Shown here piece by piece: positions 1 to 64,000 of a stretch of 64,000 bases of DNA. Source of the DNA: Halorhabdus rudnickae (GTDB taxonomy: Archaea; Halobacteriota; Halobacteria; Halobacteriales; Haloarculaceae). A model generated the notes under the pieces. That model was given only the letters and a program-made list of their open reading frames with translations. It searched no databases and was not told where the DNA came from. The translations under genes and the position numbers were made by a program. Location of the stretch: NCBI RefSeq assembly GCF_900880625.1, contig NZ_CAAHFB010000001.1, positions 124,001 to 188,000 of the forward strand, in the 5' to 3' direction. How positions within the stretch are numbered: the first letter of the stretch is position 1; each line of letters begins with the position of its first letter.

Positions 1-1
1 C

Positions 2-766
2 CGGCAGATCCACTCCTGGCTGACCGGCGCGCCGACCCAACTCGCCGCCGATGCTGCCCGACCGTTCGACACAGACAGCGACCGGTTCCGTGGTCGATTT
101 CTGTTGTTGGGAATGGCCACGACGGGCGAGCGCCAGCCGGACGATCTAGGAGTTCAGGCGGCAGCGACCGTCGAACTGCTCTATGGGCAGGCATTGTTGA
201 ACGGACGGGCGTCGGGCCTCCTCGATACAGGCGTTCAGGGCATCGATCGCTCGCGCGCGTTACTGGCGAGCGATTACCTCCACTCGTTGGCGTACGCAGG
301 CCTCCGTGATCTCGACGTTGAGCCGTCGATCGGGAAGGCGTGCTTTCGGTCCGTTTCGGCGGCCAGCAGCCGACTTGCCTCCGCCTGGGAACGCGTCGAA
401 GAGAGTGGGTCGGAATCGATCGATCGCGTCCCGATCGAACCGATCGTTACGGCGACGGCGGGCGATCTCGCCGGCTTGCTCGGGCGTGCGGACGAGGACT
501 GTCGGCGGGCGTTGCGGACGACCGGAGCTGTCTTGGGTGTCGCCCGGGGCCATTCCGACAGGGATAACTTCGAAACGGACCAACTTCAGTCGGTGAACGA
601 TCTGCTTCCCGAGGAGTGGATGGAATCTGTCTTCGGAGACGGGATCGGTACCGACAATGTCGACGAACTTGTGGCACCACTGCCGGATTCGCAACCCCTC
701 TCTCGCCTTCGGGAGCTTGCCGACTCTGTGTTCGCTGGATCAACGAATCGAATCACGCATGACTGA
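2..766 (+). CDS. 5'-truncated haloarchaeal protein, possibly DUF7114-like
   Basis: The reading frame is open from base 2 to the stop at 766, so the true start lies left of the window; the first internal ATG is not a convincing start. The visible 254 residues are acidic and mainly alpha-helical, with the segment RALLASDYLHSLAYAGLRDL. I recall this kind of helical bundle from haloarchaeal proteins distantly related to polyprenyl synthetases (DUF7114-like), but no aspartate-rich DDxxD motif is visible, so catalysis is not supported. The next gene on the same strand starts about 107 bases downstream. Function unknown; the family name is a tentative recollection. Confidence 0.6.
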   Translation, partial: RQIHSWLTGAPTQLAADAARPFDTDSDRFRGRFLLLGMATTGERQPDDLGVQAAATVELLYGQALLNGRASGLLDTGVQGIDRSRALLASDYLHSLAYAGLRDLDVEPSIGKACFRSVSAASSRLASAWERVEESGSESIDRVPIEPIVTATAGDLAGLLGRADEDCRRALRTTGAVLGVARGHSDRDNFETDQLQSVNDLLPEEWMESVFGDGIGTDNVDELVAPLPDSQPLSRLRELADSVFAGSTNRITHD

Positions 767-873
767 TAGATTGTACGCACCGTCTCGAACGATGTGCCGA
801 TGGGACGGAGTGCCGGCCGCTCGCGGTAGAACCTGTCTCGTCACGGCGGCCCGAGGCGGATTCAGACGGAGGG

Positions 874-1485
874 ATGTCTGTGATTGATGCTGATCCTGAC
901 GGTGACACGTCGACTCGAGAGGCTATCATGCTCGCGACATTCCAGGCGTTGTGTACCCACGGGTACGCAGGGACGAGCATCTCCCGTATTGCCGAGGAGT
1001 TCCCGAAGAGTAAATCATTATTGTACTATCACTACGAGGACAAGGAGGAACTGCTTTCGGACTTCCTCGCTCACCTCCTCGACCAGCTCGAATCGGAACT
1101 ACATGACGATGTGGATGAGGCCCCGCTGGAACGCCTCGAAACGCTGCTCGATCTGCTCGCTCCCCACGACCCATCTGAGGAACGCATCCGGTTTTTCCAG
1201 GCGACGATGGAGATGCGGGCACAGGCGCCACACGAACCGGCCTATCGCGAGCAGTTCCAGCGGACGGACGACCTGGTTATCACGGTCTTCGTCGACGCAA
1301 TCGAGGACGGCATCGCGGACGGGACGTTCCGTGACGTCGATGCCGAACGGATCGCGGAGTTTATCCTGACGTCGCTGTACGGGACCCTCGACCGATCGGT
1401 TCTCCTCGAGGACCCCGAGCGTCTCGAAAACCTGCGTGACGAACTCGACCGATATATCGAGGAAACGCTACTCGCCGACGACTAG
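874..1485 (+). CDS. TetR/AcrR-family transcriptional regulator
   Basis: 203 residues. Residues 15-62 form a TetR-type N-terminal helix-turn-helix: a helix over REAIMLATFQALCTHGYAG, then TSISRIAEEFPKSKSLLYYH, with the typical YYHYEDKEELL ending. The rest is the variable helical ligand-binding and dimerisation domain. ATG 874 fits the usual short N-terminal extension before the helix-turn-helix. The gene is convergent with leuS and its stop lies 59 bases from the leuS stop. No efflux or target gene is adjacent, so the ligand and regulon cannot be inferred. Confidence 0.9.
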   Translation: MSVIDADPDGDTSTREAIMLATFQALCTHGYAGTSISRIAEEFPKSKSLLYYHYEDKEELLSDFLAHLLDQLESELHDDVDEAPLERLETLLDLLAPHDPSEERIRFFQATMEMRAQAPHEPAYREQFQRTDDLVITVFVDAIEDGIADGTFRDVDAERIAEFILTSLYGTLDRSVLLEDPERLENLRDELDRYIEETLLADD

Positions 1486-1544
1486 TCGTCGTGGTTGTCC
1501 CGTCCGATGGGAGCCGTGCGGGACGCGATCGTTCTCGTGGACGG

Positions 1545-4247
1545 CTAGTCGATGTGGATGGCCGGCTTGCCGGGTTCGGCACGGTCGGCCAGTTCCACGT
1601 TCTCGGTCGTGTCCGCTGGTTTCACGACGACCGTCACGTCGAACTCCTCGCGGAACAGCCAGCCGGCCCGTTCCAGCAGCGCACGTTCCCGTTCCGGATC
1701 GAGCACTGGTTCCAGCGAGCGACGGCGCTGTTCTAACTCCCCGAGATAGGGGCCGGCCGCCTCGCGATGTTCGGCGACGAGGTCGTCCTCGAGGGCCTGA
1801 CTGACGACTGCTTCGTCGGGATCGGCGTGGCGAACTGCCTCGTAGGCGTTGAACTTCCACTCGGGGGCGACGACGAACGTGATCCGTTCGGGGTGCTCGA
1901 TCCCGGCGACCTCGGTGATGTCCCGGACGTCTTCGCGCGTCCGGTCGATCAGCGCTCGTTCGATGCGATAGTCGTCGGTATCTCCCGCCGAGTCGGGCCA
2001 GTCGGCCTCGACGGCCAGACCGTCACACCGGAGCATGTTCCACAGTTCCTCGGCAAGATAGGGCGTGATCGGCTCGATCAGGACGGCCAACGTCTCCAGC
2101 CCACGGCGATAGGCATCCTCGTGTGGTTCGCCTGCGTCGCGGTATTGTCCGAGCAGCCCAGCCAGCGACCGGATCTCGCTGATTGCCCGGTGGAATCGGA
2201 ACGCGTCGAACTCCGCCGTCGTGGCGGCGATCGCCCGGTCGATCGCCCGGTCGAGGTACTCGTCTCTGGGCTCTCGATCGGTCCGTGTAGGTTCCCGATC
2301 GACGAACGCATCGACCATGCTGTAGAGCTGTTGCTGGAAATCGTACGCCGAGCCCACGTCCTTGGCCGTCCACTCGAAGTCTTGTCGCGGGTGAGCAGCG
2401 CTGAGGACGAACAGCCGCGTCGTTTCCGGGCCGTACTCGTGGGGCGTGATGACGTTGCCCGTCGTCGTCGACATCTTCTCGCCGCCGTGCAGCACGGTCC
2501 CCTGGTTGACGAGCCGCTCGACCGGCTCGCGGGTTTCGAGGATGCCGAGATCGGCCAGTGCCCGGGCGAAAAAGCGGATGTAAAGCAGGTGGAGCACGGC
2601 GTGTTCTTCCCCGCCGACGTAGACATCGACGGGCAACCACTCGGCCGCGAGGTCGGCGTCGAACGGGGCGTCCGTGAGGTTCGGCGAGAGAAAGCGCAAG
2701 AAGTACCACGAGGAGTCGACGAACGTGTCCATCGTGTCGGTCTCCCGGCGGGCGGGTTCGCCACACTCCGGACAGGTCGTCTCGACGAACTCCTCGTTCG
2801 CTTCGAGCGGGTTGCCCGTCGCGGGCTGGTATTCCGGCAGTTCGACCGGGAGCTGGTCCTCGGGGACGAGTACTGGGCCACAGTCCTCGCAGTGGACGAT
2901 GGGGATCGGCGTCCCCCAGTAACGCTGCCGGGAGATCAGCCAGTCCCGGAGGCGGTAGGTGACGGCCGACTCCGCACAGTCGAGTTCGAGGAGTCGATTT
3001 CGTGCCCGTTCACTGTCCAGGCCGTCGTACTCGCCGCTGCCGACGAGCACCCCCTCCCCGGTGTAGGCGACGTCCTCGACGGCGACATCCTCATCTACGT
3101 CCCTGTCGGGTTCGACGACCTGCCGGATCGGTAGCTCGTGTGCGGTGGCGAAGGCGTGGTCGCGCTCGTTGTGGGCTGGCACGCCCATGACGGCCCCGGT
3201 CCCGACGTCGTCTAAAACGTACTCGGCGACGTAGATCGGCACCTCCTCGCCGGTCAGCGGATGGATCGCGTGGTGTCCCGTGAAGACCCCGCCGGCTGTC
3301 GGGTCTCCGCCACTGTCATCGTGGCTCCGGGTATCCGCGAGGTAGTCCGCTACCGCCCCCTCTTCGTCGGCCAGTTCGGTCGCGAGGTCGTGTCCCGGAG
3401 ACACTGCCAGAAACGTCGCGCCGTAAATCGTGTCCAGCCGGGTCGTGAACGCCTCGACGCTCCCGTACTCCGGGACCTCGAACTCGACGCGTGCACCCTC
3501 CTGGCGGCCGATCCAGTTGCGCTGGATCTCCCGGACGCTCTCGGGCCAGCCCTCGAGGTCCCCTAACCCATCGAGTAACTCCTCGGCATAATCGGTGATG
3601 GTGAAAAACCACTGGTCGAGTTCCCGCGTTTCGACCGGAGTCTCACAGCGCCAGCAGACGCCGTCCGTCCGGACAGGACCGGCGTCCGGACCGGATGCAC
3701 CGTCGTGGTCGTCCCCCTCCTCGTGGGGGTGTTCGACCTGTGCGTCGGCCAGGACCGTCTCACAGTCGGGACACCAGTTGACGGCGGCGGCGTCGTACTC
3801 GACGAGTCCGGCCTCGTAGAACTGCTCGAAGAACCACTGGTTCCAGCGGTAGTAGGATGGGTCGCTGGTCGTGAACTCCCGGGACCAGTCATACCCAAGC
3901 CCAAGGTCTTCCATCTCCTCGCGCATGCTCTCGATGCAGGTCTCCGTCCAGGAGCGCGGGTCGGTAAAGCGCTGTTCGGCAGCGTTCTCAGCGGGCAGAC
4001 CGAAGGCGTCCCAGCCCATCGGCTGGAGCACGTCCTCACCCTGGTGGCGACGATAGCGGGCGTAGGCGTCGGTGATCGCGTAGTTGCGGACGTGACCCAT
4101 GTGCAGGTTCCCCGAAGTGTAGGGGAACATGCCGAGGACGTACGTCGGGTTGGTGGCCCCGTCGGGACATTCGTAGACGTCCTGTCTGCCCCACTCGTAC
4201 TGCCAGTACTCCTGAATTCTCGCGTGGTTGTAGTGACTTCGGTCCAT
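1545..4247 (-). CDS. leuS: leucyl-tRNA synthetase
   Basis: Charges tRNA-Leu with leucine in the cytoplasm. The class I signature is HMGH at residues 49-52, within a segment beginning [17 protein letters not shown]. The second catalytic loop is KMSTT near residue 591, a KMSKS variant. Cysteine pairs (CPDC/CWRC and CEDC/CPEC) suggest zinc-binding insertions. The 900-residue length is normal for the family. I chose ATG at 4247 (MDRSHYNH) because the frame open to 4490 is non-homologous, arginine-rich and overlaps the start of the divergent hydrolase. The two genes share a divergent promoter region of about 106 bases. A tRNA-Leu(UAG) lies elsewhere in the window. Confidence 0.97.
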
Positions 4248-4353
4248 GTCGGTCCCGCTGAATGTAGCGAGTTCGGGCGGGCGGAGGCATAAACCTGATC
4301 GACAGTTCGGACGTGGCCGCCAACGATTTGTCCCGCTGGCACCACCTCGTCGC

Positions 4354-5109
4354 ATGAAGCTGACGTTTCTGGGAACCGGCACCGCGTTGCCGACCGGCGA
4401 GCGCAACCAGACCGGCCTCCTGGTGGAAACCGACGACCGACGGCTCATGGTCGACTGCGGTAGCGGCGTCCTCGGTGCGCTGGCGACCACTGATCGCGGG
4501 TACGCCGATCTCGATGCCGTCCTGTTGACCCACCACCATCTCGATCACCTCGCTGACCTGCTTCCCTTGCTGAAGGCCCGCTGGCTGGCGGATGCGCCGT
4601 CGCTCTCGATTGCCGGCCCCGAAGGCACCGCCGAGTTGTTCGCGGACCTCCTCGACGTTCACGAGTACCTCCGGGAGCACGTCGACCCAGTAGTGACCGA
4701 TCTCGAAGCCGGGGAGACGACACTGGCTGGTCTCGACGTCCACGCCAGGGACGTCAGCCACTCGATGGCAGGCCTTGGCTACCGACTCTCACCGGCGGGA
4801 TCGTCGGGGCCGGCGGTCGTCTGCAGCGGTGATACGGTTGCCGATCCGGCGTTTCTCTCGCTGGCCGCCGGCGCCGACGTTCTCGTCCACGACTGCTCGT
4901 TCCCGGACGACATCGAGACCGACAATCACGCGACGCCATCCTCCCTGGGTAAGGCACTTTCCGAAGCCGACATCGACGTTGAGACGATCTTTCTGACACA
5001 CCTCTACCCGCAAACGGACGGCCGCCACCAGGAGATGCTGGCTTCGATCGGCGAGCACTATCAGGGCGAGGTCAAATTCGCCCGTGACGGGCAAGCTATC
5101 ACGTTCTGA
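4354..5109 (+). CDS. MBL-fold metallohydrolase, ribonuclease Z-like
   Basis: 251 residues starting [13 protein letters not shown], the standard opening of RNase Z/ElaC-type beta-lactamase-fold enzymes. The metal-binding motif HHHLDH is at residues 60-65. Later ligands are likely in [18 protein letters not shown] and TIFLTHLYP. The family either trims tRNA 3' ends or hydrolyses small phosphodiesters. At about 250 residues it is shorter than canonical RNase Z (about 300) and appears to lack the long exosite arm, so a general MBL-fold phosphodiesterase is also possible. ATG 4354 was preferred over in-frame codons from 4246, which read through the leuS promoter. Confidence 0.85.
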
Positions 5110-5118
5110 GACGCGTGC

Positions 5119-5519
5119 TCACTCGCCGTCGCCGGTGATTACGTCGTCGGCCCGACTCCGTAGGATCACCCGTTCTGTCTCGATGAGCGTCGGATACTCG
5201 CCCTCGCCGAGATAGCGGTAAGCAAGCGTATCGATGTGCTTGCGGGCGCCCTCGGTCGTCGTCTCGACCACTTCACCAGTCTCTGAGAGGAACCGGTAGG
5301 GGTTTTCGGGATCGATCATACTCACCGAGACCGTCGGGTCACGAGCCACGTTGCGCTCCTTTCGCCGCCCGCGTTCGGTGTTGACCAGCACCCGGTCCCC
5401 AACGTCGTAGTCGATCCACACAGGGGTGGTGTGTGGAAGACCGGCCGGTGTCATCGTCGTCAGGTGTGCAAACGTCTCTTTCTCGAAAAGTCGTGGTACA
5501 CTTCAGGGATGGCAGACGT
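5119..5519 (-). pseudogene. PPOX/FMN-binding split-barrel (F420-type) protein, N-terminus broken by frameshift
   Basis: The downstream frame from ATG 5454 gives 111 residues of a pyridoxamine-phosphate-oxidase-like split barrel: HTTPVWIDYDVGDRVLVNTE, then a conserved arginine-rich stretch and DPENPYRFL. Family members carry about 22 more residues at the N-terminus. Those are present upstream: LFEKETFAHLTT reads in the same frame, but IPEVYHD sits one frame away. Adding a single C in the GACTTTTC stretch near 5490 would join them as YHDLFEKETFAHL. The expected start (before SAIPEV) is ACG at 5519 rather than ATG. Either a decayed gene, a sequencing error, or a shortened protein starting at 5454. 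Confidence 0.7.
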
Positions 5520-5602
5520 CCTCGGTGCTTCTCCCCCGCTACTTCGGCTGCCGATGGCATCATTGCTCGCCCTCGCCCGGCCGAGGACCATCCTGTTTCG
5601 TC

Positions 5603-6760
5603 TCAGACTCGGTCGAGCGTAACTCTGAAGTCCGCGCCGCCGTCCACGCTTTCCCGCAGAGAGACAGTCCCGCCGTAGGACTCGGTGAGTGCGCGGACGA
5701 ACCCGAGTCCGAGTCCCGTCCCGGAACTCTCGGGTCCTTTTCGTCCCATCTCGAAGATGTCTTCCCGGACTGCTTTTGGGACGCCACTCCCGTCGTCGGC
5801 GAACCCGACGACGACGGTCTCGGTCGTCGGCTCTTCGGCGTAGATGTCGACTGCGACGGGGCCGTCGTTGTGGATCGCGGCATTCGAGAGAATGTTCGTG
5901 AACACCGAGTCTAGCAGATCGCCGCCGTAGACCTGGTACTCGAAGTCTGCGGGTTCGAACGCGACCGTTAGATCGTCGTACTGGGCGGTGACGTCTCGGA
6001 CTGTCTCCTCAAGTTCCCGGCGGAGCGGCTTGGGCTCGGGTTCGCCGGCTTCTTCGAGCGTCGAGACGAGGTTGCCAACCCGGTCGACCAAGTCGGAGGC
6101 GCTGCGAGCGGCCCGATCGATCCGTTCGGCGTAGTCGAGGGCCTGATCGTCCACTTCGTCGAGAAGCGCGTCGGCGAACCCCGTGATGACCTGCAGGTCG
6201 TTCCCCAGGTCGTGGCGCAGGAGACTGTCGTACATCTCGATCATCTCCTTGCGGGTCTCGAGGTCGTTGCGTGCCCGTTCGAGTTCCTCCCGCGAACGGA
6301 TGTTGCTGATGGCCGTGGCGGCGTGAGACGCCAGAATCGAGAGCGGTTCGGCGTGTTCGTCGCCGATCGCGTCGCCCTCAGTCGCCCGCAGGACGAGCAC
6401 CACGATCACCTCGTCGACGATGCTCGCCGGGACTGCCAGGGCGGCCGTCACGCCCGAGTCGTCTGTGACTCTGGCGTCGGCACCCTCTCGCGTGACCGTC
6501 TCTCCTGTTTCGATGGCTTCCCGGACGATCTTTGCCCCGTCGTCGCCCGCTCTCAGTGCCGGGTTCGTACTGCCGTTGACTGTCGGTTGCCCGTCGCGAA
6601 CTTCGACGAACGTCGCGTAGGGGAACTCAAACAGCAGCGACATCGCCTCAAGTGTGAGCGAAGCCACTTCGTCGGCCGTTTCACAGCTGTTCAAGGCCTG
6701 ACCGTATCGATTGAGGTCGGCGACCTGTTCCGCGAAATCCCCCTGATCTTCGAAATCCAT
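5603..6760 (-). CDS. GAF-domain sensor histidine kinase
   Basis: 385 residues. An N-terminal GAF-like sensor region (roughly residues 20-165) is followed by a coiled linker, a phospho-acceptor H-box around MYDSLLRHDLGNDLQVI and a HATPase domain. The HATPase domain has an N-box (NILSNAAIHND), G1 (DDGSGVP) and G2 (GTGLGLGF). There are no membrane helices or PAS domains, so it is a cytoplasmic sensor. I chose ATG 6760 because the in-frame extension to 6805 begins with TTG. No response regulator is adjacent, which is common for haloarchaeal orphan kinases. Signal and partner unknown. Confidence 0.92.
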   Translation of the reverse strand: MDFEDQGDFAEQVADLNRYGQALNSCETADEVASLTLEAMSLLFEFPYATFVEVRDGQPTVNGSTNPALRAGDDGAKIVREAIETGETVTREGADARVTDDSGVTAALAVPASIVDEVIVVLVLRATEGDAIGDEHAEPLSILASHAATAISNIRSREELERARNDLETRKEMIEMYDSLLRHDLGNDLQVITGFADALLDEVDDQALDYAERIDRAARSASDLVDRVGNLVSTLEEAGEPEPKPLRRELEETVRDVTAQYDDLTVAFEPADFEYQVYGGDLLDSVFTNILSNAAIHNDGPVAVDIYAEEPTTETVVVGFADDGSGVPKAVREDIFEMGRKGPESSGTGLGLGFVRALTESYGGTVSLRESVDGGADFRVTLDRV

Positions 6761-6832
6761 TGGCGATAATCGCTCTCCGTCGATCGAAGCTCTCGCCCCC
6801 GACAAAAAATCGTTTCGTTAGCCGCCTCTCAG

Positions 6833-7900
6833 TCACTGCAGTCGATACCGGAGCAACGCCGCGATCCCTCCGAGATTCGCGAGTTGCTGGCCGGGATCGA
6901 ACTCCCGCGAGAAGACAGTTACCTCGCCGCCCTGCTGTTCGGTCCGTTCGATCACGCGATCGGCGTCGATCTCCCAGTCGCCCTCTCCCGCGCGGGTTTC
7001 CCGGAGGTGTTCGTCGAGGATAAGGAGGTGTTCGATCGCGCCGTATTCGGCCGCTTCGGTCACTTCACTGGGGCCGTACGCGACCTCGACCCCGTCGGCG
7101 ATCCGGGCCATGAGTTCGTCGATCAGCTCGGCCTCCTCGGCGATGCGCGTCTCGGTCTGGACGTCTTCGACAGCCCCGCGCTTGAGCACTTCGTGAACGC
7201 CACGGTCGCCCACTGCACTCGTGTCGACGGTCGTGATCGAATCGGCGAGATCCGTCGTCTCCTCTTCGATGTACGCCAGCGCGTCCTGTTTCGTGAACCC
7301 GGGACCGGCGAGGATGATCGCATCGGCGTCCGTCCGGGAGAGCACCTCGGTGAGTTCCGCAAACAGTTCCTTCCGCGGACGGGCGTAGTCGCCTTTCCCC
7401 GTCGGCCCGGTGACGCTCGCTCGTTCCTCGGTCCCGTACTGGGCGACCGTGTGGACGTACGCCTGCCCCTCCTCGACCGTCGCGACGGCCACGTCCGGCG
7501 CGTCGGTCGCTTCGACGGCCTCCTCGATCCGTTCGAGTTGATCCGGCTTCCAGTACTTGCCGACGGCGATCTCGTCGTGTTCCTCGACGTTGAGCGTGTG
7601 ATGCTGGCCGAGTTGGTCCTCACGGGAACAGTCGGCGATGACGCCGCTGACCCGCAGCCGGTTGGCGAAGCGGGCGAATTCCACGTCTTCGACTTCGAGA
7701 GCGGCCCAGATGTGTTCGCGCTCCCCGCCCGTATCCCGGAGTTGTTCGTCGTTGCGCTGGATCCGGCGCGTCGTATCGCCCGAGACCCGGTCGCCCGGCT
7801 CGATCACGTAGGTGAGATGCCAGAGATCGTCGAGACTCTCGGGGACGAGCGTCAGCCGCTCGCGACCGCCCTCGAGGTCTTCCCGCTCGGCAATGCGCAT
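6833..7900 (-). CDS. pelA: mRNA surveillance protein Pelota (Dom34)
   Basis: 355 residues. Archaeal Pelota recognises stalled ribosomes with an empty A site and works with aEF1alpha and ABCE1 in ribosome rescue. The N-terminal Sm-like domain begins [12 protein letters not shown] and contains [14 protein letters not shown] and TTRRIQR. The central eRF1-like domain has [15 protein letters not shown] and [12 protein letters not shown]. The C-terminal domain ends with [20 protein letters not shown]. The eRF1 GGQ motif is absent, as expected. The frame is open to 8059, but the family begins at MRIA, so ATG 7900 is the start. Confidence 0.95.
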
Positions 7901-8086
7901 GCTCGCGGGTGGGGGACCAGCGAGTAAGTGCCTGCTGATTTCGGGGTTCCAGTCGGCTGGCGTGAAACCGATCAATTGGGTCCTCCGGCTGATGGGCATG
8001 AAACCGCTCAATGTGGCTTTGTGCCACGACACAAGACAACGGACTCCACGAAAACGCATTTATCTCCGGCCGACGGACGGCTAGCT

Positions 8087-8221
8087 ATGGTCGAAACAAC
8101 CGAGAAAGACGGGATGACGTGGTACCGCTGTGAGCAGTGCGAGATGCTCTTCGACGAACGGGAGGACGCCCGTCAACACGAGGAGGCCTGCGACGCGGAA
8201 GACCCCTCGTATATCCAGTAA
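8087..8221 (+). CDS. small zinc-finger protein (DUF7128-like)
   Basis: 44 residues beginning MVETTEKDGMTWYRCEQCEMLF and ending DPSYIQ. One CxxC pair (CEQC) together with a later H and C (RQHEEAC) makes a single C2HC-like zinc finger. This short highly conserved haloarchaeal protein matches what I recall as DUF7128. The start is ATG 8087, close to a likely promoter, so the message is probably leaderless or short-leadered. It is divergent from pelA and convergent with the next gene. Function unknown; nucleic-acid or protein binding is plausible. Confidence 0.8.
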   Translation: MVETTEKDGMTWYRCEQCEMLFDEREDARQHEEACDAEDPSYIQ

Positions 8222-8263
8222 TTAGCGCTCGTTCCCGTCTCGCCGGGCGCTTTCGTCCCGAGA

Positions 8264-8698
8264 TTACCCCTCTCCGTCCGGGACAATCTCGAAGGATCGT
8301 TCGCCCATCTCGTCTTCCTCGAAAACAAAGACTCGCCCGTCCAGCGCGTCGAAGTCGACCGTTATCTCGACGCGGTGGGAGTGACTTTCGGCTCGAACGC
8401 CCGGGAAGACCGTCGTCGCCTCCTCGGGATCGAGCAGGAGCCGACCTACACCGGTCGATTCGAGGATGTCCTCGTGGGTGACGCGATCGTTGACGTAGAC
8501 GAGGATTCCCTCAGTCCCGCTCTCGTCGGTCACGAGGACGTGTGCCTGCTTGCCCGGCGCGGTCGTGACCGATCCTTCCCGGCGGGCCGGGACACCGTGA
8601 TAGAACGCCTCCCGACCGTCGAGGTACTCGACGGTGACGCCGTCTTCGGTCAGCTGGACGCCCACCGTCTGCGGGGGGACGTCCTCGCGGATGCTCAT
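8264..8698 (-). CDS. DUF5796-like haloarchaeal protein
   Basis: 144 residues beginning MSIREDVPPQTVGVQL, with EYLDGREAFYHGVP, a central HVLVTDE...LVYVNDRVTHEDILE and a C-terminal GRVFVFEEDEMGERSFEIV. This predicted all-beta acidic protein matches what I recall as DUF5796, widespread in Halobacteria and of unknown function. ATG 8698 is preceded by a strong AGGAGGAG purine run, which decides the start; the longer frame to 8968 runs through the divergent shikimate kinase gene. Cytoplasmic; no known motif. Confidence 0.82.
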   Translation of the reverse strand: MSIREDVPPQTVGVQLTEDGVTVEYLDGREAFYHGVPARREGSVTTAPGKQAHVLVTDESGTEGILVYVNDRVTHEDILESTGVGRLLLDPEEATTVFPGVRAESHSHRVEITVDFDALDGRVFVFEEDEMGERSFEIVPDGEG

Positions 8699-8788
8699 AC
8701 TCCTCCTGGGTGCGGTGCGATGAAAAACGCCGCGTTCCGGGACGGGAACCAGCACACGTAAGTATCGGCTCGTCGAGTTCGTGCCCAC

Positions 8789-9640
8789 ATGGACGGCACT
8801 GCCGTGGCACCCGCCGCCGGGACCGTACTGAACGCGCTGGCGACGGGCACCGGGTCGGCGTTCGCCATCGACGTCGAGTTGCACGCCGAGGTAACGCTCG
8901 ACGGTCGCGGGGACGTGACCGGCACTGTCGCAGGTGAACCCGACGCCGACACGGCGCTGATCGAGCACTGTGTCGAACTCGTCACCGACCGGTTCGGCGA
9001 CGGAGAGGGTGGAACGGTCCAGACGGACAGCGACATCCCGATGGCCTCGGGACTGAAGAGTTCCAGTGCGGCCGCCAACGCGACGGTGCTGGCGACACTC
9101 GACGCTCTTGGCGCCAGCGGAGAACTATCCAAGGCCGACGCCGCCAGGATCGGTGTCCAGGCCGCCCGCGACGTGGGCGTCACCGTGACTGGCGCCTTCG
9201 ACGATGCGAGTGCGAGCATGCTCGGCGGAGTGACCGTGACCGACAACACCGAAGACGAGTTGCTCGCCCACGAGCCCGTCGAGTGGGACGTGCTGGTCTG
9301 GACGCCGCCCGAACGGGCCTACAGCGCCGATGCCGATGTCGAGCGCTGCCGCCAGATCGCGCCGATGGCAGATCTGGTGGCCGACCTGGCTCTCGACGGC
9401 GCGTACGGACGAGCGATGACCGTCAACGGTCTCGCGTTTGCCGCCGCGCTCGGGTTCTCCCCGGATCCGATGGTCGAGGCAATGGCCCACGCCGAGGGCG
9501 TCTCGCTGTCGGGGACGGGACCGAGCGTGACGGCAGTCGGGAACCGGGAAGACTTAGAGCGTGTGCGGGAAATCTGGGAACAATACGAGGGACGGACATG
9601 GATGACGACGACACAACGGGACGGCGCCCGGACGACGTGA
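8789..9640 (+). CDS. aroK: shikimate kinase, archaeal GHMP type
   Basis: 283 residues. Archaeal shikimate kinases belong to the GHMP superfamily and phosphorylate shikimate in aromatic amino acid synthesis. The ATP-binding glycine/serine loop is DSDIPMASGLKSSSAAANA near residues 80-100, and the third GHMP motif is SLSGTGPSVTAVG. The N-terminal AVAPAAGTVLNALATGTGSA is typical. Its 3' end overlaps the chorismate mutase start by 43 bases, so the two shikimate-pathway genes are translationally coupled. Confidence 0.95.
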   Translation: MDGTAVAPAAGTVLNALATGTGSAFAIDVELHAEVTLDGRGDVTGTVAGEPDADTALIEHCVELVTDRFGDGEGGTVQTDSDIPMASGLKSSSAAANATVLATLDALGASGELSKADAARIGVQAARDVGVTVTGAFDDASASMLGGVTVTDNTEDELLAHEPVEWDVLVWTPPERAYSADADVERCRQIAPMADLVADLALDGAYGRAMTVNGLAFAAALGFSPDPMVEAMAHAEGVSLSGTGPSVTAVGNREDLERVREIWEQYEGRTWMTTTQRDGARTT

Positions 9641-9939
9641 GCGACTGGCCGGCCGAATCGCGACCGGACGACATGAGTCTGGACGAACTCCGCGAGGAGA
9701 TCCGCTCGATCGATGCCCAGCTCGTGGAGTTGATCGCCCGCCGGACGTACGTCGCCGACACGATCGCGGCGGTCAAGGACGAACGGGATCTGCCGACCAC
9801 CGACGAACAGCAGGAACAGCGCGTCATGGACCGTGCCGGCGAGAACGCCGAACAGTTCGACGTCGACGCCAACCTCGTGAAGGCCATCTTCCGCCTGCTG
9901 ATCGAACTGAACAAGGTCGAACAGCGGGAGAATCGCTGA
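9598..9939 (+). CDS. aroQ: chorismate mutase (AroQ class)
   Basis: 113 residues. An acidic N-terminal tail of about 25 residues precedes the AroQ helical domain: MSLDELREEIRSIDAQLVELIARRTYVADTIAAVKD, then TDEQQEQRVMDRAGENAEQ and a last helix AIFRLLIELNKVEQ. Conserved arginines and the IARR segment match the active site of the all-alpha mutase, which converts chorismate to prephenate. It overlaps the end of aroK by 43 bases. ATG 9598 was chosen over the internal MSLDEL because the coupling is tight and haloarchaeal homologues often have acidic leaders; a start at the internal ATG cannot be excluded. Confidence 0.93.
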   Translation: MDDDDTTGRRPDDVSDWPAESRPDDMSLDELREEIRSIDAQLVELIARRTYVADTIAAVKDERDLPTTDEQQEQRVMDRAGENAEQFDVDANLVKAIFRLLIELNKVEQRENR

Positions 9940-9988
9940 GCGAACAAGAAGTGCCTGTTCCGTCTATCTGCTGTCGAAAGGCGGCTTC

Positions 9989-10669
9989 TCAGTACGTCCA
10001 CAGGCGACGAATGCGCGATTCAATCTCCGGGTAGGTGTCCCCCAGCGTCTCCGGGTCGGTCTCGCCGTCGACGTTGATGACGTGTACTTCGCCGCGACGG
10101 CCGCTGTAAACGTCTTGAAAGTCGTAGACGACACCGAGGAGATCGGTTCCATCCGGGACGTGTTCGCTCGCTTCGAGCGCCTCGATCTGGCGGTCGACGT
10201 TGTATTCAACGAGGTGATTGATCGCCGCTTCGCGTTCGAGACCGTCAGGGAGTTTCTCCAGACCTCGTTCGAGCGACGGGGCCAGCAGGTCGACGCAGTG
10301 TTCGATCCCCGGCGGTTCGTCGAGGCCGTCAGTGAGGTGGTCGTAGGTCGCCGTGACGGCGCCACAGCCCGTGTGGCCGACGACGACCGCCACGTCGGTC
10401 CCCGTGTGAGCGATCGGGTAGAGGACGTCGCCTGAAATGACGGCTTCGCCGTCGACTTTCTGGATGACCCGGTTGCCGATGTTGCCACACGTGAACAGGT
10501 CGCCCGGAGCGTCGTTGCCCCACATGTGATCCTGGAGTACCCGCGAGTCCGAACAGCAGACGGTCACTGCCTCCGGGCGCTGGCCGTCCTGGAGCGGGCC
10601 GAACTGGTCGTCGAACGCCTCGGCGTGGGCAGCATTGCCGGTGAGCATCGAGATGAAAATGTCGCGCAT
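9989..10669 (-). CDS. beta-class carbonic anhydrase
   Basis: 226 residues. Interconverts CO2 and bicarbonate using zinc. The signature CCSDSRV provides the first zinc Cys and the Asp-Arg dyad, and VVGHTGCGAV provides the His and second Cys ligands. FTCGNIGNRV is also typical of the family. ATG 10669 (MRDIFISMLTGN) was preferred; the frame extends to a GTG at 10738 with residues that do not look conserved. It lies divergently from an Lrp-type regulator and about 1 kb from a DabB-DabA bicarbonate-accumulation pair, so a role in carbon supply is inferred. Confidence 0.93.
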   Translation of the reverse strand: MRDIFISMLTGNAAHAEAFDDQFGPLQDGQRPEAVTVCCSDSRVLQDHMWGNDAPGDLFTCGNIGNRVIQKVDGEAVISGDVLYPIAHTGTDVAVVVGHTGCGAVTATYDHLTDGLDEPPGIEHCVDLLAPSLERGLEKLPDGLEREAAINHLVEYNVDRQIEALEASEHVPDGTDLLGVVYDFQDVYSGRRGEVHVINVDGETDPETLGDTYPEIESRIRRLWTY

Positions 10670-10862
10670 ACGCGAGCAGAACCCTGCCGACGGTTTAGGG
10701 ATTGAGATTTCTGGTTCGTGGAGTTGTGTCCCGGACACGGTTGATCGGCGCTATCGAACTGTTCGTGGTCGGGGACTGCTCTCGGACGAGCGACCGTCGG
10801 GCGTCTGTCGAATGGCCCCGAAACGTACAACCATAAAGTAGCCTCCTTGCGGAGATACCAGT

Positions 10863-11348
10863 ATGGCCGAGGAGGAACTCGACGAGGTGGACAAAGCGAT
10901 CCTGTATGCACTCCAGGAGGACGCCCGGAACATGTCCTCGGGAGACATCGCGGAGCGAACCGGGACCTCGGATAGTACTGTCCGCAAGCGCATCCAGCGG
11001 CTCGAAACCGATGACGTGATCAAGGATTACAGCGCTAGAGTCGATTACCAGCAGTCGGGCTACCCACTCCGAATGTTGCTCTACTGTACCGCGTCGATCC
11101 CCGAGCGCGGTGACCTGATCCCCGATATCCTGGCTATTGACGGTGTTGTTTCGGTTCAGGAACTGGTCACCGGCGAAGAGAACCTGCTCGTGACTGTCGT
11201 CGGCGAGTCCGACAGTGACATCACCCCTGTCGCACAGGAACTGCTCAATATGGGCCTGACTGTCGCCGACGAAGTGCTCGTCAGAACCCACGAGACGACC
11301 CCGTTCGGCAAGTTCGACACCGGAACCTCGTCCGAACACCGTTCATAG
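10863..11348 (+). CDS. Lrp/AsnC-family transcriptional regulator
   Basis: 161 residues. The N-terminal winged helix-turn-helix covers residues 5-52 (DEVDKAILYALQEDARNMS, then GTSDSTVRKRIQRLE). The C-terminal RAM/AsnC domain begins near residue 68, with GVVSVQELVTGEENLLVTVVG as its core. It starts at ATG 10863 and reads toward the dab genes. Its position between the carbonic anhydrase (divergent) and dabBA (same strand, 331 bases downstream) makes it a candidate regulator of this carbon module; that role is inference. Confidence 0.93.
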   Translation: MAEEELDEVDKAILYALQEDARNMSSGDIAERTGTSDSTVRKRIQRLETDDVIKDYSARVDYQQSGYPLRMLLYCTASIPERGDLIPDILAIDGVVSVQELVTGEENLLVTVVGESDSDITPVAQELLNMGLTVADEVLVRTHETTPFGKFDTGTSSEHRS

Positions 11349-11679
11349 CTGCAGACAGTCGACGCCGCCACAGTCGGCGAGGCTCTCTCGGTGACGCCAC
11401 CGATCACGGACTACGACACACTCGCTCTGTCAGAACCCTTTGTTCTCATCCGGGACGAACCGGCCGATCACGCGTCTGTCCGGGCCGAGAGTCCTTTCGA
11501 TTACCTTGTCAAGAGTGTGTGGTTTACAAAAACACAATGTTCTATAATGAGTATTTTACGAACGGTTTGTGACTATAGGAAGATTTAATAGACAAACTGT
11601 TCTCAAATGGCTATAGAAGCGACCAGAACCAGACCCTAGAGCGGACCTGGGCGATTCAGATGGGTCGTGAGTGACAACG
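11349..11679. other. intergenic region upstream of dabB
   Basis: This 331-base stretch between the Lrp gene and dabB holds no convincing gene; a 65-codon open frame at 11391-11588 has no recognisable protein character. The right half is AT-rich relative to the surroundings and contains the inverted repeat and TATA-like element described separately. Confidence 0.6.
11560..11602. promoter_or_regulatory. inverted repeat around the likely dabBA promoter
   Basis: GAACGGTTTGT at 11560-11570 and ACAAACTGTTC at 11592-11602 form an inverted repeat with 10 of 11 positions matching. They flank a 21-base spacer containing the AT-rich GATTTAATA, which resembles a haloarchaeal TATA element. A degenerate half-like copy (CACAATGTTC) lies just upstream near 11533-11542. 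Arms flanking the core promoter suit a dimeric regulator such as the adjacent Lrp-type protein. The dabB start is about 90 bases downstream. Operator function is inferred. Confidence 0.5.
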
Positions 11680-13164
11680 ATGTCAGGACGCACCTCGAAA
11701 TCGACTGTCGGAGCGCTCCCGGACACGACGGTGGACTCCTCGATCGTGCCCGGTGCACTGACGTGGCTCGTGTGGACGCTGTTTGCCGCGAGCGTCGCCG
11801 TCCTGGCCGCGCGAGTCCGACTGGCCGGGGCCTGGGAGATCGCGGGCGTGCTCGCCATCGACGGTCTGACTGTCCTGCTGTGGGTGGTCGTCACGTTCTT
11901 CAGCGGTATCGTTCACAGCTACTCGCGTCGCTACATGGCAGGCACCCCCCACGAGACGAGCTTTTTCGCCGGGATCTTCGGATTCACGGCAATCGTGATG
12001 GGGCTGGTCGCGGCCGACCACGTCGCCCTCTTTTGGCTTTTGTGGCTGGCGATGGGCCAGGTGATGGCGACGCTCGTCGGCAGCGTCCGGGGATGGAAAC
12101 AGGCACGGGCCGCCGAGCAGGTCGCCCGTAGGTACTTCCTCGCAAGCAGCGCCGTGCTCGGCCTCGCACTCGCAACACTGTGGTGGACGACCGGGTCGAC
12201 GACAGTCTCGGGGATCGCCGCGGCTCCGGCCGGTCTCGGCGGGCCGGTGTGGGTGCTCGCCGCCGGGGCTCTCGTCCTCGCGGCGATGATTCAGTCCGCG
12301 CTGGTGCCGTTTCACACCTGGCTGCTCGCCTCGATGACGGCACCCACGCCCGCCTCGGCGCTGATGCACGCCGGGTTCGTCAACGCGGGCGGCATCCTCC
12401 TGATTCGCTTCGCCCCGGTGCTCACTGTCGACCCGACGCTCATGCTTGCGGTCGTCGTGGTCGGGGCGCTGAGCGCACTCCTCGGAAAACTACTCAAGTC
12501 CGTCCAGCCGGACGTCAAGAGCAAACTGGGCGGATCGACGGTCGGACAGATGGGATTTATGATCATGCAGGCCGGCCTCGGTTTCTTCGGGGCCGCGATC
12601 ACCCACTTGATCCTGCACGGCTTCTACAAGGCCTATCAGTTCCTCAGTGCCGGCGAACGGATCGAGCAGACCAGTCCGGGTACCGCGACCAAACAGGCTC
12701 CCGGCGTCGTCGGCCTCGCCGCTACGGTCCTGACCGGGATCGGTGGCGGCGTGGTGTTCGCGGTCCTGACCGGCGAGGGAATGCACTTCGACAGTGGGAT
12801 CGTCCTCGTGATGATCGTGGTGATCACGACGCTACACGCCGCTCGTAGCGTCGTGGGCCAGATGTCGCTGTCGGCCCCGCTCCGGTACGGCGCGGTCCCG
12901 GCCGTGTTCGTCCCGGCCATCGCTATCTACGCACTCGTCTACGAGGCCGTCTCGGGGCTGTTGGGTGACCTTCCAATCGTGGCTGCCCCCACCGAACTGA
13001 CCGTCGTCCACGGTCTCGTCGTCGGGGGATTCCTCCTTGCATACGTCGCCGTGGACACCGAGTACTACGAGCGGAGTACGCGACTGTACGTCACGCTCGT
13101 GAACGCGACGCAACCGCCAGCTGACACCGTGTTGACCACCAGGAGAGAATACAATGAGCACTGA
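11680..13164 (+). CDS. dabB: DabB: proton-conducting NuoL-like subunit of inorganic carbon accumulator
   Basis: 494 residues with about 12-14 hydrophobic segments, homologous to the NuoL/MrpA antiporter fold. The conserved channel stretch is HTWLLASMTAPTPASALMHAG around residues 208-228. In DAB complexes this subunit is thought to couple cation flow to CO2 hydration by DabA. ATG 11680 was used; an in-frame GTG lies three codons upstream. The stop overlaps the dabA start by 11 bases, so the pair is translationally coupled. No other NADH dehydrogenase or Mrp subunits are adjacent, which supports the DAB assignment over complex I. Confidence 0.88.
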   Translation: MSGRTSKSTVGALPDTTVDSSIVPGALTWLVWTLFAASVAVLAARVRLAGAWEIAGVLAIDGLTVLLWVVVTFFSGIVHSYSRRYMAGTPHETSFFAGIFGFTAIVMGLVAADHVALFWLLWLAMGQVMATLVGSVRGWKQARAAEQVARRYFLASSAVLGLALATLWWTTGSTTVSGIAAAPAGLGGPVWVLAAGALVLAAMIQSALVPFHTWLLASMTAPTPASALMHAGFVNAGGILLIRFAPVLTVDPTLMLAVVVVGALSALLGKLLKSVQPDVKSKLGGSTVGQMGFMIMQAGLGFFGAAITHLILHGFYKAYQFLSAGERIEQTSPGTATKQAPGVVGLAATVLTGIGGGVVFAVLTGEGMHFDSGIVLVMIVVITTLHAARSVVGQMSLSAPLRYGAVPAVFVPAIAIYALVYEAVSGLLGDLPIVAAPTELTVVHGLVVGGFLLAYVAVDTEYYERSTRLYVTLVNATQPPADTVLTTRREYNEH

Positions 13165-15559
13165 ACGCACGATCGAAACCGGGATCGAGAAGGCAGCCAC
13201 CACCGTCGGGTCGGTCTGGCCGATTCACTCGTTCGTGACGGCCAATCCCCTCTCGGGGTTCGAAGAGATGCCGTTCCCGGAGGCGGTCCGGCAGGCGGCC
13301 GATTTACTCGGTGGTCGTGGGTACCCACGCCGGGAGACGTTCCGGGCGGCACTCACTGCTGGTCAAATCGACCGCGAAATCCTCGAATCCGAACTCGCCG
13401 ACCGGGGCTACGAGGATGCCCCGGCGGCGCTGCTCGAACGGATGGACACTGCCGTCGAGGCAGAATCGCCCGATATCGCCACGGAGCGCGCCGAGCACGT
13501 CCTGACGAAGTGGCTCGCGGCGTTCCTCGACGAGGGGCGCGCGAAGTGGCCGATGCCCGACCGCGAAAACGGGTTCTACGCCGCGTTTCACAACGTGATC
13601 GAGCACGACGAGCAGGTCCCGGCTAAAGGAATCGTCGCCGACTTGCCCGAGGACCCCATCGAGGTCATCGGGACCGTCCTGGAACCGTACCCCGAGAGCC
13701 AGTGGATACCGATCTTCGAGGAGCAACTGGCCGCCCTGCCCGGCTGGACCGGGTTCGTCAAACAGCGGGCCGAGAACGACGGTGCTTGGCAGTCGACCTA
13801 CCCGATCACGTTGTCGGGCTATCTCGCGGCTCGTCTCGCGCTCCTGTCGGCGTTCGATGCAGATCTCGACCCCTCGCCCGGCCCTGACGACACGGCACCC
13901 GAGAGAGCCGAGGACATCGCCGACGCCTTTCTGTGTGCGTGGGAGCGGAGCTACCGCACCGAACTCCTCGAAGCAGTCGCAAGCGAGAGCGAGGCGCTCG
14001 CGGACGGTGATCCGGCGGATCGCCCGGACGCCCAACTCGTGTTCTGTATCGACACGCGCTCGGAGGTCATTCGTCGCCACGTCGAGGCAACGGGCAAATA
14101 CGAGACCCACGGGTACGCGGGCTTTTTCGGCGTCCCGATGGAGTATCAGGGATACGACGACGAGGTGTCTGTCGAGGCCTGCCCTCCGATCGTCGATCCC
14201 AAGCACCGCGTCACCGAGTTCCCGACCGACCAGGACGGACAGGCCAGCTACGAACGCTGGTCGGCGATCCGCGAGAGCGTGGGAAAACTCCTCGAGACGC
14301 TGAAATCGAACCCGGCGACTGCCTTCGGCTTCGTCGAGAACGCCGGCAGCGGCTACGGCCTCGCACTGGCGGCCCGGACGCTCGCCCCCGGGCGAGTTCG
14401 TGATCTGTTCGACACGGCTGACGATGCGGTACCGGACGATCACGAGTTCTGTGAGCCTCTCGTGGATCACCAGCACACCTACGCTGGCGACGTGCCGGTC
14501 GGACTGACCCACGAAGAGAAAGTCGAGTACGCCGCGACCGCCTTCGAATTGATGGGCATCGAGACGTTCGGCCGCCTCGTCGCGTTCGTCGGGCACGCAA
14601 GTGAGACGGCGAACAACTCGTTCGATTCGAGTCTTGACTGTGGTGCCTGCGCGGGCAACCCGGGCGGGCCGAACGCCCGCGTCCTGGCGGCGATCTGCAA
14701 CGATCCCGATGTCCAGGCGGCACTGGCCGATCGTGGCATCGATGTCCCCGAAGACACTGTCTTCCTGGCTGGCGAGCACAACACGACCACCGACGAGATC
14801 GAACTGTTCGACGACGCGGTTCCCGAGAGCCACGCCCCGGATCTCACCCAGTTGCGGGACGATCTGGCGACCGCTCGCGAGTCCGCCGCCGAGGAGCGCG
14901 TCTCGTCGACGGGCCGGGAAGACGCTGCGGCCGTCAGCGAGACTGAGCGTCGCGCGGCCGACTGGGCCGAGACCCGCCCCGAGTGGGGGCTGGCCGGCAA
15001 CGCTGGCTTCGTGATCGGCCCGCGGGAACTGACCAGTGACCTCGATCTCGACGGCCGTGCGTTCCTCCACTCCTATGATTGGTCGACCGATCCCGGCGGC
15101 GACGCCCTGGAGTCGATCCTCACCGGGCCGATGGTCGTCACCCAGTGGATCAACACCCAGTATTACTTCTCGACCGTCGACACCGCCGTCTACGGGAGCG
15201 GGTCGAAGACCACTCACAATCCGGTCGGTAACGTCGGCGTCTACCAGGGCAACGGTGGCGACCTGATGACCGGATTACCCGCACAGTCGCTGCAAGCCGC
15301 TGCTGACCAGCTTCACCACCAGCCGCTTCGCCTCTCGACGATCGTTCACGCCCCGGTTGAGCGCGTCACGGACGTACTGGCCGAACACGAGTCACTGACC
15401 GAACTGCTTGACAACGATTGGCTATCGCTGTCGGTCGTCGATCCGACGCAGAACCACCGGGTGTTTCACTACGAAACGGAGCTGTCGTGGCGGCCACTGT
15501 CTGCAGGAACTGAACCAGACCTGAATGTGGAACCGGATCCCGCTGTCGCAGACGATTGA
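13154..15559 (+). CDS. dabA: DabA: DUF2309 carbonic-anhydrase-like subunit of inorganic carbon accumulator
   Basis: 801 residues, family DUF2309 (formerly UPF0753). DabA is a large soluble beta-carbonic-anhydrase-like protein that binds DabB and traps CO2 as bicarbonate. Predicted zinc and active-site residues are present: C298 and D300 in VFCIDTRSE, H481 in VGHASETANN, and C496 in SLDCGACAG. The 15-residue spacing between the last His and Cys equals that known from Halothiobacillus DabA. The N-terminal VWPIHSFVTANPLSGFE is a family hallmark. It overlaps dabB by 11 bases. Together with the beta-carbonic anhydrase at 10 kb this suggests CO2/bicarbonate accumulation for anaplerotic carboxylation. 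Confidence 0.92.
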   Translation: MSTERTIETGIEKAATTVGSVWPIHSFVTANPLSGFEEMPFPEAVRQAADLLGGRGYPRRETFRAALTAGQIDREILESELADRGYEDAPAALLERMDTAVEAESPDIATERAEHVLTKWLAAFLDEGRAKWPMPDRENGFYAAFHNVIEHDEQVPAKGIVADLPEDPIEVIGTVLEPYPESQWIPIFEEQLAALPGWTGFVKQRAENDGAWQSTYPITLSGYLAARLALLSAFDADLDPSPGPDDTAPERAEDIADAFLCAWERSYRTELLEAVASESEALADGDPADRPDAQLVFCIDTRSEVIRRHVEATGKYETHGYAGFFGVPMEYQGYDDEVSVEACPPIVDPKHRVTEFPTDQDGQASYERWSAIRESVGKLLETLKSNPATAFGFVENAGSGYGLALAARTLAPGRVRDLFDTADDAVPDDHEFCEPLVDHQHTYAGDVPVGLTHEEKVEYAATAFELMGIETFGRLVAFVGHASETANNSFDSSLDCGACAGNPGGPNARVLAAICNDPDVQAALADRGIDVPEDTVFLAGEHNTTTDEIELFDDAVPESHAPDLTQLRDDLATARESAAEERVSSTGREDAAAVSETERRAADWAETRPEWGLAGNAGFVIGPRELTSDLDLDGRAFLHSYDWSTDPGGDALESILTGPMVVTQWINTQYYFSTVDTAVYGSGSKTTHNPVGNVGVYQGNGGDLMTGLPAQSLQAAADQLHHQPLRLSTIVHAPVERVTDVLAEHESLTELLDNDWLSLSVVDPTQNHRVFHYETELSWRPLSAGTEPDLNVEPDPAVADD

Positions 15560-15634
15560 CCCTGCAAGCTGTCGCCGGGGTTGTAATGCGGTCGGGTCGC
15601 GTCATTCAATACCACCGCCGACAAAACCACTGTC

Positions 15635-16144
15635 GTGAGCGACGATCAACCCTCGCGTCACGACCGCCTGGACCGCCACCAACTCGGGGGGTCGCGCAAC
15701 TCGCTTCGTCACTGGATCTGGACCCGGAACCCGATCTGGATGCTCGTCGTTCCTGCGATCATCTGGGTTCTTAGACTGGTACCCAGCGTCCGCCTGAAGA
15801 ACGTTGTCCTGCGGGCACTCGGTGCCGAGGTCGGCGACGGAGTGGCGCTTGCGTTCGGCGCGACGCCGGACATACTCTGGCCCGATCTGCTCGTCCTCGA
15901 GGACGACGCCATCGTCGGCTACGACGCGACCCTGCTCTGTCACGAGTATCTTCAGGACGAGTATCGGACGGGCGAGGTCGTGATCGGCGAACGGGCGATG
16001 ATCGGCGCCGGGGCGATCGTCCTGCCGGGCGTCCACGTCGGCCAGGATGCACAGGTTGCGGCGAACTCACTGGTGACCGAGGACGTGCCGGAAGGGACGA
16101 CCGTCGCGGGCGTACCGGCAGAAGTCGTCTCTGGAGAGTCCTGA
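15635..16144 (+). CDS. left-handed beta-helix (hexapeptide) acyltransferase
   Basis: 169 residues from GTG 15635. A basic amphipathic N-terminus and one hydrophobic stretch (PIWMLVVPAIIWVLRLV, about residues 33-49) precede hexapeptide repeats. These end in GEVVIGERAMIGAGAIVLPGVHVG and AANSLVTEDVPEGTTVAGVPAEVV, the classic tail of LbetaH O-acetyltransferases. The membrane-proximal segment suggests action on a membrane or envelope substrate. It follows dabA by 76 bases on the same strand but has no evident link to carbon uptake. Acceptor unknown. Confidence 0.85.
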   Translation: MSDDQPSRHDRLDRHQLGGSRNSLRHWIWTRNPIWMLVVPAIIWVLRLVPSVRLKNVVLRALGAEVGDGVALAFGATPDILWPDLLVLEDDAIVGYDATLLCHEYLQDEYRTGEVVIGERAMIGAGAIVLPGVHVGQDAQVAANSLVTEDVPEGTTVAGVPAEVVSGES

Positions 16145-16149
16145 GGCGG

Positions 16150-16932
16150 CTACCGGATTCTGGTGATCCCCGATCGGAGCACGCGCTGGTTGGGGATGAT
16201 GAACTCGCCGTCGTCGCTCTCGACGTGTGTGACGAAGACGTCGATCTCCTGGACGACGCCACGGTTGCCGTCGATCTCGACCTCGTCGCCGATGCTGTAT
16301 GGTTCGGACAATAGCAGATAAATCCCGGCCGCACCCGCACGCAGCAGGTCACGGAATGCCAGACCGATCAAAAAGAGTAGCCCGACGGCGTAGACCCCGA
16401 GTAGGACGATCAGAGCAGCGGTCGCCACACCGAGTTGGCCAAGCGCGACCAGCCCAGCCACGTAGAAGATACTGTATTTGACCAGTGCCGGCAGTAGCGT
16501 TACTTCCGGGAGTTTGATGCTCTTGAGACGTTCGCTGACCGCCAGCGAGGCCTTGTCGCCGACCACGAGCCCGACGATCACGACGATCGCCGCGAGGAAC
16601 AGGCTCGGGAGATATCCCGTAACGCGCGTCCAGAATAGCTGGGTATCCATCAGCTGGGCGATCTGCAGTGCGATAAACAGTGCCAGCACGTAGACGAACA
16701 GCGCCGATAGCTGAGCGAGGACGCCGACCGTCGACAGCCCGAGGTTACGCATCGTTCGCTCGAAGACTGTCCCCTCGACAGCCTCGTCGACGTTCATCCG
16801 CAACAGGAGGCTGCGTGTCCCGCGCCAGACCAGATACCCCGCCACGGCGCCGATAAACAGGACGATAACCGCGACTGTCACCGCCGTCTCCTCGGAGAAG
16901 AGTGTCCGAATGATTTCGGCGACGTCGACCAT
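16150..16932 (-). CDS. MscS-family mechanosensitive channel
   Basis: 260 residues. Four to five hydrophobic helices (about residues 18-38, 72-95, 105-125, 150-190) lead into the MscS pore and beta-domain. The beta-domain has FRDLLRAGAAGIYLLLSEPYSIGDEVEIDG and ends ESDDGEFIIPNQRVL. The cytoplasmic vestibule is shortened relative to E. coli MscS. It should release solutes on hypo-osmotic shock. Its ATG shares one base with the TGA of the upstream dacZ gene (TGATG), so the two are translationally coupled. Confidence 0.9.
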   Translation of the reverse strand: MVDVAEIIRTLFSEETAVTVAVIVLFIGAVAGYLVWRGTRSLLLRMNVDEAVEGTVFERTMRNLGLSTVGVLAQLSALFVYVLALFIALQIAQLMDTQLFWTRVTGYLPSLFLAAIVVIVGLVVGDKASLAVSERLKSIKLPEVTLLPALVKYSIFYVAGLVALGQLGVATAALIVLLGVYAVGLLFLIGLAFRDLLRAGAAGIYLLLSEPYSIGDEVEIDGNRGVVQEIDVFVTHVESDDGEFIIPNQRVLRSGITRIR

Positions 16933-17738
16933 CAATACTCCTCCGGATCGAGTTCGAGAATCAGCTCGCCGCGCTTGAACGCCCGGACCAGTCCGTCACT
17001 TTCCGAAAGGACGATCGCCGTGGCGTTGGTGTCCCGCGTGATCGCCCCGGCCGCCATGTGACGGGCCCCCAGGCCCTTCGGGATGTCCACGCCCTCGGCG
17101 GAGGGTTCGAGGTACCGGTAGGCCGAGACGATTTTCCCCGCGTCGCTGATAACGAACGCGCCGTCCAGCCGCGAGAACTCCTTGAGCATCACGTTCACGA
17201 TGGGATCGCCCACGTGGACGTGGCTCTTCTCGAAGGGATTGTAGCTGAGCGGGCGGGACTTGTTCATGACCTTCCCCGCGTCGCCCACGACGAACAGCGC
17301 GCCGACCGGCTTGCCCTTCTGGCCCTTCTTGCCGAGTTCGATCGCCACTTCGACGACGTCACGGATAACTCCCGGCTCCGCACGTGAGTTGACGAACAGA
17401 TCGTAGACGCCGGATTCGGTGAACTCCCCGGCCCGAATCCGCACGGCCGTGTCCACGTCGTCCCCATAGGTCGTCGCCAGACACAGCAACTGGTCGTTCT
17501 CGCCGACGTACTCCTTTTCGAGCGCGCCCTCGATGCCGAAGCGAATCCGGTCTGAGAGTTCCGAGAACTCCACCGGCAACTCCACGAACTGATCTGCCCC
17601 CCGCTCGTCCTCGTCGCTCACCACCACCACGTCGTGGTCCTCGATCAATCGATCGTGGAGGTCCGATCCGGGACTGAAGAGCACAACCCCATCCAGATCG
17701 GCCGCAAGTGAACCGAGAACGTCGTCGATCTCGCTCAT
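16932..17738 (-). CDS. dacZ: diadenylate cyclase DacZ (c-di-AMP synthase)
   Basis: 268 residues. Makes cyclic di-AMP from two ATP. An N-terminal domain of about 110 residues precedes the DisA_N/DAC domain. The catalytic DGA motif is in SRLDGAFVISDAGKI, and GLGARHMAAGAIT is the RHxAA nucleotide-binding motif. I chose ATG 17738 (MSEIDDVLG); the frame open to 17825 starts with unrelated residues. It is coupled to the MscS gene downstream. c-di-AMP is linked to osmotic regulation in Haloferax and in bacteria, which fits this neighbour. Confidence 0.93.
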   Translation of the reverse strand: MSEIDDVLGSLAADLDGVVLFSPGSDLHDRLIEDHDVVVVSDEDERGADQFVELPVEFSELSDRIRFGIEGALEKEYVGENDQLLCLATTYGDDVDTAVRIRAGEFTESGVYDLFVNSRAEPGVIRDVVEVAIELGKKGQKGKPVGALFVVGDAGKVMNKSRPLSYNPFEKSHVHVGDPIVNVMLKEFSRLDGAFVISDAGKIVSAYRYLEPSAEGVDIPKGLGARHMAAGAITRDTNATAIVLSESDGLVRAFKRGELILELDPEEY

Positions 17739-17883
17739 TATCGTATCAGATAACCTAACAGGAAAAAAGCTTTGTGGGCGGGTCCGACGGGGATCGATTT
17801 CGGGGATTCGCGGTAGGCAACACATCGTGCGTGAAAAATGTCCCCGCTGGCATCGTCAGTCCTGCCAGTACTGGCTGGTACTG

Positions 17884-19449
17884 TCAGTCTTGCCCAGTTT
17901 CGCACTGGTCTGACGACTCGGCGAGACAACACCGATCCCACGACCATCCCGTGGTGAGCGTGACAGTCCCGTCGCGATTCGGGGTGTCTACTCTCGTCGA
18001 TACGGTGTCTCCCATCGCGTGCCCGTACACGCTGAGGGTGGTCGTCTGCCGGAGCACGTTCACCGGAATGTACAGTACGGTCGAGGCAGTTGGGCCACCG
18101 AACCATCGCCAGGTCCTGCGGGCGTTGGACTCGGACAAATAGACACCGCGACCATAGAGCGGTTCTCCCTCCCCGCCGATGTCGTACTGTTCCACCGTTT
18201 CGCCCGTGCTGTCGTGCAATTCGATCCGTTCACATCGGTATGCGAGGTCCCGGTCGTCTTCCCTCGCCGGAACACGCGTCCGCTCGAAGGTGAACTGGAC
18301 GGGCTCGTAGGTCCGTTCGAGGACGCTGTTCGTCGATTCGAGGCTCGAATCCAGTACCCGCAAGTAGTCCATCCCACTGGTCTCATCCGGCTCGACGGCG
18401 GTGGACTCGTGCCACTCGTTGAACGACGTCACCAGGAGTCCACCGACAGAACTATCGACGTGCTGGCTCGCAATCTCGGTCACGCGCTCGAAACGGTCCT
18501 GGGTAGCGGGCCACGTGAATTCCTCCGCATCTGGGGTCTCGAAACCGGGAATCGTCGTCGGGAAGAAATCCGTCTGCGTCGCGTCCGCGGCTGCGTGCCA
18601 CTGCAGGTACAGGTCCGCGAGACGCTCGTCGAACGACGCACCGCCGGACTGTGATTGCTCAGCCAGTCCGGCGATGGTGTACGTGTTGACGCCGTCGAAC
18701 GCACGCATTCGCTGCCGATCAGCGGGCGTCGGTGCTGCCGTTCCGGTCATGTCCGCTAGTAAGTACACGTCGTGATCGATCCGATCACGAAGCGCGTCGA
18801 TCGCTGCCGGGACGTCACCGCGAAACTCCCGGGCGCCGTAGACGAACACAACTGGCCGGCCGTCGATCCGTTGATAGCTTGGCCGATCGAACAACCTTTC
18901 GAGGGACTTGAAATCCGAGACGAGCGTCTCCCGGACACGCTCGTCTTCGATGTCGACGCCGCCTTCGCCCGACAGTCGGCCCACCGTTTCGTAGAGGATG
19001 GCAAACCCGACGTTCGTCCCATCTAGAGCCGGTGCGAGTGTCGAACGGATGATCTCGTCTGTCCGTGTCTCCGGCCCCCACCAACTGGCCGACAGCCAGT
19101 CGATGCCGGCGGAGTCTGCCCAGTCTCGATGGCGTTCGACCACGTCTCTGGACTGCGAGTCATAGACGCCCATCTCGGGCGTTCGTACGAGCCCGTCAGT
19201 GTGCCCGCCGGGTCCGTACCACGGGTAGTAATGCGCACCGACGAGCAGCTCGTCAACTGTCGCCTGTGTCACGCGTTCGCCCTCCTGTGAATCCATCTCT
19301 CGGCTCGTCTCCGCCGACAGCTGGGTTCGGTCGGTCTGTCTACCCCGATCGGCTTCCCCCCGACCGCCGCGACGTACACGGAGAGCGCTGACCGTCGCTC
19401 CTGTGGTGAGCCCAGTGAACAGGAACGATCGGCGGGTTGACTTCCCCAT
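17884..19449 (-). CDS. Tat-exported GH99-like glycoside hydrolase domain protein
   Basis: 521 residues. The N-terminus GKSTRRSFLFTGLTTGATVSA is a twin-arginine-type signal. The catalytic-like domain, about residues 70-380, starts VGAHYYPWYGPGG and contains SASWWGP and VTSFNEWHESTAVEP. This pattern occurs in GH99/GH71-related proteins (endo-alpha-mannosidase-like and WbsX-like). A C-terminal domain of about 130 residues is beta-rich and resembles a carbohydrate-binding module. Start ATG 19449 precedes the signal directly. It lies downstream of two GT-C-like membrane genes on the same strand, suggesting work on a surface or secreted glycan. Substrate not known. Confidence 0.8.
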   Translation of the reverse strand: MGKSTRRSFLFTGLTTGATVSALRVRRGGRGEADRGRQTDRTQLSAETSREMDSQEGERVTQATVDELLVGAHYYPWYGPGGHTDGLVRTPEMGVYDSQSRDVVERHRDWADSAGIDWLSASWWGPETRTDEIIRSTLAPALDGTNVGFAILYETVGRLSGEGGVDIEDERVRETLVSDFKSLERLFDRPSYQRIDGRPVVFVYGAREFRGDVPAAIDALRDRIDHDVYLLADMTGTAAPTPADRQRMRAFDGVNTYTIAGLAEQSQSGGASFDERLADLYLQWHAAADATQTDFFPTTIPGFETPDAEEFTWPATQDRFERVTEIASQHVDSSVGGLLVTSFNEWHESTAVEPDETSGMDYLRVLDSSLESTNSVLERTYEPVQFTFERTRVPAREDDRDLAYRCERIELHDSTGETVEQYDIGGEGEPLYGRGVYLSESNARRTWRWFGGPTASTVLYIPVNVLRQTTTLSVYGHAMGDTVSTRVDTPNRDGTVTLTTGWSWDRCCLAESSDQCETGQD

Positions 19450-19617
19450 GTACGGATCTCGGTTGGCACCGCTCTTTACCTTCTTCCTCCAAATACAACA
19501 ACTGATAATGGCTTCTAGCCTATGTGTTCGCATTATGCAATCGAGCTTTAGAACGATTCAATTCACGTATCTCTTGGTGAGCGTGTCTGAGACGCGATCG
19601 ATACCGGCGGAAGAATG

Positions 19618-21120
19618 TCATCGGCGCTCGGATCGGTGAGATCGAACGCTGTCGATTCGGTTTTCGATAGCTGAAATTAGCGGCCGAACACGGCGTGAAA
19701 GTGTGGCGAGTGGATCTGTTTCGGGGAGTCCGAAGAGGCGAGCTGACAGCACCAGAAGCGGGAACCAAATCATGTAGTTCTGGAGGGACCGCCAGTGGAA
19801 CCAGAGAACGACTGCCGGGAACGCGAGGATGCCGACGCCGAGCCGATCGTAGTACGTCCAGGCCACGTCGAGCGTCACGACGAACGCGAGGACGACGACG
19901 ATCGTAAATGCCGTTTTGACCGTTCCCGGAGACAGGGCTGTCATCTCGAGTAGCGGATCGACGAACATGGCTGGTCCGACGCCACTAGATGGCAGAGAGG
20001 CCCTGATCGGGATGGTGACGGCATGGACGTATTCGGCCGGACCCGTCCAGAGCACGAACGGGAGATTGATCACCGCCGTCGCTGCGAGACCGGTTGGGAT
20101 CCACGTCTTCAGATAGTCGAGTCCGTGCGTCCGGTAGGCCATGATCGCGAAGAATGGGGCGATGACGATCGGCTGTGGCCGGTAGGACGCCGCCAGGGCG
20201 AACGCCACCGCGCTCAACCGGGGCCGGTGAAAAGTCACCAGCGCGAGGATAACGAACACGACCCAGCCCATGTCCGGCACGTAACTCGCGGGGAAGATGA
20301 TCAGATTCCAGTCCAGAAGGAAAAACACCGGAACGAACACGCGCAGTTCCTTTCTGGCCACGGCCATCAACAGCAGTGCGACGAGTGCGACCACGATGAC
20401 GTCCTGTAAGGCCCCGCTAATGCCGAGTACCCGTGCTGGGGTATACCAGATCGTCGCCATCGGTGGATAGTCGAGTGTCGTCACGATGGTCTCCGGATTC
20501 GTGCGATCGCCGGCCCCGACGGGCGTTCGGTAGTACGCCGGCACGTTCGCGAGAATCTCTGCCGTGTAGTTCGCGTGGTAGGGATTGACTCCGGACAGCA
20601 GTGACTTCGCCCCCTCGTACTGTAAGACGTACGCGTCGGTCATTCCCCCGATTACGCGTGATCGGACGGTTGGTGACGCGAACACCTTTTTCAGAAACAG
20701 GTATCCCGTTCCGACGTACGCGATCGGGACGAGATATGCCAGCTTTCCCATTCGGTCGGCCCACTCCGAACCGACACTACAGAGAAACAGAAACGCGAGG
20801 ACGTACAGAGCGATCGTCCCGGCCATCGCCAGCGGCGGCGACACGTACGTGAACGTCGCTTCGAGACCTGTTCCGTCGATGGATTTCTCGCCCGTGTTGT
20901 ACAGGACGAGGTTCCCGTAAGTCATCGCCAGCAACCCCATAGCGATCAGCCCCAGATTCAGTATCTGATCGGATAGCCACTCATATCCTTTCTCTCCGGG
21001 TTCGGGAGTGGAACCGTCAGGTCCACCCAGTCGGTTGCTCTCGCGAAACGAATCCGCTCGCGCCGATACCCGCACGCTGGACTGACTCGTTGACTTCTTC
21101 TCATCGTCGGCCGTCGTCAT
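19618..21120 (-). CDS. multi-pass membrane protein, GT-C/GT87-like glycosyltransferase candidate
   Basis: 500 residues. A hydrophilic N-terminal tail of about 50 residues (cytoplasmic) is followed by about ten transmembrane helices. A conserved-looking loop, LLSGVNPYHANYTAEIL with TTLDYPPMATIWYTPARVL, recalls polyprenol-phosphate-sugar-dependent GT-C and GT87 mannosyltransferases (NPY and YPP motifs in periplasmic loops). The start ATG 21120 overlaps the TGA of the upstream membrane gene by four bases (ATGA), so they form an operon. Sugar and acceptor unknown. Confidence 0.7.
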   Translation of the reverse strand: MTTADDEKKSTSQSSVRVSARADSFRESNRLGGPDGSTPEPGEKGYEWLSDQILNLGLIAMGLLAMTYGNLVLYNTGEKSIDGTGLEATFTYVSPPLAMAGTIALYVLAFLFLCSVGSEWADRMGKLAYLVPIAYVGTGYLFLKKVFASPTVRSRVIGGMTDAYVLQYEGAKSLLSGVNPYHANYTAEILANVPAYYRTPVGAGDRTNPETIVTTLDYPPMATIWYTPARVLGISGALQDVIVVALVALLLMAVARKELRVFVPVFFLLDWNLIIFPASYVPDMGWVVFVILALVTFHRPRLSAVAFALAASYRPQPIVIAPFFAIMAYRTHGLDYLKTWIPTGLAATAVINLPFVLWTGPAEYVHAVTIPIRASLPSSGVGPAMFVDPLLEMTALSPGTVKTAFTIVVVLAFVVTLDVAWTYYDRLGVGILAFPAVVLWFHWRSLQNYMIWFPLLVLSARLFGLPETDPLATLSRRVRPLISAIENRIDSVRSHRSERR

Positions 21121-22688
21121 TGTTTTTCCCCCTGCCGCGTCGTGATCTGTGTTCGTACTCCCAGTCCGACGAGTCCCTCTAGACGTTGCCGACATGGTTC
21201 CACCCACGTTCCGCGATCGTCGCGCGTCACGACGTATTCACAATTCGTGGCTGTCGCTGCTGTATCGTGGACCGCTACGCCCGCCGGATTCGGCGATCGA
21301 GTGCGTGGCAACACGTCGCTGTAGATCAGTACTTGCCCCAGCCTGGGATACTGCCCGAAGTGCGTACTCCAGGGGAACCCCCACGTCCCGGTGAACGCGA
21401 GGTCCGCCGCTTCGGCGTCCGTCCGGGCGATCGTCTGCCCGGCCGAGACGAACTCCCCGCTCGCGATCGACCCATCGCTCCCCCACTCGACGCGCTGTGG
21501 TTTCGCGGGTTCGCTCACCAGACCGTACTGGAACCCCAGTACGGAGACCACGAGTACCGCTGCCAGCAGGACAGTGACCACCGCCGTTGCTCTGCCTGCG
21601 CGTGCCGCTTGTCCTTCTCCATCCGTGCCGGCCACAGGGGTATCGAGCCACTGGCGGCCGTCTCCGGCGATGGACGGTTCGATCCTCGCGACCGTCGCCG
21701 AGAGGACCCAGCCACTGCCGATGGCAAGCGGTGCCAGCACGGCCCAGGTGTAGTACTGGTGGATCTGGTAGCCGTTGGCGAGCAGGATCGGGATCGCCAG
21801 GCCGCTCGCCAGCCAGCTCCCGAGCACTGCCGTTTCGAAGGACGGCTTTCGTAGCCACTGGATCCCGGTCAGGAGACATCCCCCGATAGCGAGAGGGAAT
21901 GTGGCCACCAGACTGATCGACAGCGGCGTCAGACCCCGCGCCCATCGCAGCCAGAGTCTGTCCAGAGACAGTAGTACGGAGAAGTCGTTCCAGAGCGCGT
22001 ATCGAACGAGTCCACCCCCGTCGACGGGCTGTACGCCGGTGGCGACGTACACCACAAGGACCCCCAACAATCCGACGTATACGAAGACTCTAGCCCGTAC
22101 CCACTGCCCCGAATACGCGGCAATCACGACCAGCGGGAGGAGGATCGTCGCCTCCCAGAGGTGGACCGTGATCGCCGCGAGAAACGCCCCCAGGGCGAGT
22201 CCGAACCACTGCCGTCGCCCCGTTTCGGCCGCCAGCAGCATCGCGGCGACGCTCGCGGTCGTCAGGGCGATGCTCAACGTCTCCGGCATGTATCCTGTCG
22301 AAAGGTACCTGAACAGCGGATGGATCCAAAGTACTGCTGCGGCGAACATACCGGCTCGGTGGGATACAAGCCGGGTGCCGACGGACGCGACCAGCAGCGA
22401 CGCGACGATGGCGGCACCGAGACTGACCACTCGTCCCCCTTGAACGAACCCCAGGCCGACCAGCGGCGCACTCAACAGGCTGTGCAAGTGGATCGAACTC
22501 AAACTCTCTGCCGGCGTGTTGTAGAGGAACTGCCCGATCGGATCCCGCCAGTACGCCAGCGCCTGGAAGTACCCCGCGATCTCCCGATCGAAGTAGAACC
22601 ACTTCGGCATCGGTACCAACACCCGCGGCGCTAACAGCACTGCCGGCAGTACCCCCAGGACGATTCGCGTCCCCCATTCCCGTCGCAT
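21117..22688 (-). CDS. GT-C fold (GT39/ArnT-like) membrane glycosyltransferase candidate
   Basis: 523 residues. It begins MRREWGTRIVLGVLPAVLLAPRVLVP and has about eleven hydrophobic helices in residues 8-390. The first external loop, KWFYFDREIAGYFQALAYW, contains the DRE motif typical of ArnT/PMT-type GT-C enzymes, with PIGQFLYNTPAES following. A soluble C-terminal domain of about 120 residues lies outside the membrane. It is coupled to the next membrane gene by a 4-base overlap. The trio with the GH99-like gene suggests assembly of an extracellular or S-layer-associated glycan; that is inference. Confidence 0.7.
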   Translation of the reverse strand: MRREWGTRIVLGVLPAVLLAPRVLVPMPKWFYFDREIAGYFQALAYWRDPIGQFLYNTPAESLSSIHLHSLLSAPLVGLGFVQGGRVVSLGAAIVASLLVASVGTRLVSHRAGMFAAAVLWIHPLFRYLSTGYMPETLSIALTTASVAAMLLAAETGRRQWFGLALGAFLAAITVHLWEATILLPLVVIAAYSGQWVRARVFVYVGLLGVLVVYVATGVQPVDGGGLVRYALWNDFSVLLSLDRLWLRWARGLTPLSISLVATFPLAIGGCLLTGIQWLRKPSFETAVLGSWLASGLAIPILLANGYQIHQYYTWAVLAPLAIGSGWVLSATVARIEPSIAGDGRQWLDTPVAGTDGEGQAARAGRATAVVTVLLAAVLVVSVLGFQYGLVSEPAKPQRVEWGSDGSIASGEFVSAGQTIARTDAEAADLAFTGTWGFPWSTHFGQYPRLGQVLIYSDVLPRTRSPNPAGVAVHDTAATATNCEYVVTRDDRGTWVEPCRQRLEGLVGLGVRTQITTRQGEKQ

Positions 22689-23094
22689 ACGATCGAATTT
22701 CGCTTACTGGTATCAAATTTTTCGTTTTAGAATTACATTATGGTGTGTCTCGAATACGGGGCCGAGGACCCACATAACCGTCCACAGTGGCCTGCTTGCG
22801 GTGAACGTCTCACCGGCTCGCGGTTGCACTGCTCGCTACCTCGAGACACGACCAGCGGGAGTATCTCGTTCTGGGCGGACCGGATTTGAACCGGACCGAG
22901 AAATGCTCGCTCACTCCGTTCGCTGCGCCTTGCTTGTAGGGTTCAAATCCTCATTGTGCATTTGCGGCTCACGGATTGTTCGCCGCAAAATGCGCGGGAC
23001 CGGATTTGAACCACGCCCGAGAACCTGCGCCGCAGGCGCAGAACCCCGGTCTACCACAAATCCGCTCCTGCTTTTCACTCACTCCGTTCGCTCA
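22689..23094. other. intergenic region with tRNA 3'-end fragments
   Basis: This 406-base stretch has no convincing gene. It contains two copies of the tRNA-Leu T-arm/acceptor sequence (about 22877-22893 and 22990-23012) and two copies of CTCACTCCGTTCGCT (near 22911 and 23081). The open frame 22801-23136 translates the repeats and ends in the tRNA gene, so it is not a protein. The pattern looks like scars of past insertions at the tRNA. Confidence 0.6.
22990..23012. repeat. direct repeat of the tRNA-Leu 3' end (att-like)
   Basis: The 23 bases at 22990-23012 are identical to 23094-23116, which is the discriminator, acceptor 3' strand and T-arm of the tRNA-Leu gene plus one flanking base. A shorter copy of the same core lies at 22877-22893. 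Duplicated tRNA 3' ends are the usual footprint of tyrosine-recombinase integration into tRNA genes. No integrase is present in the roughly 100 bases between copies, so at most a scar remains. Confidence 0.6.
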
Positions 23095-23178
23095 TGCGCG
23101 GGACCGGATTTGAACCGGCGGACCCCTACGGGATAGCGTCCTAAGCGCTACGCCTTTTCCTGGCTTGGCTACCCGCGC
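23095..23178 (-). tRNA. tRNA-Leu (anticodon UAG)
   Basis: The minus strand folds as an 84-nt class II tRNA. The acceptor stem pairs GCGCGGG with CCCGCGC and the discriminator is A. The D-arm region starts TAGCCAAGCC. The anticodon stem TAGCG/CGCTA encloses the loop CTTAGGA, giving anticodon TAG (UAG). A variable arm CCCGTAGGGG follows, and the T-arm is CCGGTTCAAATCCGG. No intron is visible and CCA is not encoded. The 3' end is duplicated nearby. Confidence 0.93.
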
Positions 23179-23232
23179 GCATTCGGCGCTATCCGGTAGG
23201 GAAGCAAGAAGCTATCGCTTCGCCCCGCGCCG

Positions 23233-23367
23233 TCAGGAAATATAGAGCGGTTTCTCGTTCGGTGCCATCTCCGGCTCTCGCCCCATGCCACCACACGCCC
23301 GACAAACTTTCTCACCTCGTCGACCAGTCCCGCCGCATTCCGGGCACGTCGATCGGTCACTGGACAT
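23233..23367 (-). CDS. small CxxCGG zinc-ribbon protein
   Basis: 44 residues starting MSSDRSTCPECGGTG and containing a second CRACGGMG. The two CxxCxGxG-like motifs resemble one DnaJ-type zinc-finger repeat and the small CPxCG-related proteins common in haloarchaea. ATG 23367 was chosen; the longer frame to 23439 has no matching character. The gene stands alone between the tRNA and the TFIIB-like gene. Function unknown; the motif implies zinc binding. Confidence 0.7.
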   Translation of the reverse strand: MSSDRSTCPECGGTGRRGEKVCRACGGMGREPEMAPNEKPLYIS

Positions 23368-23522
23368 ACCATGTGCATGTTTGTCATTCACACAGTAAAG
23401 GCTTACTCCTCGGACAATTCTTGGAGCGCGGAGATGCATCGAGCCATTTCCACGGCGCGACTGACAGCGGTGTCGGACCGTCTCCCGATGGAATTATGTG
23501 CGGACGCCACGCAGTGAAGATC

Positions 23523-23831
23523 ATGTATCGCGCCCGCGATCAGGTCGAAAACGAGGCGTACGTCGAGACGATCGACGAGATCGGCGACGCCCTCGACCTC
23601 TCCGACCGTGCACGCTCGCGGGCCACGGACGTCTTTCTCTCGAATGTCCCCAACGACGAACGCTCGAAGCGTGCGGTCTTGGCTGCGAGCGTCTACGTCG
23701 GGTCATTGGTCGCCGGTGATCGCCGCTCGCAGTCGGCCGTCGCCGAGGCCGCCGATGTCTCGCGGCTCACCGTCCAGCAACGGTGGAAAGACCTCGTAGA
23801 AGAGACGGGCTTCGACGCGCCGGAGTGGTGA
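23523..23831 (+). CDS. transcription initiation factor IIB-family short protein
   Basis: 102 residues beginning MYRARDQVENEAYVETIDEIGDAL. It corresponds to a single cyclin-like fold as in the C-terminal core of TFB/TFIIB: SKRAVLAASVYVGSLVAGDRRSQSAVAEAADVSRLTVQQRWKDL includes the helix-turn-helix that contacts BRE in full TFB. The zinc ribbon and first cyclin repeat are missing, so it cannot replace a general TFB; a regulatory role is possible. ATG 23523 matches family starts. It is convergent with coaD, and the two stops abut. Confidence 0.8.
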   Translation: MYRARDQVENEAYVETIDEIGDALDLSDRARSRATDVFLSNVPNDERSKRAVLAASVYVGSLVAGDRRSQSAVAEAADVSRLTVQQRWKDLVEETGFDAPEW

Positions 23832-24320
23832 TCACGTCACGGGGTCCCGACCGTCGCGTTCGGGCGTCAGATTCCCGTGTTCGTCGATCTCGCCGGCGAC
23901 GATCCGTGTCGAAGAGATCGGATTGCCGTCCGCGGCCGAAACGTGCTCGACGACCTCGATCTCCAGTGGGTCGTGGCCCTTCTCCTCGCGGATCTCGTTG
24001 ACGTGTTTCCCGCCGGTCTCGGTCTCGGGCGAGACGACCAGCACGTCGAACTGCTTCTCGGTCGCGATGCCAGTTGGCTCCTCGAGCTTGCGGATTTCGA
24101 ATTCCCGATCGTAGTCGGCCCCAAACGACGCCAGTTCGTCCTCCAGATCTGTGAGTCGTTCGTCGTAGGGACGAACGGACCGCGCTTCCTGGCGGGTCGA
24201 GGGCGCCAGTTCGTCACTCGTCAAGCCGACTGTCACGTCGCCGAGTTCGAACGCCCGTTCGAAAAGTGCGCGGTGGCCGTCGTGGATCGGATCGAACGTC
24301 CCACCCAGCGCAACGTTCAT
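23832..24320 (-). CDS. coaD: phosphopantetheine adenylyltransferase (archaeal type)
   Basis: 162 residues. Adds AMP to 4'-phosphopantetheine in coenzyme A synthesis. The nucleotidyltransferase HxGH-type motif is GGTFDPIHDGHRALFERAF at residues 6-24. The second motif region is VSAADGNPISSTRIVAGEID, with ISSTR as the class signature. Length and start (MNVALGGTFDP) are normal for the archaeal family. The stop is immediately next to that of the convergent TFIIB-like gene. Confidence 0.95.
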   Translation of the reverse strand: MNVALGGTFDPIHDGHRALFERAFELGDVTVGLTSDELAPSTRQEARSVRPYDERLTDLEDELASFGADYDREFEIRKLEEPTGIATEKQFDVLVVSPETETGGKHVNEIREEKGHDPLEIEVVEHVSAADGNPISSTRIVAGEIDEHGNLTPERDGRDPVT

Positions 24321-24374
24321 GTCCCATCCCTCGACGGCGTGCGATTTAGTGCCTTCGGAACGCTCACCGGATGG

Positions 24375-24866
24375 TCACTCCGACTCCGTGTCGGCGGCGT
24401 CCTCGACAGAGATCGTGATCGGCTCTGCGGTCGCCTCTTCGCTCTCTGTAAGGTGTGCATCCAGGTTGACAACCGTGTTCAACTGCTCTTGCACTTCGCC
24501 GACCATCTCACTGACCAACTCACTCGGCGAGATCGCGCTGTACTCGTAGGGGTTGTTCCCGGCCCCGTCGTGTTTGCGCTTGGCCCGCGTGACGATCCCC
24601 TCGTCGTGTAACTCCGCCAGGGCCTCCCGGACGGTACTGGGATACAACCCCGTTCCGTCGGCGATCTCTTCGCTCGTGCTCTCGGGATCGACCCGCAGGT
24701 GGATGTAGATCCGAGCCCTCGTTTCCGTGTCCAGAATCCAGGCTAGCAGGTCGATCAACCGTTCGTCGAACTCTTCGACGGCCTGGTCCGCACGGTCCTG
24801 CAGGTGATCACGCACTTCCGCTTTGGCGTCGTCCGATCCGTTTGACGAGTTTTCGTCCCCCTTCAT
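24375..24866 (-). CDS. winged helix-turn-helix transcriptional regulator
   Basis: 163 residues. After an acidic N-terminal region the winged helix-turn-helix spans about residues 45-110: LLAWILDTETRARIYIHLRVDPESTSEEIADGTGLYPSTVREAL and a wing DEGIVTRAKRKHDGAGNNPYEYSAI. The C-terminal 50 residues are acidic and may form a dimerisation helix. ATG 24866 (MKGDENSS) is preferred to the upstream in-frame start at 24944. It resembles haloarchaeal ArsR/TrmB-like regulators; the target is unknown. Confidence 0.85.
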   Translation of the reverse strand: MKGDENSSNGSDDAKAEVRDHLQDRADQAVEEFDERLIDLLAWILDTETRARIYIHLRVDPESTSEEIADGTGLYPSTVREALAELHDEGIVTRAKRKHDGAGNNPYEYSAISPSELVSEMVGEVQEQLNTVVNLDAHLTESEEATAEPITISVEDAADTESE

Positions 24867-24912
24867 GTTGTTTCTACGAGGACGGAAGTCCGTCCCGCGT
24901 AAAAATCCTCGG

Positions 24913-25998
24913 CTATCGGGGGTCCGAGACGAGTACCGACTCACAGACTGCGTCGATCCCCCGCTGGCGTTTCAGCCGCCGCTGTCGCTCGGCCCCGCTC
25001 TCGGCCTCGTAGAGGTCGTCGATACGATCCAGATCGAGCCGGTCTGCGTCACGTTCGATGACGCTCCCGAGATCGACCGTCCCGTCGCCGTTCCGGGTGA
25101 CGAACGAGGCCTCCCGGCCCTGGCGTATGGCGCGCCATTTGTTCTCGTCGAGCAGTTCCCGACGGAGGCTGTCAGTTGATTCGCCGTCATCGTAGCGGTC
25201 GGACAGATCGAGGACAAGTTCGTATATGTACTCCACAAGCGCGAGTACTCGATCGGTCTCCGCTTGGGCGTCCGGGACCCGGATTTCTAGCGTCCCGTAG
25301 CCCGTGTGGGGACGGACGTCGAACCAGAGTTCGCCGCGATCGTCGACTGACCCGGATTCGATCATGCGTCGCTCGTACTGCCGGAAGTCGGCGAAGGAGT
25401 CGAACGCGGTCGGCATGCCCGTGTTGGGAAGCCCCTCGAAGATTTTCGCCCGGGCGGACTGCAACCCGGTGTCGAAGCCGTTCCAGAACGGTGAGTTCGC
25501 CGACAGCGCGAGCAGTACCGGCAGGTGCCAGCGGATCTCGTTGCCGATCCAGACGGCCTTCTCGGCGTCGTCGATGCCGACGTGGACGTGCAGCCCGGCG
25601 GTCGTGTTCCGGTGTTGTGGGTACTGGATCCGGTCGAGTTGGGACTGATACCGTGGTTTCTGGGCGTGTTCGAGTTCCCGCCAGTGGGCGGCCGGATGCA
25701 GCCCCGCCGACGCGATATCGTAACCGTGTTCGTGGGCGTGTTCGAGTAGCGCGCCCCTGATCGCTGCCAGTGTTTCGGGAGCCTCCCCGGGGTCGGTGAT
25801 CGTCGGGGTCTGGGTCTCGACGACGAACTTGAACAGTTCGTGGTCCAACCGATCTTCGAGGATCGCCGGCGGCTCCGTCTCATAGACGAGCGTATCAGTG
25901 CCCGAGACCGGACGGGCCTGCTCGTTCACGACGAAGTGCTCCTCTTCGATACCCAGCGTTCCCAGCCTGTCGAAATGATCCTCCGGGGCCGTCGCCAT
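24913..25998 (-). CDS. gshA: glutamate-cysteine ligase family protein (gamma-glutamylcysteine synthesis)
   Basis: 361 residues, carboxylate-amine ligase family (GCS2/YbdK-like). Signature parts are [13 protein letters not shown] near the N-terminus, [11 protein letters not shown] in the middle, and [19 protein letters not shown]. Haloarchaea use gamma-glutamylcysteine rather than glutathione as a major thiol, and the haloarchaeal enzyme belongs to this family. ATG 25998 (MATAPEDH) was chosen; the extension to 26064 overlaps the neighbouring fibrillarin end. The thiol role is established for related haloarchaea and inferred here. Confidence 0.88.
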
Positions 25999-26047
25999 CG
26001 CCGCGCCGTTGGATTCGGGCGGGCTAAAGGGTTCTGTTCGACGGAAC

Positions 26048-26674
26048 TCAACGCGGCTCCGCACACAGCGCCAGGTGGTCGTCGTGATACGGCTCCAGGC
26101 GTTGTCGGGTGCGGATCTCGTAGCCGGTCTGCAGAGAGTCGATCACATCCTCGAAGACGGCCTCCGGCGAACGCGTCACGTCCTCGCTCCGGGCCTTGAT
26201 CGCCATGAGCAGTCGGCCGTCGTCTTTCAGGAATCGGCGGTTGGCCAGCGCGACCGCCGCCTGTCCACGGGTCGCCACGTCCTGGACGATCACGTCGACC
26301 GGCTCGACGACGTGGGCGTAGGTCTCGGGCGCGCGAGCGTCCTTCAACAGCGGGAACAGTCGCTCGCGCTCGCGGGCCACGTCCAGCAGGTCCCGCGTCG
26401 GCCGGGCGGCGAACTCCACGGCGTAGGTCGGCCCCGCGAAGTCCGCGACGTGACTGACGGTCGTCCCGCTGGCCGCGCCGAGGTACAGCACCGTTTCACC
26501 GCCACTCAATCCCGTCTCGACGCCCTTCTCGAGCATCGCGCCGAGCTTCGACCGTTCGGGATCCCACCGCCGCCAGCCCTCGACGACCGGCTCGCCGTAG
26601 ACGGGGGGTCCCCGTGTCGCAAGCGCTTCCTCTCCGTCGAAGACCCGTCGTTCGACACCTTCGGGGAGACTCAT
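26048..26674 (-). CDS. flpA: fibrillarin-like rRNA/tRNA 2'-O-methyltransferase
   Basis: 208 residues. The catalytic subunit of box C/D RNPs, which uses SAM to methylate ribose at sites chosen by guide RNA. The SAM-binding loop is [17 protein letters not shown], preceded by the [18 protein letters not shown] start of the domain. [13 protein letters not shown] contains the DxxQ-type active-site region, and AIKARSEDV contributes the conserved lysine. It overlaps the 3' end of nop5 by four bases (ATGA), so both subunits are co-translated. Confidence 0.96.
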
Positions 26675-27516
26675 TGCCCACCTCGTGAGCGGATAGCCGC
26701 GATGCGTTCGTCGAGTTCGGCGTCGAGTTCGGGGCGTCGATCCCCGCTGTAGTGGTCGATCCGGGCCGCGATCGTGAGTTTCCCGGCCAGCGCCCGGGCC
26801 GCCGACCCGCGCTCGTGCGGGTCGGTCCCACTGACGTACTCGTGGGTGTAGATGACGCCGTGCTTGGGCGATGGGGCCGACCCCTGGAGGTGGGCAAAGA
26901 GCGCGTCCTCCGCACCCAGCACCTGGACTGTTCCGCTGGGTTTTTTCGCCAGCGCTTCGAGACCGCCGGCCAGCGAGATCAGTCGTGCCGCGAGCACCGG
27001 CCCGGCGAGCGCCGAGAGGTTCGGTGCGACGTCGGGCGCGGTCGCCTCGACGTGCCGTCGCAGTGCCGCGGACTCATCAGTCAGGTCGGCGACACGACGG
27101 GCGAGTGCGATCAGCCGCCTTTCGAGTGGATCGGACGGCTCCCGCGTCGCGAGTTCCCGAGCGTACTCGACGCCGGTCCCGGCGTCCGAAAAGCGGGTCC
27201 CGGCCCACTCGGCGACGCGCTCGGCGAGTTCGTTCGCGGTCCGCTCACAGTCGTTCATAGCACGAATACTATGTTTTAATTGTTGGTCATCTGACCTTTC
27301 ACGTTCCCGAACTTCTTCGCGGGTTGCCGCAATCGTCGCTTCGTGAAGCTTGTCGTAATAGTCGTCTTCGTCGTCGGCGAACCCGGCTTCGACCGCCCGT
27401 GCCGGCCAATCCGCCGGGGATTCGGACATCCCGTGTTCGATCGCGTCACGGGCACCGCTAAGGTCGTCGGGGTCGACGTCTTCGAACCACCCCGAACTGG
27501 TCGCGTCGTCGGTCAT
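26671..27516 (-). CDS. nop5: Nop5/Nop56-like box C/D RNP protein, hybrid gene with element-derived 5' end
   Basis: 281 residues. Scaffold of archaeal box C/D methylation RNPs, binding fibrillarin with its N-domain and L7Ae/RNA with its Nop domain (VAPNLSALAGPVLAARLISLAGG, then GVIYTHEYVSG). Residues 1-89 are encoded by AT-richer codons (for example CAA CAA TTA AAA CAT AGT ATT CGT), whereas codon 90 onward is typical GC-rich host sequence. A second nop5 5' end with host composition sits 5.4 kb upstream at 32622-32912. The gene is therefore a fusion made by element insertion, with the frame and presumably function preserved. Its promoter now comes from the element. Confidence 0.92.
   Translation of the reverse strand: MTDDATSSGWFEDVDPDDLSGARDAIEHGMSESPADWPARAVEAGFADDEDDYYDKLHEATIAATREEVRERERSDDQQLKHSIRAMNDCERTANELAERVAEWAGTRFSDAGTGVEYARELATREPSDPLERRLIALARRVADLTDESAALRRHVEATAPDVAPNLSALAGPVLAARLISLAGGLEALAKKPSGTVQVLGAEDALFAHLQGSAPSPKHGVIYTHEYVSGTDPHERGSAARALAGKLTIAARIDHYSGDRRPELDAELDERIAAIRSRGGQ
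27250..27258. repeat. left element-host junction (att core) inside nop5
   Basis: GTCGTTCAT (minus strand ATGAACGAC, encoding Met-Asn-Asp) aligns with ATCGTCCAT at the right junction (32643-32651, Met-Asp-Asp). Left of it the sequence is host-like nop5; right of it codons turn AT-rich. The crossover must lie within or next to this stretch. Just inside, 27262-27272 is ACGAATACTAT, the mirror of the right-end arm. Confidence 0.7.
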
Positions 27517-27569
27517 GGTCAGAAAGAATTACGGGAATCGTATATGAATCCCGGTATCAGGGTAGAATA

Positions 27570-28079
27570 GTGGTCAACGTATCTGCGATTGTTGCATCCG
27601 CATTTATTGGGGCGGTAGCAACCGGACTAATCACGTTGTTAGTTAGGGAACTTAGAGGGATACTGAATACGCGAAGAAGGCGTGAACGGTTCCGTGAATC
27701 ATTAATTGGCGAAATAGATGCAGGGACCAGTAACGTAGAAACGGCTGAGATCGTGACAGAAGTTGGTGGTGGGATGATGCCAACTAGTGTATTCGACAAC
27801 GGGACGGACAAGCTGGGGTTGTTGACTGAAGACGAAATTCAAGAAGTCACGTCATATTATGCAAGTGCTGAAAAAATAAACGCCCTTGCCGAACGTATCA
27901 CATTAAACCCCGAAGAAGCAAATGACCCGGATTCCCGCCGTGAAACCCCATTAGCAAGCGCGTATTATTCTGAAAGAGATTATGCTATAGAACAGGGGGG
28001 AGACGCTATCACCAAAATTCAACAAAGCAAATCGGAAGTTGGCCTACGTGCATACATTTCCGACTTTCTAAACCGATAG
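27570..28079 (+). CDS. membrane-anchored hypothetical protein of the integrated element
   Basis: 169 residues from GTG 27570. One N-terminal transmembrane helix, about residues 5-27 (VSAIVASAFIGAVATGLITL), is followed by a basic stretch RGILNTRRRRERFRE and a soluble domain of about 120 residues. The gene is clearly AT-richer than host genes. It is transcribed divergently from the hybrid nop5 with only 53 bases between starts, so both share an element-supplied promoter region. No family recognised; a superinfection or host-membrane role is possible but unsupported. Confidence 0.75.
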   Translation: MVNVSAIVASAFIGAVATGLITLLVRELRGILNTRRRRERFRESLIGEIDAGTSNVETAEIVTEVGGGMMPTSVFDNGTDKLGLLTEDEIQEVTSYYASAEKINALAERITLNPEEANDPDSRRETPLASAYYSERDYAIEQGGDAITKIQQSKSEVGLRAYISDFLNR

Positions 28080-28094
28080 CAATTCTGAGCTAAA

Positions 28095-29294
28095 TTAGAC
28101 GCCGAATTTGTATATCCGTTCACGGTAAAGCGGTTCTATATCTCCGTAGTAGCTATGGATATAGTGGTCTATGCCACCCGCCGGGTCGACCGTACCGCCT
28201 GCCGACGTATCTCCGCGCATATACTTGATTAGTTCGCGGTTCACGTCTTCTTCGACCCGCCAATACGTCGTGAATCGGTGCCGACCGTAGTGTGACGTCA
28301 CCGCCCGGTGTTGCTGATTTTCTTCGTATTTCGGGTGGAAGTGACGCTTCCACGCGTTGTTTATCGCTTCGTCATCGACCTTTGTGTTATTCGTCCGACT
28401 AAGGAATAGCCACGGTTCGTCGGCTTCCGGGCGGATAAGCAGGTAGTTAATCCATAGTCGGCGAAGTTCGTCGTCAATCGGCAAGACGCGGGGCCGCTTC
28501 GATTTGTTGCCTTCCCGGTCGTGCGGGATGTAGACGGAATTTTCGAAGGGTTTGACGTGCGGTGACACCCCCAAGTCGTCGTAGTGTCGGGCGACTTCGC
28601 GGTTCGCTATGTCGATTTCGCTAATCTTGATATTCGCCATTTCCGACGCCCGAAGCCCCAACTTCAGTTGGGTGACGATGAACGCCCGATCGCGGATATG
28701 CTTCACGTCAGCGACGACGTCGCGCAAGTCGTCGACGCTAATCCGGGGCGGTTCCTTCACCCGCTTGGTCGATAGCGATAGGCGTTGTTTCGCTTCCAAG
28801 AACGGGTTATATTCGGTCGGGTGGGGCATTTTGGAACTCCGTTGCCACATCGTATAAATCGAATTCAAGTTCCACAGTTTCTTCTTCGCGGTTCGGCGGC
28901 TATTCCCCCAGCTGTCTTCGGTGTCGATTTTGATTTCCGGGCCGTTTCGCCAATAGCGATCGACCTTGTTCCGAACCCACGCGCCGTCGGTCGTATCGTG
29001 TTCGGGGCGACTGTCGCCCGGTTCGATTTCCATGCGTACGAACCGGGTAATGTGCTCAGAATTCGGGCACGCCGGGTGCCGGTCTTGGGTCGTCATGAAT
29101 TCGCACCAATCCCGAACCGCCGCGTTGTAGGACGCAATCGCGCCTTCGGACAAGTCCTTGTTTGCTAAGACTTCGTCAAAGGCGAAATCGAACGGGTCGG
29201 CGTCGATTTCTTCGAACTTGTGTCCGTACTTTGCTAATGGATCGGTTTCAAGACCGAATGCATCGGCGAATTCTTGTCCGTTTGTATCTAACAT
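28095..29294 (-). CDS. int: tyrosine recombinase/integrase
   Basis: 399 residues. The core-binding domain covers about residues 40-175 and the catalytic domain 185-399. Catalytic candidates are R215 in LKLGLRASEMANI, a lysine in GNKSKRPRVLPI (264/266), the H335-x-x-R338 motif in TSHYGRHRFTTYW, and a tyrosine among Y378-Y383 in DHYIHSYYGD. The usual LGH box is replaced by YMRGDTS, so the second histidine is not obvious. ATG 29294 (MLDTNGQEF) is preferred over the frame open to 29420, which overlaps the upstream gene. It presumably catalyses insertion into nop5. Confidence 0.9.
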   Translation of the reverse strand: MLDTNGQEFADAFGLETDPLAKYGHKFEEIDADPFDFAFDEVLANKDLSEGAIASYNAAVRDWCEFMTTQDRHPACPNSEHITRFVRMEIEPGDSRPEHDTTDGAWVRNKVDRYWRNGPEIKIDTEDSWGNSRRTAKKKLWNLNSIYTMWQRSSKMPHPTEYNPFLEAKQRLSLSTKRVKEPPRISVDDLRDVVADVKHIRDRAFIVTQLKLGLRASEMANIKISEIDIANREVARHYDDLGVSPHVKPFENSVYIPHDREGNKSKRPRVLPIDDELRRLWINYLLIRPEADEPWLFLSRTNNTKVDDEAINNAWKRHFHPKYEENQQHRAVTSHYGRHRFTTYWRVEEDVNRELIKYMRGDTSAGGTVDPAGGIDHYIHSYYGDIEPLYRERIYKFGV

Positions 29295-29299
29295 TTGTG

Positions 29300-29815
29300 T
29301 CACCGTTTGTCGTTTTGTTCTAACTTCCGTCCCCACACGTCGCCCGCGAAACCTCCATCGACGACCGCCATTCGCACCGGGTGGTAGACGTGCGGGTGGT
29401 CGACATGCGATTGTAGCCACGAATAGAATTCGTCGATCGGTTGAAAGTATTCGAAGTAGACCGTTTGAAGCTTCCGCGTATGGTTGTGACGCCCGACGTC
29501 GCCGTCACGCAAGGCGACTAGGAACCGTTCGATATGACGCGGGGCGGCTAACGCGTGGTGCCGCCCGACGTCGGCCATGAACGTCTTGAAGTACCGACCC
29601 GCCTTTTCGTAGCGGTCGCGTGTCGACTTCGTGTCGAACTTCGCCGTCTTGTCGTCGAAGAAGTCCCCCCACACGTCGCGGGCGTCGTACGCCGCGCTAT
29701 GGTTCCGAAGGTGGTACTTGTCGGGCACGTCGTCGATCGTTTTGTAGACCCCCATACGGTGCCGGACGTCGTCGGATAACCGGGGTCGGTCTTTGGGGGC
29801 CGGCACTATACCCAC
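29300..29815 (-). CDS. stand-alone integrase core-binding-domain-like protein
   Basis: 171 residues from GTG 29815. The central part, TRDRYEKAGRYFKTFMADVGRHHALAAPRHIERFLVALRDGD then YFQPIDEFYSWLQSH and HVYHPVRMAVV, has the helical pattern of a SAM-like/core-binding domain of tyrosine recombinases, but no catalytic domain follows. The gene stops five bases before the integrase ATG and its start overlaps the upstream regulator by ten bases, so all are one operon. A DNA-binding accessory factor for integration or excision is a reasonable inference; the assignment rests on pattern only. Confidence 0.65.
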   Translation of the reverse strand: MGIVPAPKDRPRLSDDVRHRMGVYKTIDDVPDKYHLRNHSAAYDARDVWGDFFDDKTAKFDTKSTRDRYEKAGRYFKTFMADVGRHHALAAPRHIERFLVALRDGDVGRHNHTRKLQTVYFEYFQPIDEFYSWLQSHVDHPHVYHPVRMAVVDGGFAGDVWGRKLEQNDKR

Positions 29816-30264
29816 CCCCGGTCGTCGGCGACTTCGTCACGCAGGTAATAACCGTCGTCGTCGGCCCGCAAGATGTCGCCTTCCATGTCTTCCAAGTGGG
29901 AAGTGACCCGACCGGCGGCGGTGTCGATAATGTGTTGCACTATGTCGTCGTACGTCGCGCCGGGGTTCGATTCGACGTATTCGGCGATAGCTTGCCGTTC
30001 GCCGTGATAGACCGCGTCTTCAAGTTCGTCGATACGGTCGCGGGCACGGTCAAGTTGGGTCTTTAGGTCGTTCCGTTGTTCCCGAAGTTCCCGGTTCGTT
30101 TCGTCGGGTTCGACCGACGCGGCGTCGAACTTCTTCAACCCGGCTTCGACCATAGCTTCGATGAATTCCGACCGCGACCGGAACCCCAATTCGTCGACCC
30201 GTTCTTCCCACCGTTCTAATTGGTCGTCGTCGGGGTAGGTAGCGACGTGCGTGTAATCACCCAT
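29806..30264 (-). CDS. DNA-binding regulator: RHH-like N-terminus, coiled coil, C-terminal winged helix
   Basis: 152 residues. Residues 5-48 look like a ribbon-helix-helix dimer unit (THVATYPDDDQLERWEERV, then FRSRSEFIEAMVEAGLKKF). A charged coiled coil follows at about 57-90 (TNRELREQRNDLKTQLDRARDRIDELE). The last 60 residues (QAIAEYVESNPGATYDDIVQHI, VTSHLEDMEGDI) resemble a winged helix. Such architectures are common in haloarchaeal plasmids and viruses as copy or lysogeny regulators. It overlaps the next upstream gene by eight bases. Confidence 0.75.
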   Translation of the reverse strand: MGDYTHVATYPDDDQLERWEERVDELGFRSRSEFIEAMVEAGLKKFDAASVEPDETNRELREQRNDLKTQLDRARDRIDELEDAVYHGERQAIAEYVESNPGATYDDIVQHIIDTAAGRVTSHLEDMEGDILRADDDGYYLRDEVADDRGWV

Positions 30265-30499
30265 CGTCGACCACCCACAAGTTCACGTTCCCGACCTTCC
30301 GCCGGTCGATCGTCCCGTCGTCGGCCATTTGTCGAAGCTTCTTGTACGCCAATTCGTACGAACACCCGACGGCGTCGGCGACGTCTTTCGTGCCGGTCGC
30401 CCCGCCGTCGGCTTCGATAGCCGCGACGAAGTCGTCGGGCGGGTATTCTTCCGTGAATTGCCCGGTTTCGTCGTCGCGGTCGCGTTCGTCTGGTGCCAT
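30257..30499 (-). CDS. small winged helix-turn-helix DNA-binding protein
   Basis: 80 residues. An acidic leader precedes a wHTH: DDFVAAIEADGGATGTKDVADAVGCSYELAYKKLRQMADDG, with a wing TIDRRKVGNVNLWVV. It is first in the operon running through the RHH protein, the core-binding protein and the integrase. Upstream at 30508-30518 and 30546-30556 are two copies of GTTTGTATTGG, which may be its operator. Likely an autoregulator controlling integrase expression (inference). Confidence 0.75.
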   Translation of the reverse strand: MAPDERDRDDETGQFTEEYPPDDFVAAIEADGGATGTKDVADAVGCSYELAYKKLRQMADDGTIDRRKVGNVNLWVVDDG

Positions 30500-30507
30500 T
30501 ACAATTA

Positions 30508-30556
30508 GTTTGTATTGGGATAGGCACTTAGCCCTTTCCCAAGCCGTTTGTATTGG
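30508..30556. repeat. two direct repeats GTTTGTATTGG upstream of the integrase operon
   Basis: Identical 11-base copies at 30508-30518 and 30546-30556, 38 bases apart (start to start), lie directly upstream of the wHTH gene (which starts at 30499, minus strand). AT-rich runs sit beside the first copy. Spacing of about 3.6 helical turns suits cooperative repressor binding. Operator function is inferred. Confidence 0.45.
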
Positions 30557-30778
30557 CTAATCGGGTCGGTTCGACCGCCGAAGAAGCAAGTGTCGACCGC
30601 CGGGGTCGTCGTAATCGCACCCGCCGATCGCCGACGGAAGTAGCCCAATCCCGACGACGTCGAAGCCCACGTCTTCGAAGTCCGACACCCGCGCCGCACG
30701 CGGGCCGTGTGCCGGCGTCACGACGTGCGTGACGGCGTCGTCGAAGTAGACGGTGCGTGTTGGATTACTGACGACCAC
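30557..30778 (-). CDS. small hypothetical protein of the integrated element
   Basis: 73 residues from GTG 30778. Composition is protein-like: RTVYFDDAVTHVVTPAHGPRAARVSDFEDVGFDVVGIGLLPSAIGG. No family recognised. The frame is open further upstream without another plausible start codon. It follows the neighbouring small frame by 16 bases on the same strand, suggesting an operon, and ends at the second GTTTGTATTGG repeat. Function unknown. Confidence 0.5.
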   Translation of the reverse strand: MVVSNPTRTVYFDDAVTHVVTPAHGPRAARVSDFEDVGFDVVGIGLLPSAIGGCDYDDPGGRHLLLRRSNRPD

Positions 30779-30794
30779 GACGCGAATGGGGCCG

Positions 30795-30968
30795 TCATTC
30801 GTCCGGCACGCCCCCGTCTGTCACCGCCGTCGCGTTCATCAACCGATTCATTTCGTCGTCGACGTCGTCGGGGTCGTCGCCGTCGAAGTGGGCGACGCAC
30901 GCGTCGAAGTCTTCGAAGGTTTCCCCGTCGGGGCCTTCGATCGGCTTGTCGATTGGTTCGTTCTACAT
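30795..30968 (-). pseudogene. small acidic protein frame with an amber codon directly after the ATG
   Basis: On the minus strand ATG at 30968 is followed immediately by TAG. An open frame of 55 codons then reads EPIDKPIEGPDGETFEDFD, CVAHFDGDDPDD and ends VTDGGVPDE. The phrase GETFEDFDACVAHF resembles small haloarchaeal plasmid/virus proteins that begin a few residues earlier, so the frame looks genuine but its second codon is a stop. No other in-frame start exists before two internal ATGs near its end. A one-base substitution, a sequencing error or an unrecognised start are the options. Confidence 0.4.
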
Positions 30969-31104
30969 ACGGCGACCCTAAAACGACGCACGGGCGGTGC
31001 GTACGTCCCTTTAGTCCGTTTTACCCCCCACCCGTCCCCGACCGGGTCGCACGGCTATTGGGCGGGAAACCGCAAGACGGCGAACTAAAACGGGGTAAAA
31101 CGGT

Positions 31105-31506
31105 CTACCGAACGAATTGCTTCAAGATACGCCGGTTCAGATCGGTCGTTTCGTCGGCCTTCGCCCACTTGTCGACCCACTTGTAGAAGGTCGGTTCGGA
31201 CACAAAGCCGTATTCGTCGGTGTCGTAATGCGACGCGGCTTCAAGTTCGCTATTGATTCGTCGTAAGGCCCCGCGAATCGACCCTTCTTTTTCCAAGACG
31301 TGCGGAAGTAGTTGGGGCATATCGTAGCAAAGGGCGAATTCGATTTCGATTTCGCGGTCGCTTGGAACCGTGTGGTCGTAATCGGCGTCTTTGCGTAGTT
31401 GCCGACATTCCCGCTTGTCTTCGGCGACCCATTCTTCGAAGCGTTCCCGCGTCAATTCCTTCCGTTGTTCGCGCCGATATTCGTGAACGTCGATTTGTTC
31501 GGGCAT
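31105..31506 (-). CDS. hypothetical element protein, possibly DNA-binding
   Basis: 133 residues. Highly charged N-terminal helix (VHEYRREQRKELTRERFEEW), then a segment EIEIEFALCYDMPQLLPHV and a C-terminal part FVSEPTFYKWVDKWAKADETTDLNRRILKQF that could be a helix-turn-helix. No family recognised. ATG 31506 lies 65 bases from the first of four GTGTATAG/CTATACAC repeats in the divergent region, so it could bind them as an initiator or repressor. That link is by position only. Confidence 0.65.
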   Translation of the reverse strand: MPEQIDVHEYRREQRKELTRERFEEWVAEDKRECRQLRKDADYDHTVPSDREIEIEFALCYDMPQLLPHVLEKEGSIRGALRRINSELEAASHYDTDEYGFVSEPTFYKWVDKWAKADETTDLNRRILKQFVR

Positions 31507-31570
31507 TTCGATCGACCCTAATGACGTCTATGTCCGGGGGGTACTTTCGTTTAATTCCGTTTAGGGGCGC

Positions 31571-31690
31571 TATACACATATCAGGGAAACCGCCGGACGG
31601 CGGGGTGTATAGTGGTGTGTTTAGTCGATGGTGCCCGCTATACACGCCGGTAAACAGTCGGCGATAATCGCCCGACGGGGCGGTGTATAG
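31571..31690. repeat. four CTATACAC/GTGTATAG repeats in two inverted pairs
   Basis: CTATACAC at 31571-31578 and 31638-31645, and its reverse complement GTGTATAG at 31606-31613 and 31683-31690, alternate across 120 bases. Both pairs enclose GC-rich palindromic spacers (for example CCGCCGGACGGCGG between the first pair). A further inverted repeat, GTTAG-atttg-CTAAC, follows at about 31702-31716. Four copies of an 8-mer in the only divergent non-coding region of the element suggest a replication-origin iteron set or a multi-site operator. Confidence 0.6.
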
Positions 31691-31789
31691 TCGGATAAAC
31701 AGTTAGATTTGCTAACTATCCGCCGGCCAGCTACCCGAACGTAGGTCGTATTCGAAAATACCTAACTATCCTCCGTATGATGTTATCGT

Positions 31790-32167
31790 ATGGCAACAAA
31801 AGGCCACCCGATCGACGTTCTTACTGAATTGACGTCGGGCGATAAAGTCCGGCTTCATTTTGATGATTCACACCACACGTCGCGGTTTCAGCCTGATTCA
31901 CCTTGGGATACAACCGTCCGATATTCAATATCGTCGCGGAAAGACCATCAAGAAGGGCATGACGTAGACGAGATTGTGACCGAAACTGAAGTCTATTTTG
32001 AAGTTCCGCCCGAAGACGACGACGCCGATGAATACTATATGATTCACAAAAGCCCAATGGTCGGGGATGAAACCGTCAGTATTCTTCTTTACAAAGAAGA
32101 CCTATCCGGAAAACATTACGCTACGGGCGGGATAGCCGGCGTTTCGAAGATAGAAGTTCTTGATTGA
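31790..32167 (+). CDS. hypothetical element protein, related to the convergent neighbour
   Basis: 125 residues beginning MATKGHPIDVLTELTSGDKVRL. Acidic, predicted beta-rich. It shares layout with the convergent 122-residue gene: an early L-x-SGD motif, a mid-protein Glu/Asp-rich strand, a tyrosine-containing strand (EYYMIHKSP versus EKYTMEYTIH) and a final basic-hydrophobic strand (GVSKIEVL versus VGRIERIG). AT-rich codon use marks it as element DNA. Function unknown; first gene to the right of the repeat region. Confidence 0.65.
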   Translation: MATKGHPIDVLTELTSGDKVRLHFDDSHHTSRFQPDSPWDTTVRYSISSRKDHQEGHDVDEIVTETEVYFEVPPEDDDADEYYMIHKSPMVGDETVSILLYKEDLSGKHYATGGIAGVSKIEVLD

Positions 32168-32181
32168 AGCAGGGTCTTCGT

Positions 32182-32550
32182 TTACTGATTCCCAATTCGT
32201 TCGATCCGACCGACGACTTCGCTTCGGGTCGTCGGGTTGTCGGACTTCACAGGCGAATATTCCGTATATCCGTCCCGATGAATAGTGTATTCCATTGTAT
32301 ACTTTTCATCTGTTGATTTGGGTTCGAATGTAATCTTATATGTCGTAGACCGGGTATGTATTCGTCGATTTTCTTCGTCATGAAAATAACCATCTTCTTC
32401 ATTCCGTTTCCATTTCATATTAGAAACTACGTTCCACGTCTTCGGGTTGTCCATGTCGTCAATAGTACCGGACGGGGAATTCGGTCGAAGCCAAACTTCA
32501 ATTTCATCCCCTGATTCAAGCGCACGAATTCCGATCGGGTCGTGTTCCAT
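32182..32550 (-). CDS. hypothetical element protein, paralogue-like of 31790-32167
   Basis: 122 residues beginning MEHDPIGIRALESGDEIEVWLRP. Predicted small beta-barrel with conserved aromatic positions. The SGD-x(3)-V/L start, the KYTMEYTIHRDGY strand and the VVGRIERIG end align with the convergent neighbour, suggesting an inverted duplication or a two-gene family. AT-rich. The downstream side faces the neighbour (stops 14 bases apart) and the upstream side faces the right end of the element. No motif indicates function. Confidence 0.65.
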   Translation of the reverse strand: MEHDPIGIRALESGDEIEVWLRPNSPSGTIDDMDNPKTWNVVSNMKWKRNEEDGYFHDEENRRIHTRSTTYKITFEPKSTDEKYTMEYTIHRDGYTEYSPVKSDNPTTRSEVVGRIERIGNQ

Positions 32551-32621
32551 ATCGAATAATGCTGTTTGAAGTGGTTAAAATCCCCGTGCCCCACATTATC
32601 CGCCCTAAGCAAAACTGGGTT

Positions 32622-32912
32622 TTATAATAGTATTCGTCTTTTATCGTCCATCGAGCGCACGGCGTGGATCAACTGCTGATCGTCCGCCCGTTCGCGCTCG
32701 GCGACCGCCGCGTCGGTGGCCTCGATCGTCGCGTCCCGGAGTCGGTCGTAGTATTCCGACTCGTCGTCTACGAACCCGGCGTCGATCGCCTCGTTCGGCC
32801 ACGCTTGGGGTCGCTCCGCGGATCCCTCACTGATCGACGCCGCGGCCGCGGCCACGTCGTCGGGATCGACGTCCTCGAACCACCCCGTGTTCCCGGGGGT
32901 GCTGGCAGTCAT
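32622..32912 (-). pseudogene. nop5: stranded 5' fragment of the original host nop5
   Basis: 96 codons: WFEDVDPDDV near the start and ERERADDQQLIHAVRSMDD at the end are the Nop5 N-terminus, matching WFEDVDPDDL and ERERSDDQQLKHSIRAMND of the intact gene. Residues 1-90 use GC-rich host codons. After Met-Asp-Asp the frame runs into element DNA (KRRILL) and stops at TAA. It keeps the native ATG at 32912 and presumably the native promoter, so a short peptide may still be made. It marks the right boundary of the insertion. Confidence 0.85.
32627..32651. repeat. right element-host junction with integrase arm
   Basis: ATAGTATTCGT at 32627-32637 is the exact reverse complement of ACGAATACTAT at 27262-27272. 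Five bases later comes the junction core ATCGTCCAT (32643-32651), equivalent to GTCGTTCAT at the left. On excision the two arms would face each other around the core, giving a tyrosine-recombinase-like palindromic attP. Confidence 0.65.
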
Positions 32913-33072
32913 ACCTACTGATAGATCCTCCCGTCCTAAATGCGTTCTCGAACGCCCCGGTTTCGAGCCACTCGCGAACGATAATCCGAACCGCTCGGTC
33001 TCGATCCGGGCCGGTGAGGCCCCGAAGCGCTCGACAAACGCACTGACGGGCGAAAAGGACGGGGCCGACCGC

Positions 33073-33459
33073 TCAGCTTACGTGTACTTCCAGCGATCGC
33101 GTCCGGGGGCCGTCACACTCCACGAAGAGGATCGACTGCCAGGTCCCCAACGCCAGATCACCGTCGCTGACCGGGACGGTCACGCTCGGCCCGAGAAGTG
33201 TCGCTCGCACGTGTGCGTCTGCGTTGTCGTCGATCCGGTCGTGGGCCCACCCCTCGTCGGCGACGAGATCCGATAACCCCGTCTCGATGTCGCCCAGCAG
33301 CCGGGACTCGCCTTCGTTGACTGTCACTGCGGCCGTCGTGTGCGGGACGAACACGGTCGCCGTCCCGTCGGCGTCGGCGGGCAGCGCCTTGGCGACCCGA
33401 TCAGTCACATTCAGGACCGAAAGGCGCTCGTCGGTACTCACAGATAGTTCGGTGGCCAT
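33073..33459 (-). CDS. YjbQ/UPF0047-family protein (secondary thiamine-phosphate synthase-like)
   Basis: 128 residues starting MATELSVSTDERLSVLNVTD. Family landmarks are VFVPHTTAAVTVNEGE, WAHDRIDDNADAHVRATLLG and GTWQSILFVECDGPR. The conserved histidines and the GDLALGTWQ strand form the known trimeric metal-binding site. Members have weak thiamine-phosphate synthase activity; the real role is unsettled. ATG 33459 replaces an in-frame start at 33486 not seen in the family. About 160 bases separate it from the stranded nop5 fragment. Confidence 0.88.
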   Translation of the reverse strand: MATELSVSTDERLSVLNVTDRVAKALPADADGTATVFVPHTTAAVTVNEGESRLLGDIETGLSDLVADEGWAHDRIDDNADAHVRATLLGPSVTVPVSDGDLALGTWQSILFVECDGPRTRSLEVHVS

Positions 33460-33593
33460 GCGCGATTCCTCGGCCAGGACTCCCAAAAGAATTGCCTCCC
33501 GACCGTCTCGCTAAAGCGGCGATACACGTCGATCAGGGCGCGTGAAACACCGTCGGCAGTACCTATAAACCGCTGACGCCCGTCGATCAGGGT

Positions 33594-34550
33594 ATGAAGC
33601 TCCGTACCGTAGCCGGCGTCGCCCTGGGTGCGATCGGCGCGTCGGCCCTGGGGAACCGCCTGCTCGCCAACCGGGCCGGTGATCTCGAACCGGCGTTGCG
33701 TGGCATCGACGACACTTACCGCTGGCGCGGGTTCGACGTGGCCTACACCGAGGCCGGCGACCCCGACGATCCCGACCTGCTTTTGGTCCACGGAATCTCC
33801 GCCGCATCTTCGAGCCGGGAGTTCCTCGAGGTTTTCGACGCGCTCTCGGCGGAGTATCACGTTGTCGCCCCTGATCTCCCCGGGTTCGGTCGATCTGACC
33901 GGCCGCCGCTACTGTACTCGGCATCGCTGTACGAGACGTTCCTCGCGGACGCGATCGCCGATCTCGTCGAGGATCCCACCATCGTTGCCTCCTCGCTGTC
34001 GGGGGCCTACGCAGCGGGAGCGGCCCGGGAAACCGACATCGAATCGTTGGTGTTGCTCTGTCCGACCGACGAGACGATGGGTGATCCGCCGCGGCCGTGG
34101 GTCCGTGCGTTCCTCCGGTCGCCGGTAATCGGATCCGCCATGTTCAATCTGATCGTCAGCGAATCCGGTCTACGACACTTCCACGATGACCACGGGTACG
34201 CCGACCTGTCGAACCTGACCGACGAGACCCTCGACTACGAGTGGCGCAGTGCTCACCAGCCCGGCGCTCGCTACGCGCCAGCGTCGTTCCTCGGGGGCTT
34301 TCTCGACCCAGCGGACGACCTCGAAACGATGCTGGCCGACCTGAACGTCCCGGTGACGCTGATCTGGGGCCGTGACGCCGATACCACGCCGGTCTCGACC
34401 GGACGACAGCTGGCAGCGGCGGCCGACGCTCGCCTGATCGTCTTCGACGACGCAAAGCTTCTCCCGCATGTCGAGCATCCCGCGGCGTTCGTCGACGTCA
34501 TGACTGGTGGGTTCGAAGAAGATGACGTGACGACTCTCGCCAGCGGCTGA
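33594..34550 (+). CDS. alpha/beta-fold hydrolase
   Basis: 318 residues. An N-terminal hydrophobic segment (TVAGVALGAIGASALGNRLL, about residues 4-23) may anchor it. The hydrolase core follows: oxyanion-hole strand LLVHGISAASSSREF, DLPGFGRSDRPP, nucleophile elbow ASSLSGAYAAGAA (serine in SLSGA), acid in LIWGRDADTTP and histidine in LLPHVEHPAAF. Length and motifs fit the epoxide-hydrolase/haloperoxidase-like group. Divergent from yjbQ. Substrate unknown. Confidence 0.9.
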   Translation: MKLRTVAGVALGAIGASALGNRLLANRAGDLEPALRGIDDTYRWRGFDVAYTEAGDPDDPDLLLVHGISAASSSREFLEVFDALSAEYHVVAPDLPGFGRSDRPPLLYSASLYETFLADAIADLVEDPTIVASSLSGAYAAGAARETDIESLVLLCPTDETMGDPPRPWVRAFLRSPVIGSAMFNLIVSESGLRHFHDDHGYADLSNLTDETLDYEWRSAHQPGARYAPASFLGGFLDPADDLETMLADLNVPVTLIWGRDADTTPVSTGRQLAAAADARLIVFDDAKLLPHVEHPAAFVDVMTGGFEEDDVTTLASG

Positions 34551-34579
34551 TCAGTGTCGCTGTACCGGATCGTCCGGAC

Positions 34580-34855
34580 TCACATTCCCATGTCTTTTGC
34601 GCCTTCGGGAACCGGCAGTGTGCCGGGATCGACACCGAGCAGTTCGGCAGCGTGATCCAGCGCCATGTCGAACCCGTAGTACCGTTCGAGTTCGTCACCG
34701 TCCGGCGACGGGCGGACCTTCAACATGGCGTATCCCTCTCGGTTCTGGGCGATCGCGGCACTCGATCCGCTCCCCTCGAATGCCAACACACGCTCGGATT
34801 CAGTCTCGTCGTATCGCGCCGTAATCCCCTCGTCGGTACGCGTCTGCTCTGTCAT
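34580..34855 (-). CDS. conserved haloarchaeal protein, DUF7111-like
   Basis: 91 residues with a very regular haloarchaeal signature: AIAQNREGYAMLKVRPSPDG, DELERYYGFDMALDHAAELL, and the C-terminus PVPEGAKDMGM. I recall this as DUF7111; no enzymatic motif is present. Start ATG 34855 follows the conserved N-terminal acidic tail. Its stop is 29 bases from that of the convergent hydrolase. Function unknown. Confidence 0.8.
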   Translation of the reverse strand: MTEQTRTDEGITARYDETESERVLAFEGSGSSAAIAQNREGYAMLKVRPSPDGDELERYYGFDMALDHAAELLGVDPGTLPVPEGAKDMGM

Positions 34856-35081
34856 AGGGGCCTGTTACGGCGCGATCGGGTCGTAGTTGTCGGTCCCAAC
34901 GCGTGTGGTTGTAACCGCTTTCGAGTGTTCTATACGCTATTGAGCGTTCTATAGCCCAACGTGGGTGTGTTTCGGCAGCGGCCGAATCGGATCCGACCCT
35001 TTCGATGTCTATCGGATTGCAGGTGAATCGAAGGGGATCATCCGCATAGCGAACGGCTGGCAATCTCCGGATTTACCTGTC

Positions 35082-35576
35082 TCATCGGCCGGCGAGCCAG
35101 CCGCCGAGACCGCCGAAGACGAGCGGGAACGCCACGCCCGTGATTCCGACGATGGCCGCCGTCGAGAACAGATCCGCGAGCGGTGAGGTTCCGACGGAGA
35201 GGGCAAAGGCCGGTAGCGAGAGCACCGCCATCGGAAGGTACCCGGCTACGACGCTTGCACCCCGACGGAACCCATCGGCGCCCGTGGGCGCATCCGCGCC
35301 GATCGCCGTGCGAAAGCCGGCCCAGAACAACAGTAGCATCGAGATGGGTGCGAAGACGGCGAAGATGGCATTTCCGGCCGTCAGTAGCGGCACCGCCGGC
35401 CAGAGATGAAACGCATAATAGAAGACGATCGCCGACGCGAGAAAGCGGATCGGCCCGCCGCCTGACGCGAACAGCCACCACAGCACGAACGCGACGGCGA
35501 CACCGAGCACCCACGCGACTGCACCGGCCCTCGCACCCTTCCGGAGACCGTCCCGGTCGCCGTTCGCGGAAGCCAT
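35082..35576 (-). CDS. multi-pass membrane protein of unknown function
   Basis: 164 residues with four to five predicted transmembrane helices: about residues 18-37 (AVAWVLGVAVAFVLWWLFA), 44-60, 64-86, 108-128 and 138-162. The N-terminus is basic and cytosolic. It resembles generic haloarchaeal DUF membrane proteins; no catalytic motif or family can be named with confidence. About 225 bases of non-coding sequence separate it from the DUF7111-like gene. Confidence 0.75.
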   Translation of the reverse strand: MASANGDRDGLRKGARAGAVAWVLGVAVAFVLWWLFASGGGPIRFLASAIVFYYAFHLWPAVPLLTAGNAIFAVFAPISMLLLFWAGFRTAIGADAPTGADGFRRGASVVAGYLPMAVLSLPAFALSVGTSPLADLFSTAAIVGITGVAFPLVFGGLGGWLAGR

Positions 35577-35831
35577 ATGCTGGATTCACCCGTGCATCCG
35601 GATAGCTATTGTGGAACGGTCCCCGATAGTGCCGCCAGTCTGACTCCCGCGACACTGTTGTATCGGTCCTCGATCCCCATCCCCATCGCCATCGAGCCAT
35701 ATTTCGAGCCGTACTGAGCGTCTTGTACTGGATGTCCCCATCCCATACTAGAAATTGTTGCTGGGGTCGGCTGTGAATATGTGCAAGAGTGTAACGATGC
35801 GCTTAACTTTCGCCTCTCCGAGATTGGACGT

Positions 35832-37088
35832 ATGTCTAATTCGGTAAATCCGTTCGAGAGTCTGCAAGAGCAGATCGACGACGCATCGGCGTCTCTTGAT
35901 GTGGGTGATGATGTCCTGGAGGGGTTGAAACAGCCCCAGCGCGTGCTGGAGATGAATCTCACCGTCGAGATGGACGACGGCTCCTACGAGACGTTCCGGG
36001 CCTACCGATCGCAGTTCAACGACGCACGCGGTCCCTACAAGGGCGGCATCCGGTATCACCCTGGCGTCACCCGCGACGAGGTCAAGGCACTGTCAGGCTG
36101 GATGGTCTATAAGTGCGCGACGGTCGGCATCCCGCTGGGCGGCGGCAAGGGCGGCATCGTCATCGATCCCAGCGAGTACTCCGAGAGCGAACTCGAACGC
36201 ATCACGCGTGCGTTCGCGACGGAACTCCGGCCGCTGATCGGCGAGGATCGCGATGTTCCTGCGCCGGACGTCAACACCGGCCAGCGTGAGATGAACTGGA
36301 TCAAAGACACCTACGAAACCCTCGAAAACACGACTGAACCCGGCGTCGTCACCGGTAAGTCCCTTACCAGCGGCGGGAGCGAGGGCCGGGTCGAGGCGAC
36401 GGGACGCTCGTCGATGCTGGTCGCACGGGAGGCCTTCGAGTACCTCGATCGAGACATCAGTGAGGCGACCGTGGCGGTGCAGGGCTACGGGAACGCCGGC
36501 TGGATTACGGCCGATCTGCTCGAAGACCTCGGGGCCGATGTCGTCGCTGTCTCGGACTCCTCGGGCGGGGTTCGGACCGACGACGAGTTCGACCCGCGTG
36601 CCGTCAAGGAACACAAACGGGAGACCGGCAGCGTCGTCGGCTACGACGGTGCCGACGCGGAGCTGACCAACGACGAACTCCTGACACTCGACGTCGATAT
36701 TTTGGTACCCGCCGCACTCGAAAACGCCATCGACGAGGAACTCGCCGCGGACGTCTCGGCAGACGTGATCGTCGAGGCAGCTAACGGCCCGTTGACCCCC
36801 ACGGCCGACGACGTTCTCGCCGAGAAAGACGTCCTGGTCATCCCGGACATCCTGGCGAACGCAGGCGGTGTCACCGTCTCATATTTCGAGTGGGTCCAGA
36901 ACCGTACTCGCGAGTACTGGAGCGAACAGCGCGTCAACGAGAAACTGGAGGACGTCATCGTCAGCGCCTTCGACGACCTCGTGACTGCCTACGAGGACGA
37001 GGACCTCGCCACGCTGCGGGTCGCCGCCTACGTCGTCGCGCTCCGGCGCGTCCTCGTAGCCAGCGAGGAAGGCGGCACCTGGCCCTGA
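35832..37088 (+). CDS. gdh: glutamate dehydrogenase (Glu/Leu/Phe/Val dehydrogenase family)
   Basis: 418 residues. Interconverts glutamate and 2-oxoglutarate plus ammonia. The substrate-binding stretch is [13 protein letters not shown] and the catalytic-lysine loop is [15 protein letters not shown]. The Rossmann fold starts [30 protein letters not shown] and [17 protein letters not shown] are family hallmarks. ATG 35832 ([11 protein letters not shown]) is typical for the haloarchaeal enzymes; the frame open to 35781 is not. The adenine-binding region does not by itself decide NAD versus NADP use. Confidence 0.95.
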
Positions 37089-37384
37089 ATCGCTATTCGT
37101 TCGGCCGGTTCAACCTCTTGATCGAATTCTCTTGGTCCGATCTTTCATGTGCCGTTCCTGGCGAACGGGTGCTCTCCCGTCCTGGGTATCTGCGCGACGG
37201 CACCATCGCTCACATGGCGTTTCTTTCTCATCACGATTAGACGGATTGTCCTCGGCAGTGCGTTCTCGTGCCAAGAGTAGTAAACAGACCTGAGAGTCTT
37301 TCTCGATCTAATCATATGGTAATAATGAATATAGAGAATTATAGAACGAAAATAATATAATAATGGTACGTATTCCCGGAAAAT

Positions 37385-40300
37385 ATGTCCGCAAGAGGGA
37401 GGGACCGGAAGCTGTTCGCAGTCGTCCCATCGATGTTGCTAATCGTGTCGGTACTACCAGCGGGGGTTATCGGTGCCGAGACGACCGTACAAAACGTAGG
37501 GAACACGCCATCGGACGGGGATACACGCTTCGAAGAACCCACCGATGGGCCGCCAGTCGTGTTGAAGGCCCAGGCGATCGATCGGATCAAGAATTTCTCG
37601 GCGCAATCGAACCAATTAGAAGCTGCGAAGGACCGCGCTCGAACGCGGCTCAACGAGTCGCTTGCGTATTACCAGGGTCCAACGCGGGTCGGTGACCAAC
37701 ACGCCTTTATCGATGATGCCGTGGCACTGCGAGCGCTGACTGACTTCCACGGGACCGACCAGAAGGAACGCCTCGACCAGATTATCGAATTAGTCGCGCG
37801 GGCGGACAACCGCTCTGCTCGACAGGTGATCCGGGACGCCGAGGATGCTTTCGACGCCACTGAAGAGCGTCTCGGGTCAGGCACCTATCATAGCGCCAAA
37901 GCCCACGTCGAGAACGCCCGCCGACAGCTCGCCCGGGCCGAGCGGATTCGTGACCGTGCTGAAGATAAATCGGGGATGCAGTCTATTCGCACAACAGCGC
38001 GGGCCGTCCGGACGTACGGCGTGGCACTCAACCAGGCACACACTGCCTTGCGGCTGATTGATCGGGAGGTCGGCCCGAAGGTGACGCTGACGCGACGGAT
38101 AGATCCGGCCCACAATGGAAGCGAGACAGTCCAGTACACGCTCGTCGGGAACGTCACTGATCCGACCGGCCTTGACGCGGTGAGTGCCACCGCGACGATC
38201 AACGACAATCGCACGGTCGCCCTGCCGCTTCGTGGCGGCTATACCAACGCCACCTTTGCGAAAACGATCAATCTTACCGAGCGTGTGAATACGATCGAGA
38301 TTGCTGTCGCTGGCGAGGACGGTCAACAGTCGAACCACAGCAAGCAGAGGGGCAAGAAGAAAGGCAGGCAGAAGGGCAAGAAGCAGGGGGAGAAGAAAGG
38401 CAAGAAGAGAGGAAACAACGGTAACGGCAAGGGTGGCGAGTCATCCGGGCAGAACCGGGCAAGCACGGTCGTGCTTCGTTTGGACGGCGACGGCCTGCCC
38501 GATACCTACGAGACGAACGTGACGGGTACGGATCCCTTGAATCCCGATAGTGACGCGCCATCAACGGACAGCAACGAGGACAGCAACGGCACGATCGACG
38601 GCCACGAGGACTTCGACAGCGATCATCTCTTGACGATCCGAGAACGTGAACTCGGGACCGATCCGCTCGATGCTGACACTGACGATGACGACTTGCCCGA
38701 CGGCTTTGAAGAGTTCGTCATCGGGACGGACCCACTCGACGCTGACACCGACAACGACGGCACAATCGATGGCGCGGAAGACCTCGATAGTGACGGCCTG
38801 AGCAACGCTGCGGAATACGATGCTGAAACATCGCCACAGTATGCAGATATCGACGCTGACGGGCTGACCGATCCGCAGGAACTGGCTAACGGCACCGATC
38901 CGTGGAGCGCGGACACCGACGACGACGGACTGAACGACGACGTCGAGCCGACTGATCCGTTCCATACTGATCCGCTGGACAACGACACCGACAGTGATGG
39001 TATCGAGGACGGCAACGAGACGTACACGACCACGGCGAGCAACGAGACACTCGGGGCGGGCGTCGAGTTGACTGGCCAGGGTAACGTCGCCGGGGGGACC
39101 GACATCCGACGGACGAGACGATCGCGGCTCAAGAGCGGACATGTCCAGAACACATCGGCCACACCGGTCGTGTCGTTCACGTCGGACAGGACCTTCGAGA
39201 ACGCGACCCTGCGTTTCGCCTACGACGAGAGTGCCGTCCCCAACGGTGACGAAATCAATGTCTCGGTGTATCGGTTCGATGAATCGCTCGGGACGTTCGT
39301 GCCCATCGAGTCGACAGTCGACACGGAGGCCAACGTCGTGACGGCGAACACGACGCACTTCTCGCTGTACACGGTCTTCTATACGCCCACCTGGCTCGAA
39401 CCATTCCAACGTGGGCCGGCGGACGCAGGTAGTGGGAGCGAGCCGTCAGCTACGAACGAGACGGTTCTGATCGAGACGTTCGACGATAGTGATCTGTCCG
39501 ACTGGGAAACCGACGTTTCCGGGAACGCCAATGTGAAAGTCAAAAACGAGCAACTCCAGTTGCGCGTCTACAAGTGCTCACAAGCGAAGGCAACGCGATC
39601 GTTGGGCACCCTCAATGGAACGATACGGGTCAGTTTCGATTGGGGAACGGCTGCAGATGGCTGGTGGGAAACCTCTGACTGGAGTCTCCGAAACGCCGAC
39701 ACTGGTGAAAAGATTCCCTATACGGTACTTTCTGGAGAGGACATCCAAAACCCAGACAGCTCTGGGACATCGAAGACAGGTTCGGTCGCCGTGCGGGCGG
39801 AAGTATCCGGTGACGTACCGATCGAGTTCGAGGTCTCTCCATCGAGTTACTGTAATTATCCCGATCACGGCGACACCTATCTGACTATCGACAATCTGAA
39901 CGTGACACTCGATCGATCCCGAGACAGCGATGGCGATGGGATCCCCGACTACCGTGAGGAGGCAGGTCTGCTCACATCTCTTGGGAACCGAATCGAGACC
40001 GATCCCTATCGTATGGATACGGACGGCGATTCGCTTCCGGACCCGACGGAGTTCAACTACGGTGACCCGGTCGAGGTCAACGGCTGGTGGATGGGGTATC
40101 ACATCTTGAGCAATCCGGCCCGTAAAGACACAGACAGCGACGGTCTCGACGATTATGAAGAAGTTCGCGTGTGGGACACCAACCCCCATATCAGTGACAC
40201 AGACAACGATAATCTCAACGATCAAGTCGACCCAGATCCAGTCGAGGAGAATGCTCTCCCGGAAGTAGAGTATACAACTGCGAGATCGTACCTCATTTAT

Positions 40301-41407
40301 CAGGATCAGTTTAGAGTGCGTGCAAGTGGAACCGACGGGGCTGAAGACATCGAAGATATCACTGTTCACAAATACATCGACCCACCGAATCCTCTCATTG
40401 GCGATCAGTGGCAAGATGCGACAGGGACAGTTATCTCATCATCGGGAGAGTGGTACGAAATTCGCTTCGACTATCGAGACGAGCGTCGTTTCACCGAGGC
40501 ACGACCAGATCGTCTCAAAATCATGGTGACCGATGAGCTTGGAAATGATGTCACCATTCTCCACGATAGAGAAAACGGCGATGGCGTCGTCAAAGCGGGC
40601 CTGGCTGCTGGTGCGACAGTCGCTGTCCCATCGTCAACTGTTGGATCGTTCGGTGGGCCGCCGGGATGGGCCGCCGTCGCAGGGGTGACTGTCGGTGCCA
40701 CCGTCGTCGGTGGAGCAATGGAACTTTCCGCTGACTCAGTCCACGGCCACCACCAATCACAGAAATTTGAAATTTCCGTGCCGTCGACGGAAGCTGTTGG
40801 ATCCTGGGAGACGGCTTCGGGTCTTGAGGTTGCACTCACGACGGGGACGGTCTACGCAACTGAAGTCTCTCACGGGCGCGAGTACACTCGTGGTTTTGGC
40901 TGGGAGTACATCGCTGCAACGACGAGCCTCTCGCAGGCGGACATCCAACATGTCATCGAAACCGGGACGGTCGTCGAATACGGCTCCAACAAGTACGTCA
41001 TCGGCGATCCGTTGTCCGACAAAGACAAAGCGATTCTGACGATTATCGGTGGCATCGCGGTCGCCGCCGAAAGCTACGAGTCAACGACTGATACCTGCGG
41101 AAATGAGGTTCACATTCCAGATGAATCGACTAACGATCATCCATATAAAGATGGCAGCACAAAGGACGATCTTATGGATGCACTCAAAAATCCTGCTGAT
41201 GGGAATATCTGGACAGACGGCCACTTCTTAGCATATATACATAAAGCATCAAACGGCGTATGGCACATTGTCAGAGTGAGTCCAGACAACCCATTCGTTG
41301 ATCTTATCACCAGTACTAGCTTAACTGACCCAGATTGGGACGATATTGAGGACGTACAGGATGAGCTTGAAGAACGGGATTACAACCCATCAGGTTGCCA
41401 ACAATGA
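37385..41407 (+). CDS. large secreted multidomain protein, candidate polymorphic toxin
   Basis: 1340 residues. Sec signal (about 1-31, hydrophobic core LFAVVPSMLLIVSVLPAGVIG). A charged helical region follows at about 50-215, then a beta domain, then a lysine/glycine-rich linker at about 318-352. Calcium-binding thrombospondin-3-like Asp repeats (DTDDDDLPDGFE, DSDGLSNAAEYD) occupy about 369-542. A jelly-roll-like domain (FDDSDLSDWET...) spans 693-842, and a second Asp-repeat block 847-955. A Gly/Ala-rich hydrophobic stretch lies at about 1069-1115. The last ~225 residues are unrecognised and AT-richer, ending NPSGCQQ. The stop overlaps the next small gene by ATGA. The layout suggests an exported effector with a C-terminal toxin; activity is unknown. 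Confidence 0.8.
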   Translation: MSARGRDRKLFAVVPSMLLIVSVLPAGVIGAETTVQNVGNTPSDGDTRFEEPTDGPPVVLKAQAIDRIKNFSAQSNQLEAAKDRARTRLNESLAYYQGPTRVGDQHAFIDDAVALRALTDFHGTDQKERLDQIIELVARADNRSARQVIRDAEDAFDATEERLGSGTYHSAKAHVENARRQLARAERIRDRAEDKSGMQSIRTTARAVRTYGVALNQAHTALRLIDREVGPKVTLTRRIDPAHNGSETVQYTLVGNVTDPTGLDAVSATATINDNRTVALPLRGGYTNATFAKTINLTERVNTIEIAVAGEDGQQSNHSKQRGKKKGRQKGKKQGEKKGKKRGNNGNGKGGESSGQNRASTVVLRLDGDGLPDTYETNVTGTDPLNPDSDAPSTDSNEDSNGTIDGHEDFDSDHLLTIRERELGTDPLDADTDDDDLPDGFEEFVIGTDPLDADTDNDGTIDGAEDLDSDGLSNAAEYDAETSPQYADIDADGLTDPQELANGTDPWSADTDDDGLNDDVEPTDPFHTDPLDNDTDSDGIEDGNETYTTTASNETLGAGVELTGQGNVAGGTDIRRTRRSRLKSGHVQNTSATPVVSFTSDRTFENATLRFAYDESAVPNGDEINVSVYRFDESLGTFVPIESTVDTEANVVTANTTHFSLYTVFYTPTWLEPFQRGPADAGSGSEPSATNETVLIETFDDSDLSDWETDVSGNANVKVKNEQLQLRVYKCSQAKATRSLGTLNGTIRVSFDWGTAADGWWETSDWSLRNADTGEKIPYTVLSGEDIQNPDSSGTSKTGSVAVRAEVSGDVPIEFEVSPSSYCNYPDHGDTYLTIDNLNVTLDRSRDSDGDGIPDYREEAGLLTSLGNRIETDPYRMDTDGDSLPDPTEFNYGDPVEVNGWWMGYHILSNPARKDTDSDGLDDYEEVRVWDTNPHISDTDNDNLNDQVDPDPVEENALPEVEYTTARSYLIYQDQFRVRASGTDGAEDIEDITVHKYIDPPNPLIGDQWQDATGTVISSSGEWYEIRFDYRDERRFTEARPDRLKIMVTDELGNDVTILHDRENGDGVVKAGLAAGATVAVPSSTVGSFGGPPGWAAVAGVTVGATVVGGAMELSADSVHGHHQSQKFEISVPSTEAVGSWETASGLEVALTTGTVYATEVSHGREYTRGFGWEYIAATTSLSQADIQHVIETGTVVEYGSNKYVIGDPLSDKDKAILTIIGGIAVAAESYESTTDTCGNEVHIPDESTNDHPYKDGSTKDDLMDALKNPADGNIWTDGHFLAYIHKASNGVWHIVRVSPDNPFVDLITSTSLTDPDWDDIEDVQDELEERDYNPSGCQQ

Positions 41408-42060
41408 CTGCAGACTGGACATCGATCCATCAGGAAGCGAAGGATGCCCGGAAGAACGGAGACCTCTCTATCAGCGGCGATAGATATCTTCAGCTTAGCT
41501 ACTTTCGGATCGGAGGTTCCGGGCTCACACCCCGAAAGATACTACTCTACCTGAATAATTTAAAATACGCTGTCGTCTGTTACAGGGTCGCCGGAGACGA
41601 CGAGCGTTGTGAAAACGTCGATCGACAGGGTATATTGATCTGTGAAGACGTTCTCAACGATCGGATTGACGGCGACGACGTAGAAAAGAAAGCCTGGGCC
41701 GCGCTCGCACACGAACATATCGGAGATCTTCGACGGATCGCAGGGTTAGACGATCCAGACGCCTATCAAACGGCCAAACGACATTACGAAACGGTGGAAG
41801 CTGCGGGTGCACCCCATCCAATTATGGCCTGGGCCAACGAGGAGGAATTTTATCAGAGTTCGAGATTTATCGGACATCTAGCGGATGCGGCCAATCAACC
41901 CATCGACGCTGAGACAGCCCGTGACCTCCGGAGCCTCTCGCTGACTCGTCGAATCACATATCGCCAATCGACGTTCGACGCGATTCTCTCAGCACTCGAC
42001 CAGAAAGAGACACTTGACTGGAGTGAGCGCGTGCTATCGACATCAGGTCCCGATCCGTGA
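41404..42060 (+). CDS. candidate immunity protein, first of two paralogues
   Basis: 218 residues, soluble, helical, no signal peptide. ATG 41404 overlaps the TGA of the large secreted protein, so it is co-translated with it. The central LKYAVVCYRVAGDDERCE...GILICEDVL, HEHIGDLRRIAG and RHYETVEAAG match the next gene (LRHAAMCYRIADDDFRTQN...GILLAEDYF, PEFIGDLRTIAQ, EIYESAGD). TPR-like helix pairs are likely. A small cytosolic protein tied to a toxin-like C-terminus and duplicated next door is the classic immunity arrangement; no direct proof. Confidence 0.7.
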   Translation: MTADWTSIHQEAKDARKNGDLSISGDRYLQLSYFRIGGSGLTPRKILLYLNNLKYAVVCYRVAGDDERCENVDRQGILICEDVLNDRIDGDDVEKKAWAALAHEHIGDLRRIAGLDDPDAYQTAKRHYETVEAAGAPHPIMAWANEEEFYQSSRFIGHLADAANQPIDAETARDLRSLSLTRRITYRQSTFDAILSALDQKETLDWSERVLSTSGPDP

Positions 42061-42398
42061 TCTCATTCTATTGAATTTGTTCAGACGCACTCTATCGCAC
42101 GTTTCAGGCCCTCTACCGGAAAAAATTTGAACCCTCTCGATCACCTTTTCAGTTCACCAAATACATTTTCCGGTTGCAGCCCTCGAAACGCTCATTTCTT
42201 GGTAGTCTGAAAGGGCGGGATGCCGAGGGCTTTCAACGTACTGCCGCTGATCCGAGTAGTACGTCCGATATCGCTGTTGTATAGCATTTACACAAGGCCC
42301 TGTGATGAATTATATAATTCGATGAAAGACGCAGTTGATGATATCAAGAATGACGAACAGAATGAAAAAGAACCTGACCGAGATATAGACTGTTGACA
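42061..42398. other. AT-richer gap between the two immunity-like genes
   Basis: These 338 bases hold no convincing gene. A short open stretch near 42180-42285 ends with a protein-like tail (DAEGFQRTAADPSS) and a TAG, but has no clear start or family, so it may be the end of a degraded gene. The region is AT-richer than its surroundings, as expected for a toxin-cassette junction. Confidence 0.45.
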
Positions 42399-43031
42399 AT
42401 GAAGAAAACTGCTCACGAGTTACAGCAGCAAGCCAATGACGTTCGAGGATCCAATCGACTCGTCTCCGCGGGAGATCTGTATACAGCAGCAGCACACGAG
42501 TATGCCGGAGCGGTCACAGAACACATCTTCCCAGAACCTGACTCGACGCCAGGTGCAGTGAGTATGTTACGACATGCCGCGATGTGTTATCGAATCGCGG
42601 ATGACGATTTCCGGACACAGAACCGATGCGATATGGGCATCTTGCTCGCTGAAGACTACTTCGAGTACATCGAGCGCCAAGAGTTCGGCCCCCAGTCGTT
42701 CGGAGCGTTCCGACGGGGTGCGTGGCCCGAATTTATCGGGGATCTTCGGACGATTGCACAGCGAAAAAACGCCGAAGAAGCGTATGACCGGGCCCACGAG
42801 ATATATGAATCAGCCGGTGACTACCAAATCTCGACCGGTGAACAGGAACATATGCGACTCACGGGCTTCTTCCGGAACGTCCGTCTGGGACTCGGCCACG
42901 ATATTTCCGATGACGCACTCGAACACCAGCCGATGGGACCATCGACGACCGACTGGCTCGAATACAAGCGCGAACGCCTTCCCGAATATCTCGATCAACT
43001 GGACGCACAAGGTGAGTGGCCTCTCGAATAG
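42399..43031 (+). CDS. candidate immunity protein, second paralogue
   Basis: 210 residues, soluble and helical, starting MKKTAHELQQQANDVRGSN. It shares layout and several motifs with the preceding paralogue (CYRIADDDFR, GILLAEDYFEYIE, FIGDLRTIA, YESAGD, GFFRNVRLGLG). Helix pairs such as AGDLYTAAAHEYAG look TPR-like. No signal peptide or membrane helix. Orphan immunity copies retained downstream of toxin genes are common in polymorphic toxin loci; this copy may protect against a related toxin. Inference from arrangement only. Confidence 0.68.
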   Translation: MKKTAHELQQQANDVRGSNRLVSAGDLYTAAAHEYAGAVTEHIFPEPDSTPGAVSMLRHAAMCYRIADDDFRTQNRCDMGILLAEDYFEYIERQEFGPQSFGAFRRGAWPEFIGDLRTIAQRKNAEEAYDRAHEIYESAGDYQISTGEQEHMRLTGFFRNVRLGLGHDISDDALEHQPMGPSTTDWLEYKRERLPEYLDQLDAQGEWPLE

Positions 43032-43396
43032 CATTCCGGGAGAGATTCACCCGATAGCACCGAATACCGTCTCAACGAGAGGTACAATGTTGTCAGGAAA
43101 TATATGATGGCGGAGATCGATATATCGAGTAAAAAGGACCAGACGCCGGAGCATAATCCGGACGATAGGTTTCTGACGGGAATTGCAGTATCACGGAATA
43201 CAAGTAACGCTGCAGTGAGTGCTTCCAAAGCGAACGGGCGAAAGCGTTCGAGTGGCGCAGTCTCCGTGTTCGATCGTTCCAGACACCGCTACGTCGTAAG
43301 ACGGTTTTACGAAGCTGAATTGAATTGCAGTGGTGGTGTGCAGACACGAATTCTGGTGGGGCGTGATGTTTTGCCGATCCACGTCGTACTCGTCGT
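43032..43396. other. non-coding stretch downstream of the immunity-like genes
   Basis: 365 bases with no supported gene. Open frames here lack start context and protein-like composition. The first third is AT-rich, with GATCGATATATCGAG near 43114. The right end should contain the promoter of the SRPBCC gene. Confidence 0.5.
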
Positions 43397-43876
43397 ATGG
43401 CTACCTACGAGCGGTCGGTCGTCGTTCGCGCACCCTTCGAAGACGTCTGGGAGTTTCACGCGACGATCGACGGACTGGAAGCGCTAACACCGGGATGGAC
43501 GAACCTCCGCGTCGAAGCAGTGCGTGGCCCCGACGGCGAGACTGACCTCGAGGAGATGGTTGCAGGCACGAAAGCGACGGTGTCATTGCGTCCCTTCGGG
43601 ATCGGGCCGCGCCAACGAGCGACGACCCGTATTGTCGAACGCGAGCGATCAGCCGACGACGGGTACTTTGTCGACGAGATGACCGGCGGTCCCTTCGCCC
43701 GCTGGCGACATACCCACCGCTTCGAGGCCGTTCCGGGTGGCACACGAGTGATAGACCACGTCGAGTACGCTCTCGCCGGTGGCACCGTCGGTCGACTCGC
43801 GAGTCCGCTCGCAATCGTCGGGTTCGAGCCGATGTTCCGGTATCGCCACCGACAGACGAAAGCGCTACTGGAGTAG
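43397..43876 (+). CDS. SRPBCC (START/Bet v1-like) family protein
   Basis: 159 residues starting MATYERSVVVRAPFEDVWEFHATIDGLEALTPGW, the usual opening of polyketide-cyclase/START-like lipid-binding folds. FVDEMTGGPFARWRHTHRFEAVPGGTRVIDHVEYAL follows in the standard order. The family binds hydrophobic ligands in a helix-grip cavity; many haloarchaeal copies are uncharacterised. It precedes the EamA transporter by about 90 bases on the same strand. Ligand unknown. Confidence 0.88.
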   Translation: MATYERSVVVRAPFEDVWEFHATIDGLEALTPGWTNLRVEAVRGPDGETDLEEMVAGTKATVSLRPFGIGPRQRATTRIVERERSADDGYFVDEMTGGPFARWRHTHRFEAVPGGTRVIDHVEYALAGGTVGRLASPLAIVGFEPMFRYRHRQTKALLE

Positions 43877-43968
43877 GCGGGCCGGACCACACGGGCGATC
43901 GAAGCCGTTGGTGGTACTGATCCGACGCAAGTCCCAACAGCTAAACGAACGCGTGCCGATCCACCGCC

Positions 43969-44877
43969 GTGTCGCGTTCGCTCGATCGCCTCGCCGGGTC
44001 TGTCCCGCCGACGACGGGACTGGTGATCGCCGTCCTCGCTGTCTCGACCAGTGCAATCTTGGTTCGCTGGAGTGGGGCCCCCTCGATCGTCGCTGCGTTC
44101 TATCGCGTGTTGTTCACGACGTTGCTTCTCGCGCCGGTGGCAGTCTGGCGAGGGCGCGACGCGTTCGGACGCCTTTCGTGGCGCGATCTCGGCGGCGGTG
44201 CGCTGGCCGGAATCGCCCTGGCGGTTCACTTCGCTGCCTGGTTCGAGAGCCTTGCCTGGACGAGCGTGGCCGCCTCCGTGACGCTCGTTCAGGCCCAGCC
44301 CCTGTTCGTGGCCGCTCTCGCACCGTTCGTCCTCGACGAGCGAGTCGCCCCTCGGACGCTCGCCGGGATCGGCGTTACCGTGACCGGCATGGTTCTCATG
44401 TCGGCGGCGGATCTGCTCGGTGCGGCCGTTCTCGGGCCGAACCCGACCTACGGGAACGCGCTGGCGCTCCTCGGAGCACTTGCGATGGCGGGATACGTCC
44501 TCGCTGGACGATCGATCCGCCAGCGACTGGCCCTGCTTCCGTACGTGATGGTCGTCTACGCGGCCGCCTCGATGACCCTGCTCGCGTTCGTCGCGCTCGA
44601 GGGCGCGCCACTGGCAGGGTATCCGCCTCAGGAGTGGCTGCTCTTCCTCGGGATGGCAGTTGGTCCGGGCGTCTTCGGGCACACGGTCCTCAACTGGGCG
44701 CTGGCTCATCTCGAATCCAGCGTCGTCAGCGCGTCGCTGCTCGGCGAACCGGTCGGATCGACGCTGCTGGCGCTCGGTCTGCTCGGTGAGGTTCCTGGGT
44801 CGACGACGGTCCTCGGTGGTATCGTCGTGCTCACGGGGATCGTACTGACTACGCGGGCGCGAGGACACGGGGGGTAG
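43969..44877 (+). CDS. EamA/DMT-family transporter
   Basis: 302 residues from GTG 43969. About ten transmembrane helices in two EamA repeats: GLVIAVLAVSTSAILVRWSGAP begins the first and NALALLGALAMAGYVLAGRSI the second. EPVGSTLLALGLLGEVPG near the end is typical of drug/metabolite exporters and permeases. Polar residues in the membrane are few. Substrate cannot be inferred from context. Confidence 0.9.
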   Translation: MSRSLDRLAGSVPPTTGLVIAVLAVSTSAILVRWSGAPSIVAAFYRVLFTTLLLAPVAVWRGRDAFGRLSWRDLGGGALAGIALAVHFAAWFESLAWTSVAASVTLVQAQPLFVAALAPFVLDERVAPRTLAGIGVTVTGMVLMSAADLLGAAVLGPNPTYGNALALLGALAMAGYVLAGRSIRQRLALLPYVMVVYAAASMTLLAFVALEGAPLAGYPPQEWLLFLGMAVGPGVFGHTVLNWALAHLESSVVSASLLGEPVGSTLLALGLLGEVPGSTTVLGGIVVLTGIVLTTRARGHGG

Positions 44878-44903
44878 GGGGTGTCGAGGAAAGAACGGCC
44901 GAC

Positions 44904-45701
44904 TCAATCGGCGGCGTGCTTCTCGATCTCGCCTTTGACCGCCGCGGCGTCGAAGTCGTGATCCGGGCGGATCGTGACGAAGTCGAGGAACTCCCGGGCT
45001 TCGAGTAGGGCGTCGACACCGAGACGCTCCGTGGCGAGAGAGACTGTCTCGCGGGGGCCAAGCAGTGGCGTGAGCACGCCCAGGGCGCAGGCGACGTCGT
45101 AGGCCCGCGCCTCGGTGATTCCGTCGCGGATGCTCGTCGCGTCGATGAAGTAGAGGTCGCCGTTCGAGACGAGTACGTTCTCGCTTCTGAGGTCGCCGTG
45201 GGCGAGTTCGGCTGCATGCATCCGATCGAGCGCGTCGAAGAGATCGGGCGCGAGGCCCCGAACCTCTCGGGCGTCGAGTTCTTCGAACGACCGGAAGGCG
45301 GGAACGTACTCGAGGACGAGCACGCCCAGTCCGTCGACCTCGAAGGCCTCTCTGGGTTCGGGAACGTTCAAGCCGACCTCGGCCATCCGGCGAGTGGCCT
45401 CGAGTTCGTGCTCGGCCATCTCCAGGGGCGTCCCGAAGTGCTCGAAGAAGCCTTCGGTCCCGCTGGTGAACGCGCCGACGTTGCGACCGGTCGTCAAGAT
45501 GGCGTGCAGCAGCGAGTGCTGTTCGGAGATGGCCTTTACGAAATACCGATCGTTGACCACCATCGGCGTCGACAGCCAGTTGTCAGCGTCGAGGAACTCC
45601 ACGCGGCCCGCCGGCTCGTCGTACCGCTCGAGGACCTCGCGGACGACGGCTTCTAGGCGCGGCCAGGCGATCTGCCCGCGCAAGAGCCGGCGAAGTGCCA
45701 T
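44904..45701 (-). CDS. RIO-type serine/threonine kinase-like protein
   Basis: 265 residues. A small helical N-terminus is followed by a RIO-like kinase core: DRYFVKAIS with the ATP-binding lysine, VLVLEYVPAFRSFEEL as the hinge, catalytic loop MHAAELAHGDLRSENVLV (HGD) and metal-binding YFIDATSI replacing DFG. The glycine-rich loop is not obvious, as usual in RIO proteins. Related archaeal proteins act in ribosome maturation or as divergent kinases. ATG 45701 chosen because the upstream open frame is serine-rich shadow. Target unknown. Confidence 0.85.
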   Translation of the reverse strand: MALRRLLRGQIAWPRLEAVVREVLERYDEPAGRVEFLDADNWLSTPMVVNDRYFVKAISEQHSLLHAILTTGRNVGAFTSGTEGFFEHFGTPLEMAEHELEATRRMAEVGLNVPEPREAFEVDGLGVLVLEYVPAFRSFEELDAREVRGLAPDLFDALDRMHAAELAHGDLRSENVLVSNGDLYFIDATSIRDGITEARAYDVACALGVLTPLLGPRETVSLATERLGVDALLEAREFLDFVTIRPDHDFDAAAVKGEIEKHAAD

Positions 45702-45774
45702 GGATAGAGAGGGGGCCGGTCGACGCTTGAGGCTTTCTGTCGAGTCCGCCCGCCGTTCGAGACGCCCGCTTGCC

Positions 45775-46302
45775 TCACTCGTCGAATTCGCTTGCGAGCA
45801 GGCCGTAGCGATGGACGTCGATGCGCTCGCCGCGGACGAACGCGTGCTCGCGGAAGACTCCTTCGCGTTCGAACCCGACGGATTCGAGGACGCTCTCCGA
45901 GGCCTGGTTGTCCGGATAGACGTTCGCATAGACTTTCTCCAGGCGGCGATCTTCGAACCCGTAGCGAACGATCCGGCGGGTGGCGTCGGTCGCGTAGCCG
46001 TTGCGTTGGGCGTCCGGGTGGACGTAGTACCCCAGCTCGGCGATCCCCCAGACGTCGTTGACCTGGTTGAGGCCGATCGTGCCGACGGGATCGCCGTCAG
46101 CGCAGATCAGTAGATGGATGTCGTCGTCCTCGGTGAGGCTCCCGATCCACTCGCGTTCGTCCTCGACGGAGAGCGGGTCGACAGCCGCGAGCGTCGGCCA
46201 GACCTCCGGATGGTTGATCGCCTCGGCGAGGAACCCCGCATCTTCCTCTTCGATCGGTCGCAACGTGACGTTCTCGCCCCGCAGGAACGTCGGTCCAGGC
46301 AT
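45775..46302 (-). CDS. GNAT-family N-acetyltransferase (RimJ-like)
   Basis: 175 residues. GNAT fold with the typical RimJ/RimL order: LRGENVTLRPIEEEDAGFLA, WIGSLTEDDDIHLLI, GTIGLNQVN, then the acetyl-CoA loop HPDAQRNGYATDATRRIVRYGF (Q/R-x-x-G-x-A) and NQASESVLESVGFEREGVFREH. Likely acetylates a protein N-terminus, amine or small molecule. ATG 46302 chosen over 46332. It shares the minus strand with the RIO-like gene, 73 bases upstream. Confidence 0.92.
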   Translation of the reverse strand: MPGPTFLRGENVTLRPIEEEDAGFLAEAINHPEVWPTLAAVDPLSVEDEREWIGSLTEDDDIHLLICADGDPVGTIGLNQVNDVWGIAELGYYVHPDAQRNGYATDATRRIVRYGFEDRRLEKVYANVYPDNQASESVLESVGFEREGVFREHAFVRGERIDVHRYGLLASEFDE

Positions 46303-46407
46303 AGCTAGCGCTCCCGACCCCGTATCATACATATCTTTCGGGCCGACCTGCTGACAGGGCGAATCGGACCCGACACGTCAAAATGTTCGGGAGCCCCGAA
46401 TCAACGT

Positions 46408-47094
46408 ATGGGCACGCCACAGGACTCCCGCGAGAATCAGGCCGAGACTGTCATCGATCGACTGCACGACGAATATCCCGACACGACCATTTCATTGAAC
46501 TACTCGAACCGGCTGGAACTTTTGGTGGCAGTTGTCCTCTCGGCACAGTGTACCGACGAGCGGGTCAACGAGACCACGCCCGACCTCTTTGAGACGTACG
46601 AATCAGTCGCGGACTATGCGGACGCCGACGAGGAGCAACTCGCCGAGGACATCTACGGCATTACGTTCCACAACAACAAAGCCGGATATCTGAAGGGGAT
46701 CGGCGAGCAGCTTCGTGAGGAACACGACGGCGAAGTCCCGGATACGATGGACGCCCTGACCGATCTCCCGGGTGTCGGACGGAAGACGGCGAACGTCGTC
46801 CTCCAGCACGGCCACGACGTCGTCGAGGGAATCGTCGTCGATACGCACGTACAGCGACTCACTCGTCGCTTGGGACTCACCGAGGAAGAACGGCCCGAAG
46901 CCATCGAAACGGATCTGACGGGCATCATCCCCGAGACAGAGTGGCAAGAGTTCACACACCTCATGATAAGCCACGGCCGGGCGGTCTGTACGGCTCGCAA
47001 TCCCGACTGTGGGGAGTGCGTGCTGGCGGACGTCTGCCCATCCGAGCGCGGCGATAGCGACGTCGATCTGGCGAGCGGCGAGCCCTGGACGTGA
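46408..47094 (+). CDS. nth: endonuclease III (DNA glycosylase/AP lyase)
   Basis: 228 residues. Removes oxidised pyrimidines in base-excision repair. The helix-hairpin-helix is LPGVGRKTANVV, followed by the catalytic Asp in VVDTHVQRLTRRLG. The catalytic lysine region is LSAQCTDERVN. The 4Fe-4S loop CTARNPDCGECVLADVC has the C-x6-C-x2-C-x5-C spacing. Length and start are normal for the family. Confidence 0.96.
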   Translation: MGTPQDSRENQAETVIDRLHDEYPDTTISLNYSNRLELLVAVVLSAQCTDERVNETTPDLFETYESVADYADADEEQLAEDIYGITFHNNKAGYLKGIGEQLREEHDGEVPDTMDALTDLPGVGRKTANVVLQHGHDVVEGIVVDTHVQRLTRRLGLTEEERPEAIETDLTGIIPETEWQEFTHLMISHGRAVCTARNPDCGECVLADVCPSERGDSDVDLASGEPWT

Positions 47095-47100
47095 CGGGCG

Positions 47101-47658
47101 TCACCCGAACGGATTGTACTTGAGGGCGTACCTGAGCAGGCCAGTCAGATAGGCGAGCAGCCACAACGCGGTGTAGCCCACCACGCCGATCCGCAGGCGT
47201 CCACGCCAGTGACCGAGGTCGTGCTCCTCGTCGTCCAGCGCGTCGAGTTCGAAGTCGGTGGCGCCCCGGAACTCCGCCGAGGCCCACTTCGCGCGGAGGA
47301 TCCGGACGATCCCGGTCGCCGCAAGGACGAAGAACGCGTAGGCCTGGACACCGAGGAACGCGTGGACGACCGCGACGCCGCTGGTCTGGCCCCAGAACTT
47401 CGGGATCATCCAGGCGACCAGCGGGACCGTCGTCAGCGCTAGCCCGAGGGTCACGACGACGAGGTGGCGTTTGAGCACGCCCCACGTGATGGGATCGCTG
47501 ACGATCATGAGCCAGGCGCCGTAGAGGAAACAGGGCAAACTGAGCGTGACGGCTACGAGGACGACGAGTGCGATCGTGCTGTCGGGGATCCCAGCCAACA
47601 CATCGACGAGTGTGCCGACACCCGGGATCGAAACGCCGACGACCGCGAGTTGCTCCAT
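47101..47658 (-). CDS. membrane protein of the cytochrome bc neighbourhood (DUF7321-like)
   Basis: 185 residues with about five transmembrane helices: 23-45 (PDSTIALVVLVAVTLSLPCFLYGAW begins the first), 64-85, 95-118 and 150-172. An acidic loop LDALDDEEHDLGHW precedes the last helix. I recall this family (DUF7321-like) next to haloarchaeal petABC-type clusters, as here, where it is divergent from the operon. Conserved histidines (KRHLVVV, VVHAFLG) might suggest haem contact but are not proof. Function unknown. Confidence 0.75.
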   Translation of the reverse strand: MEQLAVVGVSIPGVGTLVDVLAGIPDSTIALVVLVAVTLSLPCFLYGAWLMIVSDPITWGVLKRHLVVVTLGLALTTVPLVAWMIPKFWGQTSGVAVVHAFLGVQAYAFFVLAATGIVRILRAKWASAEFRGATDFELDALDDEEHDLGHWRGRLRIGVVGYTALWLLAYLTGLLRYALKYNPFG

Positions 47659-47808
47659 CGAGGCGGGATTCGGGCGGGACTCGCTAAAACATGGCGAAGG
47701 TAGCCCACATCCTCATTCAAACGACGCGGCGCGCTTCCGCAATCATACGAAGGGAAGCCCGCACCCTCGACCAGAACCGGTAAGCCGTCGTGGCCCCAAC
47801 GTCCGCCG

Positions 47809-48678
47809 ATGACACCCGCCCGGTCCGCCGACGGGGATCCGGAGCAGGAGACCGACGCAGCGTCGAGTGCTGAGGAAGAACCCTCACTCGCGGAACTCCG
47901 CGAACAGGTCGAGGCCGAGTACGACTTCGAGAACTTCGGCCCGGGGGACATGGCGGAGATGGAACCACGGGAGTGGGAGGCGGCGTTCGATCCCGGGACC
48001 TGGATCACGGGGGATCGGCTGCTGGATCGCCTCGAGGCTGACCTCCGTCAGCGGGTCGCAGACCGGGACGTCTTTGCGCGGGTCGAACGAGAACCCGACC
48101 GGCTGGTTGCCTACTCCGATTCGAGTTACGCCGTCGTCCACTCGGACGGCACGATCGAGGGCGACGGGACCGTCTTGCGGGACGTCAAACCTTCCCTGGC
48201 GTTGTGTTCGATGGAGTCTTACGAGGTGCCCGATCCACCGGAGGGTGATCTCTTGCCAGATCCCGAGAATGTCAGCGAGGGTGACGGTGAACTGGGGAAC
48301 GTTGTCGTTCAGATCCTCTCGCTCGCCCAGTTGCTCGCCGGTCTCGCGCTGGTCGGGTACGCGATCGTGGGCGGGGGCGCGATCGCGTTGGTCACCGGGC
48401 TGGCACTGCTCGGGATCGGACTGTTTCTGCTCGTCCTGGTTGCCAACGCCCGCCTCTCGGACGCCTACCGGGCTGAGGAGTATCGTCGGCGACTGCGGGA
48501 GATCGGCGTCGGCGACGCCGATCGGCCGGCGTTCGTTCCTGATCCGGGGGAGCCACTCCCCGTCGATGCGGCCGTCGACGAGGAGGCCGATCCGGGAGAC
48601 CAAACCGACGCCGACGAGACAATCGATCCGGGAGACCGGGCCGACACCGTCGGGGACCCCGTCTCTGAAGCCGAATGA
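47809..48678 (+). CDS. DUF7319-like protein at the head of the cytochrome bc operon
   Basis: 289 residues. A soluble acidic N-terminal domain (LAELREQVEAEYDFENFGPGDMAEM, RVLAYSDSSYAVVHSDG-like stretch, DVKPSLALCSM) is followed by two transmembrane helices at about 165-215 and an acidic disordered tail. It is co-directional with and about 110 bases upstream of the halocyanin. I recall it as DUF7319, found with this operon in other haloarchaea. Possible assembly or accessory subunit; no direct evidence. Confidence 0.75.
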   Translation: MTPARSADGDPEQETDAASSAEEEPSLAELREQVEAEYDFENFGPGDMAEMEPREWEAAFDPGTWITGDRLLDRLEADLRQRVADRDVFARVEREPDRLVAYSDSSYAVVHSDGTIEGDGTVLRDVKPSLALCSMESYEVPDPPEGDLLPDPENVSEGDGELGNVVVQILSLAQLLAGLALVGYAIVGGGAIALVTGLALLGIGLFLLVLVANARLSDAYRAEEYRRRLREIGVGDADRPAFVPDPGEPLPVDAAVDEEADPGDQTDADETIDPGDRADTVGDPVSEAE

Positions 48679-48787
48679 GGGGAGTTCACACGACCACGGT
48701 TCGAGCGGCGACCAAATCGGCCGTATAACCGGCAAAAGGCGCCGAGGTTGGCGCTTCCGGTGGGTTTATACAAATTCGCCCCTCAGA

Positions 48788-49432
48788 ATGGCTCACATGC
48801 ACAGGCGGGACTTTCTCCGTTCGGCGGGTGCTGTCACCGGCGGGGCGGCGGCCGCTGGCGCGACAGCGTCGGCCGCTGCTCAGGAGGGCGGAGGCGGCGG
48901 GAAGCCCGATTATGGCGGGTGGTTCTCGGACGTGAGCAACTTCTCGAGCACGGAGGATCACCGGGGCCAGGATGAAGTGACGGTCGAAGTGGGCGTCGAG
49001 GGCAACGGCAACTTTTGGGCGTTCGGGCCGCCGGCGATCCACGTCGACGCCGGGACGACCGTCGTCTTCGAGTGGACCGGCGAGGGCAACGCCCACAACG
49101 TAGTGGCCGAAGACGAGTCGTACTCCTCGGGTTCGGCCGTCGCCGAGGCCGGCACCACGTTCGAGCACACCTTCGAGGAAGCCGGCATTTCGAAGTACTA
49201 CTGTAATCCCCATCGCTCGGTCGGCATGAAAGGCGCCGTCGTCGTCGGTGACGACTATGCGTCCATTGAGGCAGGTGCATCAACGCCGGTCAATCCCGAA
49301 CATATGGGGGTGCCTTTCCAGCCCCATTACGTCGGGATCGCGACGTTCCTGGCGTTTTCCTCGACGCTCGCCTTCACGTTCTATCTGCTGAAGTACGGCG
49401 AATCGTCCCACACCAAGGGAGGGAACAACTGA
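48788..49432 (+). CDS. hcy: halocyanin (blue copper protein), membrane-anchored, bc-operon copy
   Basis: 214 residues. Tat signal MHRRDFLRSAG then an alanine-rich stretch. The cupredoxin domain (about 40-160) has copper ligands His in NAHNVVAED and Cys-His-Met in YYCNPHRSVGMKG. A C-terminal helix (YVGIATFLAFSSTLAFTFYLL) anchors it. It carries electrons to or from the bc complex. Its stop overlaps the next gene's ATG by one base (TGATG). From 48901 to 49258 the DNA is about 96% identical to the second halocyanin at 56 kb, but the flanks are unrelated. Confidence 0.94.
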   Translation: MAHMHRRDFLRSAGAVTGGAAAAGATASAAAQEGGGGGKPDYGGWFSDVSNFSSTEDHRGQDEVTVEVGVEGNGNFWAFGPPAIHVDAGTTVVFEWTGEGNAHNVVAEDESYSSGSAVAEAGTTFEHTFEEAGISKYYCNPHRSVGMKGAVVVGDDYASIEAGASTPVNPEHMGVPFQPHYVGIATFLAFSSTLAFTFYLLKYGESSHTKGGNN

Positions 49433-49830
49433 TGTCGTCCTCGGATAGCGCCTACGGAGACATCCACCGCTATGAACCGCCCCGCGAAAGTATGACAGCC
49501 GCCGTGGCGATCGTCTTGTTGACGGTCGTCGAGATCGCGCTGGTCGGCGTGTTCACCTACGGCCTGATCAGCGGGTGGGGTGTCGCGAGCAACGACGGCG
49601 GCTTCGGAAACATGTTCCTCGGAACCGCGATGGCGGCCATGTTCGTCAACCTCGCGTTCATCCTTCTGCTGTATCGCAAGGAGTTCCTCCCGGACGTGAT
49701 GATCGTCAAGAAACGCCGCCGGAAGTGGGAGGATCTGTACATCCGTGAGGACGATGTCGACGGCGAGTCGCTGACCGACGGCGCCGGTGAGACGTTCAAA
49801 CGCGCGATCTACCCCTACATGAAGCGATAA
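49432..49830 (+). CDS. small membrane subunit of the cytochrome bc operon (DUF7318-like)
   Basis: 132 residues starting MSSSDSAYGDIHRYEPPRES, which I recall as the DUF7318 signature. Two transmembrane helices (about 22-46 and 62-82) and a basic-then-acidic C-terminus KKRRRKWEDLYIREDDVDGE. Between halocyanin and Rieske with one-base and two-base junctions, so an integral part of the operon. Role probably structural. Confidence 0.82.
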   Translation: MSSSDSAYGDIHRYEPPRESMTAAVAIVLLTVVEIALVGVFTYGLISGWGVASNDGGFGNMFLGTAMAAMFVNLAFILLLYRKEFLPDVMIVKKRRRKWEDLYIREDDVDGESLTDGAGETFKRAIYPYMKR

Positions 49831-49832
49831 CT

Positions 49833-50705
49833 ATGACAGGAGATCCAGACAAGTATCCGACCGAATCGGGTCGACGACGGTTCGTGAAGGGGGTCGTGGG
49901 GTCGGCCGCCCTCGGGAGCGTCGCAACCGGCGGCGCGACCGCGATCGGACTGACCACCTCTTCGAGCGGCGTCGGCGGCGGAATTACCCAGTACGTCGGG
50001 ATCGCCAACATCGACGGCCCAGCACCGCGAGGGATGCCGATCATTCCGATCGAGATCGGCGACGACGGCACGATCTCGGGACGGTGGCCGGACACCAGCA
50101 CGGAGACGGTCCAGGGTCAGCAGGTAACGATCGCCGAAATGGATCTCGGTGGGAAGACCTACAGCGCGTCGTGGTTCCAGTACTGTGGCGTTCAGACGTA
50201 CGCCGGGATCGCTCCCGGGGCCGACCAAGACAACGCGTTCCGTGCCGTGACGGGAACCTACGACTGGCAGAGTGACATGGAAGACGGACAAGCCCTCACG
50301 ATCGATGACTTCGACGATTACGAGACGTGGAGCAACGACATCGGACGGGGAGGGCTCGGCAAACCGGCCAAGGCCAGCTGGCGCTCACAGGGCGATGAGA
50401 TCCAAACGATCCCGGTCCAGGTGCTCCGTAGCCCCGAGATCACGAAAATGGTCAACGGGGAAGGCGAGTACGCCGATCTTTCTGACTCGATTCGGACGTT
50501 CTTAGAGGCGGCGACGGAAAACGACGTGATGGCCTGGCTCAACAAGTGTACGCACTTCTGCTGTGTGCCCGGGTTCAAAGCCTATTCCGGCAGCGAACGC
50601 TTTGGCGCCGAAAACGATGTCTACTGTCAGTGTCATCAGTCGGTGTACGATCCGTTCCAGCCCGTCGAGCGACAGTTCACGGCGCTCCCGCGCCCAGGTG
50701 ACTGA
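49833..50705 (+). CDS. petA: Rieske iron-sulfur protein
   Basis: 290 residues. Twin-arginine-like signal (GRRRFVKGVVGSAALGSV). Cluster ligands are in CTHFCCVPG and CQCHQSVYDP near residues 234-272; the CTH/CxCH boxes define a [2Fe-2S] Rieske centre. Between signal and cluster lies an insertion of about 150 residues, longer than in typical Rieske proteins but usual in haloarchaeal homologues. Starts 3 bases after the preceding stop. Transfers electrons from quinol to halocyanin in the bc complex. Confidence 0.95.
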   Translation: MTGDPDKYPTESGRRRFVKGVVGSAALGSVATGGATAIGLTTSSSGVGGGITQYVGIANIDGPAPRGMPIIPIEIGDDGTISGRWPDTSTETVQGQQVTIAEMDLGGKTYSASWFQYCGVQTYAGIAPGADQDNAFRAVTGTYDWQSDMEDGQALTIDDFDDYETWSNDIGRGGLGKPAKASWRSQGDEIQTIPVQVLRSPEITKMVNGEGEYADLSDSIRTFLEAATENDVMAWLNKCTHFCCVPGFKAYSGSERFGAENDVYCQCHQSVYDPFQPVERQFTALPRPGD

Positions 50706-50707
50706 CA

Positions 50708-51511
50708 ATGAGTCTCGAACGCAAAGACGACCACGACCACGAAGCCTGGATGGAAGAGCGCGAGTTCACGCGCCTGGAGACGGTGTACCTGACCGTTCTG
50801 ATGTGGCTCGATAAGCGTCTCCGGATCGTCGACTATCTCGAGATTCTGGAGAACCTTTACTACAAGGTCAACATGCAGATGCCAAAGAGCCACACCGAGC
50901 AATACGGCCTGGACAACAAGTTCTGGTACTGGTACCCGCTGTACGCACTGGGATCGTTCTCGACGCTCGCCTACATCGTCGCGGCGATCTCGGGTGCGCT
51001 GCTTGGCTTCTATTATGCGCCGGCGGCTTCGGGTTCCGCAGGGAATCCGACGATGGCCTACGAGTCGATCACGATGATCATGACGGATATCAACTTCGGG
51101 TTCATGCTCCGGAGTATCCACCGCTGGTCGGCCCAGGTGATGGTCGCCGCGGTGTTCCTGCACATGCTACGGGTGTACTTCACTGGCGCGTACAAGGAGC
51201 CACGTGAACTCAACTGGCTCATCGGGATCGTCCTGATCAGCCTGACGCTGCTGTTCGGGTACACGGGTTACCTCCTGCCGTGGGATCAGCTGGCGTTCTG
51301 GGCCGGCCAGATCGGCGTCGAGATGGCGCTGTCGATTCCGCTGATAGGCGAGTGGGCTGCCCAGCTCATCTTCGGCGGGTTCACACCGAACCCGGCGACC
51401 CTCCAGCGGATGTACATCCTCCACGTGTTCTTCTTGCCCTTTATCGTGACGACACTGATCGCCGTCCATATCGCGATCGTCTGGATGCAAGGCATCGCCG
51501 AACCACACTAA
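50708..51511 (+). CDS. petB: cytochrome b, N-terminal half
   Basis: 267 residues with four main transmembrane helices. Haem histidines are in RSIHRWSAQVMVAAVFLHMLRVY and in the helix MYILHVFFLPFIVTTLIAVH. GYTGYLLPWDQLAFWAG is the conserved Q-site helix. The amphipathic N-terminal helix matches cytochrome b6-type split proteins. It starts 3 bases after the Rieske gene and is followed by subunit IV. Confidence 0.95.
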   Translation: MSLERKDDHDHEAWMEEREFTRLETVYLTVLMWLDKRLRIVDYLEILENLYYKVNMQMPKSHTEQYGLDNKFWYWYPLYALGSFSTLAYIVAAISGALLGFYYAPAASGSAGNPTMAYESITMIMTDINFGFMLRSIHRWSAQVMVAAVFLHMLRVYFTGAYKEPRELNWLIGIVLISLTLLFGYTGYLLPWDQLAFWAGQIGVEMALSIPLIGEWAAQLIFGGFTPNPATLQRMYILHVFFLPFIVTTLIAVHIAIVWMQGIAEPH

Positions 51512-51513
51512 CC

Positions 51514-52281
51514 ATGACAGAGGACACAGACACCACCGAGGCACGCGCCGATGGCGGCGGGACAGGGATCGTTCCACCCGACGACGAGACGCCGACCTGG
51601 AGCGAGCGCAAGGCACGCAAACAGGGGCTGGCACGGACGACCTACGAGTACTTCGAACGTGCACGCCGCGAAGATCAGGACCTCCGTCAGGAATCGGATT
51701 ACGTCGAGCGTGACGTGCTCGGCTTCCCGGCCTGGCCCCACGAGACGATCCGCAACCTCGCGCTGACGAGTTTCTTCGTCGGGGCGATCGTCTTCCTGGC
51801 ATCGACGTTGCCCCCACACATCGGCGCGCCCGCCAACTCCGGCGTGACTCCATCGACTATCTTGCCGGACTGGTACCTCTACTGGTCCTTTGGCCTGCTG
51901 AAACTTGGGCCGCTGAACCCCGATCTGGCACTTTTGGGCGGCCAGAAACTCATGGCCGATCGGACGTTCGGCGTCCTGGCGAATCTGGTCGTCGTCGGCG
52001 TGATCGCGATCGTCCCGTTCCTGAACAAGGGCAGCGCCCGCCGACCGGTCGAACAGCCCTTCTGGGCGTCGGTTGGCGTCTTCGGCGTGATCCTTTCGAT
52101 CACGCTCGCAGTGCTGTCGGTGAAGAATCTCTTCCCGATGGATGCCCACCTCACGTTCGATCTGACGTTCCTGGTGCCGTTCGTGGGAGCGTTCATCACG
52201 TACGCCGTGTTGAAGTCTATGCGCGAAGGGTACATGTTCGAACTCAACCGCCGGTACTACCGGCTCCGCCCACCGAAGTGA
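51514..52281 (+). CDS. petD: cytochrome b, C-terminal half (subunit IV-like)
   Basis: 255 residues. An acidic N-terminal extension of about 80 residues precedes three to four transmembrane helices with STILPDWYLYWSFGLLKLGP (the PEWY-like Q-site motif reads PDWY). ATG 51514 follows the cytochrome b stop by two bases; the longer in-frame extension into cytochrome b is not used. Together with the preceding gene it forms the quinol-oxidising membrane core. Confidence 0.93.
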   Translation: MTEDTDTTEARADGGGTGIVPPDDETPTWSERKARKQGLARTTYEYFERARREDQDLRQESDYVERDVLGFPAWPHETIRNLALTSFFVGAIVFLASTLPPHIGAPANSGVTPSTILPDWYLYWSFGLLKLGPLNPDLALLGGQKLMADRTFGVLANLVVVGVIAIVPFLNKGSARRPVEQPFWASVGVFGVILSITLAVLSVKNLFPMDAHLTFDLTFLVPFVGAFITYAVLKSMREGYMFELNRRYYRLRPPK

Positions 52282-52284
52282 TCC

Positions 52285-52647
52285 ATGAGCCACGCGACAC
52301 CCACACGACCGACCGAACCGACCGCGACCGAAGGGCGCGAAGAGACTGACGAGTCGACACCGACCGCTGATCCCGGCGGCGGCGATCGCCGAGACGTCGT
52401 CGTGCCCCTGCGAGTCTACAAGGCCATCTCGGTCTTCTCGACACTGTTGGCCGTCCTTGCGATCGTCGCCGGATTCATTGCGCTGGACATCGCGACCAAC
52501 CGGGCCACAGCGGAACTCTCGGCGGTCGATCCGCTGGTGGCAATCGCCGGCCTCGGGATGATTGTCCTCGGGGCAGTCGTCTACGCGTTCTCGACGCGAT
52601 TCCGTACCGAGGGCATGGGTCCCGATGGAGGTGAGACCGATGGCTGA
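52285..52647 (+). CDS. small bc-operon membrane protein (DUF7315-like)
   Basis: 120 residues. A Thr/Glu-rich disordered N-terminus (about 1-38) leads to RRDVVVPLRVYKAISVFSTLLAVLAIVAGF and a second helix (VAIAGLGMIVLGAVVYAFS). I recall VVVPLRVYK as the DUF7315 hallmark in this operon. Its 3' end overlaps the next gene by eight bases. Function presumably accessory to the complex. Confidence 0.8.
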   Translation: MSHATPTRPTEPTATEGREETDESTPTADPGGGDRRDVVVPLRVYKAISVFSTLLAVLAIVAGFIALDIATNRATAELSAVDPLVAIAGLGMIVLGAVVYAFSTRFRTEGMGPDGGETDG

Positions 52648-52903
52648 CGAGTTCATGAAGGGCTTTGGAATCTTGGTAACGGCCGGCCTGGGCTGGATGG
52701 TCGTCGCCGGCTGGTACAAGACGCCCTCGTTCCAGGGTACCCAGCTACTTGGCGAGTATCCAGAGAGTCCGGACGTGTTCAGTCAGATCGCGATCTATCT
52801 CGGCGAGGCGTTGTTTTACTTCGCCATCTTCGGCGCCCTGGCCTTCTGGGTACTCGTGCCGGCGATCAACCAGGCTCGCCAGGCCTACGACGAACGATCG
52901 TAA
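52640..52903 (+). CDS. small bc-operon membrane protein (DUF7314-like)
   Basis: 87 residues: MADEFMKGFGILVTAGLGWMVVAGWY, a polar loop with TPSFQGTQLLGEYP, then a second helix LGEALFYFAIFGALAFWVLVPA. It matches what I recall as DUF7314, the last gene of the haloarchaeal halocyanin/bc operon. ATG 52640 lies eight bases before the stop of the preceding gene, so it is translationally coupled. Accessory role inferred. Confidence 0.8.
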   Translation: MADEFMKGFGILVTAGLGWMVVAGWYKTPSFQGTQLLGEYPESPDVFSQIAIYLGEALFYFAIFGALAFWVLVPAINQARQAYDERS

Positions 52904-53434
52904 TCGACGTTCTCTCTTCTTGGCCTTCGGAAAGCTGTCCTGCTCCCGACGACGCTTTCAGCGATACCATCAGCTTCGAGGCCTATTATTGGCTCTTTCG
53001 AGCCAAACGATTGCTCGCAGTTCGTAACATTGGCGTACTGATCGGTACTGACGGTATATGTCTCTAGATCAGGGGGTCTACTGTGACCAATACTCACTCC
53101 GTCGATGGACGATACTGCCCAGTATAATGCAAGGTGGCGCCTCCGCCCGCAAGTCAATCGGGACCGAAGGTCTCTGTGACCATGCAACGGGCGCTGTAGA
53201 CCCGTGAGCAGATTGTGGGACGTTGAACGTCGGCGAATATGAGCCTGCCGCCGACGGCGGCCAACGAGATCCATGCGAAAGCCCCAGTGACGACCCTGGG
53301 TCGTCTCATCGTTAGAGCTCGTTGATGGAAGCCTCAACGAAGCGAACGGCGATAGCGCGGAATTTCATTTTGGAGACCATTCGAGCGGGCCTCCGTCCCG
53401 CGAGAAGAAGCCGTGAGCGAGTAAGGAGTGTAGT
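52904..53434. other. intergenic region, possibly holding a remnant of a TnpB-type insertion
   Basis: 531 bases without a supported gene; an open frame at 52885-53337 on the minus strand has no protein character. Near 53327-53425 GAAGCCTCAACGAAGCG and GCCGTGAGCGAGTAA resemble the 3' end of haloarchaeal IS1341-type tnpB genes, whose guide RNA overlaps that end. The rest of any transposase is absent. The assignment is from memory of such ends and is weak. Confidence 0.35.
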
Positions 53435-53872
53435 TTACACGACAGCGCCCCAAAGCGGTGCGATCAGGAAAAAGAGGCTCTGGTAGGCGACGTACGTGAG
53501 CGTAAGCAGCGACGCGGCAATAGCTCCCTTCGGCCGATCGATCGGGACGTCCCGACGCGCCTCTACCTTGCGCGCCTCGAACTCGAAGAAGTCGGTGATA
53601 AACAGGCCGAGGACGAGCACAGAGGTGACGATTCCAGCGTGGTGATGCAGTGTGAGGTAATAGAAGGCGGCCAATACGAGTAGGACGTTCGAGGCGGCGT
53701 GCGGGAGAAAGCGCGACATCGCTTCGGCACCACCTTTCTCAGCCGCCTTTAGGTGTTGTCTGTGAGCGAGCACCCGCGTCAGCAGGTTCACGAGCACCAG
53801 AACCAGAAGGACGTACTCGATGCTGTCACCAAGCACTGCATCGAGGGGCCCGAACAACGAAACCGGTGGCAT
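53435..53872 (-). CDS. membrane protein, DUF7313-like
   Basis: 145 residues with four transmembrane helices: about 17-38 (YVLLVLVLVNLLTRVLAHRQ), 55-80, 85-102 and 117-140. MPPVSLFGPLDAVLGDSIEYVLL resembles DUF7313, which I recall near haloarchaeal bc-complex genes. ATG 53872 was chosen over an in-frame GTG at 53884. It is convergent with the end of the bc operon across the 531-base gap. Function unknown. Confidence 0.75.
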   Translation of the reverse strand: MPPVSLFGPLDAVLGDSIEYVLLVLVLVNLLTRVLAHRQHLKAAEKGGAEAMSRFLPHAASNVLLVLAAFYYLTLHHHAGIVTSVLVLGLFITDFFEFEARKVEARRDVPIDRPKGAIAASLLTLTYVAYQSLFFLIAPLWGAVV

Positions 53873-53955
53873 AACCGACGCCACGGCCGGTATCCATTAG
53901 AGTGTTTCCAAACCGGCACCGAGGTGTGGTTGTTCCGTCACCGCTAAGTCTCCGT

Positions 53956-54798
53956 TCACTCGGCGGGAAAGAGGGGATCGACGTCGGCGTCAGCCGGGCC
54001 GCGGCCGCCGACTGTGTCGTCCGGACGCGGCCGATCAGGATCCGACCGGAACGCCGACTCGCTTTCGGGAACCACGGCCAGCGGGAGGTGACCGTCAGCG
54101 CCGACCTCGAGGCGATCGCCGACAGGAATCGTTCCCGCATCGCGACCGTCGACCAGCAACGAGACCGGCGCGTCCTCGCGTTCGACAGTCATCGACAGTG
54201 CCGGGCCGTCGGTCGGCAGCGAAACGACCCAGTGGTTTCGTTCCGTCTTGAACGCCCCGACGGGGACGACCGAGAGGCCACGGAGGTCAGGACTGAGCAC
54301 GGGACCGCCGACCCGGCGGGCGTAGCCGTCGCTCCCGGCAGGTGTCGCGACTACGACGCCGTCGGCCCGGAACGTCGAGATCGGTTCCTCGGGGGTCGAG
54401 ACCGCGTACTCGGAGATGTGAGCCGGTTCGCTCGTAACGGCCATTACGTCGAGCAACGCCGTCTCGATCCGTTCGTCCTCGCGGTCGACGGCGAGTACCG
54501 GCCGTTCACGGATGGTAGCTGATCCGTCGTCGAGTCGTTGTAGTGCCGTCTGGAGCGCGTCCGCGGGAACCGCTTGTAGCCCGCCCGGGACGGCGACCGG
54601 CATCACAGGTGTCGAACAGTTCTGGCGCGCGAGGTCGAGCACGGCCGCTTCGCCGACAGCAAGGACGACAGTCGCGTCGTCGAGTCCGCCGGCTGTCCCC
54701 GGGCGGACGCGTCTGCCCGCCGATTCGACCAGTTCGGAGACGGCGCCTCGCTCGTCGCCGACGACCGCGATCGGACCGGCGCCCGGATCGTCATTCAT
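53956..54798 (-). CDS. divergent NAD kinase-like protein
   Basis: 280 residues. The C-terminal part is clearly of the NAD kinase fold: YAVSTPEEPISTFRADGVVVATPAGSDGYARRVGGPVL and GLSVVPVGAFKTERNHWVV. The N-terminal ATP-binding GGDG motif is not conserved; the matching position reads VVLAVGEAAVL. Kinase activity is therefore doubtful and a binding or regulatory role is possible. It is divergent from the polyprenyl synthase gene by 95 bases. ATG 54798 (MNDDPGAGP) fits the conserved start. Confidence 0.75.
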   Translation of the reverse strand: MNDDPGAGPIAVVGDERGAVSELVESAGRRVRPGTAGGLDDATVVLAVGEAAVLDLARQNCSTPVMPVAVPGGLQAVPADALQTALQRLDDGSATIRERPVLAVDREDERIETALLDVMAVTSEPAHISEYAVSTPEEPISTFRADGVVVATPAGSDGYARRVGGPVLSPDLRGLSVVPVGAFKTERNHWVVSLPTDGPALSMTVEREDAPVSLLVDGRDAGTIPVGDRLEVGADGHLPLAVVPESESAFRSDPDRPRPDDTVGGRGPADADVDPLFPAE

Positions 54799-54893
54799 CA
54801 CACGAGTCCTGGCCGTTGGCCCCCAAAAAGGCACCGCACCCGGCGGCGACCGAGCGGGAAGAGTTTTTATTCGACCCTACCGAGGGGAACGCT

Positions 54894-55958
54894 ATGCGGG
54901 ACGTGCTTTCGGACTGGCGACCGGCTATCGACGAGGCGATCGCGGAGTTGCTCCCACGGGAGATCGGGGATGCCTACCTTCGGGAGTTCTTTGGCGAGCC
55001 AACCTACCGTTACGACCCCGCGGCGATCCAGCACGCGCTCTCGGATCCAGTCTGGGACCTTCTCGATCGCGGCGGGAAACGCTGGCGGGCGGTCGTCTTT
55101 CTCCTTCTCGTCGAGGGGTTCGGCGAGGAACCCGAAGACTTCCTTCCTTATGCGATCATCCCGGAAGTCCTCCATAACGGAACGATCATCGTCGACGATG
55201 TCGAGGACAGGGCCTCGATGCGGCGTGGCGAGCCGGCACTCCACCGCGAATACGGGGTCGACGTAGCGCTCAACGCCGGCAACGCGATGTATTTCCTGCC
55301 GTTGAAGATCATCACGCGAAACCCCGCTAATCTGGACGCCGAGACCCGACTTGCGGCTTACGAGATGCTGATGTACGAACTCAATCGGACTCATCTCGGC
55401 CAGGGGATGGATATCCACTGGCACAACGAACGGGCCGTCCGGATCGACGAGGCCCAGTACTACGAGATGTGTGCGTGCAAGACGGGCTGTCTCGCCCGGA
55501 TCGTCGCCAGGCTCGCGGCGATCGTCACGGGTCAATCCACGGAGGTCGAACAACAGGTCGCCAGATACGCCGAACGTCTCTCGATCGCCTTCCAGATCGG
55601 CGATGATATCCTCGACATCGAGAACACGCTGGATGAGGCGGGCGATTTCGGCAAGGAGTTCGGCAACGACGTCCGGGAGGGCAAGAAGACGCTGATGGTA
55701 ATTCACGCCGCCGAGCACGCCCCCGCCGAGGACGTCGCCAGACTCGAAGAAATCCTTGAGGCCGAGGACAACACCGACGAGGAGGTCCTCGAAGCCATCG
55801 AAATCCTGCGATCGGCCGGGAGTGTCGAGTACGCTCGCGAACGCGCCCTGGAAATCGCCGACGCCGCCCGGGCGGAACTCGAGGCGGTCGACCTCGAACC
55901 CGAACCCAAAACTCGTCTCGGCGAGTTCACAACGTTCGTCGTCGAACGCGAGCAGTGA
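54894..55958 (+). CDS. idsA: polyprenyl diphosphate synthase (GGPP-type)
   Basis: 354 residues. Chain-elongating trans-prenyltransferase that makes C20 or longer chains for archaeal lipids or quinones. The first Asp-rich motif is IIVDDVEDRASMRRGEPA and the second GDDILDIENT; GGKRWRAVV is the IPP-binding region. KTGCLARIVARLAAIV forms the product pocket. Starts at ATG 54894 after an AT-rich promoter (TTTTTATT about 27 bases upstream). Product length cannot be read reliably from sequence. Confidence 0.93.
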   Translation: MRDVLSDWRPAIDEAIAELLPREIGDAYLREFFGEPTYRYDPAAIQHALSDPVWDLLDRGGKRWRAVVFLLLVEGFGEEPEDFLPYAIIPEVLHNGTIIVDDVEDRASMRRGEPALHREYGVDVALNAGNAMYFLPLKIITRNPANLDAETRLAAYEMLMYELNRTHLGQGMDIHWHNERAVRIDEAQYYEMCACKTGCLARIVARLAAIVTGQSTEVEQQVARYAERLSIAFQIGDDILDIENTLDEAGDFGKEFGNDVREGKKTLMVIHAAEHAPAEDVARLEEILEAEDNTDEEVLEAIEILRSAGSVEYARERALEIADAARAELEAVDLEPEPKTRLGEFTTFVVEREQ

Positions 55959-56078
55959 GCGGTCCGCCAGGTGTCTCCCATTGGTCCCGAATCGCCGCCA
56001 GCCGAGTCTCCCGAACGCCAACCGGACACCATTGTGCGTACCAACATATTCACTACCGGGGACATCGAACGGCTCATT

Positions 56079-56720
56079 ATGACTGACGGCGCTACGGACC
56101 TATCTCGCCGGGACGTACTCAGATCGGCGGGCGCACTCACCGGTGCAACGGCAGCCGCGGGTGCGGCCGGAACCGCCGCCGCTCAAGAGGGCGAAGGTGG
56201 CGGCAGCGGCGGCGGGAAGCCCGATTATGGCGGGTGGTTTTCGGACGTGAGCAACTTTTCGAGTACCGAGGACTACCGCGGGCAAGACGAAGTGACGGTC
56301 GAAGTGGGCGTCGAGGGCAACGGCAACTTTTGGGCGTTCGGGCCGCCGGCGATCCACGTCGACGCCGGGACGACCGTCGTCTTCGAGTGGACCGGCGAGG
56401 GCAACGCCCACAACGTAGTGGCCGAAGACGAGTCGTACTCTTCGGGGTCGGCCGTCGCCGAGGCCGGCACCACGTTCGAGCACACCTTCGAGGAAGCCGG
56501 CATTTCGAAGTACTACTGCAATCCCCACCGCTCGGTCGGCATGAAAGGCGCCGTCGTCGTCGGTGACGACTATCCCGAGGTCGAACTCGGGGGTTCGACC
56601 GGGCCGAAAGTCCCCGAGAACGCGAAGTTGCTCGGCGTCGGCAGTGGGTTCCTCATGGCTGCGGCTCTCGGCTTCGCGTACTTCTTCATGAAGTACGGCG
56701 GAGACTACGACGAGCAGTAG
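56079..56720 (+). CDS. halocyanin (second copy), membrane-anchored
   Basis: 213 residues. Tat signal LSRRDVLRSAGALTG, then a Gly/Ser linker and the same cupredoxin domain as the bc-operon halocyanin: His in NAHNVVAED and CNPHRSVGM. A C-terminal helix LLGVGSGFLMAAALGFAYFF anchors it. Between 56216 and 56573 the DNA differs from 48901-49258 at about 14 positions, including one uninterrupted run of 152 identical bases, while signal peptide and tail are unrelated. That pattern implies recent gene conversion or partial duplication. Confidence 0.93.
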   Translation: MTDGATDLSRRDVLRSAGALTGATAAAGAAGTAAAQEGEGGGSGGGKPDYGGWFSDVSNFSSTEDYRGQDEVTVEVGVEGNGNFWAFGPPAIHVDAGTTVVFEWTGEGNAHNVVAEDESYSSGSAVAEAGTTFEHTFEEAGISKYYCNPHRSVGMKGAVVVGDDYPEVELGGSTGPKVPENAKLLGVGSGFLMAAALGFAYFFMKYGGDYDEQ

Positions 56721-56741
56721 AACAGACAGCGAGCGCCGTTC

Positions 56742-57917
56742 TTAGATCTCGATCGTTTTCTCGAGTGTGTCCGCCAGGTCAGTCCGGAGATCTCCGACGG
56801 CTTCGAGGCCGACACTGAGACGGACCAGCCCGTCGGTAATCCCCGTCTTGCGGCGTTCTTCGGCCGGCACGGCGCCGTGTGTCATCGTCGCCGGGTGCTC
56901 GATCAGGCTCTCGACGCCGCCGAGGCTCTCGGCCAGTGTGAAGATGTCCGTCTCGGAGACGAAGCGCCGAACCGCCTCGAGGGGGGCGTCGAACTCGACG
57001 CTGAGCATGCCCCCGAAGTCGTCCATCTGTGCCGCCGCGACCTCGTGGCCGGGATGTGATTCGAGTCCGGGATAATGGACGGTCTCGACGGCCGAGTGCT
57101 CGTCGAGCCACTCGGCGAGTTCCCTGGCGTTCTCGCTGTGTCGGTCCATCCTGACAGGCAGCGTTTTGGTCCCCCGGAGAACGAGGAAACACGCGAACGG
57201 GTCGGGGGTCGCGCCGACGCTGTTCTGGTAGAACCCGAGTCGTTCGTCGAGTTCGGCGTCGTCTGTGATGAGCGCGCCCCCGACGATATCCGAGTGGCCG
57301 CCGAGGTACTTCGTCAGCGAGTGAGCGACGATGTCCGCCCCGAATTCGAGCGGCTGCTGGAGGTATGGCGTCGCGAAGGTGTTGTCCACGGCCAGCAGCG
57401 CGTCGCCGTCGTGGGCCACCACAGCAACTCGCTCGATGTCCACGATTTCCAGCAGGGGATTCGTCGGCGTCTCGGCCCAGACCAATTCGGTCTCCTCGGT
57501 GATCGCCGCAGCTACGGCGTCAGGATCGGTCGCGTCCACGAAAGAGAATTCGAGATCGTAGTCCTCGTAGACGTCAGTGAATAGCCGGTGGGTTCCGCCG
57601 TAGACGTCACGCCCGACGACGACGTGATCGCCCGCCGAAAGCAGATTGAGGACGGTGTTGATCGCGGCCATCCCACTGGCGAAGGCCCGGCCGTGTTCAC
57701 CGCCTTCGAGACTCGCCAAGTTCTCTTCAAGCGCCATCCGCGTCGGGTTGCCCGTCCGGGAATACTCGTAGCCACGATCTTCGCCGGGAGCGTCCTGGGC
57801 AAACGTCGAGGTGGCGTAGATCGGCGGCATGATCGCGCCCGTCTGCGGGTCGGGCTCCCACCCGGCGTGGATCGCTCGTGTCTCGAAGTCGTCGCTGTCG
57901 CCGTCCTCGTCGGTCAT
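56742..57917 (-). CDS. PLP-dependent cystathionine gamma-synthase/lyase family enzyme
   Basis: 391 residues. Cys/Met metabolism fold: ETRAIHAGWEPDPQTGA, YEYSRTGNPTR, FASGMAAINTVL, and the PLP-lysine loop VAHSLTKYLGGHSDIVGGAL. ESLIEHPATMTHGAVPAEER closes the active site. Sequence alone does not separate gamma-synthase from gamma-lyase. Its ATG overlaps the TGA of the upstream cysteine/cystathionine synthase gene (ATGA), so the pair likely forms a transsulfuration unit. Confidence 0.9.
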   Translation of the reverse strand: MTDEDGDSDDFETRAIHAGWEPDPQTGAIMPPIYATSTFAQDAPGEDRGYEYSRTGNPTRMALEENLASLEGGEHGRAFASGMAAINTVLNLLSAGDHVVVGRDVYGGTHRLFTDVYEDYDLEFSFVDATDPDAVAAAITEETELVWAETPTNPLLEIVDIERVAVVAHDGDALLAVDNTFATPYLQQPLEFGADIVAHSLTKYLGGHSDIVGGALITDDAELDERLGFYQNSVGATPDPFACFLVLRGTKTLPVRMDRHSENARELAEWLDEHSAVETVHYPGLESHPGHEVAAAQMDDFGGMLSVEFDAPLEAVRRFVSETDIFTLAESLGGVESLIEHPATMTHGAVPAEERRKTGITDGLVRLSVGLEAVGDLRTDLADTLEKTIEI

Positions 57918-58900
57918 GCTTTGCCCTCCCATGCGTCGAAGTGGCCGTATATGTTCTTCGAGAGGTACCGTTCGCCGCCGTCGGGGAACACCGTCACGAC
58001 GGTGTCGTGCGGTGCTTCGCGCTCACCAGCCGCGATTTCCTCGGCGACCTGTCGGGCCGCGACGCTCGCCGCGCCGGAACTCGAGCCGACGAGATGTCCC
58101 TCCTCGGCGGCGAGTCGCTGCACCTCGGCGTGGGCGTCCCGATCGCTGATCGTCACGAAGTCGTCGATCTCAGCGGGTTCGAGTAACTCGGTCACGTCCG
58201 GATCGTGCGTCCCGATCCCCTCGATCTTGTACGGTCCCTCCTCACGCTCGCGGCCCAGCACTTCCCCGAACGTCGATCCCGCCGGTTCGACGGCGACGAC
58301 ACTGACGTCCGGAACTTGCTCGCGGACGGCACGGGCGATCCCGGTTAGCGTCCCGCCCGAGCCGACGCCGACGACGACCGCACCCACCTCACCGTCGAGT
58401 GCCTCGCGGATCTCCGGGCCGGTCGTCCGGTAGTGCGCTTGGACGTTCAACGGCGTCGCGAACTGCTGTGGGACGACGGCGTCTTCGTGCTCCTTGGCGA
58501 TCTCGTGGGCTCTTTGGGCGGCTGCAGCCATGCCGCCGTCCCCAGAGAAGTGGACGATTTCAGCTCCGAGTGCGTCCATCAGGCGTTCTTTCTCGACGCT
58601 GAACCCTTCAGGAACGACGAAAACTGCCTCGAGATCCAGGCGGGTCGCGGCGATCGCCATGCCAATGCCGGTGTTACCGGCCGTCGGCTCGACGATCGCC
58701 CCGCCGGGTGCGATCTTGCCGCGATCGAGGAGTTCTTCGAGGATGTGTTTGCCGACGCGATCCTTCACGCTCCCGCCCGGATTGAACGTCTCGAGTTTGG
58801 CGTACACCGGGACTGCCCCCGGTGACCCATCGAGTTCGACCAGCGGCGTCTCGCCGATGGTGTCCAGTACTGACGTCTTCGGTGTGTGGTGTGTCGTCAT
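57914..58900 (-). CDS. cysK: PLP-dependent cysteine synthase / cystathionine beta-synthase
   Basis: 328 residues. The PLP-binding motif is AKLETFNPGGSVKDRV and the phosphate loop is VGVGSGGTLTGIARAV; EPTAGNTGIGMAIAA binds substrate. HLVGSSSGAASVA and the EGIGTHDPDV segment recall both CysK and MccA/CBS types. Being coupled to a gamma-synthase/lyase gene favours a reverse-transsulfuration (MccA-like) role, but O-acetylserine sulfhydrylase is equally possible. No CBS regulatory domains are attached. Confidence 0.9.
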   Translation of the reverse strand: MTTHHTPKTSVLDTIGETPLVELDGSPGAVPVYAKLETFNPGGSVKDRVGKHILEELLDRGKIAPGGAIVEPTAGNTGIGMAIAATRLDLEAVFVVPEGFSVEKERLMDALGAEIVHFSGDGGMAAAAQRAHEIAKEHEDAVVPQQFATPLNVQAHYRTTGPEIREALDGEVGAVVVGVGSGGTLTGIARAVREQVPDVSVVAVEPAGSTFGEVLGREREEGPYKIEGIGTHDPDVTELLEPAEIDDFVTISDRDAHAEVQRLAAEEGHLVGSSSGAASVAARQVAEEIAAGEREAPHDTVVTVFPDGGERYLSKNIYGHFDAWEGKA

Positions 58901-59161
58901 GTCGCTGTGGTCTCGCTGTCGCTTGGTTGTGCTCGATCCGACTCCGAGAATACGGTTTCAACAGCGACAACAACAGGACGTGCAGACGACCGGGTGAGAA
59001 TCAGCAGACTCGCGGACCGATTGCCTCCGGAGCGTCGATTCACGAGACGACGGATCGGAAACCCGGACTGGCTGCAAACAGTGAGCCATCCGCCGGGTCG
59101 TTTTGAAACGATCCATGGCCGAACGTATGCGACGGCGTTTTAATGGGTTTTGATTTGCTGG

Positions 59162-59485
59162 TCACCGGGACAGCTCAACAGGGCCGTCGTCGGATTTTGT
59201 CGAGCGATCGACGACGTCTGACTTGTCCTCAGGGAGGACTTCTGCGCGGACGTTGGCGGGACCGATCCCGACTTGCTCGGCGACGTCCCGAGCGGTCCAT
59301 TCGTTGTCGCCTGTGAACAGCATGACGTCGATGCCCCGCTCGCGGAGGGCGGCGACGACTTCCTTCGCATCCCCCTTTACCGTGTCTGCGTCCACGACGA
59401 TGCACGCGAGTTCGGAGCCCCTCCGTGGCTCCCAGCCCTCGATGGTCGCTTTGATCCCGTGTCCGGGGACGTTTTCGAAGTCCAC
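59162..59485 (-). pseudogene. remnant of a heavy-metal P-type ATPase
   Basis: 107 codons matching the N and P domain junction of CopA/ZntA-type ATPases: MDFENVPGHGIKATIEGWEP, then VVDADTVKGDAKEVVAALRERG, VMLFTGDNEWTARDVAEQVGI (MxTGD-type motif) and VRAEVLPEDKSDVVD. The DKTGT phosphorylation site, all membrane helices and about 30-40 residues between the two segments are missing, so it is an internally deleted, doubly truncated fragment. The next gene on this strand is far away. Confidence 0.8.
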
Positions 59486-60000
59486 GGGTTCGAGAATGTC
59501 TCTGGGCTCTACTCTTTGGCACCGTCGACGATCCTACGAGCGAGGGATGTTCGCTGCCACTCTCTGCCGCCGCGAGGCTGAGAATGTCGCCACATTTGAA
59601 CAGGACGCCGTTTTATTCGTCGAACAACGGGTATCGAAGTCGGGGCGTCAATCCTCGAGTTCGGTCGGTCGGCGTTTCCTGATGGCGATGGCCATGATGG
59701 CGACGATAGCGACGATAGCGATGAGTTTCGTTCGTTTCATCACGATCATCTTCGACGGGAGACCGCATAAAGCATGCTGTTGGTTCGGCAGTATCCGGGA
59801 CGAGCGACACTGGCTTCTCCGTGTGATTCTGGACCAGTATCGACCCTCGGCGTTGTTACCAGGCTACTTATCAAAGCGGACAACTGTCACGAGCACCCGA
59901 CGGCCGGCGCTGCTCTCGTTCGTCCACCCCGGTCATATCCGCGTACGCCCGGCTTTCCGCCACGCGAAGGTTTAACAGGTGGTTTTGGCTAGAACATGGC
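59486..60000. other. mostly non-coding stretch with one possible small membrane-protein gene
   Basis: Beyond the small frame at 59648-59740 (listed separately) these 515 bases show nothing convincing. Open frames on both strands lack protein-like composition. The right end should include the promoter of the J-domain-ferredoxin gene. Confidence 0.4.
59648..59740 (-). CDS. possible 30-residue single-pass membrane protein
   Basis: The minus-strand frame reads MKRTKLIAIVAIVAIMAIA followed by IRKRRPTELED and TGA. A basic end, one hydrophobic helix and a basic-then-acidic tail are typical of a tiny membrane protein. The DNA is a near-tandem GATAGCGAC repeat, so the hydrophobic run could be a chance by-product. 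No Shine-Dalgarno is evident. Low confidence. Confidence 0.35.
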   Translation of the reverse strand: MKRTKLIAIVAIVAIMAIAIRKRRPTELED

Positions 60001-60633
60001 GTGCCCTCGCCCGCCGAAGTGCTCGGCGTCAATCCCGGCGCAGACGAGGAGGCGGTCCACCGGGCCTATCGACGCCGCGTCAAGGACGCCCATCCCGACC
60101 AGGGTGGTTCGATCGAAGAGTTTCGCACAGTCCAGTCGGCCTACGAGGCGCTCCTCGCTGGTGATCGAGAGGTGTCAACCCAGTCGACTGGCTCTACAGT
60201 GCCCACGACGCTGTCGACAGACGTCGAGTTTGTCGACTACGAGGCGATCGCTGACAAGGACTGGTCCCTTGAGGATAACGATCTCTTCGAGAAGTGTCGA
60301 GCCGCGGGTCTGACCGGGACTGACTACGGGCAACTCACGGTCGGGCGCAACGATCCCCTTCTGGAGACCGTCGAACAGTGTGGCCGCTCCTGGCCGTATT
60401 CTTGCCGGGGCGGGGCGTGTGCCAACTGTGCGGTCGCCGTTCTGGAGGGTGAATTGTCCCAGCCGGTCAATCACATCCTCCCCGAAGAGGCGATCGATCG
60501 CGGTATCAGGCTGTCCTGTGTCGGACGACCACTGACGGACACGCTCAAACTCGTCTACAACGTCAAACACCTCCCCGCGATTGCCGACCTCCGACTCCCG
60601 CCTCGTCCCGCCGATCGCCGAACGAGCGATTAA
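60001..60633 (+). CDS. J-domain / [2Fe-2S] ferredoxin fusion protein
   Basis: 210 residues from GTG 60001. Residues 3-55 are a J-domain (PAEVLGVNPGADEEAVHRAYRRRVKDAHPDQGG, with HPD). A linker rich in Ser/Thr follows, then a plant-type ferredoxin from about residue 105: YSCRGGACANCAVAV gives C-x4-C-x2-C, and LSCVGRPLTD the fourth cysteine. The fusion suggests a ferredoxin that recruits DnaK, for example during cluster loading, or a stabilising use of the J-fold. Known in other haloarchaea; electron partner unknown. Confidence 0.88.
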   Translation: MPSPAEVLGVNPGADEEAVHRAYRRRVKDAHPDQGGSIEEFRTVQSAYEALLAGDREVSTQSTGSTVPTTLSTDVEFVDYEAIADKDWSLEDNDLFEKCRAAGLTGTDYGQLTVGRNDPLLETVEQCGRSWPYSCRGGACANCAVAVLEGELSQPVNHILPEEAIDRGIRLSCVGRPLTDTLKLVYNVKHLPAIADLRLPPRPADRRTSD

Positions 60634-60711
60634 ACCGTCACTCGACGATGAGTCAAACGACTGTTTGATCCATCGATAAATCCTTTGTAGTGGCCGTTTT
60701 AGCCAGGAGCG

Positions 60712-61332
60712 ATGGGGACGTTATTGCCGCGCCGCGGGGAGCGGACCGAAACCAGTGACGAACCGCAGGTGCTCGGACTCGACGAGGAAGCGGCCGACGA
60801 GGCCTTCGCTGCGCTGTCCTCCGAGACAGCCCGTCGAGTCCTGGCGCTGATCTACGAGGACCCGACGACGCCCGCGCAGATCCGCGATGAGATCGGCACC
60901 TCACTGCAGAACGTTCACTACCATCTTGAGAAATTGGAGTCCGCTGACTTGATCGAGTCTGCCGGCACGGACTACTCGTCGAAAGGCAACGAGATGACTG
61001 TCTACGCGCCGACCAACGAGGCGCTGGTGCTCGTTGCCGGTTCACAGGAGGAACGATCCCTGCTGAAACGAGCCGTCGCCCGCGTATTGGCCGGCGTTGG
61101 CATCCTCGCCGGTGGTGCGGTGGCGTTCGGGTTCGCCATCCAGCGATTTGTTACTGATACGACGACCCAGTCAGGGGGCGGCATGGGGACGATGAGCGTC
61201 GAGACGGGGGACACTGCAACGGGAGGTGCCGAGCCGTCGCCGTTGCTGGCCGATCCGGCGGTCGCGTTCTTCCTTGGTGGCGCGTTCATCCTCGCCCTCG
61301 TCGGGGTCTGGTGGTACGCCCGCAGCCGATAG
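60712..61332 (+). CDS. membrane-anchored ArsR-like winged-helix regulator
   Basis: 206 residues. wHTH at about 28-95: DEAFAALSSETARRVLALIYEDPTTPAQIRDEI and TSLQNVHYHLEKLESADLIE. After it come two hydrophobic helices, about 124-146 (VLAGVGILAGGAVAFGFAI) and 180-203 (AVAFFLGGAFILALVGVWWYA), separated by a Gly/Thr-rich loop. A membrane-bound DNA-binding domain of this kind occurs in many haloarchaea; signal and target are unknown. It precedes hisD by 77 bases. Confidence 0.85.
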   Translation: MGTLLPRRGERTETSDEPQVLGLDEEAADEAFAALSSETARRVLALIYEDPTTPAQIRDEIGTSLQNVHYHLEKLESADLIESAGTDYSSKGNEMTVYAPTNEALVLVAGSQEERSLLKRAVARVLAGVGILAGGAVAFGFAIQRFVTDTTTQSGGGMGTMSVETGDTATGGAEPSPLLADPAVAFFLGGAFILALVGVWWYARSR

Positions 61333-61409
61333 GAACGCCACCGTCGATAATTAGGGTTCTCAGGCCGGATAGCAAGTGGTTTGGGTGAGGCGGATCAACC
61401 GTCGCGCGT

Positions 61410-62684
61410 ATGGACGTACAGTCCATCTCTGAACTCGGTGCCGAACAGCGACGCGCGCTCTTCGAGCGAGACTCCGGCATCGGCGAAATCCGCGAGGATG
61501 TCGCCGACATCGTCGGGCGCGTCCATCGCGAGGGCGACGCCGCACTCGCGGAGTTCTGCCGGCGCTTCGACGACGTCGAGGTCGAGGACTTCGAGATCAC
61601 CGAGAGGGCCGCCGAGGCCTACGAATCCATCGACGAGGACGTCCGCCAGGCGATCGAGACCGCCGCCGAGAACATTCGCGTGTTCCACGAGCGTCAGGTC
61701 CCCGAAGACTGGTCCGTCGAGACGGCGGACGGTCGAGAACTCGGCCGGAAGTACTACCCGCTCGAATCGGCTGGCGTCTACGCCCCGGGTGGGACCGCAG
61801 CCTACCCATCGAGCGTGCTCATGGGCGTCGTGCCCGCGAAGGTCGCCGGCGTCGAGCACGTCGCCGTCGCGACACCGCCCGCCGAAGAGATCAACCCAGT
61901 TACGCTGGCGGCGATGCACGCCGCCGGCGCGGACGCAGTCTACCAGATCGGCGGCGCCCAGGCAATCGCCGCATTGGCTTACGGCACCGAGTCGATTGAC
62001 CCGGTGGACGTGATCGTCGGCCCCGGCAACCGGTGGGTCACCGCCGCGAAAGCCGAAGTGCGGGGCGACGTCCGTATCGACATGCTCGCCGGTCCCAGTG
62101 AGGTGCTGACGCTGACTGACGACATTGCGGACCCGGAGATCGTCGCCGCCGAGGTCGTCGCCCAGGCCGAACACGACCCCAACGCCGGCGTCGTCGCGGT
62201 GACACCCGATGCCGACCACGCCGCGGCCGTCGCCGAGGAGATCGACCGACAGGTGCCACAACGCGAGCGTGAAGACATCGTCCGCGAGGCCCTGGCCAAC
62301 GATGCCAGCGGTGTCTTCCTCGCCGAATCGATGGACGAAGCGGTCGCGTTCAGCGAGGACTACGCTCCGGAACACATCTTCGTCCACGCCGCGAACGAAC
62401 GCGATCTGCTCGAACGGATCACCAACTACGGGTCGGCGTTCGTCGGCGAGTTCACGCCCGTCGCTGCCGGCGACTACGCCAGCGGGACTAATCACGTCCT
62501 GCCGACCGGTGGCTCGGCGTCGATCGCTAGTGGCCTCTCCGTGGACGATTTCGTCCGCCCGGCGACCTACCAGCAACTCTCCGAAGAAGGGCTAGAAACG
62601 CTCCGTGAGACGATCACGACGTTAGCCGAGGCGGAGGGACTCGAAGCACATGCCCACAGCGTCGAGACGCGCTTCGAGGAGTGA
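61410..62684 (+). CDS. hisD: histidinol dehydrogenase
   Basis: 424 residues. Oxidises histidinol to histidine in two NAD-dependent steps. Landmarks are YYPLESAGVYAPGGTAAYPSS, GPGNRWVTAAKAEVRGDVRIDMLAGPSEVL, APEHIFVHAANE with catalytic Glu-His, and GEFTPVAAGDYASGTNHVLPTGG. C-terminal EAHAHSVETRF supplies the last metal histidine. ATG 61410 is canonical. No other his genes are adjacent. Confidence 0.96.
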   Translation: MDVQSISELGAEQRRALFERDSGIGEIREDVADIVGRVHREGDAALAEFCRRFDDVEVEDFEITERAAEAYESIDEDVRQAIETAAENIRVFHERQVPEDWSVETADGRELGRKYYPLESAGVYAPGGTAAYPSSVLMGVVPAKVAGVEHVAVATPPAEEINPVTLAAMHAAGADAVYQIGGAQAIAALAYGTESIDPVDVIVGPGNRWVTAAKAEVRGDVRIDMLAGPSEVLTLTDDIADPEIVAAEVVAQAEHDPNAGVVAVTPDADHAAAVAEEIDRQVPQREREDIVREALANDASGVFLAESMDEAVAFSEDYAPEHIFVHAANERDLLERITNYGSAFVGEFTPVAAGDYASGTNHVLPTGGSASIASGLSVDDFVRPATYQQLSEEGLETLRETITTLAEAEGLEAHAHSVETRFEE

Positions 62685-62752
62685 GAGAACCCGTCCGTGA
62701 CCGGTGTTGGGATTGACAACCTATTTTGCGTTGGCTTTCGGATCCGTAAGGC

Positions 62753-62914
62753 ATGGATGCTGATAGCCTGGGCTGGCGTCTCGACGCCGTGTTGTTCCTC
62801 TCGGTGGTTAACTTGGCCGTCTTGGTGGGTATCGGATTCAAGTACGCGTTCGACGAAACTTTCGCGGTAGTCGTGTTCGCTGGACTGATCGGATACGGCC
62901 TCTTTCGTCGCTGA
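62753..62914 (+). CDS. small membrane protein
   Basis: 53 residues starting at ATG 62753. Two hydrophobic helices are separated by a short polar turn: DAVLFLSVVNLAVLVGIGF and FAVVVFAGLIGYGLF, ending RR. An acidic N-terminus and basic end suggest a two-helix hairpin. It begins about 70 bases after hisD on the same strand. Composition and frame length support a real gene; no family recognised. Confidence 0.65.
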   Translation: MDADSLGWRLDAVLFLSVVNLAVLVGIGFKYAFDETFAVVVFAGLIGYGLFRR

Positions 62915-62933
62915 AACGGCCATCGAACGTCGC

Positions 62934-63824
62934 TCAGGGATTGTCGTTCGTCGACTCTTGTTCCCAGACACGGAACCCCTCGCCCGTCGCCTCGCCGAGT
63001 TGCCTGGCCTCGCCCTTCGCTTCCAGCACAGCCGGTGGCTCGAAGCGCGGGCCGAGTTCGTCAGCTAGCTCTTCCATGGCGACCAGGCGATCGTCCAGTC
63101 CCGATCGATCGGCACTGGCGAGCGGTCCTTCGACGTGACCGAACCCGGCCTCCATCACGGCATCTATCTCGGCGGGGGTCGCCACGTCAGCCTCGACCGC
63201 ACGCATAGCCTCCGCTTGCAGGGCCAGCTGGAGGCGCCGCGAGAGTAGCCCCGGAACGTCGTGGACGGCGACGGGCGTCTAGCCGAGTTCCCGGACGAAC
63301 CCGGCGGCGGTCTCGACCGTCCGATTGTCGGTCTGATCGGCGCGGACGATCTCGATCACGCCCGGCTCGCCGTCGGTCGTGACCGTCGATAGCCCCACGG
63401 CCCGCCCAGGCCGTTCGAGGCCGACCGCGATCGCTGTCATCTCCGCCCGGTCGACGCAGGTCCCGAGCATGGCGTCGGCACCGATTTCCTCCTCGATCGC
63501 GGCCAGTCGGTCCCGAACAGTTTCGATGTCGCCGCCCCGGGTTTCGATCACGACATCGGCCCCGTCGACGGCAGTTTCGAGGTCGGTCGTGCCGTCGATC
63601 CGATCGAGGCGGGCCGCAGGCTGGGGCTCGGCGGCCGCGCCGAGTGCCTCCTCGATCGCGTCGATGGCGTCCATGACGGCGGTCGCCTCCGATCCACAGA
63701 GGCTGATCGCGGGCGGATCCCCGGCGGCCTCACCGGTCCCGTGTCCGGATCGGGCCGTTCCCGAGACGGCCGCTTTCGCGAACTGTCTGGCAGCCTCCTC
63801 GGTGCCGATGATCGCGACGTTCAT
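62934..63824 (-). pseudogene. 3-hydroxyacyl-CoA dehydrogenase-like gene interrupted by an amber codon
   Basis: The N-terminal part (63279-63824) has a degenerate Rossmann start MNVAIIGTEEAARQFA, then DGADVVIETRGGD and an NAD-domain end FVRELG. A TAG at 63279-63281 follows, after which the same frame continues TPVAVHDVPGLLSRRLQLALQAEA and MEAGFGHVEGPLASADRSGLDD to the stop at 62934. Family members read LGKTPV here, so a single AAG-to-TAG change explains the break. The glycine-rich loop is also altered, suggesting relaxed selection. 297 codons in all. Confidence 0.85.
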
Positions 63825-63863
63825 GGGCAGACAGTCGACGCGATTCCCGATAAGAGTTTGTCC

Positions 63864-64000
63864 TCACTCACTCACAGCTAGCGGGTGTACGAACGTCTCG
63901 GGGTCGACATCGGTCGATTGGAGCGCCCGAAGCCCGTTCAACGCGATCAGCCCGAAGCCGACCTTCGCCACCACGTCGATGTACGTGATGACCAGCGAAC
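63864..64000 (-). CDS. C-terminal fragment of a microbial rhodopsin
   Basis: The last 45 codons run off the right edge. They read SLVITYIDVVAKVGFGLIAL, then a short polar tail ending PLAVSE. The DVVAKVGFG segment matches helix G of haloarchaeal rhodopsins, where the lysine binds retinal; bacteriorhodopsin has DVSAKVGFG and sensory rhodopsin DLVTKVGFG. Whether it is a proton pump, halorhodopsin or sensory type cannot be decided from this tail. The long hydrophilic end after helix G is unexceptional. Confidence 0.8.
   Translation of the reverse strand, partial: SLVITYIDVVAKVGFGLIALNGLRALQSTDVDPETFVHPLAVSE

Follow-up and report, generated by a model that had tools for sequence, protein, structure and literature searches.

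A site-specific integrative element of Halorhabdus rudnickae that very probably supplies the 5′ segment of nop5

Introduction

In a 64,000-nucleotide stretch of the Halorhabdus rudnickae genome (contig NZ_CAAHFB010000001.1, positions 124,001–188,000; the window), nop5 has two N-termini and a single C-terminus, and there are no further nop5 matches elsewhere in the genome. This raises the question of how one gene acquired two 5′ ends and what role, if any, the DNA between them played. The initial annotation proposed that an element inserted within nop5 repairs the gene that it cuts with a 5′ part and promoter of its own, leaving the host 5′ end stranded. We find it very probable that this is a site-specific integrative element supplying a nop5 5′ segment and promoter that are fused in frame to host codon 90 onward.

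Results

Two nop5 5′ ends flank a 5.4 kb element

The nop5 locus of the window has the following organization:

26048–26674, minus strand: fibrillarin gene, the usual downstream neighbour of nop5 and its neighbour also in the same-genus locus L111 (93% identical)
26671–27516, minus strand: full-length hybrid nop5, an ORF of 281 aa with a Nop domain (PF01798, E 7e-40)
26671–27249, minus strand: host-derived nop5 3′ part, codon 90 onward, sister to G068 nop5 and 87% identical to L111 nop5
27259–27516, minus strand: element-borne nop5 5′ coding segment, codons 1–86, assigned from identity, tree position and lack of GAG/CTC
32622–32912, minus strand: stranded native nop5 5′ end, an ORF of 96 aa, sister to G068 (99/87)

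Both nop5 ORFs are present on either side of an element of about 5.4 kb, as had been described. The hybrid protein has a predicted fold similar to that of the box C/D RNP Nop5 3pla (E 7e-12). The stranded ORF consists of 87 host codons (32652–32912) followed by a 9-bp core, six foreign codons and a stop, and its product ends in RSMDDKRRILL, in agreement with the earlier description of a copy that runs through Met-Asp-Asp into foreign codons.

The two halves of the hybrid gene differ in composition. GC3 is about 0.65 in the N part, 0.82 in the C part and 0.86 in the stranded copy; the bias reported between the two halves is thus present, although the N part is 'AT-rich' only in a relative sense. 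GC content is about 0.63 for the host part of the window but drops to 0.54 within the element. GAG/CTC is strongly depleted in the element as a whole (12 seen, 120 expected), and the hybrid N segment lacks it entirely (0 against an expected 6.5), whereas the host part of the window has nearly the expected number (2359 seen, 2576 expected). GAG/CTC avoidance is a sharper mark of the foreign segment than codon GC.

The two halves of the hybrid have separate origins

If the stranded 5′ end and the hybrid 3′ part are joined at the core, an open gene of 282 codons results that is 85% identical to the uninterrupted nop5 of L111. Identity to L111 nop5 is 80% for the stranded N part and 87% for the shared C part, versus 63% for the hybrid N part. 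The native, uninterrupted gene that the annotation had predicted in a sister is therefore present in L111, with the same fibrillarin neighbour, although this empty site is in a sister species of the same genus and not in another strain of the same species. The element very probably swaps the first third of nop5 for its own version.

We compared the phylogenies of the two halves using 60 C parts and 71 N parts, with the att-site columns excluded from the N tree, which has just 69 columns and weak deeper forks. The C parts of 17 hybrids scatter with same-genus natives, with 14 label changes against a shuffled mean of 14.9, whereas the hybrid N parts cluster, with six label changes against a shuffled mean of 15.4 and none of 500 shuffles as low. 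Stranded 5′ ends lie beside same-genus natives in 8 of 11 instances in the N tree: the window's groups with L111 (99/87), three group with g28 natives, and the G047, G365, G032 and G263 ends each group with their own genus. The G446 end pairs with a g25 native (the genus code of G446 is not given), and the placement of the G134 and G050 ends is not settled by this tree. Hybrid C parts thus track the host phylogeny and hybrid N parts one another, a pattern that we take to be decisive for separate origins; the trees are incompatible with a hybrid N part that descended within the host. The hybrid N parts form several clusters, suggesting that the element segment has been replaced or acquired more than once.

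These trees bear on whether nop5 could instead have been duplicated in tandem, after which one C-terminus was lost, one N-terminus drifted, and the element inserted between the copies by chance. The two N-termini do have the same orientation, and one genome of the family (G083) has two nop5 copies; however, the hybrid and stranded N parts are not sisters, the hybrid one turns up in other families alongside integrases of this clade and matching att arms, and all hybrids have their junction at the same 9 bp. Two ancestral full-length genes, which the annotation had named as the contrary case, are also not the rule, as almost all of the 146 family genomes have one. A duplication origin is refuted by the trees and the shared junction, and we regard it as extremely unlikely.

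The junctions have the organization of an att site

The element is 5.39 kb long (about 27,258–32,651) and is inserted at the conserved Met-Asp-Asp of nop5 codons 87–89, with these features at its ends:

27250–27258, minus strand: attL core ATGAACGAC (Met-Asn-Asp), codons 87–89 of the hybrid
32643–32651, minus strand: attR core ATGGACGAT (Met-Asp-Asp), in the stranded copy
27262–27272, minus strand: left att arm ATAGTATTCGT, inside coding sequence (His-Ser-Ile-Arg codons) and conserved among 19 loci
32627–32637, minus strand: right att arm ACGAATACTAT, an inverted repeat of the left arm

In the window, these arms are perfect inverted repeats of one another over 11 bp, with a 17-bp spacer. The attL and attR cores are identical at 7 of 9 positions in the window and at 9 of 9 in several relatives; the crossover point would be somewhere within the 9-bp core, and the window cores differ at two positions. 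In G032, ATGGCCGAC is present in attL and attR alike, as expected if identity of the attP and attB cores matters. The 19 hybrid genes, from five families, have CAT-AGT-ATT-CGN-GCN with few deviations directly before ATGGACGAC, and the left-arm codons CAT-AGT-ATT are present in 17 to 18 of the 19. By contrast, 40 native genes have GC-rich codons at the left-arm position, mostly CAC-GCN-GTN or CAC-GCN-ATC. In 11 stranded copies the host codons continue as far as the core, beyond which lies an arm like AGAATACTATTATAG.

The core encodes part of the RAMDD motif, which is also present in the solved Sulfolobus Nop5, and lies within a long helix (76–108) of the predicted Nop5 model; such deep conservation of the target would explain a broad host range. 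The att signature is found in 16 of 392 sampled Halobacteriales genomes from 11 genera, a count that includes two genomes (G131 and G418) with one mismatch and no element within 18 kb, and a reversed control pattern is found in none, indicating that the signature occurs more often than by chance. G131 and G418, together with G116, are possible fossils, but this is uncertain.

Could the N part have been exchanged with a foreign nop5 by ordinary homologous recombination, with the element uninvolved? Haloarchaea recombine across species, and the two N parts in the window are 56% identical. Such an exchange is nonetheless very unlikely, as the junction is the att core with the halves of the 11-bp inverted repeat split between the gene copies, the native 5′ end is still there, and the segment shares the element's GAG/CTC avoidance. 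The identity of the joined flanks, the trees and the att arms together argue that the element does repair the gene it cuts with its own 5′ part.

A putative element promoter precedes the hybrid gene

One further feature lies just upstream of the hybrid gene:

27540–27545, minus strand: TATA-like ATATAC, a putative element promoter, 29 bp before the hybrid start codon

Of 17 elements, 15 have ATATAC or ATTTAC at −29/−30 relative to the start codon of the hybrid; the G047 and G050 elements lack ATATAC and have TCTATG at −30. This is where the TATA box of an archaeal transcript with almost no leader would be expected. In G134 and G263 the box is inside the last codons of an integrase gene that ends just before nop5, and in other elements the surrounding sequence resembles a relic of an integrase end. 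This conservation of position lends support to the proposed takeover of the nop5 promoter by the element.

The element encodes an intact integrase and small cargo proteins

Between the two nop5 5′ ends are eight genes:

27570–28079, plus strand: 169-aa cargo protein, an ORF with no Pfam, PHROG or PADLOC match
28095–29294, minus strand: tyrosine recombinase, 399 aa (PF00589, E 3e-10), with R, K, H-x-x-R and Y conserved
29300–29806, minus strand: accessory protein, 168 aa, distantly related to the integrase N-terminal domain
29806–30264, minus strand: ribbon-helix-helix DNA-binding protein (RHH_1, E 4e-5), a conserved neighbour of the integrase
30257–30499, minus strand: small transcriptional regulator (phrog_18890, E 2e-14)
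31105–31506, minus strand: 133-aa protein of a phage family (phrog_37024, E 1.5e-7)
31790–32167, plus strand: 125-aa protein, an ORF
32182–32550, minus strand: 122-aa protein, an ORF

With its catalytic residues, a shared core and an empty site in a relative, this is a tyrosine-recombinase element. The 168-aa protein aligns with the integrase N-terminal domain (hhalign 97.4%, E 9e-12); as a candidate Cre-like fold, it has a structural match below significance. The cargo consists of four small proteins without assigned function, and a comparison of two small cargo proteins found no relation between them. Among the window element's proteins we found no match to defence genes, no conjugation genes and no virion structural genes (Pfam, PHROGs), and it is not classed as a provirus. 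An Rfam search found only a tRNA-Leu nearby.

We considered whether the window element is a dead, fixed insertion. Only one copy of it is present, no replication gene is recognised in it, and degraded remains are present at other nop5 sites (L152, L122, L118); but the integrase is intact with its catalytic residues, both att arms are intact, and the stranded copy is intact up to the core. We regard a dead insertion as fairly unlikely.

One mechanism would account for the locus. The tyrosine recombinase would act on a short core, ATGGACGAC, recombining the attP of the element with the attB of nop5; this core encodes the conserved Met-Asp-Asp close to where the Nop5 coiled coil begins. The element would bring along a promoter and a nop5-like 5′ coding segment with attP at its end, and integration would fuse this promoter and codons 1–86 in frame to host codon 90 onward, yielding full-length Nop5, while stranding the host promoter and 5′ end, which would run into the att arm and stop. 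We infer that ATATAC drives the hybrid nop5, that the accessory DNA-binding genes have a helping or directing role in recombination, and that excision would restore the native gene.

Related elements occupy nop5 across haloarchaea

Stranded nop5 5′ ends, for which a wider search had been suggested, are present in ten other haloarchaeal genomes, and in most of these a related integrase, or what is left of one, lies between the two ends; the locus is not a single unusual case but one of a widespread element family. Both hybrid and stranded ends are found in 11 genomes, including a Natronomonas MAG, Halobellus captivus and Natrinema gari, and the distance between them ranges from about 1 kb in G032 to some 75 kb in G047, which may not be one element; in G217 and G263 they are on different contigs. 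The closest full-length relatives of the integrase are within about 8 kb of nop5, and nine integrases from nop5 sites, among them a broken N. gari copy, group in a single clade separate from their relatives (100/99). A broken relative that is not at nop5 (L063, 62% identical over the C-terminal half) falls outside this clade. The ribbon-helix-helix protein, the 168-aa protein and the integrase recur together as a module, preceded in some instances by the small regulator.

We also searched for a free copy with attP (i.e. an excised circle, plasmid or virus) and found none in the viral, plasmid and phage sequences searched. The viral contigs have neither the integrase nor the att signature, plasmids give only distant integrase matches, and the phage collection, from which SNJ2 may be missing, gives none. 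The one Nop5 N-terminus matched on a plasmid belongs to an ordinary nop5–fibrillarin pair on a 987-kb Natrinema replicon. Among the more distant integrases, none is beside a tRNA, and 5′ swaps by them are not supported: in G149, the most suggestive case, a HAD-like gene is directly downstream of the integrase, with no second 5′ end in the genome.

Among the N segments of seven related elements, dN/dS is 0.11–0.33 (0.14 between G047 and G050), with Natrinema-group pairs too alike to be judged, and the element-borne segment is under purifying selection in these relatives. This could reflect a functional takeover in which the element's N part alters Nop5 (e.g. fibrillarin binding), or an element that has become hard to lose. 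The swapped segment makes up roughly one third of the protein, and some stranded copies have decayed (G032 has an in-frame stop, and the G446 and G365 cores are altered), such that loss of the element would then cost nop5. Purifying selection is, however, expected for plain function and the C-terminal Nop domain is untouched, making takeover or entrenchment distinctly unlikely.

Several related elements carry defence genes

Four related elements carry type I-B cas genes, all with CRISPR arrays of roughly 50 to 130 repeats. We identified cas6, cas8b, cas7, cas5, cas3 and cas4 in the Natrinema gari element, cas6, cas8b, cas1 and cas2 in that of H. captivus, and cas6, cas8b, cas7, cas3, cas1 and cas2 in that of G050; the G352 element is assigned to type I-B from matching gene lengths and order only. 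The Natronomonas element has a methyltransferase with PbeA- and PbeC-like proteins, and restriction-like genes are present in other related elements. Several nop5-site relatives are defence islands. The broader proposition that nop5 elements are a dedicated vehicle for immune systems (type I-B, Pbe-like and restriction-like), combined with functional takeover or lock-in of Nop5, is speculative and rather unlikely.

Discussion

The initial annotation considered targeting of a gene from its 5′ side unusual. This holds in that we found no archaeal protein-gene case in the literature searched, but there are precedents in SXT/prfC, dusA islands and pTN3-type elements. Bacterial dusA islands replace the gene 5′ end and promoter (PMC4482086; IMEVchUSA3 in PMC8409611) and, like the window element, leave the old 5′ end beyond the island. 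They replace about 35 residues, compared with 86 of 281 here, and their expression has been measured, whereas the nop5 hybrid is known from sequence. The SXT ICE in prfC (Hochhut and Waldor 1999, cited in PMC8409611) similarly has a 5′-end target and provides a new promoter and N-terminus, but is a bacterial conjugative element, whereas we saw no conjugation genes in the window element. The window element targets a protein gene in its 5′ part and very probably supplies a new in-frame N-terminus, and in these respects belongs with such gene-replacing islands.

Among archaeal systems, SNJ2-type haloarchaeal integrases, as reviewed in PMC8371274, are likewise tyrosine integrases whose operon includes two small genes, one for a DNA-binding protein, but target the 3′ end of a tRNA gene rather than nop5. 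The pTN3-type integrases take the 5′ half of a tRNA gene, which is then expressed from an element promoter (PMC8371274). Their target is a tRNA gene and their integrase is suicidal, whereas the window's att site is in the nop5 segment and its integrase gene is whole, so it is not of the suicidal (SSV/pTN3) type. Thaumarchaeal elements also enter protein genes and rebuild the reading frame, but all 14 protein-gene sites are reported at the 3′ end (PMC6563490). The literature searched, which leaves out most subscription papers, has no mention of nop5 as an integration target. As far as could be checked, the 5′-replacement logic is already known, and what is new is the domain of life, the target, the replaced extent and the link to mobile CRISPR-Cas.

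With the window element and its relatives, 5′-end gene replacement now includes a core RNP gene of archaea and spans many genera, one codon stretch doubling as an integrase site and a conserved protein motif. Some Nop5 N-termini in databases would be of element origin, and some short 'hypothetical' ORFs would be stranded gene ends. If takeover were true, the box C/D RNP would be altered, or the element locked in once the stranded 5′ end decays. For haloarchaea, the findings provide a named integration hotspot with a simple DNA signature for finding it, and a likely route for the movement of complete CRISPR-Cas systems.

Features of the element in nop5

The 168-aa protein encoded beside the tyrosine recombinase (window 29300-29806, minus strand) is, judged by its sequence, distantly related to the N-terminal domain of the integrase, and it is missing the catalytic domain. 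GAG/CTC is nearly absent from the element (27258-32643), with 12 occurrences observed versus 120 expected when both strands are counted; the host part of the window has 2359 versus 2576 expected. Strong depletion was not found in the sister elements. This scarcity suggests that a 3-base motif is avoided, possibly as a result of past restriction. A non-coding stretch contains a possible control or replication site, a candidate suggested by its repeats, both of which end in GTGTATAGT:

positions 31588-31691 of the window, a pair of 26-bp repeats with 85% similarity, 78 bp apart

Other nop5 loci

The nop5-site element of a Natronomonas metagenome-assembled genome (locus L110) has the following cargo, among which a protein with gyrase-C-type propeller repeats is interspersed:

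within L110:6546-14388, type II methyltransferase with PbeA- and PbeC-like proteins

In loci L112 (genome G122) and L113 (genome G126) nop5 is apparently broken across frames, reflecting either assembly errors or decay.

A putative CRISPR array, seen as a repeated motif in translation, lies downstream of the L064 integrase, a more distant relative. Four nop5-site elements (L107, L119/L120, L117/L118 and L121/L122) contain type I-B cas genes together with long CRISPR arrays, and nop5 therefore appears to be an integration hotspot for mobile CRISPR-Cas.
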